From contig NZ_CP159404.1 of assembly GCF_040500525.1 (NCBI RefSeq), positions 525,001-589,000 on the forward strand: a stretch of DNA of 64,000 bases. The letters are read 5' to 3'. Under the pieces are notes generated by a model that saw only the letters and a list, made by a program, of their open reading frames with translations, did no database searches and was not told the origin of the DNA. The position numbers and the translations under genes are program-made. This stretch comes from Azospirillum formosense. GTDB lineage: Bacteria > Pseudomonadota > Alphaproteobacteria > Azospirillales > Azospirillaceae. Each line of letters starts with the position of its first letter. The first letter of the stretch is position 1. Shown here piece after piece: positions 1 to 64,000 of the stretch.

Positions 1-456
1 GCGGAGATCGTCGGCACCGGCGACCGGACGATCTCCCAGCTGATCGAGGCGCAGAGCCGCCGCCGCGCCGCCGCCACCGGCGGGGAAAGCCGCATCCCGA
101 TGGACGAGGAGACGGAACGTTGCGTGCGGGACGCCGGTTTTTCCATGGACTCGGTCCTTCCGGAGGGGCAGGCGCTGGCCGTGCGCAAGACGGCCAACCT
201 GCACACCGGCGGCACGCTGCACGACATCACCGACCGTCTGCACCACCGCGTGGTGGAGGCGGCGGTGGAGGCGGCGCGCGCGCTCGACATTCCGGTGGTC
301 GGCCTGGATCTGCTGATCCCCGACCTGCTGGGGTCCGACTACGCGATCATCGAGGCGAACGAGCGGCCCGGCCTTGCCAACCACGAACCGCAGCCGACCG
401 CCGAACGCTTCCTCGATCTTCTCTTCCCCTACTCCGCGGTCGATCCGCGGGCGTGA
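1..456 (+). CDS. ngg: N-acetylglutaminylglutamine synthetase, C-terminal part (5' truncated by window edge)
   Basis: The frame is open from base 1 to the TGA at 454-456, giving about 151 C-terminal residues with no start in the window. The text reads like the end of an ATP-grasp ligase of the cyanophycin-synthetase type: a late glycine-rich stretch, then a segment ending in an IIEANERPGL-like metal/ATP-binding motif. The name comes from context. The next gene is the M42 peptidase that accompanies the NAGGN osmoprotectant pathway, in which this ligase joins N-acetylglutamine to glutamine. The ATP-grasp C-terminus is seen directly; the exact substrate is inferred from the neighbour. Confidence 0.75.
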   Translation, partial: AEIVGTGDRTISQLIEAQSRRRAAATGGESRIPMDEETERCVRDAGFSMDSVLPEGQALAVRKTANLHTGGTLHDITDRLHHRVVEAAVEAARALDIPVVGLDLLIPDLLGSDYAIIEANERPGLANHEPQPTAERFLDLLFPYSAVDPRA

Positions 457-472
457 CCGTTCAGGAGGTGGT

Positions 473-1633
473 ATGGAGCAGGCAGCCTTGACGCGGACCG
501 GAATCGTTCGGCCCGTCATCGACATGGACTATCTGACGGGCTTTCTCCGCCGCCTGCTGGAGATCCCGAGCCCGACCGGATACACCGACCAGATCGTCCA
601 TTTCTGCGGCGACGAGCTGCACCGGTTGGGCATCCCCTTCGAACTGACCCGGCGCGGCGCCATCCGCGCCGATCTGGCGGGGCGCCAGTACAGCCCCGAC
701 CGCGCCGTGGTCGCCCACCTCGACACGCTGGGCGCCCAGGTCAAGATGCTGAAGCCGAACGGCCGGCTGGAGGTCGTGCCCATCGGCACCTGGTCGGCGC
801 GCTTCGCCGAGGGGGCGCGCTGCACCGTCTACACCGACAAGGGCAGCTACCGCGGCACCATCCTGCCGCTGAAGGCGTCCGGCCACACCTTCAACGAGGA
901 GATCGACACCCAGCCGGTGGCCTGGACCAACCTGGAGATCCGGGTGGACGCCCGCTGCGAGAACCTGGAGGCGTTGCAGACCCTCGGCTTCAACGTCGGC
1001 GACTTCGTGGCGATCGACCCGCAGGCGGAGTTCGACGCCAGCGGCTTCATCAACTCCCGCCATCTCGACGACAAGGCCGGGGTGGCGGTGATCTTCGCCG
1101 CCGCCAAGGCGGTGCTGGACGCCAAGCTGCCGCTGCCGGTGGACTGCCACCTGCTGCTGACCATCTCGGAGGAGGTCGGCTCCGGTGCCTCGTCGGTCCT
1201 GCACAAGGACGTGGCGGAGATGGTGACCATCGACAACGGCACCACCGCCATGGGCCAGAACAGCCGCGAGTTCGGCGTGACCGTCGCCATGGCCGACAGC
1301 ACCGGCCCCTTCGACTATCACCTGACGCACAAGCTGCTGTCGCTGTGCCAGCAGCACGAGATCGAGCACCAGCGCGACGTCTTCCGCTATTACCGCTGCG
1401 ACAGCGCCGCCGCCATCGAGGCCGGAAATGACATCCGCACGGCGCTGGTCTGCTTCGGCATCGACAGCTCCCACGGCTACGAGCGCATCCACGCGGACTC
1501 GCTGCGCTCGCTGGCCGAGCTGATCGCCCTCTACATGCAGAGCGACGTGGCGATCCCGCGCGACCGCGTCGGCATGGGCCCGATGGGCGCCTTCCCCTGG
1601 CAGCCCACCGCCCCGGCAAAGGTCGAGGAGTAA
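473..1633 (+). CDS. Osmoprotectant NAGGN system M42-family peptidase
   Basis: A 386-aa zinc aminopeptidase-like protein of the M42 (glutamyl aminopeptidase/FrvX) family. The M42 metal-site pattern is visible in order: AHLDTLG, RHLDDKAG, SEEVGSG, TIDNG and a late SSHGYE. ATG 473 is chosen because AGGAGG lies at 463-468, 16 bases after the synthetase stop; the frame is open further upstream but lacks a comparable site. It should be cytoplasmic. In NAGGN loci this subfamily sits with the amide synthetase and an asparagine-synthase-like protein; its step is not well defined and may be trimming or turnover of the N-acetylated dipeptide. Family assignment is firm; the osmoprotection role rests on the neighbour. 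Confidence 0.85.
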   Translation: MEQAALTRTGIVRPVIDMDYLTGFLRRLLEIPSPTGYTDQIVHFCGDELHRLGIPFELTRRGAIRADLAGRQYSPDRAVVAHLDTLGAQVKMLKPNGRLEVVPIGTWSARFAEGARCTVYTDKGSYRGTILPLKASGHTFNEEIDTQPVAWTNLEIRVDARCENLEALQTLGFNVGDFVAIDPQAEFDASGFINSRHLDDKAGVAVIFAAAKAVLDAKLPLPVDCHLLLTISEEVGSGASSVLHKDVAEMVTIDNGTTAMGQNSREFGVTVAMADSTGPFDYHLTHKLLSLCQQHEIEHQRDVFRYYRCDSAAAIEAGNDIRTALVCFGIDSSHGYERIHADSLRSLAELIALYMQSDVAIPRDRVGMGPMGAFPWQPTAPAKVEE

Positions 1634-1640
1634 GGCTGCC

Positions 1641-2906
1641 TCAATCCCCCGCCGCCAACTCCGGCCGCGGCGGACCCAGCGGGTCGAGCGGGGTGACGGT
1701 CGGCGTCGTCTGGGGCAGCGGGCGGAAGCTCGCCTGCGCCTCGGCCGGCGGCGGCGGGCGCATGCGCGTGCGCCACAGGCCGTAGAGCGTCGCCGAGCCC
1801 GCCCCCGCCGCGATGAAGCCGAACAGCGCCTCCGGCCCGGCGAAGCCCATGGCGGCCGAGGCCAGCGGCGGCCCGATGATCGCCCCCACCGAGTTGGCGA
1901 GGATCAGCCCGCCGCTGACCGACACCACGTTGTCCGGCCCGGCGTGGTCGTTGGTGTGGGCGGCGCAGACCGGGTAGAGCGTGAAGGCCAGCCCACCGAA
2001 GAACGGCGCCACCAGAAGCAGCGTCTCCTGCCGCCCGCTGCCGTCCGCCAGGATCATGCCGACGCTGACCAGCGCCAGCGCCGCCGACAGGCCGATGATG
2101 ACGGCGCGACGGTCGAAGCGGTCGGACAGCCGCCCCAGCGGCCACTGCAGCGCCACCCCGCCCAGGATCAGGGTGCTCATGAACAGCGCCGTTCCCGACA
2201 CTCCGAAGCCGGAGGCCGCGCCGAACACCGGGGCGAGGCCGTAGATCGAGCCGGTGACCGTCCCGCTGATGAAGACGCCGACGACGCCCAGCGGCGACGC
2301 CTCGTACAGCCGCCGCAGGCCGTAGGATTCCACGTTGGGCAGGGTCGGCGGCGTGGTCCGGGTCAGCGCCACCGGCACCAGGGCAAGCGTCAGCAGGATG
2401 GCGATCAGCATGAAGATGCGCACGCCCGTCTCGTCGTCCAGCTGCAGCAACTGCTGGCCCACCGCCGAGGCGGCGTAGAGCGTGACCATGTAGAGCGACA
2501 GGATCTGCCCGCGCGTCTCGTTGTTGGCCGTGCCGTTCAGCCAGCTTTCGATGCAGATGTAGAGGCCGGCCATGCAGAAGCCCTCGGCCAGCCGCAGAAC
2601 GGTCCACACGGAAACCGCGTCGAACAGCGCATGCGACAGCGCTGCCGCCGACAGGACCGAGGCGAAGGCGGCGAAGGCGCGGATGTGGCCGACCCGCGTG
2701 ATGACCCGGTGGGCGAACAGCGAGCCGCCGGTCAGACCCGTGTAGAAGGCCGCAGTGATCAGGCCCACCGCGACCGCTCCGGACTCCGTGCCGGCCAGCC
2801 GCAGGCCGATGAGCGTGCTGAGCGCGCCGTTGCCCAGCATCAGGAAAGCGACCCCGAGCAGGAGCGAAAGTACCGACCGTGCAACCTGCGGCATGTGTCC
2901 GACCAC
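1641..2906 (-). CDS. MFS transporter (YcaD-like)
   Basis: A 421-aa polytopic membrane protein with about 12 hydrophobic segments. It has the MFS cytoplasmic loop motif between the halves (GRLSDRFDRR) and an early conserved GNGALSTLIGLR stretch typical of the YcaD/drug-efflux-like branch. Substrate is unknown. The likely start is GTG 2906, preceded by AAGGA; an internal ATG at 2894 is the alternative. The C-terminus carries a proline-rich cytoplasmic tail. It converges with the M42 peptidase (7-base gap) and has its own upstream region shared with the end of cstA. Confidence 0.8.
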   Translation of the reverse strand: MVGHMPQVARSVLSLLLGVAFLMLGNGALSTLIGLRLAGTESGAVAVGLITAAFYTGLTGGSLFAHRVITRVGHIRAFAAFASVLSAAALSHALFDAVSVWTVLRLAEGFCMAGLYICIESWLNGTANNETRGQILSLYMVTLYAASAVGQQLLQLDDETGVRIFMLIAILLTLALVPVALTRTTPPTLPNVESYGLRRLYEASPLGVVGVFISGTVTGSIYGLAPVFGAASGFGVSGTALFMSTLILGGVALQWPLGRLSDRFDRRAVIIGLSAALALVSVGMILADGSGRQETLLLVAPFFGGLAFTLYPVCAAHTNDHAGPDNVVSVSGGLILANSVGAIIGPPLASAAMGFAGPEALFGFIAAGAGSATLYGLWRTRMRPPPPAEAQASFRPLPQTTPTVTPLDPLGPPRPELAAGD

Positions 2907-3041
2907 CCGTTCCTTTCACGACAAACCGGCGCCGCAGCCGGGAGGCCACGGCGCCGGCCCTTGGATGGCACCCGCCGGACGGCGAATCAACCCTTGTAAT
3001 TCGCGGAATCGGTGGCGTCCCAGCCATTCCACAGAAACGCA

Positions 3042-3077
3042 GAAGAGGTACCGCTGGGGGAGCAGCGATACCTCTTC
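3042..3077. terminator. Long stem-loop downstream of cstA
   Basis: Two 15-base arms (GAAGAGGTACCGCTG at 3042-3056 and its near-complement at 3063-3077, one mismatch) enclose a 6-base loop. It lies 46 bases past the cstA stop on the leftward strand. No clear U-tract follows, so it may be a Rho-independent-like terminator, a 3'-end stabiliser, or an unrelated inverted repeat. Confidence 0.5.
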
Positions 3078-3122
3078 CGGTTGAGCGCTTGGTCGTCTTG
3101 GGGCGGCTTGCCCGGTGTCCGG

Positions 3123-4934
3123 CTATTCCGCCGGAGTGGCGATCAGCGTCTCAGGCAGGGTGTCCTTGCGGATGCGCAGGAGTTCCTTCCACTTCTTGAG
3201 GGCGGCGATCAGGATCACGAAGCCCAGCGACAGCATGATGATCGAGATGCCGGCGTTGAAGACGTTGTAGCCCTTGGCCAGCGGGTTCAGATAGACGTTG
3301 GTGATCATCCAGTAGCCGGCGTAGTTCACCGTCACGAACAGGTAGGCCAGCGGGACGAGACAAGTCAGCATGTAGACCCGTTTCTGGCCGAGGCGCAGGA
3401 TGATCGTGGCGCCGATGATCAGGCCGACCGAAGCCATGAGCTGGTTCGACACCCCGAACAGCGCCCACACCGAGTTGATGTCGCCCGACGTCAGCAGGTA
3501 GCCCCAGGCCACGCAGGCCAGCACGCTCGCGGCGATCGAACCGGGGACCCAGTCGAGACGCTTCAGCGGGGCATAGAGGTCGCCACCCAGGTCTTGGATC
3601 AGGTAGCGGGCCACGCGGGTGCCGCTGTCAACGGCGGTCAGGATGAACACCGCCTCGAACATCACGACGAACTGGAAGAAGTAGGAGGCCAGCGTGCCGA
3701 ACCACGGGATGCGGGTGAAGATTTCCGTCATGCCGACGGCGAGCGTCACAGCACCACCGGTGCGGCCGTAGAGGTCGAGACCGATTTCCTGGCTGAGCCG
3801 CGGCAGATCGACGACCTGCATGTTCAGGGCCTGGAAGGCGGCGGGCGAGGAGTTGATGGCGAAATAGTCGGCCGGGTGCAGGGAGGTGGCGGCGATCAGC
3901 GCCATGACGCCGACCACGCATTCCGCCAGCATGCCGCCGAAGGCCACGGTGCGGATGTCGCTCCATTTGTCGATCAGCTTCGGCGTGGTGCCCGAGCCGA
4001 TGAAGGCGTGGAAGCCGGAGATGGCGCCGCAGGCGATGGTGATCGAGATGAACGGCCACACCGGGCCGGCCAGCACCGGGCCGCCGCCATGGATGAAGTC
4101 GGTGAGCGCGGGGAAGCGGATTTCCGGGTTGATGAAGACGACGCCGACGACGAGCGCGCCGAACACGCCGATCTTCATGAAGCTCGACAGATAGCCGCGC
4201 GGGGTCAGCAGCATCCACACCGGCAGCGCCGTGGCGAAGAAGGCATAGATCGGCAGGATCAGCGCGACCGTCTCGGCGTGCAACGTCAGCCAGCTGCCCA
4301 GCACCGTGCCCTGGATGTAGGGGCCGGCGAAGACGGAGGCGGCGATGGCGGCGATGCCGACCTGGGTCGCGCCCTTGGACGAGCCGGTGATCTTCTCGTA
4401 GAGGCCGAGCGCCACGGCGATCGGGATCGTCATGAAGACCGCGAAGGCGCCCCAGGCGTTGCGCTCCAGCGCATGGACGACGACCATCGACAGGCCGGCC
4501 ATGGTGATGGTGATGATGAACAGCATCGCCAGACCGGTGCACCAGCCGGCGACCGGGCCGAGTTCGGCCTTCGCGACCTCCGACAGGGACTGGCCCTTGT
4601 GCTTCATGGAGGCGAACAGCACGACCGTGTCGTGCACCGCGCCGCCGATGACGCAGCCGATCAGCAGCCACAGGAAGCTCGGCAGATAGCCGAACTGCGC
4701 GGCCAGCACGGGGCCGACCAGCGGGCCGGCGGCGGCGATCGCCGCGAAATGCTGGCCGGCGTTCACCCACTTCTTGGTGGGAACATAGTTTCGCCCGTCG
4801 GCCAGGATGTGGGACGGTGTCACCTCGGAATCATCGGCACGGAGCACCTTGCGCACAAAGAACACGCCGTAGAAGCGGTAGCAGAGGGCGAGGATGCAGA
4901 GTGTCGCGATCACAAATGTCAGGGCGTGATCCAT
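3123..4934 (-). CDS. cstA: CstA-family carbon starvation / pyruvate transporter
   Basis: A 603-aa inner-membrane protein with about 16 hydrophobic segments, full length for the CstA/BtsT family. The N-terminal CstA signature is present (YVPTKKWVNAGQHFAAIAAAG), followed by the GPVLAAQFGYLP stretch. Members in E. coli import peptides and pyruvate (CstA) or pyruvate (BtsT). The start at 4934 has AGGAGAG just upstream. The adjacent LytTR regulator and LytS-like kinase on the same strand, 228 bases away, match the E. coli arrangement in which BtsSR controls btsT, so pyruvate is the best substrate guess. The intergenic gap, with a structured repeat, suggests separate transcription from the regulators. 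Confidence 0.92.
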   Translation of the reverse strand: MDHALTFVIATLCILALCYRFYGVFFVRKVLRADDSEVTPSHILADGRNYVPTKKWVNAGQHFAAIAAAGPLVGPVLAAQFGYLPSFLWLLIGCVIGGAVHDTVVLFASMKHKGQSLSEVAKAELGPVAGWCTGLAMLFIITITMAGLSMVVVHALERNAWGAFAVFMTIPIAVALGLYEKITGSSKGATQVGIAAIAASVFAGPYIQGTVLGSWLTLHAETVALILPIYAFFATALPVWMLLTPRGYLSSFMKIGVFGALVVGVVFINPEIRFPALTDFIHGGGPVLAGPVWPFISITIACGAISGFHAFIGSGTTPKLIDKWSDIRTVAFGGMLAECVVGVMALIAATSLHPADYFAINSSPAAFQALNMQVVDLPRLSQEIGLDLYGRTGGAVTLAVGMTEIFTRIPWFGTLASYFFQFVVMFEAVFILTAVDSGTRVARYLIQDLGGDLYAPLKRLDWVPGSIAASVLACVAWGYLLTSGDINSVWALFGVSNQLMASVGLIIGATIILRLGQKRVYMLTCLVPLAYLFVTVNYAGYWMITNVYLNPLAKGYNVFNAGISIIMLSLGFVILIAALKKWKELLRIRKDTLPETLIATPAE

Positions 4935-5066
4935 GACAGCTCTCCTTGGAAGGAACTGCCGTCACGGTAGGCCGGGTTTCACCCTTCGTGTGGTGCTCTC
5001 CCCGGAGCGGCGTCCTGGCGTGGCGAGCGGTCGGAATGCGGGGGCGAGCGGCGGGAGGCTTCCTAA

Positions 5067-5149
5067 CCCTCTCCCCGCTTTCGGCGGACCAAAGGTCCGC
5101 CTGTCGCGTCAGCGCAAACGAAGTTTGCGCGTGAGCGGAGGAGAGAGGG
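5067..5149. repeat. Nested inverted repeat (three-way-junction element)
   Basis: Between cstA and the response regulator, an outer stem (CCCTCTCCCCGCT at 5067-5079 with the complementary purine-rich block 5134-5149) encloses two perfect 8-bp hairpins with 3-base loops: GGCGGACC/GGTCCGCC (5083-5101) and GCGCAAAC/GTTTGCGC (5112-5130). The layout resembles dispersed intergenic palindromic elements of alphaproteobacteria. Confidence 0.6.
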
Positions 5150-5161
5150 GACTTTTATGAT

Positions 5162-5881
5162 TCACCCGATGCCCAGCCGCTCCTTCAGCGGGCCGAGGAA
5201 GCGGCGGCTGACCGGGATGCTCTGGCCGCCGAGCGTCTGGATTTCCGCCAGACCGTTGTCGATCAGGCGGATTTCCCGGATGCGGTCGGGGTTGACCAGA
5301 TATTGCCGGTGGCAGCGCACCAACGGCGTGCGCTCCTGCAGGGTCAGCAGGGTCAGCTCGGTGAATCGCTCCTCCCCGTCGGCGCCGACGACGAAGACGC
5401 CGCTCGCCTTGGAGGCCACGCATTCCACCTCGTCGAGCTTCAGCAGGGAGATGCGGTTGTGGCCGGTGCAGGGGATCAGCCGCAGCGGGGCGGCGTCCTT
5501 CAGCACGGCGAGGTCCTGCGGCGCCCGCTCGCGGCGCAGCCGTTGCAGCGTCTTGGCCAGCCGGGACGGGTCCGCCGGCTTCAGCAGATAATCGAAGGCG
5601 TGCTCCTCGAAGGCCTGGACGGCGTATTCGTCGTGGGCGGTCAGGAAGACGATGCGGGGCATCCGCTCCGGGTCGAGCATGCTCAGCATCTCCAGCCCGC
5701 TGACCCGCGGCATCTGGATGTCGAGGAAGACCACGTCGGGCGGCTGGCGGTTGATGGCGCCGATGGCCTCGATGGCGTTGGCGCATTCCCCGGCGACCTG
5801 GAGGTCGGGGAACTCCTCCAGAAGGCGCCGCAATTCCTCGCGGGCCAGCGGCTCGTCGTCCACGATCAGCACGGTCATCAT
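5162..5881 (-). CDS. btsR: LytTR-family response regulator (BtsR-like)
   Basis: A 239-aa response regulator. The N-terminal REC domain (about 1-120) has VLIVDDEP acidic residues, the phospho-acceptor Asp in VVFLDIQMP and the conserved Lys in LLKPAD. A C-terminal LytTR DNA-binding domain (about 135-239) contains [13 protein letters not shown] and ends [12 protein letters not shown]. Its ATG overlaps the kinase stop by four bases (ATGA, 5878-5881), so the pair is translationally coupled. LytTR proteins bind direct repeats and control few promoters. The obvious target is the neighbouring cstA, as BtsR controls btsT in E. coli. Confidence 0.88.
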
Positions 5882-7587
5882 GGCGCGGTCTCCGCGACGG
5901 CAGGAATGTCCAGGGGAAGGCGCAGGGTGATGCGGGTGAAGACGTCGGCCTCGCAGGCGACGTCCACCCCGTAGCCGTCGCCGAAGCGGTTGCGGACTCG
6001 GCGGTCCACGATGGACATGCCCAGCCCGTCGCCGCCCGGCTTTTCCTCGTAGAGACCGGCGTTGTCCTCCACCGCCAGCAGCAGGTCGCCGCCCTCCCGC
6101 CGCGCCGCGATGCGGACATGGCCGGGGCCGAGGAGCTGCGAGGTGCCGTGCTTGATGGCGTTCTCCACCAGCGGCTGGAGCAGGAAAGCCGGCAGCCGGG
6201 CGTGGCGCAGCTCGTCGGGCACGTCAATCTCCACCGACAGGCGCCCGGTGAAGCGCGCCAGCTCGATCTGGAGATAGGCGCTGACATGCTCCACCTCGTC
6301 GGCCACCGTGGCCTCCTGGCTGGGCCGCTTCAGGTTCTTGCGGAAGAAGACCGACAGGCTCTGCACGAGCTGGCGCGCCCGCTCCGGGTCGTTGCGGATG
6401 ACCGCGGAGATGGTGTTCAGCGCGTTGAACAGGAAATGCGGATTCACTTGCGCGTGCAGCAGCTTGATCTCCGACTGGGCGAGCAGCGCCTTCTGCCGCT
6501 CGTAGCGCCCGGCGAGGATCTGGCTGGACAGCAGCCGGGCGATGCCCTCCCCCAGCGTGCGGTTGATGGTGGAGAACAGCTTGGTTTTCGGCTCGTACAG
6601 CTTCACGGTGCCGATCACCCGGTCGTCCTCCCCGACCAGCGGGATCACCAGCGAGGCGCCCAGCCGGCAGTTCGGGTGGATCGAGCATTTGTAGGAGACC
6701 AGATTGCCGTCGGCGTAGAGCACTTGGTTGTTGGCGATGGCCTGGTAGGTCTGGGGCGAGGTGATCGGGGTGCCCGGCAGATGGTGATCGTCGCCGACGC
6801 CGATGAAGGCAAGCAGCTTTTCGCGGTCGGTGATGGCGACGGCGCCGACCCCCGTCTCCTCGTAGATGATGCGGGCGACCCGCATGCTGTTCTCTTCGTT
6901 GAAGCCCTGGCGCAGCACGCCGTCGGCCCGCGCGGCGATCTTCAGCGCCTTGGCGGAAAAGGCGCTCGACTGCTTGTCGATCAGGGCGCGGCGGTCCATC
7001 AGGATGCGCATGAACAGCCCCGCCCCCAGCGTGTTGGCGACGATCATCGGCAGCGCCACCACCTCGACCAGATGGACCGCCGCCGGAAAGGGCTTGGCCA
7101 CCAGAAGGATGATCAGCATCTGCGCGACCTCCGCCACCAGCGTGACGGCGCCGACGCGCAGCGGGTCGAACAGCGGCTCGATGCGGCCCCGGTTGACGAA
7201 GTGGCGGTGCACCAGACCGCCGATCAGCCCCTCCGTCACCGTGGAGATGGCGCAGGCCACCGCCGACATGCCGCCCAGCGAGTAGCGGTGCAGCCCGCCG
7301 GTGAAGCCGACCGCCAGCCCCACCGACGGCCCGCCCAGGATGCCGCTCAGCACGGCCCCGATGGCGCGGGTGTTGGCGATGGAATCGTCGATTTGCAACC
7401 CGAAATAGGTCCCCATGACGCAGAACATGGAGAAGATGACGTAGCAGGCCAGCTTGTGCGGCCAGCGCACGGTGAGGTGCATCACCGGCAGGAACAGCGG
7501 CGTCCGGCTCAGCATGTACGCGATGACCAGATACACGCACATCTGCTGGAGCAGCAGGAAGACGAGGCTGAGATGCTCGACGGTCAT
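5878..7587 (-). CDS. btsS: LytS/BtsS-like sensor histidine kinase (5TMR-LYT, GAF, His_kinase)
   Basis: A 569-aa membrane kinase. Residues about 1-200 form a 5TM-LYT receptor with [12 protein letters not shown] and [10 protein letters not shown] loops. Residues about 220-370 look like a GAF domain, followed by the LytS-type phosphorylation motif [16 protein letters not shown] and an HATPase domain ([15 protein letters not shown]). ATG 7587 (start MTVEHL) is preferred because the upstream in-frame extension is low-complexity and not membrane-like. Length and layout match E. coli BtsS. R74, R101, C112 and S115 fall in register with BtsS residues I recall as pyruvate-binding (R72, R99, C110, S113), supporting pyruvate sensing. 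Confidence 0.88.
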
Positions 7588-7709
7588 GGGAGCGGACGGC
7601 GGGTGGCGGGCGGCGGTATTGCCGGCCCGCAGGCTACCCCCGCCCGCCCTGCCGCGGTATGATTCCAATCAATGGATGCGGCCGGAGCCCCCGGGCCGCT
7701 GCGCTGGCC

Positions 7710-8120
7710 TCAGGCGGCCAGCGCGGGGGCCTGCTCCACCGTCGCCAGCGCCGTGCCGGCGTTGGCCGGCGGCAGGCGCAGGCGGCTCGCCAGCCCCTCC
7801 AGGGAATCGTGCAGGCGGCGGCAGGGGGTGCCGTCCTCCCCCGGCTCGTAGATGCCGACGAAGGGCGCACCCGGCTGGTTGGGGTCGAGATGCAGCTCGA
7901 CGATGTGGGTGCGCGACGTGCAGCCGCGAATCAGCGGATCGGCGGGAATCACCGTCCAGCCGCGCCGCAGGCAGCGTTCGGCCAGCCCTTCCAGATAAAG
8001 CGAGGCGGACGGAACGCGCTTCAGCGCCTTCAACTCGGCGATGAGCTGGCGGACGTTGTCCACCTGCTCCAGGAACAGGCCGGCGGCGTGATGCGTGTCG
8101 CGGATGACCAGTTTCAGCAT
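7710..8120 (-). CDS. Small protein of unknown function, family member 1 (paralogue at 34481)
   Basis: A 136-aa soluble protein I cannot name. ATG 8120 is chosen for the AGGAGG at 8130-8135. It starts MLKLVIRD, carries conserved H/AAGL, SAS, RCL, DPL, C.TH.VE and DG..CRR positions, and ends in an alanine-rich tail. All of these recur in the protein at 34481-34918, so this is a genuine family with two members here. No transmembrane segment, signal peptide or known catalytic motif is visible. The conserved Cys and His positions could bind metal, but that is speculation. It stands alone between the kinase gene and rlpA, all leftward. Confidence 0.75.
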   Translation of the reverse strand: MLKLVIRDTHHAAGLFLEQVDNVRQLIAELKALKRVPSASLYLEGLAERCLRRGWTVIPADPLIRGCTSRTHIVELHLDPNQPGAPFVGIYEPGEDGTPCRRLHDSLEGLASRLRLPPANAGTALATVEQAPALAA

Positions 8121-8257
8121 GGGGTGAAACCTCCTCTGTGCGCACGGCTCCGCCATCCGCGGGAACGCATCGGCGGCCTTCGCGGCGCGGCGCCCGTTGG
8201 GCGGAAGCCTGCGCGTTGTGCGTTTGGGTGGGACGCGTCGGACGGGACGCGGTTCCG

Positions 8258-8848
8258 TTACTCGGCGGCGCCCAGGTCCGTCCCGTTCACATCCGGTTCG
8301 GGCCGTTCGGCCACCGTCACAAGCGGTTCCGTCTCGCGCTTGCGGTCGGGGTAGAGAGCGGCGACCATCCGCTCCAGCCGGTGGCGCAGCGAGCGGTTCG
8401 GCTGGTCGGACGGCCGGGCTTCGACGCGGACGTTCACCACGCCGTCCTCGATCATGCCCAGTTCGCTGGCCGCCTTGCGGGACAGGTCGATCACCCGGCC
8501 CTTCACGTAGGGGCCGCGGTCGTTGATCACGACCTCGACGCTGCGCCCGTTGTCGGCGTTGGTCACCGTCACCCGGCTGCCCAGGGGAAGCCGGCGGGAC
8601 GCGGCGGTCAGCCGGTTCTGGCTGAAGCGCTCCCCCGACGCCGTGGTCCGGCCATGGAAGAAATCGGCGTAATAGGACGCCTTGCCCTTGTGGACATACA
8701 CCGGCTCGATGTCCGGAACGACCGGCGCCGATGTTTCCTCAAACGCGATGTCCTGCGGCACTGGCGGGACGGTGGCGATCTGTGCAGTGGACGAGCATGC
8801 CCCAACAGAAACAGCACAGACGGCGAGCGCAACACAGCCATACCGCAC
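8258..8848 (-). CDS. rlpA: RlpA-like septal ring lytic transglycosylase lipoprotein
   Basis: A 196-aa lipoprotein. GTG 8848 is preferred: GGGGGAG sits about 8 bases upstream, and the product then begins with a short basic n-region, a hydrophobic core and the lipobox VGAC (Cys18). A longer in-frame ATG at 8899 would bury this signal behind a charged extension. The double-psi beta-barrel follows, with [19 protein letters not shown], the catalytic-type VVINDRGPY and VIDLSRKAA, typical of RlpA, which cleaves denuded glycan strands at the septum. There is no SPOR domain at the C-terminus, so this is the short form. It stands alone, with an AT-rich region upstream. Confidence 0.87.
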
Positions 8849-9322
8849 TCTTTTTCTCCCCCTTTGTTGTTCTGCGGCAACGGTTGCGGAATCTCCCAAT
8901 CATGTCAATCCGCGAATCCACATCTATCCTGTGACAGGATTGCGCCTTAATATTCTTTAACGATTTTATTTGGCCATTTTCTTAAAACGTAAGCGGATGT
9001 CTGGAGATTTCATTTTGAAATATTGCATTCGATGCCATCCGCGAAATCCCTTCAGTCGCTCCCAACGCAGAATCCAGCATCACCGCCGCGTCGCGAGTGT
9101 GTGGAAGGAATTTCCCGGAACATCTCCAAGACGCTGAAAATCCGCTGAAAAATTCCCTCCCAACAATGTTGAAGGTGCCGCCTGATCGATTGAACGCCGT
9201 CAAACGCCTTGTCATAAGTATTGGACGATTGAAAGACGAACGCTGATCGTTTTCGCCAAACATCATCAAAATTCGGAACGAATTTATCGAAACATCGATC
9301 CACCCCGACGGAGCGCGCGGAG
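8849..9322. other. AT-rich intergenic region between rlpA and the metalloprotease
   Basis: About 470 bases of clearly lower GC than the flanks, holding the divergent control regions of rlpA (leftward) and the RTX protease (rightward). A perfect inverted repeat ATCCTG-TGA-CAGGAT lies at 8926-8940. Short open frames on both strands here have no ribosome site or family resemblance and are not called. Confidence 0.5.
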
Positions 9323-11065
9323 ATGAGTGAGCCTCGGATTCCCGGCCTTGGCGAGAACGGAGATGAAACCAGCGATGATCAATCAGTCTATGAAGGCATT
9401 CCAGGCCCGGCGACGGCGGGACGGACGACGGGCGGCGCCGGCGACCCGTTGTTCCTCCGCGCCTTCGACAGCGGGCGCCGCTGGGGGGCGCCGACGGATG
9501 ACGCCGCGCCCCCGCCTTATACCCTGACCTACGGCTGGGTGGTGAACGCCGGCCTCCGCTACGTCCCCGGCTTCCGCCCCCTCGACAGCGGTCAGCGGGC
9601 CATGGCGCTGCAAGCGATGGGGGAATGGAGTTCGGTCGCCAACCTCGCCTTCGCGCAGCCGGCAGACCCCATGACCGCCAATTTGCAGTTCCATATGAGC
9701 CAACTGGACGTCTTCCGCGCCTCCGGCATGGCCTACTACCCCAACCCGGCGGGCTCCTACATCTACCTCGACCCCGAATCGGCCGGCTACCGGACCTACA
9801 TCCATGAGATCGGCCACGCGCTGGGCCTGAAGCATCCCGGCGACTACAACGGCACGGGCAGCGGCACCCCGCCCTTCCTGCCGCCCGCCGAGGACAACCG
9901 GGCCAACACCATCATGTCCTATTACGGCGTCTGGCCCGGCGGGCTGGGTGTCTATGACATCGCCGCGATCCAGCGCCTCTATGGCCCCAACCCCACCGTG
10001 CGCGCCGGCGACGACCTGTATCTCCTGACGCCGGGGGCACCGGGGCGCTACCTCTGGGACGGCGGGGGCAACGACACCCTGTCCGCAGGGGGCTCGGACG
10101 TCCCCGTGACCATCGATTTGGCGAACGGTTGGGGCTGGTTCTCGGCGCAGGACGCGTCGATCCTGGCTCGGAACCAGTTCTTCGTCGGCCACGGCACCCG
10201 CATCGAGACCGTCGTCGGAGGATCGGCGGGCGACCGGCTGAACGGATCCGCCTTCGCCGACACGCTGGAGGGGGAGGCGGGCGACGACACGCTGGACGGT
10301 GGGGCCGGCGACGATCTACTCGACGGCGGCAGCGACAGCGACACGGCCACCTACGGCTTTCCCTCCGCGAACGTCTTCGTGACCGCCGATCCGTTGGGCA
10401 ACGGAACGGACCTGATCGTCACCGGGGCCGGCGGCACCGACCGGTTGCATGACGTTGAACGTCTGGTCTTCACCGACCGGATCGTCGACCGGCAGCAGGC
10501 CCCCACCGTTCTGCCCCGCCCCGCGCCGGACCAGCGCGCCCTCGTCCACGATGGCACCCGGAGCTACGAGGCGCGCATGGCGTCCTACGACGGCCCGGTC
10601 GCCAGGCTGAGAAACCAGTTTCTGGGAACGGCGTCGAGCGAAGCGGTCGTCGGCAGCGACCAGGGCGATTTCATGAATCTCCTCGCCGGCAACGACGCCG
10701 CGCAGGGCGGAGGCGGAGACGATGTCCTCGACGGCGGCGCGGGCTCCAACTTCCTGAGCGGCGGAGCCGGCGTGGACACCTTCTTCATCGACGGACGGGA
10801 CGAGAGCGTCACATGGTCGACCGTGACAGACCTGCAACCGGAGGAATGGGCCATCGCCTGGGGCTGGGCCGCCGCCATTTCCCGGTTGACCTGGGAGGAT
10901 CTGGCGGGCGCCAGCGGCCATCAGGGAGCCACCGCGCGGATCGACCTCGACGGCAACCACGGCACCGACCTCAGCCTCACCTTCAGCGGGCTGGCCCCCG
11001 GCGGACTGGTCACCAGCACCGGGCAGACCGGGGTGGACGGCTATCTCGCCTTCCGGATCGGCTGA
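9323..11065 (+). CDS. Serralysin-like M10 metalloprotease with RTX repeats
   Basis: A 580-aa protein with no Sec signal. Residues 161-173 read HEIGHALGLKHPG, the metzincin zinc motif with its third His and the M10B proline, followed by the Met-turn TIMSY at 196-200. Two blocks of glycine/aspartate RTX nonapeptides follow: residues about 310-340 (EAGDDTLDGGAGDDLLDGG) and about 450-485. These bind calcium and mark type I secretion. Serralysins are exported by an ABC-MFP-TolC system through a C-terminal signal; no such exporter and no AprI-type inhibitor lies nearby. The second RTX block and a longer C-terminus make it larger than classical serralysins (about 480 aa). Confidence 0.9.
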   Translation: MSEPRIPGLGENGDETSDDQSVYEGIPGPATAGRTTGGAGDPLFLRAFDSGRRWGAPTDDAAPPPYTLTYGWVVNAGLRYVPGFRPLDSGQRAMALQAMGEWSSVANLAFAQPADPMTANLQFHMSQLDVFRASGMAYYPNPAGSYIYLDPESAGYRTYIHEIGHALGLKHPGDYNGTGSGTPPFLPPAEDNRANTIMSYYGVWPGGLGVYDIAAIQRLYGPNPTVRAGDDLYLLTPGAPGRYLWDGGGNDTLSAGGSDVPVTIDLANGWGWFSAQDASILARNQFFVGHGTRIETVVGGSAGDRLNGSAFADTLEGEAGDDTLDGGAGDDLLDGGSDSDTATYGFPSANVFVTADPLGNGTDLIVTGAGGTDRLHDVERLVFTDRIVDRQQAPTVLPRPAPDQRALVHDGTRSYEARMASYDGPVARLRNQFLGTASSEAVVGSDQGDFMNLLAGNDAAQGGGGDDVLDGGAGSNFLSGGAGVDTFFIDGRDESVTWSTVTDLQPEEWAIAWGWAAAISRLTWEDLAGASGHQGATARIDLDGNHGTDLSLTFSGLAPGGLVTSTGQTGVDGYLAFRIG

Positions 11066-11171
11066 CCGGTTTCCGCAGTTTGAAAAAGCGGTGGTCGGAG
11101 GGGGGCGGCAGCGCCACTGTCGCGCATTCTGGGCGCAACCGTTGCCCCAGGGACAAGGAGAACCCGCAACC

Positions 11172-11528
11172 ATGAAACAGGTGATGTTCGTCGAGCTCGG
11201 CATGGGCGCCGATCTGCATGGGCAGGACGTGACCAAGGCCGCCGTGCGCGCGGTGCGCAACGCCATCGAGCGCAATTCCATGCCCGGCATGAGAGCGCTG
11301 GTCGATGGCGACACCAGCCGGATGCAGGTCCGCGTCCATCTGGCCGTCCCGGCGGACGCCGACCGCCTGGATCTGGAGGCCGTGCGGGCCGTCTTCCCCT
11401 ATGGGCAGGTGTCCTTCAACGTGGTGTCCGGCGGCATGCTGGCGCCCAGCGGCATCTTCCTGGCCGACAAGAACGACCGCAACGAGATGATCTACATCGT
11501 CAACGCCGCGGTGGAGGTCGGCGTCTGA
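11172..11528 (+). CDS. Lin0512-family protein
   Basis: A 118-aa protein starting MKQVMFVELGMGADLHGQD, the hallmark N-terminus of the Lin0512 family, with conserved DVTKAA, AIERNSMPG and a C-terminal NAAVEVGV. Function is unknown; homologues are small cytoplasmic proteins in many bacteria. ATG 11172 has AAGGAGAA upstream. It stands between the RTX protease and the TraB-like gene, all rightward but with gaps that do not prove an operon. Confidence 0.85.
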   Translation: MKQVMFVELGMGADLHGQDVTKAAVRAVRNAIERNSMPGMRALVDGDTSRMQVRVHLAVPADADRLDLEAVRAVFPYGQVSFNVVSGGMLAPSGIFLADKNDRNEMIYIVNAAVEVGV

Positions 11529-11617
11529 GGTTTGGCGTCTGAGATATGATGCCCGGCCTTCGGCCCTCGAGTTCGGAGCGGTTGCCCCCGCCGCCCGTTT
11601 CGTGCCAGCGTCGGGGC

Positions 11618-12439
11618 ATGAAGCGCGCGCTCCGAACCGCCCTGATCGCCGTCGGCATCCTGGCCGGCGGCCTCGTCACCCTGACCGTGGGGGTGGTGGC
11701 CGCCCTGCCGGTGATCGCCGACCACATTCCCCTGGAACTGTCCCGAGTCGTGATGAGCGACGGGCGGCGGCAGGTGGAGATGCAGGGCATGGTCCACGTC
11801 GCCAAGCCGGACTTTTACGCCGCGATCGCCCGCCACATCACGCAGCGGCGCCAGGACGGCTGGCTGGTCTTCTACGAGGAGGTCCGTCCCGACGACGCCT
11901 CAAACCCCGCCGGGGTCGCCGACGTGCTGCGCCGGCTGGGGGCGGACTGGAACCCGGACAGCAAGCAGCATCCCTACGAGATGATGGCGAGCCTGCTCGG
12001 CGACGGGCTGGTGCTTCAGGACAACCGCGCCCTGATCGGTCCGCCGGGGCCGGACGCCCGCAACGTCGACGTCACCCTGTCGCAACTGCTGGCCGCCCTG
12101 CCCCCCGACGACCCGGACGAGGCCGGTCCGGACACCATCGATCTCGCGCAGCTCCGGAACGAATACGACACGCTGCCGGGCTGGGTGCAACGGCGCGTCC
12201 AGGCCGCCATCCGGATCATGCTGGCGACCACGGCGTCGGGCTCCATGGTGCGCGAGGCCCTGCCGCCCGCGCTGACCACCCTGCGCGAGGACAAGGTGGT
12301 GGCGGCCATCAAGGCCGAACCGGACCGCAACATCCTGATCCTCTACGGTCAGGTGCACATCGGCCACATCCAGACCATGCTGACGGAGGCCGACGCCCGG
12401 TGGCGGACGGTCTCCTCAACGGCGATCCAGGCGTTCTGA
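11618..12439 (+). CDS. Membrane-anchored protein, possibly TraB/GumN superfamily
   Basis: A 273-aa protein with one N-terminal membrane segment (about residues 8-32) and a soluble, probably periplasmic, domain. An early GMVHVAKPDFYAAI stretch and a late ILYGQVHIGHIQTML stretch resemble the two His-containing motifs of the TraB/PrgY/GumN (TIKI-like putative metalloprotease) superfamily, where G-x-x-H pairs flank the fold. ATG 11618 is chosen because the upstream 24 residues are proline/arginine-rich and lack a ribosome site. The superfamily call is tentative. Otherwise it is a single-pass hypothetical. Confidence 0.6.
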   Translation: MKRALRTALIAVGILAGGLVTLTVGVVAALPVIADHIPLELSRVVMSDGRRQVEMQGMVHVAKPDFYAAIARHITQRRQDGWLVFYEEVRPDDASNPAGVADVLRRLGADWNPDSKQHPYEMMASLLGDGLVLQDNRALIGPPGPDARNVDVTLSQLLAALPPDDPDEAGPDTIDLAQLRNEYDTLPGWVQRRVQAAIRIMLATTASGSMVREALPPALTTLREDKVVAAIKAEPDRNILILYGQVHIGHIQTMLTEADARWRTVSSTAIQAF

Positions 12440-12463
12440 ACCGCGCCGGTCTCCCGATGCGGT

Positions 12464-12724
12464 TCACCAGATTTTGCGGGCCAGCTCCTCGCCGCGGGCG
12501 GTGAGATCCTCGAAGCGGCGGCGGGCCTCCTCCTCGGCGCTCCAATCGCCGGAAGCGACGACGGCTTCGGCGGCGTCCGGACGGTCCGGCGCGCTGGGAC
12601 GGTCTCCCGCTTCCCCGTGGAGGCCATAGACCTGGCCGTCGCGCGCCTCGATCACGGCGTAGCGGCCGTCCCGTTCGACGAGCCGGAAGCTGCCATGTTC
12701 CGAAACGGTCCGGACGTTGGGCAT
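12464..12724 (-). CDS. Hypothetical protein, 86 aa
   Basis: A small acidic, soluble protein starting MPNVRTVSEHGSF, with a GRYAVIEARDGQVYGLHG core and a charged helical C-terminus. ATG 12724 has GGGGAG upstream. I recognise no family. It is divergent from exbB, and the Fur-like box at 12815-12835 lies between the two, so it could share iron control. Confidence 0.65.
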   Translation of the reverse strand: MPNVRTVSEHGSFRLVERDGRYAVIEARDGQVYGLHGEAGDRPSAPDRPDAAEAVVASGDWSAEEEARRRFEDLTARGEELARKIW

Positions 12725-12814
12725 CGCACTCTCCCCTTGCGGTTCATCGGTCACGCCGTCAACAACCGCCGCGCTGCCCATTTGTCGCATAGCAGCATCA
12801 TGGCACTTTATGGG

Positions 12815-12835
12815 TGCAAATGAGAGTCGTTCGCA
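12815..12835. promoter_or_regulatory. Fur-like box upstream of exbB
   Basis: A 21-bp imperfect palindrome with arms TGCAAATGA and TCGTTCGCA around GAG, 44 bases before the exbB start. It matches the similar box at 19629-19649 in 16 of 21 positions and resembles alphaproteobacterial Fur/Mur sites. Its place before a TonB system supports iron control. Confidence 0.65.
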
Positions 12836-12878
12836 CTATACAGGAGGGAAGTCAGCCGCAAAGAAGTTTGAACCGCCA

Positions 12879-13841
12879 ATGCTCACAGCGCTTCACACCC
12901 GTTCCATCGCCGCGATGGCCGCCGCCGGCACCTTCCTGTCGAGCGGAGTTGGCTGGGCGCAGGGCGTCCCCGCAAGCAACGGCACCCCCGCGGCGCCGGC
13001 TTCCCCGGCAGCCCCCCTGACGGCCCCTGCGACGGCGCCTGTGACGGCGCCCGCCGCCGACGCGCTGGCGGCCCCGCTGGCGGCGCCGGACGCCGCGGCT
13101 GGAGCGGCCGCCGGGCTGGACCACATGACCGCCGCGACGGCGATCCTGCCGCACGACCTGTCCCCCTGGGGCATGTTCATGGCGGCGAGCCCGGTGGTGC
13201 AGGCGGTGATGATCGGGCTGGCGCTGGCGTCGGTGGCGACCTGGACCATCTTCCTCGCCAAGTCGCTGGAGCTGTCGAAGGCCAAGCGCAAGGCGCGGGC
13301 CTCCCTGGCGGCGCTGGAGCAGGCGCGGTCGCTGACCCAGGCGGCGGAGAGCATCGGCTTCGAGAAGACCCCGGCCACCGCCTTCCTGCGCGCCGTGATC
13401 GCCGAGGCCCACCAGTCCGCCGACGCCCCCTCGCAGGAGGGTCTGAAGGAGCGCGCGGCCTCCCGCCTGGAGCGGATCGAGGCGGCGGAGGGGCGGCGCA
13501 TGATGCGCGGCACCGGCATCCTCGCCAGCATCGGCTCCACGGCCCCCTTCGTCGGGCTGTTCGGCACGGTGTGGGGCATCATGGTCAGCTTCATCGGCAT
13601 CGCCAAGTCGCAGACGACCAACCTCGCCGTGGTGGCTCCGGGCATCGCCGAGGCGCTGCTGGCGACGGCCATCGGCCTCGTCGCGGCCATCCCGGCGGTG
13701 GTCATCTACAACGGCTTCGCCCGCTCCATCGGCGGCTACCGCGCCCAGCTCGGCGATTCCTCGGCGGCGGTGCTGCGGCTGCTGAGCCGCGACATGGACC
13801 GCCGCGCCCTGCCGCGCGCCGTGTCCAAGGCGGCGGAGTAA
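12879..13841 (+). CDS. exbB: TonB-system energizer ExbB
   Basis: A 320-aa inner-membrane proton-channel subunit (MotA/TolQ/ExbB family). It has a signal-like N-terminus (about 1-28), a long alanine/proline-rich periplasmic stretch (about 30-85) seen in the extended ExbB subgroup, and then three membrane segments. The conserved TGILASIGSTAPFVGLFGTVWGIM block and ALLATAIGLVAAIPAVVIYN form the channel helices. ATG 12879 is the first plausible start ahead of the signal sequence. exbD follows after 4 bases, then tonB, so the three form an operon, likely iron-regulated through the upstream box. Confidence 0.93.
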   Translation: MLTALHTRSIAAMAAAGTFLSSGVGWAQGVPASNGTPAAPASPAAPLTAPATAPVTAPAADALAAPLAAPDAAAGAAAGLDHMTAATAILPHDLSPWGMFMAASPVVQAVMIGLALASVATWTIFLAKSLELSKAKRKARASLAALEQARSLTQAAESIGFEKTPATAFLRAVIAEAHQSADAPSQEGLKERAASRLERIEAAEGRRMMRGTGILASIGSTAPFVGLFGTVWGIMVSFIGIAKSQTTNLAVVAPGIAEALLATAIGLVAAIPAVVIYNGFARSIGGYRAQLGDSSAAVLRLLSRDMDRRALPRAVSKAAE

Positions 13842-13845
13842 GGCC

Positions 13846-14268
13846 ATGGCGGCGCGTCTCGACGACGGCGACGATCTCACCGAGTCGCACGACATCAACG
13901 TCACGCCCTTCATCGACGTGATGCTTGTGCTGCTCATCATCTTCATGGTGGCGGCTCCGCTGGCGACGGTGGACGTGCCGGTGGACCTGCCGGCCTCGAC
14001 CGCCCAGCCGCAGCCGCGGCCCGACAAGCCGCTGTTCCTGACCATCCAGGCCGACAAGAGCCTGTCGGTCGGCGACACGCCGGTGGCGCGGGAGTCCCTG
14101 GCGGCGGCGCTGGACGGGGTGACGAACGGCGACAAGGGCGCGCGCGTCTTCCTGCGCGCCGACCGCAGCGTGGATTACGGCGCGCTGACCGAGGTGATGA
14201 ACGCGCTGCGCGCCGCCGGCTATCTCAAGATCGCCTTGGTCGGCCTGGAAGGCGCGGCCGCGAAATGA
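13846..14268 (+). CDS. exbD: TonB-system transport protein ExbD
   Basis: A 140-aa protein with one N-terminal membrane helix and a periplasmic domain. The HDINVTPFIDVMLVLLIIFM stretch carries the membrane Asp (in FIDVML) that carries protons in ExbD/TolR. It partners ExbB and TonB in proton-driven energisation of outer-membrane receptors. Its stop overlaps the tonB start (ATGA at 14265-14268), indicating translational coupling. Confidence 0.93.
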   Translation: MAARLDDGDDLTESHDINVTPFIDVMLVLLIIFMVAAPLATVDVPVDLPASTAQPQPRPDKPLFLTIQADKSLSVGDTPVARESLAAALDGVTNGDKGARVFLRADRSVDYGALTEVMNALRAAGYLKIALVGLEGAAAK

Positions 14269-15107
14269 GCGTGGCGACCGTCGATCCCAACGACCTGCCG
14301 GACGGCGAGGAGCGCACGGCGCCCGCCCTGGCGCGCTGGGGCGGCAGCCTGCTGGTCGTACTGGGCGCCCACGCCCTCGTCGCGGTCGGCGCGCTGTCCT
14401 GGCACGTCGCGATGGAGGAGGCGCCGGCGATGCCGCCCGCGGTGATGCTCGACCTGCCGCCGCTGCCGGAAACGCCGCCCGCCGAGCCGCCGCCGACTCT
14501 GGAATCGATGCTCCCGGAGCCGGAGGTGCCGCCCGAGCCGGTGATCGAGCCCGAACCGGAGCCGGAACCCATCCCCGAGATCGCCCCGGAGCCGCCGCCG
14601 CCCGTCCCGGCGGAGGTCGCCCTGCCCGAGCCGCCGCCCAAGCCGAAGCCGAAGCCCAAGGAAGAGCCCAAGCCGAAGCCCAAGGCCGAACCGCCGAAGC
14701 CGCGCCCGCAGCCGCAGGCGCCGCCCAAGCCGGTGACCGAAGCCCCGGCCAACCCCGCCACCGCCGCCCCGCCCGCGGGCGCCCCGGCCCAGGCGGCACC
14801 GGCGCCGCGCAACAGCAACGCGCTGCCCACCTGGCACGGCGCCGTCCTCGGCCATCTGGAGCGTTACAAGCGCTATCCCCGCATCGCCCAGATGCGGCGC
14901 CAGCAGGGCGTTCCGCAGGTGCACATCACCATTGACCGGCAGGGTCGGGTGGTGTCGGTGCGGCTGCACAAGGGCTCCGGCTTCGAAGCGCTGGACGAGG
15001 AGACGATCGCTCTGGTCGAACGCGCTTCCCCGCTTCCGGCCCCGCCGCCGGAGGTGGCGCAGGACCGTATGGAGCTGGTCGTGCCGGTGCAGTACTTCCT
15101 GCGCTGA
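14265..15107 (+). CDS. tonB: Energy transducer TonB
   Basis: A 280-aa protein: cytoplasmic N-terminus, one membrane anchor (about 24-46), a long Pro/Glu/Lys-rich periplasm-spanning region (about 60-175) with E-P and K-P repeats, and a C-terminal TonB domain (about 190-280) with RYPRIAQMRRQQG and the closing PVQYFLR. It transmits proton-motive energy from ExbBD to TonB-dependent receptors. No receptor gene lies nearby, so this is a general-purpose or unlinked system. Confidence 0.92.
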   Translation: MSVATVDPNDLPDGEERTAPALARWGGSLLVVLGAHALVAVGALSWHVAMEEAPAMPPAVMLDLPPLPETPPAEPPPTLESMLPEPEVPPEPVIEPEPEPEPIPEIAPEPPPPVPAEVALPEPPPKPKPKPKEEPKPKPKAEPPKPRPQPQAPPKPVTEAPANPATAAPPAGAPAQAAPAPRNSNALPTWHGAVLGHLERYKRYPRIAQMRRQQGVPQVHITIDRQGRVVSVRLHKGSGFEALDEETIALVERASPLPAPPPEVAQDRMELVVPVQYFLR

Positions 15108-15170
15108 CCCGCCGGCGGCCTCCGGGTCGCCGGGATCCGAGCGCTCAGGCGCCGCGGAGCTGGCGGCGCA

Positions 15171-15797
15171 TCACGGCAAGTGCATCCACAGGCGCATGAG
15201 TTCCGGAACCGTGCGGATGTCGAGCTTGCCGAGGATGTTCGCCCGATGGGTCTCCACCGTGCGGACGCCGATCCCGAGGCGGATCGCGATGGCCTTGTTG
15301 GCGCAGCCCTCCACCATCAGGGCCGCGACATCCCGCTCGCGGGGGCTGAGAAGAGCCAGCTTCGCCAGGGCGGACTCCGCGGCGGAGCGGTCCCGGCGCT
15401 GGTGGGCGTCGCGCTGCAAGGCCTCATGGATGCGGCGCAGGAAGACGCCGTCGTCGAAGGGCTTCTCCAGGAAATCGACGGCTCCGGACCGGAAGGCGGT
15501 GACCGCGGCGCTCACCTCGCCATGGGCGGTGATGATGATGACCGGCAGGCCGCAGCCGCGCCGGGCCAGTTCCTCCTGAAGCTCCAGCCCGTCCATGAAG
15601 GGCATGCGGAGGTCGGCCACCACGCAGCCCGGCTGCTCCGGGTCGCAGCGGTGCAGGAATTCCAGAGCGTTGACGAAGGTGCGCACGGACAGGCCGGCCA
15701 CTTCGACGAGAACGGAGAGGGCGTCGCGGACCGCCTCGTCGTCGTCGATGATGAAGACGGTCGGTTCGGTGGCGGAGAGGCTGCTGGTCTGGGTCAT
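15171..15797 (-). CDS. FixJ-like response regulator (REC-LuxR)
   Basis: A 208-aa regulator. The REC domain (about 12-125) has FIIDDDEAVRDAL, the acceptor Asp62 in ADLRMPFMDG and the conserved Lys in FLEKPFDD. The C-terminal LuxR HTH includes LSPRERDVAALM and GIGVRTVETHRANI. The layout is that of the FixJ/NarL type with the FixJ-like FLEKPF signature. Its ATG (15797) overlaps the kinase stop by four bases, so it is the partner of the MASE1 kinase. Targets are unknown. Confidence 0.9.
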   Translation of the reverse strand: MTQTSSLSATEPTVFIIDDDEAVRDALSVLVEVAGLSVRTFVNALEFLHRCDPEQPGCVVADLRMPFMDGLELQEELARRGCGLPVIIITAHGEVSAAVTAFRSGAVDFLEKPFDDGVFLRRIHEALQRDAHQRRDRSAAESALAKLALLSPRERDVAALMVEGCANKAIAIRLGIGVRTVETHRANILGKLDIRTVPELMRLWMHLP

Positions 15798-17452
15798 GGG
15801 ACGGCCGGGTGTTTGGACGGGCTGCGGGCAGAGTCTGCGGGCAGAAAGACCTGGAAAACGGAACCGGTCGGACCGGTGCGGCCGAGCCACAGCCTGCCGC
15901 CGTGGCTTTCGACGATCGAGCGGCAGATGGGCAAGCCGAGCCCCATGCCCGCCGGCTTCGTGGTGGCGAACGGCGAGTACAGATGGTCGACCATGCCCGC
16001 CGACACGCCGGGTCCGCTGTCCTCGACCTCGAAGGTCAGGCCGTCCGGCGGCGTCGCCCGGACGCGCAGGACGACCTCGCGCACCGGGCTGTCGGCCGCG
16101 GCGATGGCCTCGATGCTGTTGTGCACGAGGTTGAGGAGGACCTGCTCGATCTGGATGCGGTCGCACAGCACGAGGGGAAGCGGCTCCGTCATGTCCACCT
16201 TCAGCTGGACCCGGTTGTAGGCCGCGTCCCCCCGCACCAGGGTCAGCGTCTCGCGCAGGATCTCGCTGGCCGATTCCGGCGCCAGCTGCAGCGATCCCTT
16301 GCTGAGGAAGGTGCGCAGCCCGCGGATGACCTCGCCCGCGCGCTCCGCCTGGATCACCGCCTTGTCGATGAGGTCGTGGGCGCGCGGCGGGGTGTCGCCG
16401 CCCTCCAGCAGGCGCTGGGCGGCGCGCGCGTAGCTGATGGCGGCCAGCAGCGGCTGGTTCAGCTCGTGGGCCAGGGCCGAGGCCATCTCCCCCGTCACGG
16501 TGAGGCGCGAGAGATGGGCCAGTTCGCTCTGGTGTTGGCGCAGCCGGGCCTCGACCTCGCGCCGCTCGCTGACCAGCGCGCCGAGGAACAGGGCCGTGAT
16601 GGCCAGGGCCAGCATCAGCGTCTGGTGATAGATCACCGCGCCCAGGGGAAGGCCGATCGCCTGCAGCCCGGCGATCAGGCCGCTCTGGATGGCCAGGGCC
16701 GCCAGCACCGCACCCGGCAGGCCGTGCGACACGGCGACCCAGACGAGGGGCAGGAACAGCACGTAGAACAGGTTGAACTGGCCGTCGCCGATGGGCAGGA
16801 AGACCAGCAGCAGGGCCGCGGCGATGGCGGCCGTCTGGGCGGCCGTGGGCGTCCTCGGCACGCTCCAGGCGGGCGTCTTGTCCGGTTGGTGCAGGAGAAG
16901 GACGAAGGGCGTGACCACGGCGATGCCGATGGCGTCGCCCAGCCAGTATTGGAAGGCCAGCGTCGGCAGCTCGGAGGCGGGCAAGGCCCCGTCCAGGACG
17001 AACACGCCGACGAAGACGGGCGCCACGACGGCGGCGCTGAGGAAGGTGACTCCGACCAGCCAGCCGACGTCGCGCACCCGGTTCAACGCCAGACCGATCC
17101 CCACCCTGTGGCGCAGCACATGGGCGGCCGCCCCGTAGCCGGCGACGATGGCGAGGTTCGAGAGCAGCAGCGAGGCGATCGAGGCGGGATGCCCCCGCAC
17201 CACCAGATCGGCCAGGATCAGCGTGGCGTAGACCATCGGCAGGCCGCGCGCGCCGGTCCACAGCAGAAGGGCCATGTAGAGCCCCGCCGGCGGGTTCCAC
17301 GGCGTGATGTTGAGGCTCGGGCGCGGGTGGATGAAGGTCAGCCAGTCGATGGGCAGATAGGCCGCCAGGAAGGCGAGCGACAGCACGACCATGTCCCGGC
17401 CGGTCAGGATGGCGGGTGTACCCGTCGCGCGACTGGCGGGTGGGAAAGGCAT
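15794..17452 (-). CDS. MASE1-domain sensor histidine kinase
   Basis: A 552-aa membrane kinase. About eight hydrophobic segments in residues 15-300 form a MASE1 sensor (SLNITPWNPPAGLYMALLLW; FQYWLGDAIGIAVVTPF). A HisKA domain with the H-box ALAHELNQPLLAAISYA and an HATPase with DSGPGV and GMGLGLPICRSIVESHGG follow. The start is uncertain: ATG 17452 and ATG 17491 are both possible and neither has a strong ribosome site. The HELNQPL H-box groups it with FixL/DctB-like kinases that pair with FixJ regulators, which fits the coupled downstream gene. The signal is unknown. Confidence 0.88.
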   Translation of the reverse strand: MPFPPASRATGTPAILTGRDMVVLSLAFLAAYLPIDWLTFIHPRPSLNITPWNPPAGLYMALLLWTGARGLPMVYATLILADLVVRGHPASIASLLLSNLAIVAGYGAAAHVLRHRVGIGLALNRVRDVGWLVGVTFLSAAVVAPVFVGVFVLDGALPASELPTLAFQYWLGDAIGIAVVTPFVLLLHQPDKTPAWSVPRTPTAAQTAAIAAALLLVFLPIGDGQFNLFYVLFLPLVWVAVSHGLPGAVLAALAIQSGLIAGLQAIGLPLGAVIYHQTLMLALAITALFLGALVSERREVEARLRQHQSELAHLSRLTVTGEMASALAHELNQPLLAAISYARAAQRLLEGGDTPPRAHDLIDKAVIQAERAGEVIRGLRTFLSKGSLQLAPESASEILRETLTLVRGDAAYNRVQLKVDMTEPLPLVLCDRIQIEQVLLNLVHNSIEAIAAADSPVREVVLRVRATPPDGLTFEVEDSGPGVSAGMVDHLYSPFATTKPAGMGLGLPICRSIVESHGGRLWLGRTGPTGSVFQVFLPADSARSPSKHPAVP

Positions 17453-17579
17453 CTCAAGGCGTTCTTTCGGACTGCACGAGCGCAACGGCATGGGTGGACG
17501 AGGCTTCGACTATAACGCCCACCCGGCGCGTTCACCTATGCAATGGGCGCCTATGCACATGGACGCCGATGCGATGGGT

Positions 17580-17598
17580 GGGAGCCCGGCGGGCTCCC
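17580..17598 (-). terminator. Stem-loop after the glutamate dehydrogenase gene
   Basis: A perfect 8-bp stem GGGAGCCC/GGGCTCCC with a 3-base loop, 19 bases beyond the leftward stop. There is no U-tract, so it could be a terminator helped by other factors or a 3'-protecting hairpin. Confidence 0.5.
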
Positions 17599-17616
17599 GT
17601 CCCCGCGACGCATGAA

Positions 17617-18876
17617 TCAGCCGACGAAGAACGGCTGCGTTCCATGCGCGGCGATGGCCTTCGACAGCCGTTCCAGCGCGTGGGCGTAGGCCGCCGTGCG
17701 CATCGGGATGGACTTGGCCGTGCCCATGTCCCAGACCCGGCGGCCCTCGGTCTCCATGATCACGCGAAGGCGCTCGTGAATCTCGCCGAGGCCCCAATAG
17801 TAGCCCTGACGGTTCTGCACCCACTCGAAGTAGGACACCGTCACCCCACCGGCGTTCGCCAGGATGTCGGGCAGGACGATGACGCCGGCCTCGTTCAGGA
17901 TGCGGTCGGCGTCCGGCGTGATCGGGCCGTTGGCGAGTTCCAGGACAACCCGCGCCTTGATGAGTCCGGCGTTGCCCTTGTGGATCTGATCCTCCAGAGC
18001 CGCGGGGACCAGGATTTCGCAATCGGTTCCCAGCAGCTCGTCGCCGCTCACCGCACGGGCGCCGTTCTCGGTGTAGGCGGTCACCGAGCCGCCCCGCTCC
18101 TTGGCCGTCTGCACGGCTTGCGGGTCCAGCCCGTCCTCGCAGACGATGGCTCCGCGGGAGTCGGACAGGCCGACGATGCGATAGCCGTCCGCATGCAGCA
18201 GGCGGGCGATGTGGAAGCCGGCGTTGCCGTAGCCCTGGATCACCACCCGGCGGGCCGATCCGGACAGGCGCAGATCCTCCTCCAGATGCTTGATGAGGTA
18301 GTAGCCGCCGCGCGCGGTCGCGTCGTCACGCCCGAGGGAGCCGCCGAGCGGCAGCGGCTTTCCGGTGATGACCGCCGGGCTCGGCTGGCGGACGATGGAG
18401 CTGTACTCGTCGGCCATCCACCCCATGATCATGGAGTTGGTGTAGACGTCCGGCGCCGGGATGTCGCGGTCAGGTCCGATCATGCCGGCGAAGGCCTGCA
18501 CATAGGCCCGCGACAGACGCTCCAGCTCCGACTTGGACAGGCTGTGCGGATCGACCTTCACCGCGCCCTTGCCCCCGCCATAGGGCAGGTTCATCACCGC
18601 GCACTTGAAGGTCATCCAGAAGGCCAGCGTGGTCACCTCCTCGACGTTGGAACTCGGGTGGAAACGGATGCCGCCCTTGGTCGGGCCGCGAGTGTCGTCG
18701 TAGCGGCACCGCCACGCCGGGAAGGAACGGCGCGATCCGTCGTCCATGCGCACCGACAGGCGGACGCTCAGGGTCTCCTTGGCGTATTTCAGTTTCTCGA
18801 GAACCTCGGAATCCACCTCGACGTGCTTGGCGGCTTCATCCAGGCGGCTCAGCGCCCCCGAAAGCAGATCGTCCAT
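17617..18876 (-). CDS. gdhA: Glu/Leu/Phe/Val dehydrogenase (glutamate dehydrogenase type)
   Basis: A 419-aa cytoplasmic enzyme, typical length for hexameric glutamate dehydrogenase. The N-terminal ELFV domain has GPTKGGIRFHP (about 64-74) and the catalytic lysine in PYGGGKGAVKVDP (K103). The C-terminal Rossmann domain begins VVIQGYGNAGFHIA (about 208). It interconverts glutamate with 2-oxoglutarate and ammonia; the dinucleotide fold suggests NAD but NADP cannot be excluded. Close family members act on Leu, Val or Phe; residues such as DDTRGPTKGG favour glutamate. It is a single-gene unit with a stem-loop after it. Confidence 0.88.
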   Translation of the reverse strand: MDDLLSGALSRLDEAAKHVEVDSEVLEKLKYAKETLSVRLSVRMDDGSRRSFPAWRCRYDDTRGPTKGGIRFHPSSNVEEVTTLAFWMTFKCAVMNLPYGGGKGAVKVDPHSLSKSELERLSRAYVQAFAGMIGPDRDIPAPDVYTNSMIMGWMADEYSSIVRQPSPAVITGKPLPLGGSLGRDDATARGGYYLIKHLEEDLRLSGSARRVVIQGYGNAGFHIARLLHADGYRIVGLSDSRGAIVCEDGLDPQAVQTAKERGGSVTAYTENGARAVSGDELLGTDCEILVPAALEDQIHKGNAGLIKARVVLELANGPITPDADRILNEAGVIVLPDILANAGGVTVSYFEWVQNRQGYYWGLGEIHERLRVIMETEGRRVWDMGTAKSIPMRTAAYAHALERLSKAIAAHGTQPFFVG

Positions 18877-19002
18877 TCCTTTTCCCCATGGTTTCGGTCA
18901 GGAGCACCGAAGGTTGGCCGCATCTCCTTCCTGGAAGGTTCTGCTCACTTCCCCTAAGGCATATGACGGCTTTTCTACTGGGGAATAACCCGGATCAAAA
19001 TA

Positions 19003-19018
19003 TCCGTATTACTACGGA
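19003..19018. promoter_or_regulatory. Inverted repeat between gdh and rnk
   Basis: TCCGTA-TTAC-TACGGA, perfect 6-bp arms, in an AT-rich divergent intergenic region between the glutamate dehydrogenase start (18876) and rnk (19172). It is a candidate operator of unknown regulator. Confidence 0.35.
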
Positions 19019-19171
19019 AATCGTGTAACATACTGCAAAACAACGATAAAATTTTTACGCGCCGGTGCGTTTCTCGCGCTCCGTAATCATACGGATGGCC
19101 GCGGACAATGCCCGTGGGCGAGAGTCCGTCCGGGCTTGAACCACCGTCGCCGCGCAGTCGAGGACGCACCG

Positions 19172-19564
19172 ATGACCGAGGAAACCGACCGGCCGCTGAT
19201 CTGGATCGGCCGCATGGATTATGGGCGCCTGCTGCGGGCCATGGACCGGCTGGCCGCGCAGGACCCGGACGTCCGGGCGTTCCTGTCGAGGGAGTTGGAA
19301 CGGGCGATCGTCCGCCCGGAATGCGACCTTCCCCGGACCATCGTGCGCATGGGCAGCCGGTTCCTGTTCCGCCGCGATGACGGCATGCCGCCCGAATGGG
19401 GAGAGCTGGTGTACCCGGACCAATCGCCCAAGGAGGATCAGATCACCGTCGCCTCTCCGCTGGGGGTGGCCCTGCTCGGTCTTCGGGAAGGCGCCCGGAT
19501 GCCCTACAGCGATGCGGACGGCACCACACGCCGGCTGATGGTCGAGCGCGTCCTCCCCGCCTGA
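19172..19564 (+). CDS. rnk: Regulator of nucleoside diphosphate kinase (Rnk/GreA C-terminal family)
   Basis: A 130-aa protein. The N-terminal helical part ends near residue 60, and a GreA/GreB C-terminal domain follows with VRMGSRFLFRRDD, DQITVASPLGVALLGLREG and a closing RLMVERVL. Rnk proteins bind RNA polymerase secondary-channel regions or modulate Ndk levels. ATG 19172 has GAGGA upstream; an upstream in-frame ATG at 19136 lacks one. It is a monocistronic gene divergent from gdh. Confidence 0.82.
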   Translation: MTEETDRPLIWIGRMDYGRLLRAMDRLAAQDPDVRAFLSRELERAIVRPECDLPRTIVRMGSRFLFRRDDGMPPEWGELVYPDQSPKEDQITVASPLGVALLGLREGARMPYSDADGTTRRLMVERVLPA

Positions 19565-19628
19565 GCCGCCGCCACGCCTGCGGATCGACGCCGCCGCACG
19601 GCGCGCTCGGCCGGCCTCGCTCTTCATT

Positions 19629-19651
19629 TGCAAATGCGAATGAATCGCATT
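19629..19651. promoter_or_regulatory. Second Fur-like box, upstream of the DUF2325 gene
   Basis: A 19-bp palindrome (arms AATGCGA and TCGCATT around ATGAA, 19633-19651) overlaps the 21-bp frame 19629-19649 that matches the exbB box in 16 of 21 positions. It lies about 90 bases before the ATG, and an adjacent TATTAG could be part of a promoter. Confidence 0.6.
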
Positions 19652-19655
19652 ATTA

Positions 19656-19676
19656 GTGGAGCCTGTTCCGCTCCAC
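19656..19676 (+). promoter_or_regulatory. Leader stem-loop before the DUF2325 gene
   Basis: GTGGAGC-N7-GCTCCAC, a perfect 7-bp stem with loop CTGTTCC, four bases after the Fur-like box. If transcription starts at the box the hairpin would be at the 5' end of the mRNA; it could equally be a second operator. Confidence 0.4.
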
Positions 19677-19740
19677 GGCCCCGCTTGGCTCCGGACGGGA
19701 CCCGAGACCCAACAGCCGAAACCGATCGGGGGCGGAGACG

Positions 19741-20916
19741 ATGTGTGAGCGTTGTCGGAAGACCGTGCCATCCTGCGTGCTGGGACAGGCCAAACGCCGG
19801 AAGCTGTGGACGATCCCAACGGAGTATCACTGTTCGATCGTGGGCACTTGCCTGTCGTCGGAGGACGTGGCGTGGCTGTGCCGGCGGCTGAAGCTGGTCC
19901 CCACCGCGGACGCCCGCCCCTACGACATCCACCGCTATTTCGTGGAGAAGGCCGCGGAGGACGGGCCGGAGGCCCGGCTGATGCACAAGCGGCTGGACGA
20001 GACCTTCGCCGTCGCGGTGAAGCGCTTCGCCCGCGAGACGACCGAAGACGGGTGGATGGCGCTGTGGACCGCCGCGGTGGCCTCGGGCGACGTGGCCGCC
20101 GCCTACTGGGGCGTGCTGAGCCACGGCGCCATGCCCGACGCGGTGCGGGTGCGCGCCTTCGCCGACGTGCACATGCTCTCGCACATCATGGGTGGCGAGA
20201 ACCGGCGCCAACTGCGGGAGAACCGTGATCTGGCCCGGCGCTGCGAGGACTTGGCGGCCCGGCTGACGAAGCAGGACCGCGCCGCCGCCGAGCGCGTCGC
20301 CGAGAAGGACGCCCGCATCCGGGAGCTGGAGGCGCAACTCACCGCCCAACGGGCCGCTCCCGCGGCTCCGGAAACGACAAGCGCCGCGAAAGCCCCGTCC
20401 GGCCGCGCGCCCGGCCAGGCGCGCCTGCAGCGCACCATGGAGGCCCTGCACCGCCGCGTCGCCAGCGAGCGCATGCGCGCGCGCCACGCCGAGGCGGAGG
20501 TGGAGCGGCTGCGCCGCCTGCTCGACCCACCGGCCGCGCAGGTCCGCCGCACCGCCGTCGCCGAGACGAACGCGCCGACCGACCTCGGCGGGCGGGCCAT
20601 CCTTTATGTGGGCGGACGGACCAAGAGCCTGCCCCACCTGCGGGCGGCGGTGGAGACCCGCAACGGCTGCCTGCTGCACCATGACGGCGGGTTCGAGCAG
20701 ACCACCCGCTGCCTGGAAGGTCTGGTCGAGCGCGCCGACGTGGTGGTCTGCCCCGTCGATTGCGTCAGCCACGACGCCTGCCTGCGGGTGAAGGGGCTGT
20801 GCCGCCGCATGGGCAAACCCTTCGTGCCGATGCGCAGCGCCGGCGCCACCAGCTTCGCCCGCATCCTGCACAGCTTCGGGCGGGACGGCGCCGGCGAGGA
20901 CGCCGCCCACCACTGA
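19741..20916 (+). CDS. DUF2325-domain protein
   Basis: A 391-aa soluble protein. The N-terminus carries cysteines (C2, C5, C12) and an all-helical region to about 150. A charged coiled-coil stretch (about 160-275) with GGENRRQLRENRD and many Arg/Glu heptads leads to a C-terminal DUF2325 domain (about 293-380). That domain has RAILYVGGRTKSLPHLR, HDGGFEQTTRCLEGL and VVVCPVDCVSHDACLRVK, a Rossmann-like fold with conserved Cys. The function of DUF2325 is unknown. ATG 19741 has GGAG upstream. The Fur-like box ahead suggests an iron-related role. Confidence 0.85.
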   Translation: MCERCRKTVPSCVLGQAKRRKLWTIPTEYHCSIVGTCLSSEDVAWLCRRLKLVPTADARPYDIHRYFVEKAAEDGPEARLMHKRLDETFAVAVKRFARETTEDGWMALWTAAVASGDVAAAYWGVLSHGAMPDAVRVRAFADVHMLSHIMGGENRRQLRENRDLARRCEDLAARLTKQDRAAAERVAEKDARIRELEAQLTAQRAAPAAPETTSAAKAPSGRAPGQARLQRTMEALHRRVASERMRARHAEAEVERLRRLLDPPAAQVRRTAVAETNAPTDLGGRAILYVGGRTKSLPHLRAAVETRNGCLLHHDGGFEQTTRCLEGLVERADVVVCPVDCVSHDACLRVKGLCRRMGKPFVPMRSAGATSFARILHSFGRDGAGEDAAHH

Positions 20917-20955
20917 GCGCCGCCCGAACCCTTGGCGCGGCCGCACCCGGTCCGG

Positions 20956-23046
20956 TCAGGCGCTGCGGACACCGGCGAGGAACTCGCCGACCTCGCCGGT
21001 CAGCCGTTCCGCCTGCTGCGACAGCGCCTGCGCCGCGCTCAGCACATGGGCGGCGGCCGTCCCGGTGTCGTTGGCCGCCTGCTGCACGCCGGCGATGTTG
21101 GAGGCGACCTCCTGCGTGCCGACGGCCGCCTGCTGGACGTTGCGGGTGATCTCCTGGGTGGCGGCGCCCTGCTCCTCCACCGCGGCGGCGATGGCGGTGG
21201 CGATCTCGTTCACCTCGCCGATCACCGTGGCGATCCCCTGGATCGCCGAAACGGCGTCGCGCGTGACCGTCTGCACCTGGGCGATCTGCGCCGCGATGTC
21301 GTCGGTCGCCTGGGCGGTCTGGCTGGCCAGGGTCTTCACCTCATGCGCCACGACGGCGAATCCCTTGCCGGCGTCGCCGGCGCGGGCGGCCTCGATGGTG
21401 GCGTTGAGCGCCAGCAGGTTCGTCTGGCTGGAGATGGCCTGGATCAGCCTGACCACCTCGCCGATGCGTTGCGCGCAGCCGGCCATCAGCCGCACCGTCT
21501 CGTCCGTCCGACGGGCGTCCGCGACGGCCCGCGTGGTGATCACCTGCGACTGGGCGGCGCGGTTGCCGATCTCCCGGATGGAGGCGGTGAGCTGTTCGGT
21601 CGCCGCCGCCACGGTCTGCACGTTGGTCGAGGCCTGCTCCGACGCGGCGGCCACCGCGAAGGACTGGTGGTTCGTCTGCTGGGCCGCCGCCGACATGGAG
21701 CCGGCGGTCGCCTCCATCTCCGTCGCCGCGGACGACAGGGTGCCGGCCAGCCCGCTCACCTTCGCTTCGAAGCCGCGGGTCAGCCGGTCCAGCGCGGCCG
21801 CCCGCCGCTCACGCGTCTCCTGGTCGCGCCGTTGCTCCTCCTCCAGCCGCGCGCGCGCGACGGCGTGCTCCTGGAAGACCGCGACGGCCTGCGCCATGGC
21901 GCCGATCTCGTCGCGCCGCCCGGTGCCGGGGATGGCCACCGCAAGATCGCCGTCGGCCATCTGCCGCATCGCCCCGGTCATCGCGGTCAGCGGCCGGACG
22001 ATCCGGCGGATCACCAGCAGCGAGCCGCCAACCCCCAGCAGCAGGCTGAGCGTGAGGACGGCGAGGCTGACGAGCAGGTCGGAGCGCGCCTCCTCCGCGG
22101 CCTGCGCAACCGCCGAGTCAATGGCGGCGCCCACCGTGCCGGCCAGCGTGAGGATGGACTCGATGCCCACGGTCGCCCGGCTCATCCATTCGTCGGAGGA
22201 CATGGTATAGCGGCCGTCCGCACCCCCCTTCAGCACCGCCTGCCGGGTCTCGGCGAAGCCCTGGAGAAACGCGGCCTCCACCCCGTCGATGGCCCGCGCC
22301 AGATCGGGCGCGATGTCCGGACGGGTGCGCAGAGCGCGGATGCCGTCCCACGCCTGCTCCAGCCGGCCGCGGGACTTCGCCAGGGCTTCGGCCTGCGTTG
22401 GAGCGACCGGCCGGCCGCCGGCGATGAGGGCGTTGAACAGGCCGCGCTCGCGCCCGGCGTGTTCGGCCATGTCCGCCGCGTAGCCGCGCAGCTGGACGAG
22501 CTGGAGGGTCGCCGTCTTCGGCGGCGGAGCGACCGCCTCAAGCAGCAGGCGCAGGGCCCCGACCCGCTCGATGTGGGCGGTGACCACGCCGCCGAACCCC
22601 GAGACGACGTCCGGCGCCCGCTCGCCGACGTTGCGGGCCAAGGCCTCGTCGACCCCGCGCCGGCGGTTCCGCAGGTCCACCAACGAGGCTTCCATGGCGC
22701 CCAGGCGCGACCCATGCGCGACTATCTCGGGGACGCCGCGCAGATCCTCCAACGCGGCGCGCAGCGCGGCGTCGGCGGCGCTGCGGCGCTGGTCCAGACG
22801 GGCGCGCCGCTCGGAGGACAGCGGTTCGGGGCTGTTGAGCGCGCCGTTGGTGGTGCCCCGCTCCACGGCGAGATCACCCGCCGCGATGACCAGGCGGCTG
22901 GCCACCTGATTGACGGTCCGATAGGCCGTGGCCGCCTCGACGCCGCGAAGGGCCACATACGCGGCGTCGCCCGCCATGCCGATCCCGAGGAGGGCGAGCC
23001 CGCCGACAATCACCGGTAGCGTTGCCTTGATTGACAATAATCGCAT
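20956..23046 (-). CDS. Methyl-accepting chemotaxis protein with large periplasmic sensor
   Basis: A 696-aa chemoreceptor: TM1 (about 8-28), a helical periplasmic sensor (about 30-330), TM2 (about 335-355), HAMP (about 356-410) and an MCP signalling domain whose hairpin tip reads [27 protein letters not shown]. The sensor's early [18 protein letters not shown] followed by [14 protein letters not shown] resembles the NIT (nitrate/nitrite-sensing) domain, but I hold that loosely. ATG 23046 with AGGGTGA upstream is preferred over a long upstream extension. No CheRB-docking pentapeptide is visible at the C-terminus. It is monocistronic. Confidence 0.9.
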
Positions 23047-23302
23047 GGATTCACCCTGGGACACGGACAGCATTGGCAGAGTCAAGCCCAGGCCCTCGGG
23101 CCTTTCCTTGATCTTTGTCAAAGGATCTCTGCATGCGGGAACCGGCACACCAACGGAAAGAATCGCCGAGATCGATTGCCGAAATTGCGCATTTGCTTTC
23201 GGAAAATTTCCGGAAAGCGGCCCGATGCGACAAGCGGGCAAGCGTCTAAAGTTGCGGGGCGCCGCCGCGCGCTGTGCTACAGTGCGGCCGGAAGGAGCCG
23301 TC

Positions 23303-24388
23303 ATGCCGTCAGAACACCCGTCGCCCGAAGCCTCTCAGCCCAGCCAGAACGCCCCCGAACCCCTCCTGAAGCTGGGCGACGCGCCCCGCCCGGCCGCCAT
23401 GCCCGACAGCCTCGCCGCCGAGGTCGCGGGCTGGCGCTTCGTCCTGCGCAGCCCGGTGGCTTCCAGCTTCTATTCCAAGCCGGGAACACCGTGGCTGGCG
23501 CCGCCGGAGGGCTGCCTGCGGGCCAGCGACCGCTGGAATCTGGACGGAGCCTTCGCCACCGACCAGCCCGTCGAGAACGGCGCGCAATGGGTTGTCGCGC
23601 GGTTCGAGGGTGGCGTGTGGCGTGTGGAGCGCTGCGTTCCGGCCGCCCCCCGGCCGGCGGCGCGCGACCTTCTGCGCCTGCGGGTGGACCGGCTGACCGC
23701 CGCCCGCCGCTGGACGCACGGCGATCTGGAACTTCTGCACAGCCTGTTGGATGGCGGGACCGTGGCAGAATCCGTCCTTCTGGCCGGTGACGATGGACGG
23801 GCGCGCTCCTTGCGGTCGTTGAAGGCGCTGGGTCTTGCCGGAGCGGCCTCCGCGGACGACCCGGAGCTTCCCGACGCGGCGAAGGCCCTGATCGCGGACG
23901 GGGCGGGCAGCGTCGTCTGGCTCGACGCCGACGCGCGGGAAATCGCCGACGGCATCCTGTCCTGGCACGCCAGGAAGCAGGCGCGCGCCGCCGCTCGGGT
24001 GAGTCGGGGCGCCGAGGCGAAGCAGCGCGGCGACGACATCAAGGACGCCCTCACCAAGGCGGTGCAACGGGCCTTCCCGCGCATTCCCAAGGAGGCCGCC
24101 GCCGCCGCCGCCGCCCGGCTGGCGCCCGGTGTCAAGAAGCTGGGCCGCATGCCGGCGCTGCAGCCCATCGTGGACGCGGTGGCGGAGGTGCGGCTGGAGC
24201 GCTGGCGGCAGGCCGTGGCGTCGGAGCCGGAGGTGGCGAAGCGGCTGGCCGCCATGGAGGCGCGCGGCGACGCGAACCGCGCGCTCAAGCGCTACCGGGA
24301 CCAGCGGGCGGTCGAGCGCGCGGAGGCCGAGTTGAAGGAGTGGCGCGGCGACCTCGGCCCCGTGCTGTCCCGCCGCCTGGGCTGGTGA
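23303..24388 (+). CDS. Hypothetical protein, 361 aa
   Basis: I do not recognise this protein. ATG 23303 has a strong AAGGAG. An N-terminal low-complexity Pro/Ser stretch (1-35) is followed by a compact domain with [20 protein letters not shown] and [23 protein letters not shown]. The C-terminal half (about 215-361) is highly charged, helical and Ala/Arg-rich. No signal peptide, membrane segment or catalytic motif stands out. It is divergent from the chemoreceptor across 256 bases and alone on its strand. Confidence 0.7.
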
Positions 24389-24404
24389 CGGCGCAGGAGC
24401 GGCG

Positions 24405-24806
24405 TCAGCGTGCGCCGGGGAACCACTCGGTGTGGCTGTCGCCGCTGCGGCCGTAATAGACGACCCGCCGGCCGAGGATGCTGACGGTCCAGCCAGCGCA
24501 GCCGGCCCGCAGCACCCGCTCGCGGAAGCCGCCATAACGGATCGTTCCGGACTGGATGGCGCGGACGGCGGATTCCACGCCCTCCACCGAGAAGTGCATG
24601 GCCGGCGGCAGGGGAGAGGGCCGGGCCTCCACCCGCTCCGTCGTCCCGTCCGGGAAATAGTAGGTCGTTTCCGAGCGCACGAGATCGGTGTGATAGCGCT
24701 CCACCCCCGCGACGGCCAGCGCTGCGACGACTTCGGGAAAGCTGATGCGCTCCTCGTCCGAAGCGCGGCTGCACTCCCGCAGGATGGCCGTGATCTTGGA
24801 ACCCAT
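24405..24806 (-). CDS. DUF1398-family protein
   Basis: A 133-aa protein with the DUF1398 (YbcV-like) pattern: PEVVAALAVAGVERYHTDLVRSETTYYFPDG and a central HFSVEGVESAVRAIQSGTIRYGGF. ATG 24806 has a strong GGAGGAAA. The family is small and functionally uncharacterised. It lies 32 bases after the marR stop on the same strand, so it is probably the regulated partner in a two-gene operon. Confidence 0.82.
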   Translation of the reverse strand: MGSKITAILRECSRASDEERISFPEVVAALAVAGVERYHTDLVRSETTYYFPDGTTERVEARPSPLPPAMHFSVEGVESAVRAIQSGTIRYGGFRERVLRAGCAGWTVSILGRRVVYYGRSGDSHTEWFPGAR

Positions 24807-24838
24807 GACGTTTCCTCCGTTCCGCGCGAGCGCCGCGG

Positions 24839-25297
24839 TCAATCGATGGGAATGGAGCGCAGGCCCATCCGGCGGACGATGCTCTTCAACATGTCTTCGA
24901 TCCGCGCCCGCTCGGCGGGCTCCAGATGCCCGAAGAAGTCGGCGTCGTTGCGGTCCGCCAGGGCGGACAGGTCCGGCACCAACGCCCGCCCCTCCGGGGT
25001 GAGCGCCAGCGTCCGGCAGCGCCGGTCGTCGGGGTCGGCCGTCTGGGTGAGCAGTCCCTTGGCGGCGAGGCGATCGGCCAGTTTTGAAATCGCTCCCCGC
25101 GTCATGCCCAGCCGGTCGGCGAGCAGGCTGGGCGCCACTCCATCGCCGTCGTGGAGATCGCGCAGCACGACCCACTCGGCCACGGTCACTCCCCGCCCCG
25201 CCACCTTTGCGGCGAAGGCATGGGACACGTGATTCGACACGAAGCGCAGCCAATAGCCGAGATGCGCGTCCAGCGGGCTGATGTCCGATGCGGCCAT
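24839..25297 (-). CDS. MarR-family transcriptional regulator
   Basis: A 152-aa winged-helix regulator. DNA-binding text includes GVTVAEWVVLRDLHDGDG, SLLADRLGMTRGAISKLADRLAAKGLL and the wing QTADPDDRRCRTLALTPEGRAL, followed by dimerisation helices. ATG 25297 is chosen with AAGGTGA about 9 bases upstream; a GTG three codons earlier is the alternative. Two palindromic AGTTTCCTAG-type sites lie directly upstream, so it is very likely autorepressed. It precedes the DUF1398 gene in an operon. The ligand is unknown. Confidence 0.9.
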   Translation of the reverse strand: MAASDISPLDAHLGYWLRFVSNHVSHAFAAKVAGRGVTVAEWVVLRDLHDGDGVAPSLLADRLGMTRGAISKLADRLAAKGLLTQTADPDDRRCRTLALTPEGRALVPDLSALADRNDADFFGHLEPAERARIEDMLKSIVRRMGLRSIPID

Positions 25298-25313
25298 CGG
25301 CTTCACCTTTTTA

Positions 25314-25329
25314 AGTTTCCTAGGAAACT
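25314..25329. promoter_or_regulatory. MarR operator, perfect palindrome
   Basis: AGTTTCCTAGGAAACT, a perfect 16-bp palindrome starting 17 bases before the marR ATG. Binding here would block ribosome access or the promoter and gives autoregulation. Confidence 0.75.
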
Positions 25330-25339
25330 AACGCGAGGC

Positions 25340-25355
25340 AGTTTCCTAGTCAACT
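25340..25355. promoter_or_regulatory. Second MarR operator, imperfect
   Basis: AGTTTCCTAGTCAACT keeps the left half-site and most of the right half-site of the operator at 25314, centred 26 bp away. The pair probably binds two MarR dimers. Confidence 0.65.
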
Positions 25356-25713
25356 TTTTTGGATTGCCGTCGCGGCAGCACGATGACGCAGCTTTCCGCC
25401 AAGACTTCCCCCGCAACGAGGACGCCAAGTTTCAAACTTGAAACGCGCAGCGCCAGGGAATCGAAGGATTGCTTTGTAATTTCCCTTCGGCCGAGCCGGC
25501 ATAAATGAGACGGGACAGGACAGAACTGTTCAATCCAGACCCGGAAATCCGGATGCCAGTTCTATGGAGCATCACCAACGCGGTAAACGATAAGACTATG
25601 ACTATTTGGAAGCTGCGCCTTTCGACAAATTGAATTGAAATCCACGATTGCTGGCATCTAAATCAATCCCCGACACGACCCACCAGCCACCTCCACATGC
25701 CTCTGGTGATCCC
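25356..25713. other. Gene-free region upstream of the PAS chemoreceptor
   Basis: About 360 bases with no gene, turning AT-rich from about 25540. Its one structured element is an overlapping palindrome pair at 25426-25444. Otherwise it should hold the chemoreceptor promoter, which I cannot place. Confidence 0.5.
25426..25444. promoter_or_regulatory. Overlapping palindromes, unassigned operator
   Basis: CAAGTTTCAAACTTGAAAC contains the perfect 7-1-7 palindrome CAAGTTT-C-AAACTTG overlapping a second one GTTTCAA-AC-TTGAAAC. No adjacent gene obviously supplies its regulator. Confidence 0.4.
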
Positions 25714-27204
25714 ATGCTCAAGCTCATGTCAGCGGGACGCGCGGAATTGAAGGCCAAGCTCGCGTCGCTGGATGCCGCAAAGGCCATCGTCGACCTTTCG
25801 CCGGACGGTCTGGTTCTTTCCGCAAACAAGAATTTTATTGCGGCGCTCGGCTGCAGCCTGGATGAGATCAAGGGCCGGCCTTGGTCGTCGGTTTTCTTCC
25901 TTCGAAGCGAAGAGGGCAGCACCCCGCAGACCGTGTGGGATGCGCTGCGGCGTGGCCAACCATGGTCCGGAGAATGCCTGCTGCTTGGCAAGGCCGGGCG
26001 GGAGCCATGGGTCCAGGCGGTCTTCACCCCGGTCCGGGACCACAAGGGCCGGACGGTCATGGTCGTGGCCTACGCCACGGACATCACCGCCAACAAGCGC
26101 CGGTCCGCCGATCTGGAGGGACAGATCGCAGCGGTCAACAAATCGCAGGCGGTCATCGAATTCGACATCGACGGCAATGTCCTGGCGGCGAACGCCAACT
26201 TCCTCGCCACCATGGGCTATCGGCTGGATGAAATCACCGGCCGGCATCACGCCATCTTCGTGGCGCCGGAGGAGCGCAACGGCGACGCCTACCGCCGCTT
26301 CTGGGACGCGCTCCGGCGCGGCGAGCACCAGACGACGGAGTTCCGGCGGCTGCGCAAGGACGGCGCCGACGTCTGGATCCAGGCCAGCTACAACCCCGTC
26401 TTCGACCCGCAGGGTCGCTTGGTCAAGGTCGTCAAGTTCGCCACCGACATCACGGAGCGGGTAAAGGAGCGGTTGAACCGCGCCGACATCGGGCGCGCGG
26501 TGGATGGCGACCTCGGCCGTATCTCCCAGTCCATCGCCGATGCCAATCGGCAGGCGTCCGCCGCGGCGGAGGCCGCCGCCCAGACCAGCCACACCGTACA
26601 ATCCATCGCCGCGGGGACCGAGGAACTCGTCGCGTCCGTCAACGAGATCAGCCAGCAGACCGCCACCGCCTCGGTGATCTCGAACGACGCGGTCGGCGAG
26701 GCCGAACGGATCGGCGCGACGGTTGAGGAACTGGTGGAGGCCGCCAAGCAGATCGGCTTGGTGGTCAAGATGATCTCGGACATCGCCAACCAGACCAATC
26801 TGCTGGCGCTGAACGCGACCATCGAGGCCGCGCGGGCCGGGGAGAACGGCAAGGGTTTCGCGGTGGTCGCGTCCGAGGTGAAGGCGCTGGCGACCCAGGC
26901 GGCCAAGGCAACGGAGCAGATCACGTCGCAGATCGCCCAAGTCCAGGGCGCCACCGACTCCGCCGCCCGCGCCATCAGCTCGATCGGCGGCACGATCCGC
27001 AAACTGAACGGCATCTCCGCCGCCATCGCGTCCGCCACCGAGGAGCAGAGCGCCGTCGTGCGCGACATCTCCGCCCACATGCAGGTCACCGCCGACGCCA
27101 TCGCGACGATCAGCGGCAACATGGCCGGCATCGCCCACGCCACCGAAGACGCCGCGCAGTCGACCGGAAAGGTCAAGGCGCTGTCACGCACCCTGGCGGC
27201 CTGA
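25714..27204 (+). CDS. Cytoplasmic PAS-PAS methyl-accepting chemotaxis protein
   Basis: A 496-aa chemoreceptor with no membrane segment. Two PAS domains (about 25-130 and 145-255) each end in a DIT-type PAC motif ([20 protein letters not shown]). The MCP signalling domain follows, with tip [27 protein letters not shown]. This is the soluble Aer-like/energy-taxis or internal-sensing layout; whether the PAS domains bind haem or flavin cannot be told from sequence alone. ATG 25714 is preferred; a TTG at 25648 is in frame but weak. It is monocistronic, 268 bases before the binding-protein genes. Confidence 0.9.
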
Positions 27205-27471
27205 TGCACATCTCCGCAGCCAAAACCGTGGATTGAGATCAAGGAGCGGAAAAATCGGACGGAAGCCGTTGCGGCGGCGTGCTGCAAGACGTTAACAACT
27301 TATGGGATTATTGATCGGCTTGACCGATCCGCATTGGATGGTATTGTCAGGCCATATCCGGGAATTCGAACCGGTTGAGGCGCTGATATTCAATCGGAGC
27401 GCGGCATGCCCCCGGCATCGGAACGCCGGACGGAGGCCGCGCTCCATCGTTCCGCTTTGCCGAGGCAGCCC

Positions 27472-28248
27472 ATGCACCGCCTGATGCCGTTTCGCACCCT
27501 CGCGACCCTGTGGCTTGCCGTCCTGCTCTGTATCCCGGCGGCGGTGTCCGCCCGTGCGGACGATATCTACCGGGTGCTGACTTGGAAGATGGCGCCCTAC
27601 GCGATGGTCGACGAGCAGGGCAGGCTGACCGGCTTCGAGGTGGAGATCGCCCGCGCCCTCTGCGACACCATGGGCATCCGCTGCGAGATCACCGCGCTGC
27701 AGTTTCCGGAAGTCCTGGACCTGCTCGACCGCAACGCCGCCGACTTCGCGGTCGCCAGCATCCTGAAAACTCCGGAGCGGATGAAGAAATACCTCTTCAC
27801 CGACCGCCACAAACGGTCCAGCTCCAGCTACATCGGGCGGGCCGGCGGATGGACGCCGGGCGTGGCGCCGGACCTGACCGGCAAGCGCGTCTCCGTGACC
27901 CGCGGATCGAAGCAGTATGATTACCTGACCGCGAAGAACACCGGCTGCACCGTTGTGATCTACGACGACCAGGCGGAAGCGCTGCGCGCCGTCCTTGACG
28001 GGCAGGTCGACCTCGCCCTGGCCCCGACCGCCGTCACCGTCCATCTGCTGACCAGCGCGGAGGGCGAAGAGTTGGAGGTGGTGGGCGACCCGCTGACCGA
28101 GAGCGGGCTGGGCGGCGAGTCGGCCATCGCCCTCCCGCTGGGCCGTGAGGAGCTGCGCGACCGCGTCAACATGGCTCTGCGTGCCATCCTCGCGGACGGG
28201 CGCTACGACGCCATCAGCTCCCGCTTCCTGCCCTTCCGGATGTATTGA
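27472..28248 (+). CDS. Secreted substrate-binding protein, family 3 (first of pair)
   Basis: A 258-aa protein with a Sec signal (about 1-26, ending AVSARA) and an SBP_bac_3 fold: YRVLTWKMAPYAMVDEQGRLTGFEVEIARALC, then DFAVASILKTPERMKKYLF and LAPTAVTVHLL. Ligands of this family include amino acids and organic acids. There is no permease or ATPase gene nearby. The start has GAGG upstream. It is followed after 7 bases by a paralogue and then a hybrid histidine kinase, so it is likely a sensing, not transport, component. Confidence 0.85.
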   Translation: MHRLMPFRTLATLWLAVLLCIPAAVSARADDIYRVLTWKMAPYAMVDEQGRLTGFEVEIARALCDTMGIRCEITALQFPEVLDLLDRNAADFAVASILKTPERMKKYLFTDRHKRSSSSYIGRAGGWTPGVAPDLTGKRVSVTRGSKQYDYLTAKNTGCTVVIYDDQAEALRAVLDGQVDLALAPTAVTVHLLTSAEGEELEVVGDPLTESGLGGESAIALPLGREELRDRVNMALRAILADGRYDAISSRFLPFRMY

Positions 28249-28255
28249 GGCCCCA

Positions 28256-29077
28256 ATGGGTTTCCGCATGCGCCTCCCCACGGCACACGCCCTGCTGACC
28301 GCCGCGGCCCTGCTCGCCGGGCTCGCGCTGCCGCAGCCGGCCGGGGCCGACGCACCGCCACCGGCTGGCCGGCCGCAGCTGCGCATCGTCGTCATCGACC
28401 ATTCCCCACCCTTCAGCGACCGCAACGCCGACGGGCTGCTGGTCGGCTTCAACATCGACTTCGGGCGGGAGCTGTGCCGGTCGCTGGAGGTGGTGTGCAG
28501 CTTCGACGCGGCCCCCTTCAAGCAGATCATCGACGACGTCGCCGCAGGCCGCTACGACATCGGCTTCGGCAATGTCTTGCGCACGCCGGAGCGCGAGCAG
28601 CGGCTCCTGTTCTCCCTTCCTTACTGGCGGTCGAGCACCAGTCTGGTCGGGCGGCGGGGCATGCCGGAGCTGGGCCTGGAGGAGGCGATCCGCAGCCGGC
28701 GCATCGCCGCCATCCGCGGCTCGCGGCAGCACGCCGCCCTGCTCCGTCTCGCCGATGCCGATCCGACGCTGCAGGCCAATCTCATTCCCGTCTCCACGCT
28801 CGACGACTTGTGGGAGGCCATGCGCAGCGGCCGAAGCGAGATGGCCATCGGGCCGACGCTGAACGTGGTGCATTTCCTGCTGTCCGACTCCGGGGACGGT
28901 TTCGAGACCATCGGCACCCCGATGTCGGAGGATGGGCTGGGCGGGACCGTGCACATCGTCTTTCCGCCCGGCCGGCACGACTTGAAGGCGTCGGTGGACC
29001 GGGCGCTGACGGCCCTGCGCAACGACGGCACCTACCAGCGGATCAACCGCACGTACTTCCCCTTCGACATCTATTGA
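28256..29077 (+). CDS. Secreted substrate-binding protein, family 3 (second of pair)
   Basis: A 273-aa paralogue of the preceding protein: signal peptide (about 1-31, ending AGA), [57 protein letters not shown] and a closing PFDIY like the PFRMY of the first protein. ATG 28256 has TGAGG upstream. Periplasmic. The tandem pair recalls the two fused Venus-flytrap domains of BvgS/EvgS kinases, here as free proteins. The hybrid kinase starts 13 bases downstream, so the three genes should be co-transcribed. Confidence 0.85.
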
Positions 29078-29090
29078 ACCGGAACCGGCC

Positions 29091-32123
<3,033 letters not shown>

Positions 32124-32156
32124 ACAGACGCCGGCCCCTCATATCGGAACGAGTTG

Positions 32157-32564
32157 ATGGACATCGCATCGCCAGCACCGGCTCCCGCTGCGCCGAAGGC
32201 CACGATCCTCATCGTGGACGACACGCCGGACAATTTGAAACTGCTCAGCGGCCTGCTGAAGGACAGCTACAAGGTCAAGGTGGCCAACAACGGGCGCAAG
32301 GCGCTGGAGATCGCCGCCGCCTCCCCCGCGCCCGACCTGATCCTGTTGGACGTGGTCATGCCGGAGATGGACGGCTACGAGGTCTGCGCCGCCTTGAAGG
32401 AGGCGCCGGGAACCCGCAACATCCCCGTGATCTTCCTGACCGGCCGCGCCGATGAGTCCGACCGGGAGCGCGGCTTCGCCCTGGGGGCGGTGGATTACAT
32501 CGCCAAGCCGGTCGATCCGCCGGCGGTGCTGCAGCGGGTCGCCGCGCGCCTTCCGGTGCCCTGA
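32157..32564 (+). CDS. Stand-alone REC response regulator
   Basis: A 135-aa single-domain protein: [15 protein letters not shown], acceptor D65 in LILLDVVMPEMDG, a conserved Thr in IFLTGRADE and a Lys in YIAKPVDPP. It has no output domain, so it passes phosphate or acts by protein contact. ATG 32157, with GGAACGAG ahead, lies 33 bases after the hybrid kinase stop and is probably co-transcribed with it. Its REC sequence is close to that of the convergent REC-HK gene. Confidence 0.88.
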   Translation: MDIASPAPAPAAPKATILIVDDTPDNLKLLSGLLKDSYKVKVANNGRKALEIAAASPAPDLILLDVVMPEMDGYEVCAALKEAPGTRNIPVIFLTGRADESDRERGFALGAVDYIAKPVDPPAVLQRVAARLPVP

Positions 32565-32606
32565 CCGCAGCCACCCCCCTGCCCGCCGCGATACGGAGGA
32601 CCGGCC

Positions 32607-33836
32607 TCAAGCCGGTGCTTCCGCTGGGGTGGACACCCGCCGCGGCATCCGCACGACGAAGGTGGCGCCGCCGCCGGGCAGGCTCTCCACATCGATGGTC
32701 CCCTGAAGCACCTGATGGACGAGGTTGAAGGCGACGTAGAGCCCCAGCCCCGGAAACTCGATGCCCCGGCGGGTGGTGAAGAAGGGGTCGAACAGCTTGG
32801 GCAGATGCTCCGGATCGATCCCCTTGCCGTCATCCGACAGACGCAACTCCACCCAGTCCCCATCCCGCGGCGTCACCGACAGGGCGACCCGCCCGCATTG
32901 ACCGGGGCGGAAGGCGTGGGCCACGGCGTTGCGGATCAGGATGGACAGAACCTCCGACAGCGGGCCGGGATGGCTGTCGATGGTCAGGCCGGCGGGACAG
33001 GTCACGGTAAGGCTGTGCCCGGCCTCGCGCAGGTGGGGGTCGAGCCCGAACAGCGCGTCGGACAGATAGTCCTTGAGGTCGAACACCCGCCGCTCCGACC
33101 CGGCGCGGTCCACCACCACCTGCTTGAAGCTCTGGATCAGGTTGGCGGTGCGCACGATGTTGGTGGTGACCAGCAACGCCCCTTCCCGCGCGTTCTCCAG
33201 GAAGCGGGCAAGATCGGACTTGCGGATCGCCCCGCTCTGGAACTGCGAGGCCAGCGATTCGACCAGCGCGGAGAGATGCGACACCGCGGTCAGGGCCACC
33301 CCGATCGGCGTGTTGATCTCATGCGCGACGCCGGACACCAGCAGGCCCAGCGCCGCCATCTTCTCCGTCTGGATCAGGTGCTGCTGCGTCTCCTCCAGCC
33401 GGCTGTGGGCGGCCCGCACCTCCTCGACGGTGGCCCGCAGCGAGTCGGCGGTGGCCTTCAGCGACAGGTGGTTCTTCACCCGCGCCAGGACGATGGGGGG
33501 GCTGATCGGCTTGCTGATGTAGTCGACGGCGCCCAGATCCAGACCGAACTTCTCATCCTCCACCGAGGTGCGCGCGGTGAGGAAGATCACGGGAACGTCG
33601 CGGGTCCGCGGATCGGCCTTGAGGCGGCGGCACACCTCGTAGCCGTCCATGCTCGGCATCATGACGTCGAGCAGGATCAGGTCCGGAGGCTGGTCGGAAA
33701 AGGCGATGCGCAGAGCGGCATCGCCGTTGTTCACGGTCTTGACCGCATAAATGGATTTCAGGTGGCTGCTCAGCAGCGACAGGTTGTCGGCGGTGTCATC
33801 CACGATGAGAATCGTCGCCTTCGTCGGTGCTCCCAT
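32607..33836 (-). CDS. REC-histidine kinase (soluble hybrid)
   Basis: A 409-aa cytoplasmic protein. The N-terminal REC (acceptor D57 in [13 protein letters not shown]) is joined by a coiled linker (about 125-160) to a HisKA-like domain (H172 in [19 protein letters not shown]) and an HATPase ([24 protein letters not shown]). ATG 33836 has AGGAAGGGG upstream. A REC ahead of a kinase suggests its activity is set by phosphate input from another kinase. It converges with the lone REC gene, and the similar receiver domains point to one network. Confidence 0.88.
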
Positions 33837-34226
33837 ATCCGCCCCTTCCTCTTGCGGCGGAAAAGACGATGCGGCGCTCCCCCGCTTGGGGGCACCGGCC
33901 ACAACCAGCGCTTCTCCAGCCTGCAGAAACACCCTCGTCCGCCAAAAGGGACCTTACAACGCGATTTTTTATCATCAAAGACAATTTATCGGCGATCGAA
34001 TGGCGGAACACTCTCCCTTTGGATCATTATATGACAAAAAAACAACCAAATTTTGCACATTGCCCGAATTTGCGGACCGCCGCATCGCGCCGGGGAACCG
34101 GCCGGCGCCCGTCGGCGTTTCCGTGTCCGCGGGCGGCGGCGGGGGCGCGAAAAAGTGGTAGCCCGCCCTCACCCGTCAAACTGTCACTGACCGCTCGTAT
34201 AGTCCGTCCAACTTTGGAAATGCCTC
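33837..34226. other. Divergent intergenic region with an AT-rich core
   Basis: About 390 bases between the REC-HK start and the Cys4 mini-protein. The middle (about 33950-34070) is much richer in A+T than its surroundings and probably holds the divergent promoters. I see no clear operator or RNA gene. Confidence 0.45.
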
Positions 34227-34484
34227 GTGAATCCAGCCATGCCGACGCCGACACACTCCCGAATGATCCAGTCCGCCGCCACACCGAAGCTGCATTGCGC
34301 CTGCTGCGGGCGTCCGTTCACCCGCGCCTCCGGCCGCGGCCCCGCCCCGCTCTACTGCTCGGCGGACTGCCGGACGCAGATCCGCATCCGCCAGCGTGTC
34401 TGGTCGAGCCGGCCCGGCTACGCCGTTGCGAACGGCACGGCCAACCACCGCCCCACCCTGTTCGAGACGGCCTGCGCATCATGA
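34227..34484 (+). CDS. Small Cys4 zinc-ribbon-like protein
   Basis: An 85-aa basic protein with a CACCGRPF ... YCSADCRTQIR pattern: two Cys pairs about 17 residues apart, as in small zinc ribbons. GTG 34227 (GGAA upstream) is the preferred start; ATG 34239 is possible. It is real rather than a chance frame because its stop TGA (34482-34484) overlaps the next gene's ATG (34481) and the Cys pattern is coherent. Function unknown; nucleic-acid or protein binding is possible. Confidence 0.6.
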   Translation: MNPAMPTPTHSRMIQSAATPKLHCACCGRPFTRASGRGPAPLYCSADCRTQIRIRQRVWSSRPGYAVANGTANHRPTLFETACAS

Positions 34485-34918
34485 TGAAGCTGGTGATCCA
34501 CGACCGCCATTCCGCCGCCGGGCTGATCCTGCCGGAGGTCGGCCACATGCGCGACGTCGTGCGCGCCCTGCGCGGGCTGGAGACGGTGGACAGCGCGTCG
34601 GTGCTTCTGGAGGCCTTCGCGCGGCGCTGCCTGGAGGCCGGCGTGGCCTTCGATTCGACGGACCCGCTGACCGCCTGCTCCTTCTGCACCCATCTGGTGG
34701 AGGTGGAGGTCCATGCGGAGGACGGGGCGGCGCCCGTCCAGTTCGTCCGGCTCTACGACCGCGACGCCGACGGCATCCTCTGCCGCCGCCATCACGGCAC
34801 CCTTCACGCGGTGGCCCGGCAGTTGCGGTGCGAGGACGGCGTGCCCTTCCTCACCCTGCCGGCCATCGCCGCCAAAACGGCGGCCTTCACGGCGGCCTTC
34901 CCGCCGCGCCCGCTCTGA
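34481..34918 (+). CDS. Small protein of unknown function, family member 2 (paralogue of 7710-8120)
   Basis: A 145-aa soluble protein beginning MMKLVIHDRHSAAGL. It shares with the protein at 7710-8120 the KLVI.D, AAGL, SAS, RCL, DPL, C..TH.VE and DG..CRRxH positions, so the two are clear paralogues. Translation is coupled to the Cys4 protein through an ATGA overlap. Conserved Cys and His are the only candidate functional residues. No known family comes to mind. Confidence 0.75.
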   Translation: MMKLVIHDRHSAAGLILPEVGHMRDVVRALRGLETVDSASVLLEAFARRCLEAGVAFDSTDPLTACSFCTHLVEVEVHAEDGAAPVQFVRLYDRDADGILCRRHHGTLHAVARQLRCEDGVPFLTLPAIAAKTAAFTAAFPPRPL

Positions 34919-34944
34919 CCGGGCAGACGCGGACGGGAGCACGA

Positions 34945-34976
34945 CCCGTTACGGCATGTGCCCGTTACGGCATGTA
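34945..34976. repeat. 16-bp tandem duplication over the SDR stop codon
   Basis: CCCGTTACGGCATGTG at 34945-34960 is repeated at 34961-34976 with one change. The second copy contains the last codons and the TAA stop (34965-34967) of the leftward dehydrogenase; the first lies just past it. Confidence 0.8.
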
Positions 34977-35741
34977 CTGGCCGCCGTTGACGTCGAGCAC
35001 CTGCCCGGTGATGTAGCCGCTGCAGGCGTGCGACGCGAAGAACAGGAAGGTCGGGGCGCACTCTTCCGGACGGCCGAAGCGGCCCATCGGGAAGCCGGAG
35101 CCGATGCGCGCCTTGGTGTCCTCGTCCTTGTCGGCGTGGAAGGCGGTGTCGAAGGTGCCCGGCGACACCATGTTGAAGCGGATGCCGTCCTTGGTGTGGA
35201 AAGCCACCCAGTTCTTCTGGATGTTGTGCAGCCAAGCCTTGGCCGCGCCGTACAGACCGGCGCCCGGACCGCCGCCGGTGTAGCCGGCGACCGAGCCGAC
35301 CGAGATCACCGACGAGGTGGTGCCGTTCTGCGCCGCTGCGGCCTTCAGGTGCGGCAGGGCGTGCTTGGTCACCATCAGCGCGGAGCGGGCGTTCAGGTCG
35401 GTCACCGCGTCGAAGAAGGCGTCGTCGATCTCCGGCAGCGGCTTGCGCGCGACCAGGCCGCCCGCGTTGTTGACGAGCACATCGATGCCGCCGAAGCGCT
35501 CCACGAAGGCCTCGACCAGCGTGCCGCACGCCGCGCTGTCCGACACGTCGGCCTGCAGGAAGACGACCTCGCCGCCCAGCCCGTTCAGACGGGCCAGCGT
35601 GGCCTCCAGGTCCGCCGGGACGCGGCGGCCGTTCATGGCGACCTTGGCGCCGGCGCGGGCGAACGCCTCCACCGCCGCCAGGCCGATGCCCTGCGTGGAG
35701 CCGGTGATCAGAACGCGCTTGCCCTTCAGATCGTCAAACAT
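34965..35741 (-). CDS. SDR-family sugar dehydrogenase (galactose/arabinose-type)
   Basis: A 258-aa classical short-chain dehydrogenase: nucleotide site TGSTQGIG (about 12-19), NNAGG, a catalytic Ser in ISVGSVAGY, and the Y-x3-K in LYGAAKAW, ending in GQVLDVNGGQYMP. GAGG lies 6 bases before ATG 35741. It is last in the leftward operon after a lactonase, so the natural role is oxidation of an aldose to its lactone with NAD(P). In a De Ley-Doudoroff-type route the sugar would be galactose or similar, but the substrate is inferred. Confidence 0.82.
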   Translation of the reverse strand: MFDDLKGKRVLITGSTQGIGLAAVEAFARAGAKVAMNGRRVPADLEATLARLNGLGGEVVFLQADVSDSAACGTLVEAFVERFGGIDVLVNNAGGLVARKPLPEIDDAFFDAVTDLNARSALMVTKHALPHLKAAAAQNGTTSSVISVGSVAGYTGGGPGAGLYGAAKAWLHNIQKNWVAFHTKDGIRFNMVSPGTFDTAFHADKDEDTKARIGSGFPMGRFGRPEECAPTFLFFASHACSGYITGQVLDVNGGQYMP

Positions 35742-35779
35742 TCCTTGCCTCTCGTGTCTTGGTGTCGTTTTGGCCCGGC

Positions 35780-36694
35780 TCAATCGGCCAGGCGGGGTTC
35801 CGGCAGGCCCTGGGCGCCGGGGTCGAACATCAGGACGCGCCCGCCATGCGGGTCCTCGGCGAGGTCCGCCGGCCCGCGGCTGAGCGAGGTGACCAGCATC
35901 GTCCGCAGGTCCGGCCCACCGAAGGCGCACATGGTCGGCTTGCGCATCGGCACCTCGATGCGGCGGTCGAGGTCGCCGTTCGGGGTGAAGCGCTTGATGC
36001 AGCCCTCGTCCAGGCAGCAGATCCAGTAGCAGCCGTCGACGTCCACCGCGGCGCCGTCGGGACGCCCGACCATCGACCGCATGTCGACGAAGGGGCGGCG
36101 GTTGGCGGCGGTGCCGGTGTCCGTGTCGTAGTCCCAGGCCCAGACCATCCGCACGTCGCGGTGGCTGTCGGACGCGTAGAGCGTGCGCCCGTCCGGGCTG
36201 AAGGCGGAGCCGTTGGGGATGATGTAGCCGCCGGTCCCGGTTTCCGTCAGCCCGTCGGCCCGCGTGAAGCGGTGCCACAGGCCGGAGGAGTCGCCCTGGC
36301 TGATGTCCATGACCATGCTGGACAGCCAGAACCGCCCCTGCCGGTCGCAGCGCCCGTCGTTGAAGCGCATGCCCTCCTTGGGGAAGCGGTGGGTGGCGAG
36401 GGCAGTGACCACCGCCTCCCCGCCCTCGCCCGGCAGGTCCACGTCGAAGACGCCGGTCTCGCAGGCGCAGACCACGCCGCCGTCCGGACGCAGGACGAGG
36501 CTGCCGATCATCTCCGGCAGGGTCCAGCGGCGGTGGGCGCCGCTGGAGGGGTCGAGCCGGTGGATGGTCCGCGCCGGAATGTCGATCCAGGTCCACGAGC
36601 CCCGGTCGGCGTCCCAGACCGGATTCTCGCCGGTGCCGTTGCGCAGTTCGGGATCGAAGACGGCTTCCAGGCCGATGCGGGTCACGGCCGTCAT
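35780..36694 (-). CDS. SMP-30/gluconolactonase-family lactonase
   Basis: A 304-aa six-bladed beta-propeller of the SMP-30/regucalcin type. Metal-site residues appear in GTGENPVWD (Glu), EGMRFNDGRCDRQGRFW (Asn) and LYASDSHRD (Asp). It hydrolyses sugar lactones to aldonates. Its ATG overlaps the tctA stop (ATGA, 36691-36694). Placed between the TTT transporter and an SDR dehydrogenase, it likely opens the lactone made by that dehydrogenase, probably galactonolactone. Confidence 0.87.
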   Translation of the reverse strand: MTAVTRIGLEAVFDPELRNGTGENPVWDADRGSWTWIDIPARTIHRLDPSSGAHRRWTLPEMIGSLVLRPDGGVVCACETGVFDVDLPGEGGEAVVTALATHRFPKEGMRFNDGRCDRQGRFWLSSMVMDISQGDSSGLWHRFTRADGLTETGTGGYIIPNGSAFSPDGRTLYASDSHRDVRMVWAWDYDTDTGTAANRRPFVDMRSMVGRPDGAAVDVDGCYWICCLDEGCIKRFTPNGDLDRRIEVPMRKPTMCAFGGPDLRTMLVTSLSRGPADLAEDPHGGRVLMFDPGAQGLPEPRLAD

Positions 36695-38235
36695 TCCGGG
36701 GTCCCCATGCGGCTGCTCCCGGCGGCCGGGTTGATCGTCGTCGGTCCACCGGACGAGCGCTCCGCCCACAGGCGGCGCAGCAGCGGAAGCATCAGCGTCA
36801 GGATCGCGATGGTCAGCAGGACCGCGGTGATCGGGCGGGTGTAGAGGAAGTCGTAGCTGCCGTTGGACAGCGACAGCGCGCGGCGGAAGTTCGCCTCGGC
36901 CATCGGCCCCATGATGAGGGCGAGCACGACGGGCGAGGCCGGGAAGTCCCACTTCTGCATGAAGTAGCCGACGACGCCGGCGGCCAGCATGATCCAGATG
37001 TCGAACAGGCTGTTGTTGATGGCGTAGGTGCCGACGATGCAGAGCGCCAGGATGAACGGCGTCAGCACCGACTTCGGCATCTGCAGGATGCGCCCCATGA
37101 AGCGCAGCGAGCCGAGGCCGACCACCAGCATCATCACGTAGCAGACCAGCATGCCGGCGAACAGCGTGAAGACCAGATCGGCGTGGTCCTTGAACAGCAG
37201 CGGGCCGGGCTGCAGCCCCTGGAGCGTCAGGGCACCCAGCATCACGGCGGTCACCGCGTCGCCGGGAATGCCCAGCGTCAGCATGGTCAGCAGCGCGCCG
37301 CCGGTGCAGCCGTTGGCGCCGGATTCGCAGGCGGCGACGGCGCCCAGCTCGCCCTTGCCGTAATTCTCCGGCGTCTTGCTGAAGCGCTTGGCCTCGTTGT
37401 AGGCGACGAAGGCGGCGATGTCGGCGCCGGCGCCGGGGATCATGCCGATGACGATGCCGAGGCCCGAGGAGCGCGCGATGTTGCCGATCTGGCGGCGGAA
37501 CATGTGCCAGGGCGGAATGATGCGGTCCAGCGCCGCGGCCATGCCGGCGCGGACCTGCGGGTCCTCCAGCGACTTGAAGGCTTCGGCGGCGGCGAACAGG
37601 CCGATCATCACCGGGATGAAGGGCACGTTGAACAGCTCGGTGTAGCCGCCGGTGTAGCGCGGGAAGCCGCCCATCGGGTCGAGCCCGACGGTCGCCAGCA
37701 GCAGGCCGAGGAAGCCGGAGATCAAGCCCTTGATGACCGACACGCCGGAGATGCTGGCGATGATCGACAGGCCGAAGACGGCGAGCGCGAAGGACTCAGA
37801 CGCGCTGAACTCCAGGGCGAAGCGCGCCAGCACCGGGGCCAGGAAAATCAGCACGAAGACGCTGGCCGTGCCGCCCAGGAAGGACGAGAAGGTGGCGGTG
37901 CCCAGCGCGATGCCGGCCTGTCCCTTCTTGGTCAGCTCGTAGCCGTCGATGGCGGTGGCGGCGGCCGCCGGAGTGCCGGGGATCTTGAGCAGGATGGCCG
38001 TGACCGACCCGCCGTAGATGCCGCCGAAGAAGACGCCGGAAATCATCAGCAGACCCGACAGCGGGTCCATGCCGAAGGTGAAGGGCAGCAGGATGGCGAC
38101 GCCCATGGTGGCCGTCAGGCCGGGCAGCGCGCCGATGATGATGCCCAGCGTGACGCCCACGAGCGCCAGCAGCAGGGCCATCGGTTGGGCGAGCAGGGTC
38201 TGCGCGCCCTTGAGAAGCATATCGAGTTCGTACAT
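36691..38235 (-). CDS. tctA: Tripartite tricarboxylate transporter large permease TctA
   Basis: A 514-aa membrane protein with about 12 hydrophobic segments and the TctA signatures GALPGLTATMGVAILLPFTFGM (early, about 35) and IPGAGADIAAFVAYNEAKR (mid-protein). It is the main permease of TTT family uptake, working with TctB and the periplasmic TctC. The setting among aldonate genes suggests a sugar acid rather than citrate as substrate. It is coupled to the downstream lactonase by a 4-base overlap. Confidence 0.93.
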   Translation of the reverse strand: MYELDMLLKGAQTLLAQPMALLLALVGVTLGIIIGALPGLTATMGVAILLPFTFGMDPLSGLLMISGVFFGGIYGGSVTAILLKIPGTPAAAATAIDGYELTKKGQAGIALGTATFSSFLGGTASVFVLIFLAPVLARFALEFSASESFALAVFGLSIIASISGVSVIKGLISGFLGLLLATVGLDPMGGFPRYTGGYTELFNVPFIPVMIGLFAAAEAFKSLEDPQVRAGMAAALDRIIPPWHMFRRQIGNIARSSGLGIVIGMIPGAGADIAAFVAYNEAKRFSKTPENYGKGELGAVAACESGANGCTGGALLTMLTLGIPGDAVTAVMLGALTLQGLQPGPLLFKDHADLVFTLFAGMLVCYVMMLVVGLGSLRFMGRILQMPKSVLTPFILALCIVGTYAINNSLFDIWIMLAAGVVGYFMQKWDFPASPVVLALIMGPMAEANFRRALSLSNGSYDFLYTRPITAVLLTIAILTLMLPLLRRLWAERSSGGPTTINPAAGSSRMGTPE

Positions 38236-38283
38236 CTCACACCTCCGCTGGCGGGGTGTTGCGGCGGGCCGGGACGGTCGGGG

Positions 38284-38796
38284 TCATTCGAACAGGCTCC
38301 CGGTCGGCAGCGGCACGTTCAGCGCGTAGACGAAGGCGACGTCGATCAGGACGGTCAGCCCGACGGCCAGCACGGCGTTCATGATCAGGTTGCGCCGGCC
38401 CATCAGCCACATCAGCGCGAACAGGTAGGGCACCGTCGCGACCATGTAGCCGACATGCTCCATGCCGAACAGGCACAGCGCGGTCAGGGCGATGCCGATG
38501 GCCACGGTGCCGTAGCTGGCCTTGGGTTCGGCCTGCGCCGGATCGTCCGGGGGAGCGGCCGGCGCCCGCAACGTGTTGAAGACCAGGATCGCGCAGAGCA
38601 CCAGCAGGGCGACCGCGAAGATGATGGGGAAACGGGCGGGGCCGACGTCGGTCTCCAGCATGGTCGGCGGGAAATCACCCGCGACGATGATGGCGGCGAC
38701 CGCGACGGCCATGACCAGGACGGCGATGACCAGCGTGGCAAGGCGGTCCTGCGGGCGCAGGCCGGCCTTGCCGCCCGGAGCGGGAGCGTTGCTCAT
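38284..38796 (-). CDS. tctB: Tripartite tricarboxylate transporter small subunit TctB
   Basis: A 170-aa protein with four hydrophobic segments, the usual TctB size and topology (DRLATLVIAVLVMAVAVAAI near the start). It completes the inner-membrane part of the TTT system with TctA. Sequence conservation in TctB is low, so position between tctC and tctA is part of the evidence. GGAG lies ahead of the ATG. Confidence 0.88.
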   Translation of the reverse strand: MSNAPAPGGKAGLRPQDRLATLVIAVLVMAVAVAAIIVAGDFPPTMLETDVGPARFPIIFAVALLVLCAILVFNTLRAPAAPPDDPAQAEPKASYGTVAIGIALTALCLFGMEHVGYMVATVPYLFALMWLMGRRNLIMNAVLAVGLTVLIDVAFVYALNVPLPTGSLFE

Positions 38797-38873
38797 AATG
38801 GAATCTCCTTCGGACGCCCGGCGGCCCGAAGGCCGCCGGGGACACGCCGGGGATGCGGCTTACGTGAAGCGGC

Positions 38874-39839
38874 TTACTTGGCGAGGCCGATCTGCTTCAT
38901 CAGCGTCTTGAACATCTCGGCGTCCTTCTCCATGGCCACCTTGTACTCAGGGCCGTCGAGATAGGCGTAGCTGAGGTTCATCTTGGTCAGCTGGTCGCGG
39001 AAAGCCTGCTCCTCGACCGCCTTCTTGGAGGCGGCGCGCAGCGTCTCGACAACGTTCGCCGGGGTCTTCTTCGGAACGACGATGCCGCGCCAGGTGGCGA
39101 CCGTCACGTCGATGCCCTTCTCCTTCAGCGTCGGGGCGTCCGGGAACGCCTTGGAGCGCTGGTCGTCCATCACGGCCAGGATGCGCAGCGTGCCGGCGGC
39201 GACGTGGCTGGACACCTCGGCCGGGCTGACGCTGACCGCCTCGATGTGGTTGCCGAGAAGCGCCGTGACCGCCGGGTTGGCGCCGTCATAGGGGATGTGG
39301 CTGAACTTCAGTCCGGACTTGGTCGCCAGGGCCTCGGCGGCGAGGTGCCAGATGGCGCCGGTGCCGGAGTTGCCGATGCGCACCTTGCCCGGGTTCTCCT
39401 TGGCGTAGGCCAGGAACTCCTCGATGGTCTTCCACGGCGCGTTGGCGTTGACCGTGATGGCGCTCGGCTCCGCGTTCAGGCGGGCGATCGGGGTGAAATC
39501 CTCGACCGTGAAGCGGGCAACGCCGAGGTTCGGCAGGGTGGTGATCTCCACGGTGCCCATGCCGATGCGGTAGCCGTCCGGACGGGCGGCCATGATCTCC
39601 GACAGGCCGACGGCGCCGCCGCCGCCGGTCTTGTTCACCACGCCGACCGACTGCGGCAGGTGACGGTTCACGGCGTCCGCGTAGGCGCGGGCCACGAGAT
39701 CGGTGCCGCCGCCGGCGGCGTACGGAACGATCAGCTCGATCGCCTTGGTCGGGTACTCGGCGGCCTGCACGGCGACCATCATGGTGGCGGAGGTCAGCGC
39801 GCCGACGACGGCGCCGGTGACGAAACGATAGCCCTTCAT
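38874..39839 (-). CDS. tctC: Tripartite tricarboxylate transporter substrate-binding protein TctC
   Basis: A 321-aa periplasmic protein with a signal peptide (about 1-26, ending VQA) and the Bug/TctC family text: YPTKAIELIVPYAAGGGTDLVAR, NKTGGGGAVGLSEIMAARPDGYRIG and IGNSGTGAIWHLAAEAL. These proteins bind carboxylates through two beta-strand loops. It precedes tctB/tctA and follows the aldolase, giving the system its specificity, probably an aldonate such as galactonate. Confidence 0.92.
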   Translation of the reverse strand: MKGYRFVTGAVVGALTSATMMVAVQAAEYPTKAIELIVPYAAGGGTDLVARAYADAVNRHLPQSVGVVNKTGGGGAVGLSEIMAARPDGYRIGMGTVEITTLPNLGVARFTVEDFTPIARLNAEPSAITVNANAPWKTIEEFLAYAKENPGKVRIGNSGTGAIWHLAAEALATKSGLKFSHIPYDGANPAVTALLGNHIEAVSVSPAEVSSHVAAGTLRILAVMDDQRSKAFPDAPTLKEKGIDVTVATWRGIVVPKKTPANVVETLRAASKKAVEEQAFRDQLTKMNLSYAYLDGPEYKVAMEKDAEMFKTLMKQIGLAK

Positions 39840-39911
39840 GAACGTTCTCCCTGGAAAATTGCTTGTGGTGGTGAGAGGGAAAAGAAACGACCCGCCGTTG
39901 CCGTGAAGCGG

Positions 39912-40562
39912 TCAGCGCGGGTTGAGACGCCGCCACGCGGCGACAAAGGCGTCCGCCCGGTCGCCGACCTCGGCGGCGGACAGGCCCGGCGCGTAGAGCG
40001 CGGACCCCAGCCCGAAGCCGGCCACGCCGGCCTCCAGGAACGGCGCCATGGTGTCCGGGGCGATGCCGCCCACGGGCAGCAGGCGGGTGCCGGTGGGCAG
40101 GATCGCGCGCATCGCCTTGATGACGCGCGGGCCGACCAGCTCCGCCGGGAAGATCTTCAGGGCGTCGGCCCCGGCTGACAGCGCTGCGAAAGCTTCCGTC
40201 GGCGTGGCGATTCCGGGCAGGCTGACCAAGCCCGCGGCCTTGGCGGCGCGGATCACCGCGGTGTCGGCGTGCGGCATCACGACCAGATCGGCCCCAATCT
40301 CCTTGAGCCGGGCCACCTGCTCGACCGCCAGGACCGTCCCGGCGCCGACCAGCGCGTCGCTCGGCAGCAGCCGGCGGATGGCGGCGATGCTGTCGAACGG
40401 ATCGGGCGAGTTCAGCGGCACCTCGATCAGGCGGAAACCGCTGTCGTAGAGCCTCTGCGCGACGCCCTCCGCCTCCGCGGGGGTCAGGCCGCGCAGGATG
40501 GCGACCAGCGGCAGGGCGGAAAAGGCGGCGTCGAAGCGGGCCTTCAGGGATTCATCGGACAT
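39912..40562 (-). CDS. dgoA: 2-dehydro-3-deoxy-6-phosphogalactonate aldolase
   Basis: A 216-aa KDPG/KDPGal aldolase: LPLVAILRGLTPAEAEG, the catalytic Glu in RLIEVPLNSPDPF, and the Schiff-base Lys in DALKIFPAELVGP. The NSP(D/N)P loop after the Glu favours the galactonate (DgoA) branch over Eda. It splits KDPGal into pyruvate and glyceraldehyde 3-phosphate. ATG 40562 is preferred because GGGGGAG, which overlaps the dgoK stop, lies 8 bases upstream; a GTG at 40571 is the alternative. Confidence 0.9.
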   Translation of the reverse strand: MSDESLKARFDAAFSALPLVAILRGLTPAEAEGVAQRLYDSGFRLIEVPLNSPDPFDSIAAIRRLLPSDALVGAGTVLAVEQVARLKEIGADLVVMPHADTAVIRAAKAAGLVSLPGIATPTEAFAALSAGADALKIFPAELVGPRVIKAMRAILPTGTRLLPVGGIAPDTMAPFLEAGVAGFGLGSALYAPGLSAAEVGDRADAFVAAWRRLNPR

Positions 40563-40567
40563 GATGG

Positions 40568-41560
40568 TCACTCCCCCGCCGGCGCGATCAGGCCGGCGGC
40601 AACGGCGAACTGGAAGAGCCCACGCGGGGCGGTGTTCTCAAGCCGGTCGGTGGGCTCGACGCCCAGCAGCTCCAGGCCGCGCATGTAGCGGCGGCAGAGC
40701 GCGCCCTCGCCGATCAGCAGCAGCGGACGGCCTTCATGCAGCTCGTTGCGCATGTGGCCGAGGCCGGAGACCAGCTCGTGCCCGATCAGCAGGCCGGACA
40801 GGTAATCCTTCAGAAGCTCCGCCGGCATGCGGCGGGTGATGCCGAGCGTCCGCGCGGCGAAGATCTGGTGCGTGAAGTCGCCCGGCCCGCCGGCCTGCGC
40901 CGCCCGCACGCCCTCGGCGAAGGCGGCGTCGGACTCGGCCTCCGCCGGGGCGGCGTCCGCCGGCATCAGCCGGCCGAGGATCGAATGCTTGCACAGGACG
41001 GCGAAGGTCTCGCCGGTCATGTAGGTGGAGAAGCGGATCATGCGCCCGCCGACGATCTCCACCCATTTGGAATGGGTGCCCGGAAGCACCATGCAGGCGT
41101 CGCGGCCCCAGTCGGGACGGTCGGCCAGCACGCCGGCGATCTGGATCTCCTCGCCGCGCAGGATGTCCGGCGGACCGCTCGGCGGGTCGTAGAGGACGCC
41201 CGGCGCGATCAGGATGCGGAAGCCCGACGCGCTCTCCACCGGAATGGCCTGCGAGGCCAGGGTGGTCGTGTCGGCGGGGCAACGGACATAGGGGGCCTCG
41301 CGCCATCCCTGGGCGCTGCCGACCATGCCCCCGGCCACCACCGGCAGACCGGGATGTGCGGCCAGCCAATCGCCGCACAGGTCGGCGAAGGCCTGCTCGA
41401 AGCCGGTGATGCCCGGCATCGGCAGGTTCTGTATGCCGTGCGCGTTGGCGCGCTGCTCCAGCACCCGCCCGTCGCCGCCCATCAGGAAGCCGCGCAGGCT
41501 CGAGGTTCCCCAGTCGAGGGCGATCAGCGATGCCCCGACGCCCGTTCGTCCTGTTTCCAT
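40568..41560 (-). CDS. dgoK: 2-dehydro-3-deoxygalactonokinase
   Basis: A 330-aa sugar-acid kinase of the DgoK family: LIALDWGTSSLRGFLMGGDG (phosphate loop), GMVGSAQGWREAPYVRCPAD, VLPGTHSKWVEI and FSTYMTGE. It phosphorylates 2-dehydro-3-deoxygalactonate for the following aldolase. AAGGA lies before ATG 41560, which falls inside the end of iclR (37-base overlap), so translation is coupled to the regulator. Confidence 0.9.
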   Translation of the reverse strand: METGRTGVGASLIALDWGTSSLRGFLMGGDGRVLEQRANAHGIQNLPMPGITGFEQAFADLCGDWLAAHPGLPVVAGGMVGSAQGWREAPYVRCPADTTTLASQAIPVESASGFRILIAPGVLYDPPSGPPDILRGEEIQIAGVLADRPDWGRDACMVLPGTHSKWVEIVGGRMIRFSTYMTGETFAVLCKHSILGRLMPADAAPAEAESDAAFAEGVRAAQAGGPGDFTHQIFAARTLGITRRMPAELLKDYLSGLLIGHELVSGLGHMRNELHEGRPLLLIGEGALCRRYMRGLELLGVEPTDRLENTAPRGLFQFAVAAGLIAPAGE

Positions 41561-42363
41561 CCCAAATCCTTTGAAATCGCGTCGGCGACCGCCCGGACCG
41601 CCGGCCCAAGCTCCTCCATCCGTTCGTCCGGCATGTAGGGCACGGCGCTCGCCACGCTGATGGCGGCGACGACCTGGTTGCGGACGTCACGGATCGGCGC
41701 GCCGACGCAGCGGATGCCGATTTCGTTTTCTTCAAGGTCGAAGGACCAGCCGCGGTCCACATAGGCGGCCAGCCGGGATTCGAACTCCGGCCAGGGCGCC
41801 AGCGGCGGCCGTTCCGGCGCCGCCGCGGTCAGGCGGAGCGCGTGGTCGTACAGCTCCGGCCAGCGCTCGCGCGGCAGGCCGAGGAGAAGCGCCTTGCCGA
41901 GCCCCGTGGAGGCCAGCGGCATGCGCAGGCCGATGCGCGACCGCATCTCCAGCCCGCGCGTGTTCGGAATCTTGTCGAGGTAGAAGACCTCCGCCCCCTC
42001 GACGACGCCGAGATGGACGGTGTCGCCGGTCTGGCGAGCCAGCTCCTCGATGTGCGGGCGGGCGATGGCGACCAGCGGGCGCTGCTCCAGCGCGCGCATG
42101 CCGAGCGCGATCAGCTTCGGCCCCAGCAGATAGCCCTTGTAGGGCACGTGATGCAGATAGCCGTCCTGGGTCAGGCTGTTGAGCATCCGGTGCGTGGTGC
42201 TGCGCGGCGTGCCCAGCCGGGCGGCGATGCCCTTCACGTCCCCGACGCCCGACGCCACGCATTCCAGGAGGGCGAGGCCGCGCATCAGCGTCTGGGTTCC
42301 GGAGGCCTGAGGCTTCTCCGGAGACGCTTGTGCATCGAGCGGATTTGCTCCGATGCCGGCCAT
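41524..42363 (-). CDS. IclR-family regulator of the galactonate-type operon
   Basis: A 279-aa regulator. The winged helix has QTLMRGLALLECVASG and AARLGTPRSTTHRMLNSLTQDGYL; the effector domain (about 100-270) has GDTVHLGVVEGAEVFYLDKI and VAAISVASAVPYM. ATG 42363 is chosen for the strong GGAGGGGGG just upstream; the frame continues upstream to 42441. It heads the eight-gene operon and overlaps dgoK. It probably answers to a pathway sugar acid and binds near the inverted repeat at 42388. Confidence 0.88.
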   Translation of the reverse strand: MAGIGANPLDAQASPEKPQASGTQTLMRGLALLECVASGVGDVKGIAARLGTPRSTTHRMLNSLTQDGYLHHVPYKGYLLGPKLIALGMRALEQRPLVAIARPHIEELARQTGDTVHLGVVEGAEVFYLDKIPNTRGLEMRSRIGLRMPLASTGLGKALLLGLPRERWPELYDHALRLTAAAPERPPLAPWPEFESRLAAYVDRGWSFDLEENEIGIRCVGAPIRDVRNQVVAAISVASAVPYMPDERMEELGPAVRAVADAISKDLGWKQDERASGHR

Positions 42364-42387
42364 ATCCCCCCTCCCGCGTTCTTGTTC

Positions 42388-42402
42388 GATATCTGGCATA
42401 TC
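42388..42402. promoter_or_regulatory. Candidate IclR operator
   Basis: GATATCTGGCATATC: 5-bp inverted arms GATAT/ATATC around CTGGC, 25 bases upstream of the iclR ATG. Confidence 0.4.
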
Positions 42403-42515
42403 AGTTTCCACCACCTTATGAAGGCGTAGGCAGTGTGTCAAATAAATAAATCATCGTCCATATAGTGAGACAACGCCGGTGCAGAACAGCCTTGCCCGGC
42501 CGTTCGGGCGGCCGT

Positions 42516-42544
42516 CTTGATCGGGGCGGCACCCCTGCCCATCT
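42516..42544 (+). promoter_or_regulatory. Sigma-32-like heat-shock promoter of clpB
   Basis: CTTGATC, 14 bases, then GCCCATCT matches the RpoH consensus CTTGAAA-N14-CCCCATnT well. It lies 100 bases before the clpB ATG. Confidence 0.65.
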
Positions 42545-42643
42545 GTTCCCTTGAGGCGACCGGGGCCGCGCATGGTGCGGGCCACACAGGCCGTCTTCCC
42601 GCGCCTTCGCAAAGGGCGGGAACCATAACGAACGGAGTGCCTG

Positions 42644-45307
42644 ATGGACTTCGGTCTGTTCACCGACCGTGCGCGCGGCGTCATCCAGGCTGCGCAACTG
42701 GCGGCTCTTGCCGGACGCCACCAACAGCTCGTCCCCGAACATCTCGTGAAGGCCCTGGTCGAGGACGCCGACGGCGTGCCCGCCAAGCTGATCCGCGATG
42801 CCGGCGGCGACCCCGAGCTTCTGAAGACCGCCGCCGAGGAAACCCTGAACCGCCAGACCCGTGTGGACGGCGAAGGGCCGCACCCGATCTTCATGTCCCC
42901 GGCGCTCGCCGGCGTGCTCCAGAACGCCGTCGAAACGGCGCGCGGGGCCGGCGACAAGTTCGTCTCCCCCGAACGGCTGCTCGAATCGCTGGCCGCCCAG
43001 GGCGGCAGCACCCGCGCGCTGTTCCACCGCGCCGGCGTCGATCCGGCGGTGCTGGTCGAGGGCGTCGAGTCGCTGAGCAAGAACCGCCCCGCCGACCGGC
43101 AGGAGGATTCCCAGATGGGCGAGGCGCTCGCCAAATACGCCCGCGACCTGACGGAAGAGGCGCGGCAGGGCCGTCTCGACCCGGTGATCGGGCGCGACGA
43201 CGAGATCCGGCGGACCATCCAGGTCCTGGCCCGGCGCACGAAGAACAACCCGGTGCTGATCGGCGAGCCCGGCGTCGGCAAGACCGCCGTGGTGGAGGGT
43301 CTGGCCCAGCGGCTGGCCTCCGGCGACGTGCCGGAGGGGCTGAAGGACCGGCGCGTGCTCGCGCTCGACCTCACCGCCCTGCTGGCCGGCGCCAAGTTCC
43401 GCGGCGACTTCGAGGAGCGGCTGAAGGCCGTCCTGGCCGAGGTGCAGCAGGCGGCCGGCCGCATCATCCTGTTCATCGACGAGTTGCACTCGCTGATCGG
43501 CGCCGGCCGCACGGACGGCGCGATGGACGCCGCCAACATGCTGAAGCCCGCGCTGGCGCGCGGCGAGCTGCGCTGCGTCGGCGCCACCACGCCGGACGAG
43601 TACCGCAAGTACATCGAGAAGGACGCGGCGCTCGCCCGCCGCTTCCAGCCGGTGAACGTTGACGAGCCGTCCGACGAGGACGCCGTGTCGATCCTGCGCG
43701 GCATCAAGGGCAAGTACGAGGTGCACCACGGCGTGCGCATCGCCGACGCGGCGGTGGTCGCGGCGGTGCAGCTCTCCGCCCGCTACATCGCCGACCGCCG
43801 CCTGCCCGACAAGGCCATCGACCTCGTCGACGAGGCGGCCAGCCGCCTGCGCATGGCCATCGACAGCAAGCCGGAGGCCCTGGACGCCGTCGGCCGCCGC
43901 GTCGCCCAGTTGAAGATCGAGCGCGAGGCCCTGAAGTCCGAGCCGGACGCCGCGTCGCAGGAACGGCTGCTCAAGCTGGAGGCCGAACTCGCGGAGGACG
44001 AGGCGAAGCTGACCGCCATGGAGGAGGAATGGCGCGTCGGCCAGTCCCGCCGCACCGAGGGCCGCCTGAAGGAGGAGCTGGACCAGGCCCGCACGAAGCT
44101 GGAGCACGCGCAGCGCGACGGCGACTGGGCGAAGGCCGGCGAGCTGGCCTACGGCGTCGTCCCCGACCTGGAGAAGCGTCTGGCCGAGGCCGAATCCCGC
44201 GCCAACGCGGAGCGGGAGGAGGTCACGGCGAAGGACATCGCCGCCGTGGTCACCCGCTGGACCGGCATCCCGGTGGACCGCATGCTGGACAGCGAGCGGC
44301 AGCGGCTGAAGGGCATGGAGGACCGGCTGGCCGAGCGCGTCGTCGGCCAGGCGGAGGCGGTGCGCGCCGTCTCCAAGGCGGTGCGCCGGGCGCGGGCCGG
44401 GTTGAAGGACCCGAACCGTCCCACCGGCTCCTTCCTGTTCCTCGGCCCGACCGGCGTCGGCAAGACGGAGCTGGCCAAGGCGCTGGCCGCCTTCCTGTTC
44501 GACGACGAGACCGCGGTGACCCGCGTCGACATGTCGGAGTACATGGAGAAGCACTCCGTCGCCCGCATGATCGGCTCGCCTCCGGGCTATGTCGGGTATG
44601 ACGACGGCGGCACGCTGGCCGAGAAGATCCGGCGTCGGCCCTATCAGGTCGTCCTGCTGGACGAGGTGGAGAAGGCCCATCCGGACGTGCTGAACGTGCT
44701 GCTCCAGGCGCTCGACGACGGGCGGCTGACCGACGGCCAGGGCCGCACGGCGGACTTCCGCCACGCGATCCTGATCATGACGTCGAACCTGGGGGCGGAC
44801 GCCCTGACGGCGCTCGGCGAGGACGAAAGCCTGGAGGGCGCCCGGGTCGAGGTGATGGACGCGGTGCGCCGCGCCTTCCGGCCGGAGTTCCTGAACCGGC
44901 TGGACGACGTGCTGATCTTCCGCCGGCTGGGGCGCGAGCAGATGGCCCACATCGTGGACATTCAGCTCGCCCGCGTCGCCGACCGTCTGGCCGAGCGTGG
45001 CCTGTCGCTGACCGCCGACGACGCGGCCCGCGCCCGCCTCGCCGACCTCGGCTGGGACCCGGCCTTCGGCGCCCGTCCGTTGAAGCGGGCGGTGCAGAAT
45101 CTGGTGGAGGACCCGATCGCCGAGCGTCTGCTCGACGGCGAGGTGGACGAGCGCTCGACCCTGCACCTGTCGGCGCGGGACGGTCGCCTGACCTTGGACG
45201 GTGTGCCCGTCGAGGAGGACCGCGCCACCGGCTTCAAGGCCCCGGAGCGCCCGCCGCTGGGCTTCGCCCTGACCGGCAGCGGCCGCAGTAGCGCCGCCGT
45301 TCACTGA
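42644..45307 (+). CDS. clpB: ATP-dependent chaperone ClpB
   Basis: An 887-aa disaggregase, slightly longer than E. coli ClpB (857 aa). Domains: Clp N-domain (1-150), AAA1 with Walker A GEPGVGKT (207-214) and [11 protein letters not shown], the ClpB-specific coiled-coil middle domain (about 410-530), AAA2 with GPTGVGKTE (about 605) and GYVGYDDGG pore loop, and the Clp C-terminal domain. It works with DnaK to rescue aggregated proteins. Upstream lies a sigma-32-like promoter and downstream a strong terminator, so it is a single-gene heat-shock unit. Confidence 0.96.
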
Positions 45308-45326
45308 GCGTGACGCGACACGAGAC

Positions 45327-45353
45327 CCCCGGTCCGCAAGGACCGGGGTTTTT
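45327..45353 (+). terminator. Intrinsic terminator of clpB
   Basis: Stem CCCCGGTCC/GGACCGGGG (9 bp, perfect) with GCAA tetraloop, followed by TTTTT. It lies 20 bases after the clpB stop. Confidence 0.93.
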
Positions 45354-45452
45354 CGTTGCGCGCGTCCCCCAACGCACCATGGATGTCCCGCGCTCTGTGG
45401 TAAGCAGGGGTCCGTTGCGCCGTGATCGGCGCGCCATGCGGAGGGCCGGGGA

Positions 45453-46046
45453 ATGAGTGGAATGAACGGCTACGGTGAAAACGCGGAAGCGCTCACGGAA
45501 CAGTACGAGAGTGTGGCGTTCGCCGATGTGCATCGCGACGTGCTCCACCTCTTCCCCTCCCGGCCGAGCCGCATCCTGGACATCGGCGCGGGCACGGGAC
45601 GCGACGCGGCTGCCCTGTCGGTCCTCGGCCACAAGGTGACCGCCGTCGAACCGACAGCGGAGCTTCGCGGCGCGGGGATGCGCATCCACGCCGCGACGCC
45701 GATCCGGTGGATCGATGATGGTCTGCCGGAGCTGGCGGAGGTGCGGAGCCAGGGCGGGCGCTACGACGTCGTCCTGCTCACCGCCGTGTGGATGCACCTT
45801 GATGATGACCAGCGCGGCATCGCGATGCCGCACATCGCGGGCCTCCTGACCCCGAACGGCAGGGTCATCATGTCCTTGCGGCACGGCCCCGTGCCTGCGG
45901 GGCGGACGATGTATGAGGTTTCGGCCGCCGAGACCATCGACCTCGCCGCGTCCGTCGGCCTTCGCTGCATCCATCGCAATGACCGGGAGGATATGCTCGG
46001 CCGCGGCGACGTGTCCTGGAGCTTCGTTGGGCTGGAAGCCCGCTGA
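45453..46046 (+). CDS. Class I SAM-dependent methyltransferase
   Basis: A 197-aa methyltransferase: motif I ILDIGAGTGRDAAALS (about 41), an acidic residue after VTAVEP, and motif IV-like DVVLLTAVWMHLDDD. The N-terminal NAEALTEQYESVAFADVH is typical of small Rossmann methyltransferases acting on small molecules or proteins. The substrate cannot be told. GGGGA sits immediately ahead of the ATG. Alone on its strand. Confidence 0.85.
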   Translation: MSGMNGYGENAEALTEQYESVAFADVHRDVLHLFPSRPSRILDIGAGTGRDAAALSVLGHKVTAVEPTAELRGAGMRIHAATPIRWIDDGLPELAEVRSQGGRYDVVLLTAVWMHLDDDQRGIAMPHIAGLLTPNGRVIMSLRHGPVPAGRTMYEVSAAETIDLAASVGLRCIHRNDREDMLGRGDVSWSFVGLEAR

Positions 46047-46079
46047 CGGCTTCCACCTCCCGCGTGTCGATGGCCGCGG

Positions 46080-46898
46080 TTAGGGGCGCTGACCTTCGGG
46101 CACCATCAGCCAGCGCGCCAGGGCGTAGAGGTTGACGGCCACATAGACCGCCGCCCCGACCACCCCCATGATGAGGCCGCCGAGCTGCTGGTCGGCCAGC
46201 GCCGACAGGCCCCAGGGCGCGGTTGTGTCCAGATGGTAGACGAACAGCGGCTGCGGGGCGAAGATCAGCAGCGCCGCCAGGATGGCGAGATGGACCGAGG
46301 TGCCGAAGGCCGACAGCAGCCCCCGCCCCCGCATCGCCCCATCGTCGGGGGCCAGCACCGTCCGCCACGCGGCCACCGCGCCGACGAGCAGGCTGGCGTG
46401 CATGACCCACAGCACCGCGTCGAAGCGCAGCGCCGCCATGTAGGGCCCCGGCAGGTGCCATACCCAGAGGAACAGCCCGAACAGACCCCAGGCGATCTCC
46501 GGAACCGCGAGGGGTGAGGCGAGGGTCCGTACCCAGCCCGGCCAGCGCACCACGCCCATCGGCCAGGACAGGACCAGCAGGGGCGCCGCCACCTGGATGG
46601 TCAGAAGATGCTGGACCACCCGCGCCGAGAACAGGGCGGAGGTCAGGTTGCACAACGGCGACACGAAGGCGGCGAACAGCACCAGCCATCCGGCGGCGAA
46701 GCACCAGGGCTGGTGCCGAGCCATGCCCGCCCCATGCCGCCGCACCACCATCGCGTATCCCACGGCGGCCAAGGCGAAGACGGACAGCAGGACCGGATCG
46801 CCGTTCCAGGCGCTCCAGAACCCCTCCGGCACCGGCGGGGCACCGCAATAGGGAATGATGGACGGCAGCGTCGCGGAGAGCGGCGTTTCGGTGAGCAC
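46080..46898 (-). CDS. CtaG-like (caa3-type) cytochrome c oxidase assembly protein
   Basis: A 272-aa polytopic protein with about seven membrane segments. Conserved text of the caa3-type CtaG family is visible: FSARVVQHLLTIQVAAPLLVLS, LWVWHLPGPYMAALRF and ADQQLGGLIMGVVG, including histidines and Gln suited to copper handling. It starts at GTG 46898 behind AGGGAGGT. No oxidase subunits lie nearby. Its exact copper-delivery role in Gram-negatives is uncertain. Confidence 0.83.
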   Translation of the reverse strand: MLTETPLSATLPSIIPYCGAPPVPEGFWSAWNGDPVLLSVFALAAVGYAMVVRRHGAGMARHQPWCFAAGWLVLFAAFVSPLCNLTSALFSARVVQHLLTIQVAAPLLVLSWPMGVVRWPGWVRTLASPLAVPEIAWGLFGLFLWVWHLPGPYMAALRFDAVLWVMHASLLVGAVAAWRTVLAPDDGAMRGRGLLSAFGTSVHLAILAALLIFAPQPLFVYHLDTTAPWGLSALADQQLGGLIMGVVGAAVYVAVNLYALARWLMVPEGQRP

Positions 46899-46930
46899 GG
46901 CTGGACCTCCCTTGGCCTACAGCCGTGTAA

Positions 46931-46952
46931 AACCCGGAATGGCTCTCGGGTT
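46931..46952 (-). terminator. Probable terminator of lldR
   Basis: AACCCG-N10-CGGGTT hairpin followed, in the leftward direction, by TTTTAC. It lies about 28 bases after the lldR stop and could also serve as a buffer before the CtaG-like gene. Confidence 0.5.
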
Positions 46953-46979
46953 CCCGAATGACGGGCGACCGAACGGGGC

Positions 46980-47747
46980 TCAGGCCCGCTCGGCGGTTTC
47001 GATCAGGTCGGTGCGCCCGATGCGGCGCAGGGAGGCCTCCAGCCGCGTGTCGTCCTCGCGGATCTCCCGCAGGGTGTGCAGCGTGAACATCACATGCGCC
47101 TCCGCCGCCGCATGGGCGGCCTCGGCGTCGCCGGCCAGCACCGCGTCGACGATGGCCAGATGCTGCTCCAGCAGCAGGTCGCGCACGCCGGGCCGGGTGT
47201 AGAGCCGGTCGCGGTTGTAGAACACGTCGTTGCGCAGCATTTCCGACAGCGCGCCCATGATGTGCAGCATCACCGTGTTGTGCGCCGCCTCGTAGAAGGC
47301 GAGGTGCAACTGGGCGTCCACGTCGGCCTCCTCCGACGGGTCGTCCTTGCCGTGGGCGTCGCGCATGCGCTGGGCCAGGGCGCGGATCGCCTTGCGGTCG
47401 AGGTCGGTCGCCCGTTGGGCGGCCAGCTTGGCGGCGGCGGCCTCGATGGAGGTGCGGAACTCCAGATAATGGAAGGGCGCGTCCGGATCGGATTGCAGCA
47501 GCGCCGCCAGCGGGGCGGCGATGGGCGCCAGGAACTGCGCGATGTGCGTGCCGTTGCGCCCGGAGACGAGCAGCCCGCGCTCCTCCAGCTTCTCCAGCGC
47601 GTCGCGCAGCGACGGGCGCGAGACGTCCAGCTTGAGCGCCAGATCGCGTTCCGGCAGCAGCTTCTCCCCCGGGCGCAGCACGCCTTCCCGGATCAGCGTC
47701 TCCAGATGGTCCGCGATGGCGTCCGCCAATTTGGCCGGCTTGATCAT
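46980..47747 (-). CDS. lldR: GntR/FadR-family lactate regulator LldR
   Basis: A 255-aa regulator. The GntR winged helix reads LADAIADHLETLIREGVLRPGEKLLPERDLALKL and SRPSLRDALEKLEERGLL; the FadR-type all-helical FCD domain (about 90-230) carries metal-ligand positions (DAQLHLAFYEAAHN; EQHLAIVDAVLAGD). ATG 47747 aligns with the start of E. coli LldR; ATG 47774 would add nine residues. Divergent from lctP, with an LldR-type operator between them, it is the expected lactate-responsive repressor. Confidence 0.87.
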   Translation of the reverse strand: MIKPAKLADAIADHLETLIREGVLRPGEKLLPERDLALKLDVSRPSLRDALEKLEERGLLVSGRNGTHIAQFLAPIAAPLAALLQSDPDAPFHYLEFRTSIEAAAAKLAAQRATDLDRKAIRALAQRMRDAHGKDDPSEEADVDAQLHLAFYEAAHNTVMLHIMGALSEMLRNDVFYNRDRLYTRPGVRDLLLEQHLAIVDAVLAGDAEAAHAAAEAHVMFTLHTLREIREDDTRLEASLRRIGRTDLIETAERA

Positions 47748-47888
47748 TCCCTTGCCTTGCCCCTTGCCCTGCATCCGCAGAAATCCCGCCCGCTTCCGAA
47801 GGTTAGATATCGTCAGGGCTCTCGCACGTCCAGCCCCCGCTCGCCCCGCGGCACCGTTTCCCGATCACACCGCCCCTGGAAGGGTCAG

Positions 47889-47901
47889 GTGGTAATACCA
47901 C
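47889..47901. promoter_or_regulatory. LldR operator
   Basis: GTGGTAATACCAC fits the FadR-subfamily consensus TGGTnnnACCA exactly and extends one base further on each side. It lies between divergent lldR and lctP. Confidence 0.8.
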
Positions 47902-47992
47902 GGGCAAGAAAAAGTCTCTCGCTACGCTGACGGTAAATTGAATTTTCCCTATTGCCAACCATTGCGACCCAATGTATCCGTTCTGAGCCTTT

Positions 47993-48009
47993 GGTCATAA
48001 GTTTTGACC
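47993..48009. promoter_or_regulatory. Second inverted repeat before lctP
   Basis: GGTCA-N7-TGACC within the lctP leader region, preceded by TT. It does not fit the LldR spacing but may be a further regulatory site. Confidence 0.35.
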
Positions 48010-48160
48010 GGAGCCCAACCCAAGAAAAAACTGATTTCCACGACCCGCCGGGCGTGGAACGACAGGCGGCGCGCGTCCGGATAAGACGTGCGGATCCGGG
48101 CTCCACCCATGGTCGCTGGCCAAAGCGCAGAACCGAGAATCTGCGGCATAGGTAGGAAAC

Positions 48161-49849
48161 ATGCAGCCCTGGACACAAGTCTACGATCCCGCGGGTAACC
48201 TTTGGCTTTCGGCACTTGTGGCCGCGTTGCCGATCATTTTCTTCTTCATCGCGCTGACCGTTCTGCGCTTGAAGGGCCACGTCGCGGGCACCATCACCGT
48301 CGCCATCTCGCTGGCCGTCGCCATCCTGTTCTACAAGATGCCGGTCGGCATGGCGCTGGCGTCCGCCGGATACGGCTTCCTCTACGGCCTGTGGCCCATC
48401 GCCTGGATCATCGTGGCCGCCGTGTTCCTCTACAAGATCACGGTCAAGACCGGCCAGTTCGAGATCATCCGCTCGTCGGTGGTGTCGATCACCGAGGACC
48501 AGCGGCTTCAGATGCTGATGGTCGGCTTCTCCTTCGGCGCCTTCCTGGAAGGTGCGGCGGGCTTCGGCGCGCCGGTCGCCATCACCGCGGCGCTGCTGGT
48601 CGGGCTGGGCTTCAACCCGCTCTACGCCGCCGGCCTCTGCCTGATCGCCAACACCGCCCCGGTGGCCTTCGGCGCCATGGGCATCCCGATCATCGTCGCC
48701 GGTCAGGTCACCTCGCTCGATCCGTTCAAGATCGGCGCCATGGCCGGCCGCCAGCTGCCGCTGCTGTCCGTCTTCGTGCCCTTCTGGATCATCATGATCA
48801 TGGACGGCTGGAAGGGCGTGCGCGAAACCTGGCCCGCCATCCTGGTCGCCGGCGGCACCTTCGCCGTCACCCAGTACTTCACCGCCAACTTCATCGGGCC
48901 TGAGCTGCCGGACATCACCTCCGCCCTGGTCAGCCTCGTCAGCATCACCGTCTTCCTGAAGTTCTGGAAGCCCAAGGCGATCTTCCGCTTCGCCAACTCC
49001 CCGCTGCCCGCCGGTCCGGTGCCGCAGTCGGTCGGCGCCATGGCGTCGAGCGAGTTCAACGCCCAGCGCGGCTACAGCGCCGGCGAGATCGCCAAGGCCT
49101 GGTCGCCCTTCCTCATCCTGACCGTGATCGTCACGATCTGGAGCCTGAAGCCCTTCAAGGCCCTGTTCGCCAAGGGCGGCGCGCTGGCCGACACGGTGCT
49201 GTACTTCCCGATCGCCGGGCTGGACAAGCTGGTGCTGAAGGCCGCCCCGATCGTCGCCTCGCCGAAGCCCATCGAGGCCGTCTACAAGCTCGACCTGCTG
49301 TCGGCCACCGGCACGGCCATCCTGATCTCCGCGATCATCACGATGATCATGCTGAAGATGCGCCCGGCCGACGGCGTCAAGACCTTCGTCGAGACGGTCA
49401 GCGAGTTGAAGCGCCCGATCTACTCGATCGGCATGGTCCTGGCCTTCGCCTTCATCGCCAACTACTCGGGCCTGTCCTCGACCCTGGCGCTGCTGCTGGC
49501 CGGCACGGGTTTCCTCTTCCCGTTCTTCTCGCCGATCCTGGGCTGGCTGGGCGTGTTCCTGACCGGGTCCGACACGTCGAGCAACGCGCTGTTCTGCGGC
49601 CTCCAGGCCACCACGGCGCAGCAGGTGGGCGTGTCCGACGTGCTGATGGTCGCGGCCAACACGACCGGCGGCGTCACCGGCAAGATGATCTCCCCGCAGT
49701 CGATCGCCGTGGCCTGCGCCGCGGTGGGTCTGGTCGGCCGCGAGTCCGAGCTGTTCCGCTTCACCGTGAAGCACAGCCTGTTCTTCGTCGCGATCATCGG
49801 CGTCATCACGATGATCCAGGCCTACATCCTGCCCTGGATGATCCCCTAA
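48161..49849 (+). CDS. lctP: L-lactate permease
   Basis: A 562-aa LctP-family membrane protein with about 13 hydrophobic segments: [22 protein letters not shown] at the start, [25 protein letters not shown] in the middle and [15 protein letters not shown] near the end, all family hallmarks. It imports lactate (and probably glycolate) with protons. TAGGAAAC precedes the ATG. It opens the lactate gene cluster and is likely derepressed by lactate through LldR. Confidence 0.95.
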
Positions 49850-50195
49850 GCGTCAACGCCGGCCCCCCTTCTCCTCCCCCCGGGGAGAAGGGGCGTCATC
49901 CTCTGCCGAGCTCTATTCCCCTACGGCGCTGCTCGGCCTTCCATCCGGTCGGGTGGCGCCGCTTTCTTCATGGACCGCATTTCCCGTTCGGCGCAGCATC
50001 ACAGCGCTGCGTTTGGTCAATTCATTTTACCATTGCGGCCACCCAGCAAATCGATTATCCGACGTACTGACTGTGGCACACAACAAGCCGTCCGTCCGAC
50101 GGGCGGAAACGAACCCCGCCCCAGCACCCGCAACCCGGACCGGCGATCACGGAGGAGTCGTCGCGCGGTCCCAGATCCGGAGGCCCCGAGAACCG
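49850..50195. other. lctP-dld intergenic region
   Basis: About 345 bases. Contains the stem-loop at 49865-49893, then an AT-rich block around 50010-50080 that could carry a separate dld promoter. An open frame continues upstream of the dld start but has no ribosome site or domain content. Confidence 0.5.
49865..49893. terminator. GC-rich stem-loop after lctP
   Basis: CCCCTTCTCC/GGAGAAGGGG (10-bp perfect stem), 15 bases after the lctP stop. No T-run follows. Either a terminator-like hairpin or a dispersed palindromic repeat. Confidence 0.5.
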
Positions 50196-53069
50196 ATGCT
50201 GCCCGCGCCCTACGACCGCCTGCACGCGGCCCTCCGGGAGTTCATGCCGGACGAACGCCTTGTCACCGACCCGCTGCGCACGCTGGCCTACGGGACCGAC
50301 GGCAGCTTCTACCGCCTGATCCCGAAGATCGTCGCCATCGTCGAGGCCGAGGGCGAGGTGGTTCGGCTGCTCAACCTCTGCCGGGAACTGAAGACCCCGG
50401 TGACCTTCCGCGCCGCCGGCACCAGCCTGTCGGGTCAGGCGGTCACCGATTCCGTCCTTGTCCTGCTGGGCGACAGCTGGCGCGGCTGCACCATCCCGCC
50501 GGGTGCCGCGACGGTGACCCTCCAGCCCGGAGTCATCGGGGCGGAGGCGAACCGCAAGCTGGCCCCCTTCGGGCGCAAGATCGGTCCGGACCCGGCTTCC
50601 ATCGCCACCGCCAAGATCGGCGGCATCGCGGCCAACAACGCCAGCGGCATGTGCTGCGGCACCGCGCAGAACAGCTACCGCACGCTGGCCTCCATGCGGC
50701 TGGTGCTGGCCGACGGCACGCTGCTGGACACCGGCGACGCCGCCAGCCGCGCCGCCTTCGCCGTCAGCCACGGCGCCCTGCTGTCCGGGCTGTCCGATCT
50801 GGCCGCCCGCACCCGCGCCGACGAGACGCTGGCGGAGCGCATCCGCAACAAGTTCCGCATCAAGAACACCACGGGCTACAGCCTGAACGCCCTGGTGGAC
50901 TTCGAGGACCCCGTCGAAATCCTCCAGCACCTGATGATCGGGTCGGAGGGCACGCTCGGCTTCCTGTCCGAGATCACCTACAACACGGTGCCGGAACACG
51001 CCCACAAGGCGAACGCGCTGCTGATGTACCCGGATATCGGGGAGGCCTGCCGCGCCGTCGCGCTGATGAAGCCGACGCCGGTCTCGGCGGTGGAGCTGAT
51101 GGACCGCGCCTCGCTGCGCTCGGTCGAGGGCAAGCCGGGCATGCCGGACTTCATCGGCGGGCTGGGGCCGGACGCCTCCGCCCTGCTCGTGGAAATCCGC
51201 GGCGAGGACGCGGCGGCGCTCGATGCCAACATCGCCGCGGTCAGCGCGGTGATCGCCAGCACCCAGACGCTGTTCCCCCCCACCTTCACCACCGACGCCA
51301 AGCTGGGCGAGAGCTACTGGAAGATCCGCAAGGGCCTGTTCCCGGCGGTCGGCGCCATGCGCAAGGTCGGCACCACCGTCATCATCGAGGACGTGGCCTA
51401 CCCGCTCGACCGGCTGGCCGAGGCGACGGTCGAGCTTCAGGCCATGTTCCTGAAATTCGGCTACACCGAGGCGATCATCTTCGGCCACGCCCTGGAAGGG
51501 AACCTGCACTTCGTCTTCACCCAGGCCTTCGACACCGACGAGGAGGTGGACCGCTACCGCCGCTTCATGGACGCGGTGTGCGATCAGGTGGTGCGCAAGT
51601 ACGACGGCTCGCTGAAGGCGGAGCACGGCACGGGCCGCAACATGGCCCCCTTCGTGGAGATGGAGTGGGGTCCGCAGGCCTACGGCCTGATGAAGGAGAT
51701 CAAGGCGCTGCTCGACCCGCAGGGCCTGCTGAACCCCGGCGTCATCCTGAACGACGACCCGGAGGCGCATCTCAAGAACCTGAAGGCGATGCCGCCCGCC
51801 CACCCGCTGGTGGACACCTGCATCGAGTGCGGCTTCTGCGAGCCGACCTGCCCGTCGCACAAGATGACGCTCTCCCCCCGCCAGCGCATCGTCGGCTGGC
51901 GCGAAATCTCGCGCCTTGAGGCTACGGGCGCGGACGCGGCGCGGCTCGGCGCGTTGCACGAGGCCTATGATTACCAGGGCATCGATACCTGCGCGGCCTG
52001 CGGCCTCTGTTCCACCGCATGCCCGGTGGGAATCGAGACCGGGCTGCTCATCAAGGCGATCCGCGGCGACCGCCGCGGGGCAGTGGCCCAGGGGTTCGGC
52101 ACCTACGTCGCCGACCACACCGCCGGAGCGCTGTCGGTCGCCCGCGCCGGCCTGAAGCTCGCCGATCTGGCCAAGCGGACGCTCGGCGACGGCACGGCCA
52201 ATGCGCTGTTCGAGGGGCTGCGCACCGTGACGGGCCAGCGCCTGCCGCACCTGCCGCGCGCCCTGCCCACCCCGACCAACTTCACGCCGCTGCCCCAGGC
52301 CGAGGCGTCCGCCGACGCGCCGACCGTCGTCTATGTGCCGAGCTGCACCAGCCGCAGCATGGGGCCCGCCGCCAACGATCCGGAGAAGACCCCGCTGCCG
52401 GTGAAGGTGGAGGCGCTGTTCCTGAAGGCCGGCTACCGCGTCGCCTATCCGGAGCAGCTGTCCTCGCTGTGCTGCGGCATGCCGCTGGAGAGCAAGGGCC
52501 TCGCCGCCCAGGCCGACGCCAAGGCGGAGGAGATGGTGCGCGCCATCTGGGCGGCCAGCGCCAGCGGCACCGCCCCGGTGGTCCTCGACACCAGCCCCTG
52601 TTCCTTCCGGCTGAAGAAGCATCTGAAGGACGCCGGGCTGCAGGTCCTGGATCTGGTGGAGTTCATCCACGACCATCTGCTGGACCGGCTGAGCTTCACC
52701 AAACAGACGGAGCCGGTGGTCCTGCACCTGACCTGCTCCACCCGCCGCATGGGGCTGGATGCCAAGATGAAGGCGGTGGCCGCCGCCTGCGCCACCCAGG
52801 TGGTGGTGCCGGAGGACGTCGGCTGCTGCGGCTTCGCCGGCGACAAGGGCTTCACCACGCCGGAGCTGAACGCCCACGCCCTGCGCCACCTGTCCAAGGA
52901 CATCCCCGCCGGGGCCAAGGCCGGCTATTCGAACAGCCGGACCTGCGAGATTGGTCTATCCGACCACTCCGGCCTGCCGTACCGTTCCATCGTCTATCTG
53001 GTCGATGCCTGCTCGACGCCGAAGGCTTCCGCCATGGCTTCCACGCGCGCGTCGGAACCCGCGTTCTGA
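50196..53069 (+). CDS. dld: Quinone-linked D-lactate dehydrogenase, FAD and Fe-S (Dld-II type)
   Basis: A 957-aa fused enzyme. The N-terminal FAD-binding PCMH domain (about 45-270) has VTFRAAGTSLSGQAV and KIGGIAANNASGMCCG; the FAD-oxidase C domain ends near 545 (HGTGRNMAPFVE). A ferredoxin-like section follows with CIECGFCEPTCP and CAACGLCSTACP, and a C-terminal CCG pair (SLCCGMPLE; VGCCGFAGDKG). ATG 50196 is the first start matching family N-termini (MLPAPYDRL). This is the Shewanella Dld-II type, which oxidises D-lactate to pyruvate and also lies beside lactate permease and LldEFG genes. Confidence 0.9.
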   Translation: MLPAPYDRLHAALREFMPDERLVTDPLRTLAYGTDGSFYRLIPKIVAIVEAEGEVVRLLNLCRELKTPVTFRAAGTSLSGQAVTDSVLVLLGDSWRGCTIPPGAATVTLQPGVIGAEANRKLAPFGRKIGPDPASIATAKIGGIAANNASGMCCGTAQNSYRTLASMRLVLADGTLLDTGDAASRAAFAVSHGALLSGLSDLAARTRADETLAERIRNKFRIKNTTGYSLNALVDFEDPVEILQHLMIGSEGTLGFLSEITYNTVPEHAHKANALLMYPDIGEACRAVALMKPTPVSAVELMDRASLRSVEGKPGMPDFIGGLGPDASALLVEIRGEDAAALDANIAAVSAVIASTQTLFPPTFTTDAKLGESYWKIRKGLFPAVGAMRKVGTTVIIEDVAYPLDRLAEATVELQAMFLKFGYTEAIIFGHALEGNLHFVFTQAFDTDEEVDRYRRFMDAVCDQVVRKYDGSLKAEHGTGRNMAPFVEMEWGPQAYGLMKEIKALLDPQGLLNPGVILNDDPEAHLKNLKAMPPAHPLVDTCIECGFCEPTCPSHKMTLSPRQRIVGWREISRLEATGADAARLGALHEAYDYQGIDTCAACGLCSTACPVGIETGLLIKAIRGDRRGAVAQGFGTYVADHTAGALSVARAGLKLADLAKRTLGDGTANALFEGLRTVTGQRLPHLPRALPTPTNFTPLPQAEASADAPTVVYVPSCTSRSMGPAANDPEKTPLPVKVEALFLKAGYRVAYPEQLSSLCCGMPLESKGLAAQADAKAEEMVRAIWAASASGTAPVVLDTSPCSFRLKKHLKDAGLQVLDLVEFIHDHLLDRLSFTKQTEPVVLHLTCSTRRMGLDAKMKAVAAACATQVVVPEDVGCCGFAGDKGFTTPELNAHALRHLSKDIPAGAKAGYSNSRTCEIGLSDHSGLPYRSIVYLVDACSTPKASAMASTRASEPAF

Positions 53070-53089
53070 GGCGGGAGGGAGGAAACACC

Positions 53090-53875
53090 ATGAGCCACGA
53101 CGGCACCACGAGCCGCCCCGACATCGAGCGGCCCGCCATCGACCGCCCGGACAGCGTCTACTTCTTCGGCACCTGTCTGGTCGATCTGTTCTATCCGGAA
53201 GCCGGCATGGCCGGCATGGAGCTGCTGAAGGCGCAGGGCGTCCGCGTCGTCTTCCCGCAGGGACAGAGCTGCTGCGGCCAGCCCGCCTACAATTCCGGCT
53301 ACCGGGAGGAGGCGCTGAAGGTCGCGCGCGCGCAGCTCGACTATTTCCCCGGCGACTGGCCCATCGTCGTGCCGTCGGGCTCCTGCGCCGGCATGATGAG
53401 CAAGCATTGGCCCGACCTGTTCAAGGGCGAGCCGGACGAGGCCCGCGCCCGTCAGGTGGCGTCGCGCGTGTGGGAGCTGACCCAGTTCCTCGTCCAGGTC
53501 CTCAAGGTCACGTTCGAAGACCAGGGGCCGCCGGTGAGGATCACATGGCACGCCTCCTGCCACGCCCAGCGCGAAATGGGCGTGACCGACGAGCCGAAGG
53601 CCCTGCTGCGCCAGCTCGCCAACGTCGAGCTGGTGGAACTGCAGCGCGAGAAGGAATGCTGCGGCTTCGGCGGCACCTTCGCCGTGCGCCATCCGGAGAT
53701 TTCCGCGGCGATGGTCGGCGACAAGGTGGCGGACATCGAAAACACCGGGGCGAAGGCCGTGGTGTCCGGCGACTGCGGCTGCCTGATGAACATCTCCGGC
53801 GCGCTGGAGGGCGGCAAGAAACCGGTTCGCGGTGTCCACATCGCCCAGTTCCTGAAGGAGCGCACCCATGGGTGA
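53090..53875 (+). CDS. lldE: L-lactate dehydrogenase Fe-S subunit LldE (LutA)
   Basis: A 261-aa protein with two CCG cysteine-rich domains: SVYFFGTCLVDLFYPE, QSCCGQPAYNSGY and ITWHASCHAQREMG, ECCGFGGTFAVRHPE. It forms the LldEFG complex, which oxidises L-lactate to pyruvate. GGAGGAAA lies upstream of ATG 53090, 20 bases after dld. It overlaps lldF by 8 bases. Confidence 0.93.
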   Translation: MSHDGTTSRPDIERPAIDRPDSVYFFGTCLVDLFYPEAGMAGMELLKAQGVRVVFPQGQSCCGQPAYNSGYREEALKVARAQLDYFPGDWPIVVPSGSCAGMMSKHWPDLFKGEPDEARARQVASRVWELTQFLVQVLKVTFEDQGPPVRITWHASCHAQREMGVTDEPKALLRQLANVELVELQREKECCGFGGTFAVRHPEISAAMVGDKVADIENTGAKAVVSGDCGCLMNISGALEGGKKPVRGVHIAQFLKERTHG

Positions 53876-55292
53876 GAGCAGCGTCAATTTCGCGAAGGCG
53901 TCCGCCGCGGCGCTTCAGGACCAGCAGCTTCGCGGCAACTTCCGCCGCGCCATGGACGGGCTGATGTCCAAGCGCGCGGTGCAGTTCGCCGACACCGCGG
54001 AATGGAACGCGGTCCGCGCGCTCGGCGCCTCGGTCCGCCTGCGCGCCCTGTCCAAGCTGCCGGAACTGCTGGAAAAGCTGGAAGCCAACTGCACGAAGAA
54101 CGGCATCCAGGTCCATTGGGCCTCCACCACCGACGAGGCCAACGCCATCGTCCTGTCCATCATGCAGCGCGTGAACGCGAAGCTGGTGGTCAAGGGCAAG
54201 TCGATGGTGTCGGAGGAGATGCACCTCAACGCCTTCCTGGAAAAGCACGGCATCGAGAGCCTGGAAAGCGACCTCGGCGAATACATCGTCCAGCTTGATG
54301 AGGCGATGCCGTCGCACATCATCATGCCGGCGATCCATATGAACACCAGGCAGATCGCCCATCTGTTCAAGCAGAAGATCAAGGAAGCGGAATACACCGA
54401 GGACGTGGCCCAGCTCACCGACCTCGCCCGCCGCGTCCTGCGCAAGAAGTTCGCGACCGCCGACGTCGGCATCTCCGGCGTGAACATGGCGGTGGCGGAG
54501 ACCGGCACGCTCTGCCTGGTCGAGAACGAGGGCAACGGGCGGATGAGCACCACGGTGCCGCCCGTCCACATCGCCGTCATGGGCCTGGAGAAGGTCGTGG
54601 AGAAGCTGGAGGACGTGCCGCCGGTCATCAGCCTGCTGACCCGCTCCGCCACCGCCCAGCCGATCACCACCTACGTCAACATGATCTCCAGCCCCCGCAA
54701 GGAGGGCGAGAAGGACGGCCCGAACGAGATCCATCTGGTCATCCTCGACAACGGGCGGTCGGGCATCTACGCCGACGAGGAGCTGCGCAACACGCTGCGC
54801 TGCATCCGCTGCGGCGCCTGCATGAACCATTGCCCGGTCTACACCAAGGTCGGCGGCCACGCCTATCAGGCGCCCTACCCCGGCCCCATCGGCTCGATCC
54901 TGATGCCGCAGGTGGAGGGGCTGGAAAAGCGGGGCGAGCTGCCGCACGCCTGCACCATGTGCAACGCCTGCGTCGAGATCTGCCCGGTCAAGATCCCCAT
55001 CGTCGAGATCATGGGCCGCCTGCGGTCGGAGGCCGTGCACCCCGGCGACGCGGTGCGGGGCGCCGGCTCGCACGCCAGCAAGGCGGAGGCGATGGTGTGG
55101 AAGGGCTGGTCGATGACCTACGCCTCGCCGCTCGCCTACCAGTTCGCGACGGCGCTTCTGGCGAAGCTGGGCAACGCCGCCCCGACCAGCCTGCCGCTGC
55201 TGAAGGAGTGGACGAACGTGCGGGCCAAGCCGCGCTTCGCCAACCGCACGCTCCACGCCCTCGCCCGCGAGAAGGGGATTCCCGATGTCTGA
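53868..55292 (+). CDS. lldF: L-lactate dehydrogenase Fe-S subunit LldF (LutB)
   Basis: A 474-aa protein: an N-terminal LUD domain (about 60-290; GISGVNMAVAETGTLCLVENEGNGR) and a C-terminal ferredoxin part with CIRCGACMNHCPVY and CTMCNACVEICPVKI coordinating two [4Fe-4S] clusters. Central subunit of LldEFG. Translationally coupled to lldE (8-base overlap) and to lldG (8-base overlap). Confidence 0.94.
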   Translation: MGESSVNFAKASAAALQDQQLRGNFRRAMDGLMSKRAVQFADTAEWNAVRALGASVRLRALSKLPELLEKLEANCTKNGIQVHWASTTDEANAIVLSIMQRVNAKLVVKGKSMVSEEMHLNAFLEKHGIESLESDLGEYIVQLDEAMPSHIIMPAIHMNTRQIAHLFKQKIKEAEYTEDVAQLTDLARRVLRKKFATADVGISGVNMAVAETGTLCLVENEGNGRMSTTVPPVHIAVMGLEKVVEKLEDVPPVISLLTRSATAQPITTYVNMISSPRKEGEKDGPNEIHLVILDNGRSGIYADEELRNTLRCIRCGACMNHCPVYTKVGGHAYQAPYPGPIGSILMPQVEGLEKRGELPHACTMCNACVEICPVKIPIVEIMGRLRSEAVHPGDAVRGAGSHASKAEAMVWKGWSMTYASPLAYQFATALLAKLGNAAPTSLPLLKEWTNVRAKPRFANRTLHALAREKGIPDV

Positions 55293-55944
55293 GGCCCGCA
55301 ACGCCATCCTGGGCAAGCTGCGCGCCGGGCGCGACGCCCACCCGCTGACCCCGCCGGAGTCCGACTTCGCCGTCCTGCGCAACAAGCGCTGGGAGGGGGC
55401 GGAACGGCTGGAGCGCATCAAGCGCATGATGGAGGCCGTGCACACGGAATTCCTTGAGACGACCGAGGCCGGCTGGCCCGCCGACGTCCAGGCCTTCCTC
55501 AAGGCGCAGGGCACCCGCAACCTGCTGTTCGGCCCGGCGACCGAGGCCGGGGCGCGCCTGTCCGCCGAATGGACGGCGGATGGACCCGAGCTGGTCCCCT
55601 ACGCCGACCGGGTCGAAACCTTCAAGGAACGGCTGTTCGACGGCATCGACGCCGGCATCACCACGACGCTGGGGGCCATCGCCGACACCGGCAGCCTGAT
55701 CGTCTGGCCGACGCCGGAGGAGCCGCGGCTGATGTCGCTGGTGCCGCACATGCATCTGGCGCTGCTGCGCGCCGACGCGCTGTACGACACCTTCTGGCAG
55801 GCGATGACCGAAAACCGCTGGGCCGACGGCATGCCGACCAACGCCCTGCTGATCTCCGGCCCGTCGAAGACCGCGGACATCGAGCAGACGCTGGCCTACG
55901 GCGTCCACGGGCCGAAGCGGCTGGTGGTGGTGGTCATCCGCTGA
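55285..55944 (+). CDS. lldG: L-lactate utilisation protein LldG (LutC)
   Basis: A 219-aa LUD-domain protein: GITTTLGAIADTGSLIVWPTPEEPRLMSLVPHMHLALLRAD and a closing SKTADIEQTLAYGVHGPKRL, the LutC signature. Third subunit of the L-lactate oxidising complex. The stop lies inside the first unit of a 15-bp tandem repeat. Confidence 0.92.
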   Translation: MSEARNAILGKLRAGRDAHPLTPPESDFAVLRNKRWEGAERLERIKRMMEAVHTEFLETTEAGWPADVQAFLKAQGTRNLLFGPATEAGARLSAEWTADGPELVPYADRVETFKERLFDGIDAGITTTLGAIADTGSLIVWPTPEEPRLMSLVPHMHLALLRADALYDTFWQAMTENRWADGMPTNALLISGPSKTADIEQTLAYGVHGPKRLVVVVIR

Positions 55945-55993
55945 CGGTGTCGGCGCTGACGGCGTCGGCGCTGACGGCGTCGGCGCTGACGGC
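55941..55993. repeat. 15-bp tandem repeat at the lldG 3' end
   Basis: CTGACGGYGTCGGCG repeated three full times plus eight bases (55941-55993). The first unit includes the lldG stop codon; the rest lies between convergent genes. Confidence 0.9.
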
Positions 55994-56002
55994 ACCGGGA
56001 GG

Positions 56003-56797
56003 TCAGAGGCCGGCCTTCACGCCGACGGTGTGGACCAGCACCGTCATCGTGTCGGTCGGCACCTCCACCGTCACGGGAACGACGCGCCCGCTCTCCGGCG
56101 CGCGGGCGAACCACACGGTCGCCTTGCGCTCGACCCCTTCGGCGAAGAAGCGGTCCCGGTCGCGGTCGCCCTGGAAGCCGGCCACCGGGCGGACGGTGAC
56201 CGCGCAGACCTCCGCCGTTCCCGTGGCGATGCGGTAGCGCGACGACGGCAGGTCGCCCTTGCCCTGCGGCGTCATGATGATGTCGTAGCGGCGGCGCCCG
56301 TCATAGACGGGATAGCGTCCGCCGCAGCCGCCCGCCCGGCTCGCGGTGAGAATGACCGCCGCCCCGGCGCTCAACGGATCGATGCTGCCCCTCCGGCTGT
56401 CCGGCGGCACCCGAGCCGCCTTGTCGGGGCTGAGCGGCGGGTCGGCCGTCACGTCCACCCCGTCGGGGCCGAAGGTCAGCGTCATGATGTCTTGCTTGCG
56501 GCGCAGCCGGCGCTCGCCGCGGAAGCGGTCGGGCTGGGCGGCGCCGGCCTCCAGCCGGCCGGCGGACTCCGCGTGGTAGCGGAAATTGGTGAAGAGGCCG
56601 AGCCAGGGCACCGCCTCCGCCTCGAGGGCCGCCCGGTAGCGGCTGGCGCCCCCCTCCGCCTCCTCGGTCAGAACGACGCTGCCGCGCGCCAGGGAGACGC
56701 CGCCGCCATAGGCGGCGAAGTCCAGCTCCAGCGTTGCGGCCGATCCCGCCGCCGGCAGAAGAGCCAGGAGACCGGCGGCCAGGAGAACTCGCGTCAC
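56003..56797 (-). CDS. DUF3108-domain periplasmic protein
   Basis: A 264-aa protein with a signal peptide (about 1-22, ending AGSA) and a beta-rich domain of the DUF3108 type: RYRAALEAEAVPWLGLFTNFRYHAESAG and YPVYDGRRRYDIIM. GTG 56797 with GAGG about 9 bases upstream is chosen because the longer frame has no signal-like start and overlaps the GNAT gene. Function unknown. Last of a leftward run and convergent with lldG. Confidence 0.75.
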   Translation of the reverse strand: MTRVLLAAGLLALLPAAGSAATLELDFAAYGGGVSLARGSVVLTEEAEGGASRYRAALEAEAVPWLGLFTNFRYHAESAGRLEAGAAQPDRFRGERRLRRKQDIMTLTFGPDGVDVTADPPLSPDKAARVPPDSRRGSIDPLSAGAAVILTASRAGGCGGRYPVYDGRRRYDIIMTPQGKGDLPSSRYRIATGTAEVCAVTVRPVAGFQGDRDRDRFFAEGVERKATVWFARAPESGRVVPVTVEVPTDTMTVLVHTVGVKAGL

Positions 56798-56807
56798 GGC
56801 GATCGCC

Positions 56808-57100
56808 TCACGTCGATGGTCCGCCCTCCGCGACGACCAGATCCTGGTATTCGGGGTGGCGCTGGATGTATTTGGCCACGAAGGGGCAGACCGGCACAAC
56901 CTTCTGCCCGCTGGATCGCGCGTCCTCCAGCGCGCCGCGCGCGAGCGCGGAGCCGATGCCCTGCCCGGCCATGCTCTCCGGAACCTCGGTGTGGGTGAAG
57001 ACGATGGCCCCGTCGCGCTTCTCGTACTCCACCACCGCGGTGGCGTCGCCCACGGTCAGCTCGTACCGGTGCTTGGCCGCGTTGTTCTTCACGTCCCCGC

Positions 57101-57104
<4 letters not shown>
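56808..57104 (-). CDS. Small GNAT N-acetyltransferase (YjdJ type)
   Basis: A 98-aa protein of the short GNAT class: YELTVGDATAVVEYEKRDGAIVFTHTEVPESMAGQGIGSALARGALEDAR contains the acetyl-CoA loop QGIGSAL, and VVPVCPFVAKYIQRHPEYQDLV closes the domain. Substrate unknown. Its ATG overlaps the glucosidase stop by four bases, so it is translationally coupled to it. Confidence 0.87.
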
Positions 57105-58729
<1,625 letters not shown>

Positions 58730-58739
58730 GAGCGGGTCC

Positions 58740-59525
58740 TCAGCCGATCAGCAGCGACTCGGCGCCGTCGATCCAGACGGGTGTGCCGGTGATGTGCTTG
58801 GAGCGGTCCGACGCCAGGAACAGCGCCAGCTCCGCCACGTCGGCGCTGCTGCCCGGCTTGCCGCGGGTCAGCGGGATCTCGCCGTCGGGATACTCGGCGG
58901 CCTCCTCGGCCTCCGCGGTGTTGCGCGACTGGGTGTTGTCCTGGATTTCGGTGTCGATCATCCCCGGACAGATGGCGTTGACGCGGATGCGGTGCTTGGC
59001 CAGCTCCAGCGCCAGCATCTGCACCATGGCGACCTGCGCCGCCTTGGTGCAGGAATAGGCGGTGGCCCCGGCGTTGCTGAACACCCGCGTGCCGTTGATC
59101 GAGGCGGTCACCAGCACCGACCCGCCGCCCGCCTTCTTCAGATGCGGCACCGCGTGGTGCAGCGTCAGGTAGGTGCCGCGCAGGTTGATGTTGATGGTGC
59201 GGTCCCATTCCTCCGGCGTCAGTTCGTCGATGGGCGCCCAGACGCCGTTGATGCCGGCGTTGGCGAAGACGATGTCCAGCCGCTCGTATTCCTGGACCAG
59301 CCGGTCCACCGCCCGCTTCACGGCCTCGCTGTCGGCGACGTCGGCGACCAGGGGAATGGCCTTGCCGCCGGCCGCGGTGATCTCGTCGGCCGTCTTGCGG
59401 ATCTCGTCCTCGGTGCGGCTGAGGACGCCGACGCTCGCCCCGGCGCTGGCGAACAGGGTGGCGGACGCCTTGCCGATGCCCGACCCGGCCCCGGTGATGA
59501 GGGCGACTTTTCCGTTCAGATCCAT
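58740..59525 (-). CDS. SDR-family oxidoreductase
   Basis: A 261-aa short-chain dehydrogenase: VALITGAGSGIGKASA (about 8-23), a cofactor-binding aspartate later, NAGINGVW, a catalytic Ser in VTASINGT and YSCTK, ending PVWIDGAESLLIG. GGAGCC precedes ATG 59525. Physiological substrate unknown. It is followed at 11 bases by the GH13 gene, so sugar metabolism is plausible. Confidence 0.82.
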   Translation of the reverse strand: MDLNGKVALITGAGSGIGKASATLFASAGASVGVLSRTEDEIRKTADEITAAGGKAIPLVADVADSEAVKRAVDRLVQEYERLDIVFANAGINGVWAPIDELTPEEWDRTININLRGTYLTLHHAVPHLKKAGGGSVLVTASINGTRVFSNAGATAYSCTKAAQVAMVQMLALELAKHRIRVNAICPGMIDTEIQDNTQSRNTAEAEEAAEYPDGEIPLTRGKPGSSADVAELALFLASDRSKHITGTPVWIDGAESLLIG

Positions 59526-59598
59526 GATGAAACCGGCTCCGCTGCTTGTGCTGGGACAGCAGAGCCAACCGGTGGGGACCGGGGCGGTTCCCGTGTTT

Positions 59599-60555
59599 CT
59601 ACGCGCCCGCGGCGGGTCCGCGGCGGTTGACGAGCCAGATGCCGGCACAGACCAGCAGCATCGCCGCGGCGAGGCTCACGCTGACCCGCTCGCCCAGCAG
59701 CAGGGCGCCGGACAGCACGCCGAACAGCGGCGTCAGGAAGGTGAAGGCCGACAGGCGGGCCGCCGGGTAGCGGGCGACCAGCCAGAACCAGGCGAGGTAG
59801 GAGGCGAAGGCCACCACCACGATTTGGAAGGCGAGGCAGGCCAGCGCCAGCGGGCCGGGCGCGGTCACCCCCGCCTCGCCCATCAGAAGCGAGGCCAGCG
59901 GCATCACGGCCCCGGAGGCGGCGAGCTGGTAGAACAGCACCTTGGTCGAGCTGGCCCGGACCAGCCGGCTGCCCTTGATGACCAGGGTGGTCGCCGCCCA
60001 CAGCACCGCCGCGGCCAGCACCATCAGGTCGCCGATCATCTCGCGGTTGCTCGGCAGGCGCAGCCCGTCGGCGAAGGCGACCGCCACCCCGACGAAGGCG
60101 CAGGCCAGCCCGGCCGCCTGGATGCCGCGCATCCGCTCCCCCGGCAGCAGCAGATGCGCGCCGACCGACACCAGGAAGGGCGCGGTGTAGAGAAACAGGA
60201 TGCTGCGTGACACCGTCGTGAAGGACAGTCCGGCATAGACCAGCAGGAACTCGCCGGCGAACAGCAGCCCGGCCAGCAGGCCCAGCCAAAGGGTCCCGTC
60301 CCGCTCGAACAGGCGCATGCCGCGCAGCGCCGCCCAGGCCCACAGCAGCGCCAGCGCGCCCAGCGAGCGCAACCCGCCCTGGAGCACCGGCGAGAAGCCG
60401 GTCATGGCGACCTTGATGGCGACCTGCTGCAGGCCCCAGAGCAGGCAGAGCAGGACCAGCGTGGCGGAGGCGGCGCCGTCCAGCTCCGCGCGGCGTTCGT
60501 TGATCGCGATGGCGGTCATGATGATGGCTGCGGCGGCGCGGCGGTCCACCGCCAT
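59599..60555 (-). CDS. EamA/DMT-family exporter
   Basis: A 318-aa protein with ten predicted membrane segments in two EamA repeats (LVLLCLLWGLQQVAIKVAM ...; LMVLAAAVLWAATTLVIKGSR ...). Members export amino acids or other metabolites; substrate unknown. ATG 60555 with GGAGG upstream is preferred over ATG 60519. It lies 74 bases upstream of the SDR gene on the same strand. Confidence 0.84.
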   Translation of the reverse strand: MAVDRRAAAAIIMTAIAINERRAELDGAASATLVLLCLLWGLQQVAIKVAMTGFSPVLQGGLRSLGALALLWAWAALRGMRLFERDGTLWLGLLAGLLFAGEFLLVYAGLSFTTVSRSILFLYTAPFLVSVGAHLLLPGERMRGIQAAGLACAFVGVAVAFADGLRLPSNREMIGDLMVLAAAVLWAATTLVIKGSRLVRASSTKVLFYQLAASGAVMPLASLLMGEAGVTAPGPLALACLAFQIVVVAFASYLAWFWLVARYPAARLSAFTFLTPLFGVLSGALLLGERVSVSLAAAMLLVCAGIWLVNRRGPAAGA

Positions 60556-60821
60556 CCCACCGCATGTCCTCCCCGTTTCTTTTTCCTTCGGCGTGCAGAA
60601 TGGGACGGCGCCGGGAAGCCGGTCAACGAACGCCTGCGAAGGGCAGACCCGCGCACGGGCTCGCTGGCCCGATTGGACTTTTGTGCAACGCGGTACGCAG
60701 GCATGCCCATAATGCGCAGCTCCCCTCCGTTCCGTGGTTCATATTGAACGGGCAATCGACGGCGCCGCGGCGGCGGCTCTCACCCCTTCCACGACAAATC
60801 GACACCGGAAAAGGAACAGAC

Positions 60822-61004
60822 GTGATCCACAAGATCATGGACAAGATCGACCGCGTCATCGCCCAGAAGCGCGAGAGCGGCGAGCTTGATGCTTGGCTTT
60901 CAAACGGCATGGCGCGCCGTTACTGCCAGGAACTGACGGCTTCACAGAAGCACTATTATCCCGCCTTGCTGCTGTACGTGGAACGGCGCGCCGGGATCGG
61001 TTGA
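60822..61004 (+). CDS. Small hypothetical protein, 60 aa
   Basis: GTG 60822 with AAGGA upstream opens a 60-aa, mostly helical product: (V/M)IHKIMDKIDRVIAQKR at the start, then an Arg/Tyr-rich end. A longer reading of the frame from 60564 lacks a ribosome site. It is too small to assign, but the site and helical content favour a real gene. Confidence 0.55.
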   Translation: MIHKIMDKIDRVIAQKRESGELDAWLSNGMARRYCQELTASQKHYYPALLLYVERRAGIG

Positions 61005-61012
61005 CGCGATGC

Positions 61013-61309
61013 TCACTCCGCCGCCTTGACGAGCGGTCCCTCCAGTTCCGACCGGCGGGAGCGCAGGGCGGCGAGCTTCGCCTCGAGCTTGCGGATCTTC
61101 TTGTCGAGCTTCTTCGCGCGCTTGCCGTCCTTCTTGGAGACGGTGCCGCCGCGCGCGGCGATGCGGGCGTTGATCGCCGCCTTCGTCTCGTCCGGCAGGC
61201 GTTTCCAGTGCTTCACCTCCGCGCGGGTGCGGAAGCAGCCCATGCAGCGGTCCGCCACGTCGAAGCGGCAGAGCTTCGTGCAGGGATTGCGGGTGTCGTG
61301 CGTGCTCAT
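61013..61309 (-). CDS. DUF1289-domain protein
   Basis: A 98-aa protein with the DUF1289 pattern NPCTKLCRFD, CMGCFRTRAEVKHW (four conserved Cys, probably metal-binding). A very Lys/Arg-rich C-terminal half follows (KKDGKRAKKLDKKIRK). ATG 61309 begins the compact domain; the frame continues to 61441 without one. Convergent with the 60-aa gene. Function of the family is unknown. Confidence 0.8.
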   Translation of the reverse strand: MSTHDTRNPCTKLCRFDVADRCMGCFRTRAEVKHWKRLPDETKAAINARIAARGGTVSKKDGKRAKKLDKKIRKLEAKLAALRSRRSELEGPLVKAAE

Positions 61310-61532
61310 AGCGCCATAGGATGGGTGCGGCAGGGTCGAAGGAAAAGCCCCGAAGCGTTGGCAGTCACCGCGATTTACCCTTCGCGACGCTCTTCCGTAA
61401 CGAGAGAGATCTGCGTTCCGCACGGCGTATCGTTGTGCCACACCTATTCATGGTAGCGAGCGCTTTCTATCGTGGGTTTAATTTGCTAAAAGGGCGAGCA
61501 AGGATTCATGTGCTGACTTAAAGGGTGAAGAA

Positions 61533-63632
61533 ATGGCCACGACCATTGCGAAGCTGTCCATCGCCGCGACCTCGCCATCGCAGGCGGAGGGCAACTCCGG
61601 GTCGACGCCATTCACCTTCACGGTGACGCGCACGGGCGACACCTCGGGCAACTCCTCGGTCGACTACCGAGTGATTGGCTCCCTACTCGTGGCCGGCAGC
61701 GAAAGCGAAGCCGATGCGGCCGACTTCGTCGGCGGCGAGTTTCCAAAAGGCACGGTGACCTTCGCTGCGGGCGAGACTTCGAAGACGATCACCATCAACG
61801 TCGCGGGCGATGCCGATGCCGAGGTCAACGAGGGCTTTGCCGTCGTCCTGATCGACCCGGTCGGCGCGATCACCGGCGCCGATAACGTTGCCCACGGCCT
61901 CATCCTCAACGACGACAGCGGCTCACCGCCGCCAAAGCTGTCCATCGCCGCGACCTCGCCATCGCAGGTGGAGGGCAACTCCGGATCGACGCCATTCACC
62001 TTCACGGTGACGCGCTCGGGCGACACCTCGGGCAACTCCTCGGTCGACTACCGAGTGATCGGAACCATTCTTGCGCCCGGCAGCGAAAGCGAAGCCGATG
62101 CTGCCGACTTCGTCGGCGGCGTTCTTCCGAGGGGCACGGTGAGCTTCGCTGCGGGCGAGACTTCGAAGACGATCACCATCAACGTCGCGGGCGATGCCGA
62201 TGCCGAGGTCAACGAGGGCTTTGCCGTCGTCCTGATCGACCCGGTCGGTGCGATCACCGGCGCCGATAACGTTGCCCGCGGCCTCATCCTCAACGACGAC
62301 AGCGGCTCACCGCCGCCAAAGCTGTCCATCGCCGCGACCTCGCCAGCACAGGTGGAGGGCAACTCCGGGTCGACGCCATTCACCTTCACGGTGACGCGCT
62401 CGGGCGACACCTCGGGCATCTCCTCGGTCGACTACCGAGTGATCGGAACCATTCTTGCGCCCGGCAGCGAAAGCGAAGCCAACGCGGCCGACTTTGTCGG
62501 CGGAGTGTTTCCAAAAGGCACGGTGACCTTCGCCGCGGGCGAGACCTCGAAGACGATCACCATCAACGTCGCGGGCGATGCCGATGCCGAGGTCAACGAG
62601 GGCTTTGCCGTCGTCCTGATCGACCCGGTCGGCGCGATCACCGGCGCCGATAACGTTGCCCGCGGCCTCATCCTCAACGACGACGCTATGGCACCGCGCC
62701 GCTGGCGGGGGCCGGATTTCACGGGCGACGGGACGTCGGACATTCTCCTGCGGAATGGGACGACGGGCCAGCTCGCGGTGTGGAGCATGGCGAACTTCGC
62801 GGCGTCGGGGGCGGTGGTCGGGGCGGTGGCGCCGGTGGACTGGCAGGTTCAGGGGCTGGGCGACTTCGACGGGGACGGCAAGGCCGACCTGCTCTACCGT
62901 CACACCGGCAGCGGCGACATCGCGGTGTGGACGATGGACGGGGCGTCGGTGAAGAGCGCCGCGTTGGTGGGGAGCAGCCTGGACCCGCGGTGGAGCGCGG
63001 TGGCGACGGGCGACTTCACCGGCGACGGCAAGACCGACATCCTGTGGCGCAACAGCGAGACCACCGAGGTCGGGCTGTGGGAGATGAACGGGACGACGGT
63101 GACCCGCGCCGCGGCCTTCGGGTCGATCCCGTCGGAGTGGGTGGCGGTGGGGGCCGCCGACCTGACCGGCGACGGCAAGGCCGACATCGTCTGGCAGAAC
63201 ACCCGGACCAACGACACCGGACTGTGGGAGATGGACGGCACCACGGTGGTGCGCACCGGGCTGATCGCGTCGAACAGCGACGCCAACTGGCGGATCGGCG
63301 GTCTGGCCGACCTGGACGGCGACGGCAAAACCGACCTGGTCTGGCGCAACCAGGCCACCGGCCAGGTCGGTCTGTGGAAGATGGACGGCTTCACCGTCAC
63401 CCAGGCCAAGGTGCTCGACAGCATCCCCGACGAGTGGGCGATCGCCGGCACCGGCGACTATGACGGCGACGGGCGCGTCGACATCCTGTGGCGCAACGGC
63501 CTGGACGGCACCATCGCCGCCTGGCGCTCCGTCGATCAGAACGGCGCCATCGGCGCCGACCCCAGGGTCATCGCCAACGCCGCCGGCTGGGACCCCGTCC
63601 GCATGGCCGGAACCCTCGCCGGAGCCGGATGA
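61533..63632 (+). CDS. Calx-beta and FG-GAP/VCBS repeat protein, probable surface or secreted protein
   Basis: A 699-aa acidic protein without a Sec signal. Residues 7-134, 135-262 and 263-390 are three near-identical Calx-beta units (EGNSGSTPFTFTVTR; TVTFAAGETSKTITINVAGD; LILNDD). Residues about 394-690 hold six FG-GAP/VCBS units of the type DFTGDGKTDILWRN, with DxDGDG calcium-binding loops and W-x-M-D-G spacers. Such proteins are exported by type I or similar systems and mediate adhesion or matrix contacts; export cannot be proved here. GGTGAAG lies before the ATG. Confidence 0.88.
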   Translation: MATTIAKLSIAATSPSQAEGNSGSTPFTFTVTRTGDTSGNSSVDYRVIGSLLVAGSESEADAADFVGGEFPKGTVTFAAGETSKTITINVAGDADAEVNEGFAVVLIDPVGAITGADNVAHGLILNDDSGSPPPKLSIAATSPSQVEGNSGSTPFTFTVTRSGDTSGNSSVDYRVIGTILAPGSESEADAADFVGGVLPRGTVSFAAGETSKTITINVAGDADAEVNEGFAVVLIDPVGAITGADNVARGLILNDDSGSPPPKLSIAATSPAQVEGNSGSTPFTFTVTRSGDTSGISSVDYRVIGTILAPGSESEANAADFVGGVFPKGTVTFAAGETSKTITINVAGDADAEVNEGFAVVLIDPVGAITGADNVARGLILNDDAMAPRRWRGPDFTGDGTSDILLRNGTTGQLAVWSMANFAASGAVVGAVAPVDWQVQGLGDFDGDGKADLLYRHTGSGDIAVWTMDGASVKSAALVGSSLDPRWSAVATGDFTGDGKTDILWRNSETTEVGLWEMNGTTVTRAAAFGSIPSEWVAVGAADLTGDGKADIVWQNTRTNDTGLWEMDGTTVVRTGLIASNSDANWRIGGLADLDGDGKTDLVWRNQATGQVGLWKMDGFTVTQAKVLDSIPDEWAIAGTGDYDGDGRVDILWRNGLDGTIAAWRSVDQNGAIGADPRVIANAAGWDPVRMAGTLAGAG
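61551..62703 (+). repeat. Three tandem 384-bp repeats inside the Calx-beta gene
   Basis: Units start at 61551, 61935 and 62319 (period exactly 384 bp = 128 codons) and are almost identical at DNA level, with clustered differences around the GSLLV/TILAP segment. The third unit differs at its final codons, where the FG-GAP part begins. Confidence 0.93.
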
Positions 63633-63677
63633 GCCGGGTGAATGAAATCCGATCCAAGTTGCGTTCTGGCAAGGAGG

Positions 63678-63719
63678 CCAGCCCGCAGGGCGGCACGGCC
63701 TCCCCTGGGCTGGATTTTG
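63678..63719 (+). terminator. Possible terminator after the Calx-beta gene
   Basis: CCAGCCC (63678) pairs with GGGCTGG (63707) and ATTTTG follows; the loop is 22 bases and has internal pairing options. Weak, but placed 45 bases after the stop. Confidence 0.4.
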
Positions 63720-63799
63720 CGTAAGCGGCTGATCGCGATTGTGGCTCAACCTCCGCTGACCGCTCCCGCGAACGATCAAAGATATCAGGCCCCAGGAAT

Positions 63800-64000
63800 T
63801 CAGGGCGTCACGCGCCCGGACAGGCAAGAGGCCCGCGCCCGCTCGTCCACCGCCGCCGCCGCGGCGCCGGCGGCCCCCTCCCCACCATAAAGCGCGGCGG
63901 GAAGCGGCCGTCCGGTGGACTCGCCCTCCTTGCGATGCCAGGACAGGATGCAGGAGCAGACCCGCACCGCCGCCTCGGTGGAGCCGGTGTTCTGCGCGGC
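63800..64000 (-). CDS. C-terminal part of an unidentified leftward gene
   Basis: An open frame enters from the right edge and ends at the TGA 63800-63802, giving about 66 residues with a Cys-x-Cys (RVCSCILSWHRK) and an alanine-rich run. It has the base usage of real genes here but is too short and incomplete to name. Confidence 0.45.
   Translation of the reverse strand, partial: AAQNTGSTEAAVRVCSCILSWHRKEGESTGRPLPAALYGGEGAAGAAAAAVDERARASCLSGRVTP

Follow-up and report, generated by a model that had tools for sequence, protein, structure and literature searches.

Calx-beta repeats and an apparently converted C-terminal propeller in an inserted gene of Azospirillum formosense

Calx-beta arrays, FG-GAP propellers, gene conversion, and domain exchange are all known singly; their combination across contigs, as described here, is new as far as the literature searched shows. 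Lectins of the Psathyrella velutina type have seven blades. These GlcNAc lectins (PDB 2bwr, 4up4) have the propeller fold in common with the module described below (Z 15-16), but they are fungal and free-standing. Closer to it is UmbA4 from the umbrella particles of Streptomyces coelicolor (PDB 9oee), which also has a six-bladed propeller at its C-terminus. According to the published account, residues W668, Y551, and N633 of the UmbA4 propeller contact glycan, each having been tested by mutation, and pocket positions diverge among the UmbA4 blades too (PMC13274773). The likeness is confined to the propeller, since UmbA4 carries a trypsin-like domain and a bulb lectin ahead of it, where the protein described here carries Calx-beta units; no umbrella-particle genes are claimed for the present genome. 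Calx-beta domains occur in secreted proteins of plant-associated bacteria, and the adhesin LapA is said to have a Calx-beta domain together with RTX repeats (PMC10574481). In contrast to LapA-type adhesins, our protein has no RTX match and ends in a propeller. No paper linking FG-GAP or Calx-beta modules with gene conversion was found, and this absence is weak because subscription journals lay mostly outside the coverage of the search.

The window analysed is a stretch of 64,000 nucleotides from A. formosense, corresponding to G000:C3:525001-589000 in a genome of 6.1 Mb and six contigs. Towards its end lies a gene with the following features (window coordinates):

61353..63799, no strand assigned: inserted segment, 2447 bp here and 35-73 bp at the same site in relatives
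61353..61532, plus strand: leader on the 5' side of the coding sequence, 51% G+C against 69% for the window
61533..63632, plus strand: inserted gene for a 699-aa protein, three Calx-beta units followed by a C-terminal FG-GAP propeller (open reading frame, translation, and Pfam)
61551..61934, plus strand: Calx-beta unit R1, 384 bp, private differences chiefly at unit positions 126-142
61935..62318, plus strand: Calx-beta unit R2, 384 bp, private differences chiefly at unit positions 189-209
62319..62702, plus strand: Calx-beta unit R3, homologous to R1 and R2 across its first 366 bp (up to 62684)
62694..63632, plus strand: six FG-GAP units forming the C-terminal module, stop codon included; 99.3% identity to the end of an RTX protein on contig C5
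62982..63204, plus strand: tract of 223 bp, 100% identical in a third module (protein C5:173898-179057)
63673..63712, plus strand: possible terminator hairpins 3' of the gene, not better than shuffled sequence

How did the gene come to lie at this site? Relatives were chosen through the adjoining DMT-transporter gene: of the 44 other genomes of the genus, 12 encode a close relative of it (E<=1e-60), and the syntenic region of each was compared. In 11 of them the sequence on either side of the site aligns collinearly at 90-94% identity, and the empty site can be read directly: 35-73 bp lie between window positions 61350-61352 and 63800, as against about 2447 bp in the window. The site of the twelfth relative (G018) is unreadable because similarity stops at 60997. 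The neighbours of the insertion, according to the annotation of NZ_CP032347.1, are a DUF1289 gene on one side and a small hypothetical gene on the other, the latter adjoining a cache-domain/chemotaxis-receptor gene. The simplest reading of these alignments is that the gene arrived as one piece, replacing intergenic DNA; its loss from all other relatives would be less likely. The longest exact matches between the two insertion ends are 7 bp (direct) and 6 bp (inverted), which 137 and 191 of 200 shuffles matched; being no better than chance, they give no sign of a target-site duplication or a terminal inverted repeat. Neither insertion end, the 5' leader included, has a second copy in the genome, and no sigma-70-like promoter site was found in the leader, where candidates were no better than shuffled sequence.

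The intergenic spot itself is variable, as the 73-bp empty site of one relative (G035, locus L064) contains a partly duplicated TCAGGGCGCCACGCGCTCGGACA segment. On the 3' side of the gene, about 95 bp of the window (63643-63737) are 76% like unannotated DNA in plasmid records of A. brasilense and are possibly a shared terminator-like element.

The 699-aa protein begins with MATTIAKLS, and no Sec signal or hydrophobic N-terminal signal is visible by eye. The Pfam Calx-beta family (PF03160) matches it in three stretches (E 1.7e-16, 60.8 bits against a cut-off of 27); taken singly, the units score 27.1, 24.3, and 24.1 bits, and one of the three passes the cut-off alone. The FG-GAP part is matched by FG-GAP_3 at E 1.9e-29, with PF13517 at 102.5 bits (cut-off 26.9) and PF01839 at 95.8 bits (cut-off 22.1). 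PF12256 (TcdB_toxin_midN) also matched, and Foldseek listed Tc-toxin chains; both were taken to reflect the shared FG-GAP/propeller repeat, and no toxin is claimed.

The initial annotation described three near-identical 384-bp Calx-beta repeats, with variation clustered in short segments, ahead of FG-GAP units that have diverged from one another. The present analysis bears out this description, with "almost identical" amounting to 94-95% in DNA. Tandem Repeats Finder (TRF) reports an array at 61551-62684 with a period of 384, 3.0 copies, 94% matches, no indels, and a score of 2058, and a 21-base probe with one N occurs three times in the window against a mean of 0.00 in 100 shuffles. The terminal 18 bp of R3 (62685-62702) lie outside the repeat, 11 of the 18 bases being unlike both R1 and R2, so that the comparable unit length is 366 bp. 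Over this length R1 differs from R2 and from R3 at 21 positions each, and R2 from R3 at 18 (94.3, 94.3, and 95.1% identity). Twenty of the 30 variable columns fall within one 90-bp stretch, a degree of clustering that none of 10,000 random placements reached. The private differences of all three units lie largely in blocks, those of R3 at unit positions 163-186 and 216-228, with others scattered. This arrangement looks like the product of short conversion patches. No donor of the R2 patch was seen, its 30-base pattern occurring, with up to 3 mismatches allowed, in R2 alone. The target of a diversity-generating retroelement was considered and rejected: the variation is not adenine-specific, and at just 15 of the 30 variable columns does any copy have A.

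Have the units expanded recently, as the initial annotation proposed? In a tree with 93 other Calx-beta units from the same genome and its relatives, R1-R3 cluster tightly together and separately from the rest (support 100/99, few columns), which points to expansion or homogenisation inside this gene. An origin of the units within the gene is thus upheld, but expansion and homogenisation are indistinguishable. Unit pairs differ by a dS of 0.105-0.135 and a dN of 0.023-0.044 (NG86).

Arrays of this kind are present in some related loci and missing from others. TRF (period of at least 60, score 200) found an array in eight of 13 loci (L107 and L109 among these represent a single A. thermophilum gene) and none in the other five, which include three Calx-beta loci of relatives (L103-L105). 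The closest Calx-beta units belong to a partial protein of 307 aa from another genus of the family (G081, L111:3-923), in which no signal is visible. Near its N-terminus it has two 366-bp units (2.0 copies, 99% identical), but it runs on into RTX repeats, not FG-GAP, before being cut by the contig end. The A. thermophilum plasmid protein WP_109334304.1 resembles the window array in having tandem Calx-beta units (348 bp, 2.9 copies), yet these are just 75% alike and 116 aa long, as against 128 aa in the window protein. Elsewhere on contig C3 of our genome, a giant open frame (L045:761-6665, G000:C3 ~252760-258664) contains 19.9 copies of a 297-bp unit at 93%.

More interesting than the repeat is the shared, apparently converted C-terminal propeller that the inserted gene carries. 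The module closes six proteins of the genome, namely the window protein and five encoded on contig C5. Its closest partner is the C-terminus of a 1238-aa protein (C5:186360-190076) that carries RTX repeats along with a single Calx-beta domain and differs elsewhere from the window protein: 932 of 939 bp are identical over 62694-63632. Similarity to this partner drops to background at the first base 5' of the block (PRRWRG) and directly after the stop codon, and the modules of the other paralogues begin and end at the same limits. At the codon level, the two modules show five synonymous differences and one amino-acid difference (P/V). All but one of the seven mismatches are found within the outer 100 bp, a limit picked post hoc (binomial 9e-6; counted as five events, four of five, 6e-4). 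Conversion seldom extends to the ends of homology, so mismatches at the module ends are what it is expected to leave.

A third module, that of the protein C5:173898-179057, has a mosaic structure. Beside the 223-bp identical tract, its identity to the window module is 193 of 288 bp (67%) before and 359 of 425 bp (84%) after; at fourfold sites the two differ at 15 of 29 before, 0 of 44 inside, and 8 of 66 after the tract, which was delimited from the same data. The longest identical run of this module spans 128 polymorphic sites, and none of 5000 shuffles for each pair reached the run shared with either of the other two, in a test that takes no account of uneven constraint along the module. Among the remaining pairs (15 were tested in all), the window module and C5:189 gave p 0.0036, two C5:75 pairs gave 0.007-0.010, and the other ten gave at least 0.086. 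The third module thus contains an identical tract within diverged homologous flanks, beyond chance; together with the sharp limits and the mismatches near the ends, this mosaic bears the signature of gene conversion among C-terminal modules already in place. Modules of this kind, at 41-54% identity, also close three further C5 proteins.

Which part of the gene changed last? The Calx-beta units differ from one another by a dS of at least 0.10, whereas the two modules differ at 7 of 939 bp. If clocks are equal, the exchange of the FG-GAP module would be younger than the Calx-beta duplication, the event so dated being the last homogenisation. These figures do not bear out the initial annotation in restricting change to the Calx-beta part: the FG-GAP module is 99.3% shared with another contig, and by synonymous change it was exchanged more recently than the units were duplicated.

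An AlphaFold2 model of the module alone, built on an alignment of 24 sequences, has a pLDDT of 89.6, a pTM of 0.88, and 24 strands arranged as six blades of four, and the module is confidently predicted to be a six-bladed propeller. By contrast, the single-sequence model of the whole protein was unusable (pLDDT 49.9). A phmmer search of the PDB with the whole protein gave nothing at 0.01. In the Foldseek list for the module there are many chains that we take to be propellers. By VIA-align the model has the fold of propeller lectins: the best match is 9oee_A, titled UmbA4 with S. griseus TUA (Z 30.9, rmsd 2.6, 304 aligned residues, 19% sequence identity), and the next are the fungal PVL-type GlcNAc lectins.

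A numbering offset of 31 was the sole one of 60 tried that places the letters of W668, Y551, and N633 correctly on the 9oee chain. With it, UmbA4 W668 aligns with the blade-motif tryptophan of the module, and Y551 lies two columns off the motif tryptophan in the printed alignment, with a local motif that is alike. The motif tryptophan is present in all six blades of the window module, is invariant across the six paralogues, and, in an alignment of 24 rows that includes the window module, is kept in 18 to 24 according to the blade. The correspondence with W668 favours a lectin, short of proof; alternatively, the blade tryptophan may be structural and not in contact with sugar.

The module is not sharply confined to its own genome, to judge from searches of related sequences. 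At E<=1e-50 it is found in one of 82 genomes of the order, its own, but weaker relatives are widespread, and the nearest in the genus (G006, 42% identity, 3.8e-49) falls just past that limit. A DNA search with the module gives matches in all 45 genomes of the genus at E<=1e-3; most of the matches listed are pieces of tens of bases and were taken for chance or common blade motifs. The window protein finds some match at E<=1e-3 in 40 of the 45 genus genomes (own included), and no orthologue was seen among them. For the Calx-beta part, 19 matches outside its own genome are listed at E<=1e-60, with identities of 46-59%; most are pieces of larger proteins. No close relative of the whole protein was confirmed in named genomes, where plasmid records reached less than 60% identity.

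Scanning with the paralogue alignment gave at least 360 related stretches, of which 80 were kept. Among these, 72 have an open frame with the stop seen; the stop comes within 15 residues of the match in 43, within 60 in 53, and more than 150 residues further on in 16. The module is often the C-terminal part of its protein. Inspected by eye, several of the kept relatives have a Sec-like signal at the start, and in others RTX repeats come first; the module thus marks no single export route.

How might the proteins that carry it be exported? RTX repeats occur in four of the five C5 paralogues, and one of these four also has a serralysin-type domain; the fifth paralogue has VWA. Behind the VWA paralogue lie an HlyB-like ABC protein (C5:76699-79095), scoring 677 bits and below the TIGR01846 cut-off of 725.55, and an HlyD-family adaptor (C5:79111-80457; TIGR01843, 280 bits, cut-off 208.65). 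Only one of the six module proteins adjoins transporter genes; the window gene does not. A type I substrate would be expected to combine the lack of a Sec signal with C-terminal RTX repeats, and the window protein, which has no match to RTX (PF00353), lacks the second of these.

Contig C5 is apparently circular, as a 403-aa open frame runs through its ends. Nine of ten C5 proteins picked by eye belong to families of sugar-nucleotide synthesis, sugar activation, glycosyl transfer, or ABC transport, and the tenth matches no family at 1e-10. Several other C5 loci were observed in passing. An RTX region (L041:3593-6662, G000:C5 ~87592-90661) contains 2.4 copies of a 1257-bp unit at 98%, a recent multi-domain duplication. 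Two adjoining RTX proteins with DUF4347 and similar N-termini (L113:1101-6780, G000:C5 158100-163779) are possibly a recent pair. A serralysin-type protein (L042:3659-6028, G000:C5, and L159) starts with the cysteine-rich segment CGCPLCQ, and in Azospirillum soli a similar start, CGCPMCQ, stands ahead of a related FG-GAP module.

We give about an even chance to the following explanation. The gene would encode a two-part, secreted, surface-type protein, with a Calx-beta stalk and an exchangeable lectin-type propeller that is homogenised across unlike proteins by conversion. The units of the stalk were multiplied or homogenised within the gene, and the propeller would have been exchanged by gene conversion between pre-existing C-terminal modules on different contigs. 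Export of the protein would be by the type I route that is expected for its RTX paralogues, and its propeller would bind a glycan. Several secreted proteins would then share one glycan-binding tail, kept uniform by conversion. The tail is perhaps matched to the cell's own polysaccharide, because C5, which has the five other modules, also has sugar-nucleotide, glycosyltransferase, and export genes; the case that the propeller binds this polysaccharide is thin, with the sugar genes on C5 as its basis. A bolder version, which we regard as doubtful, is that the C-terminal lectin anchors unlike secreted proteins to the polysaccharide encoded on the plasmid-like contig C5 and that inter-replicon conversion keeps the tags matched while this polysaccharide evolves. 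It is just as doubtful that such surface-display tags would be maintained by concerted evolution and not by sorting enzymes.

Could simpler events account for the locus? A single illegitimate recombination may have copied the C-terminal segment from one contig to another, with seven changes acquired since. A recent copy with few mutations would likewise yield 99.3% identity, and the identity does lie in a single block, with no similarity between the two genes just outside it. However, both limits of the block are the module start and the stop codon, as in the modules of the other paralogues; moreover, the mismatches crowd at the block ends, and the third module has an internal converted tract. 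We consider a single duplication rather unlikely. Ordinary expansion, in which the number of Calx-beta units shifts by slippage or unequal crossing-over and the remainder of the gene is static, appears less probable again. It would agree with three units that are 94-95% identical, with the near-identical arrays of 297-bp and 1257-bp units in the same genome (19.9 copies at 93% and 2.4 copies at 98%), and with the 366-bp array of G081 in another genus. Against this, synonymous change makes the FG-GAP part the younger one, the unit differences are largely private blocks that conversion patches fit better, and the relatives without an array (L103-L105) indicate that such arrays are not the rule. 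Finally, short-read assembly can go wrong at repeats of 0.4-0.9 kb, and the repeat or the shared module might have been misassembled or collapsed. This is very improbable in an assembly of six contigs for 6.1 Mb in which C5 seems to close on itself, the units and modules have distinguishing differences, and the flanks match relatives.

The locus offers a caution, in that near-identical tandem repeats, however eye-catching, may be older than other parts of the gene in which they lie. On the reading that conversion homogenises the propeller, the shared module suggests that bacteria can hold one exchangeable tail uniform over unrelated surface proteins. If this is true, the bacterium would build new surface proteins by joining unlike front parts to one uniform propeller tail, which would open a testable question about the ligand of that tail, and whether or not it is the cell's own coat.
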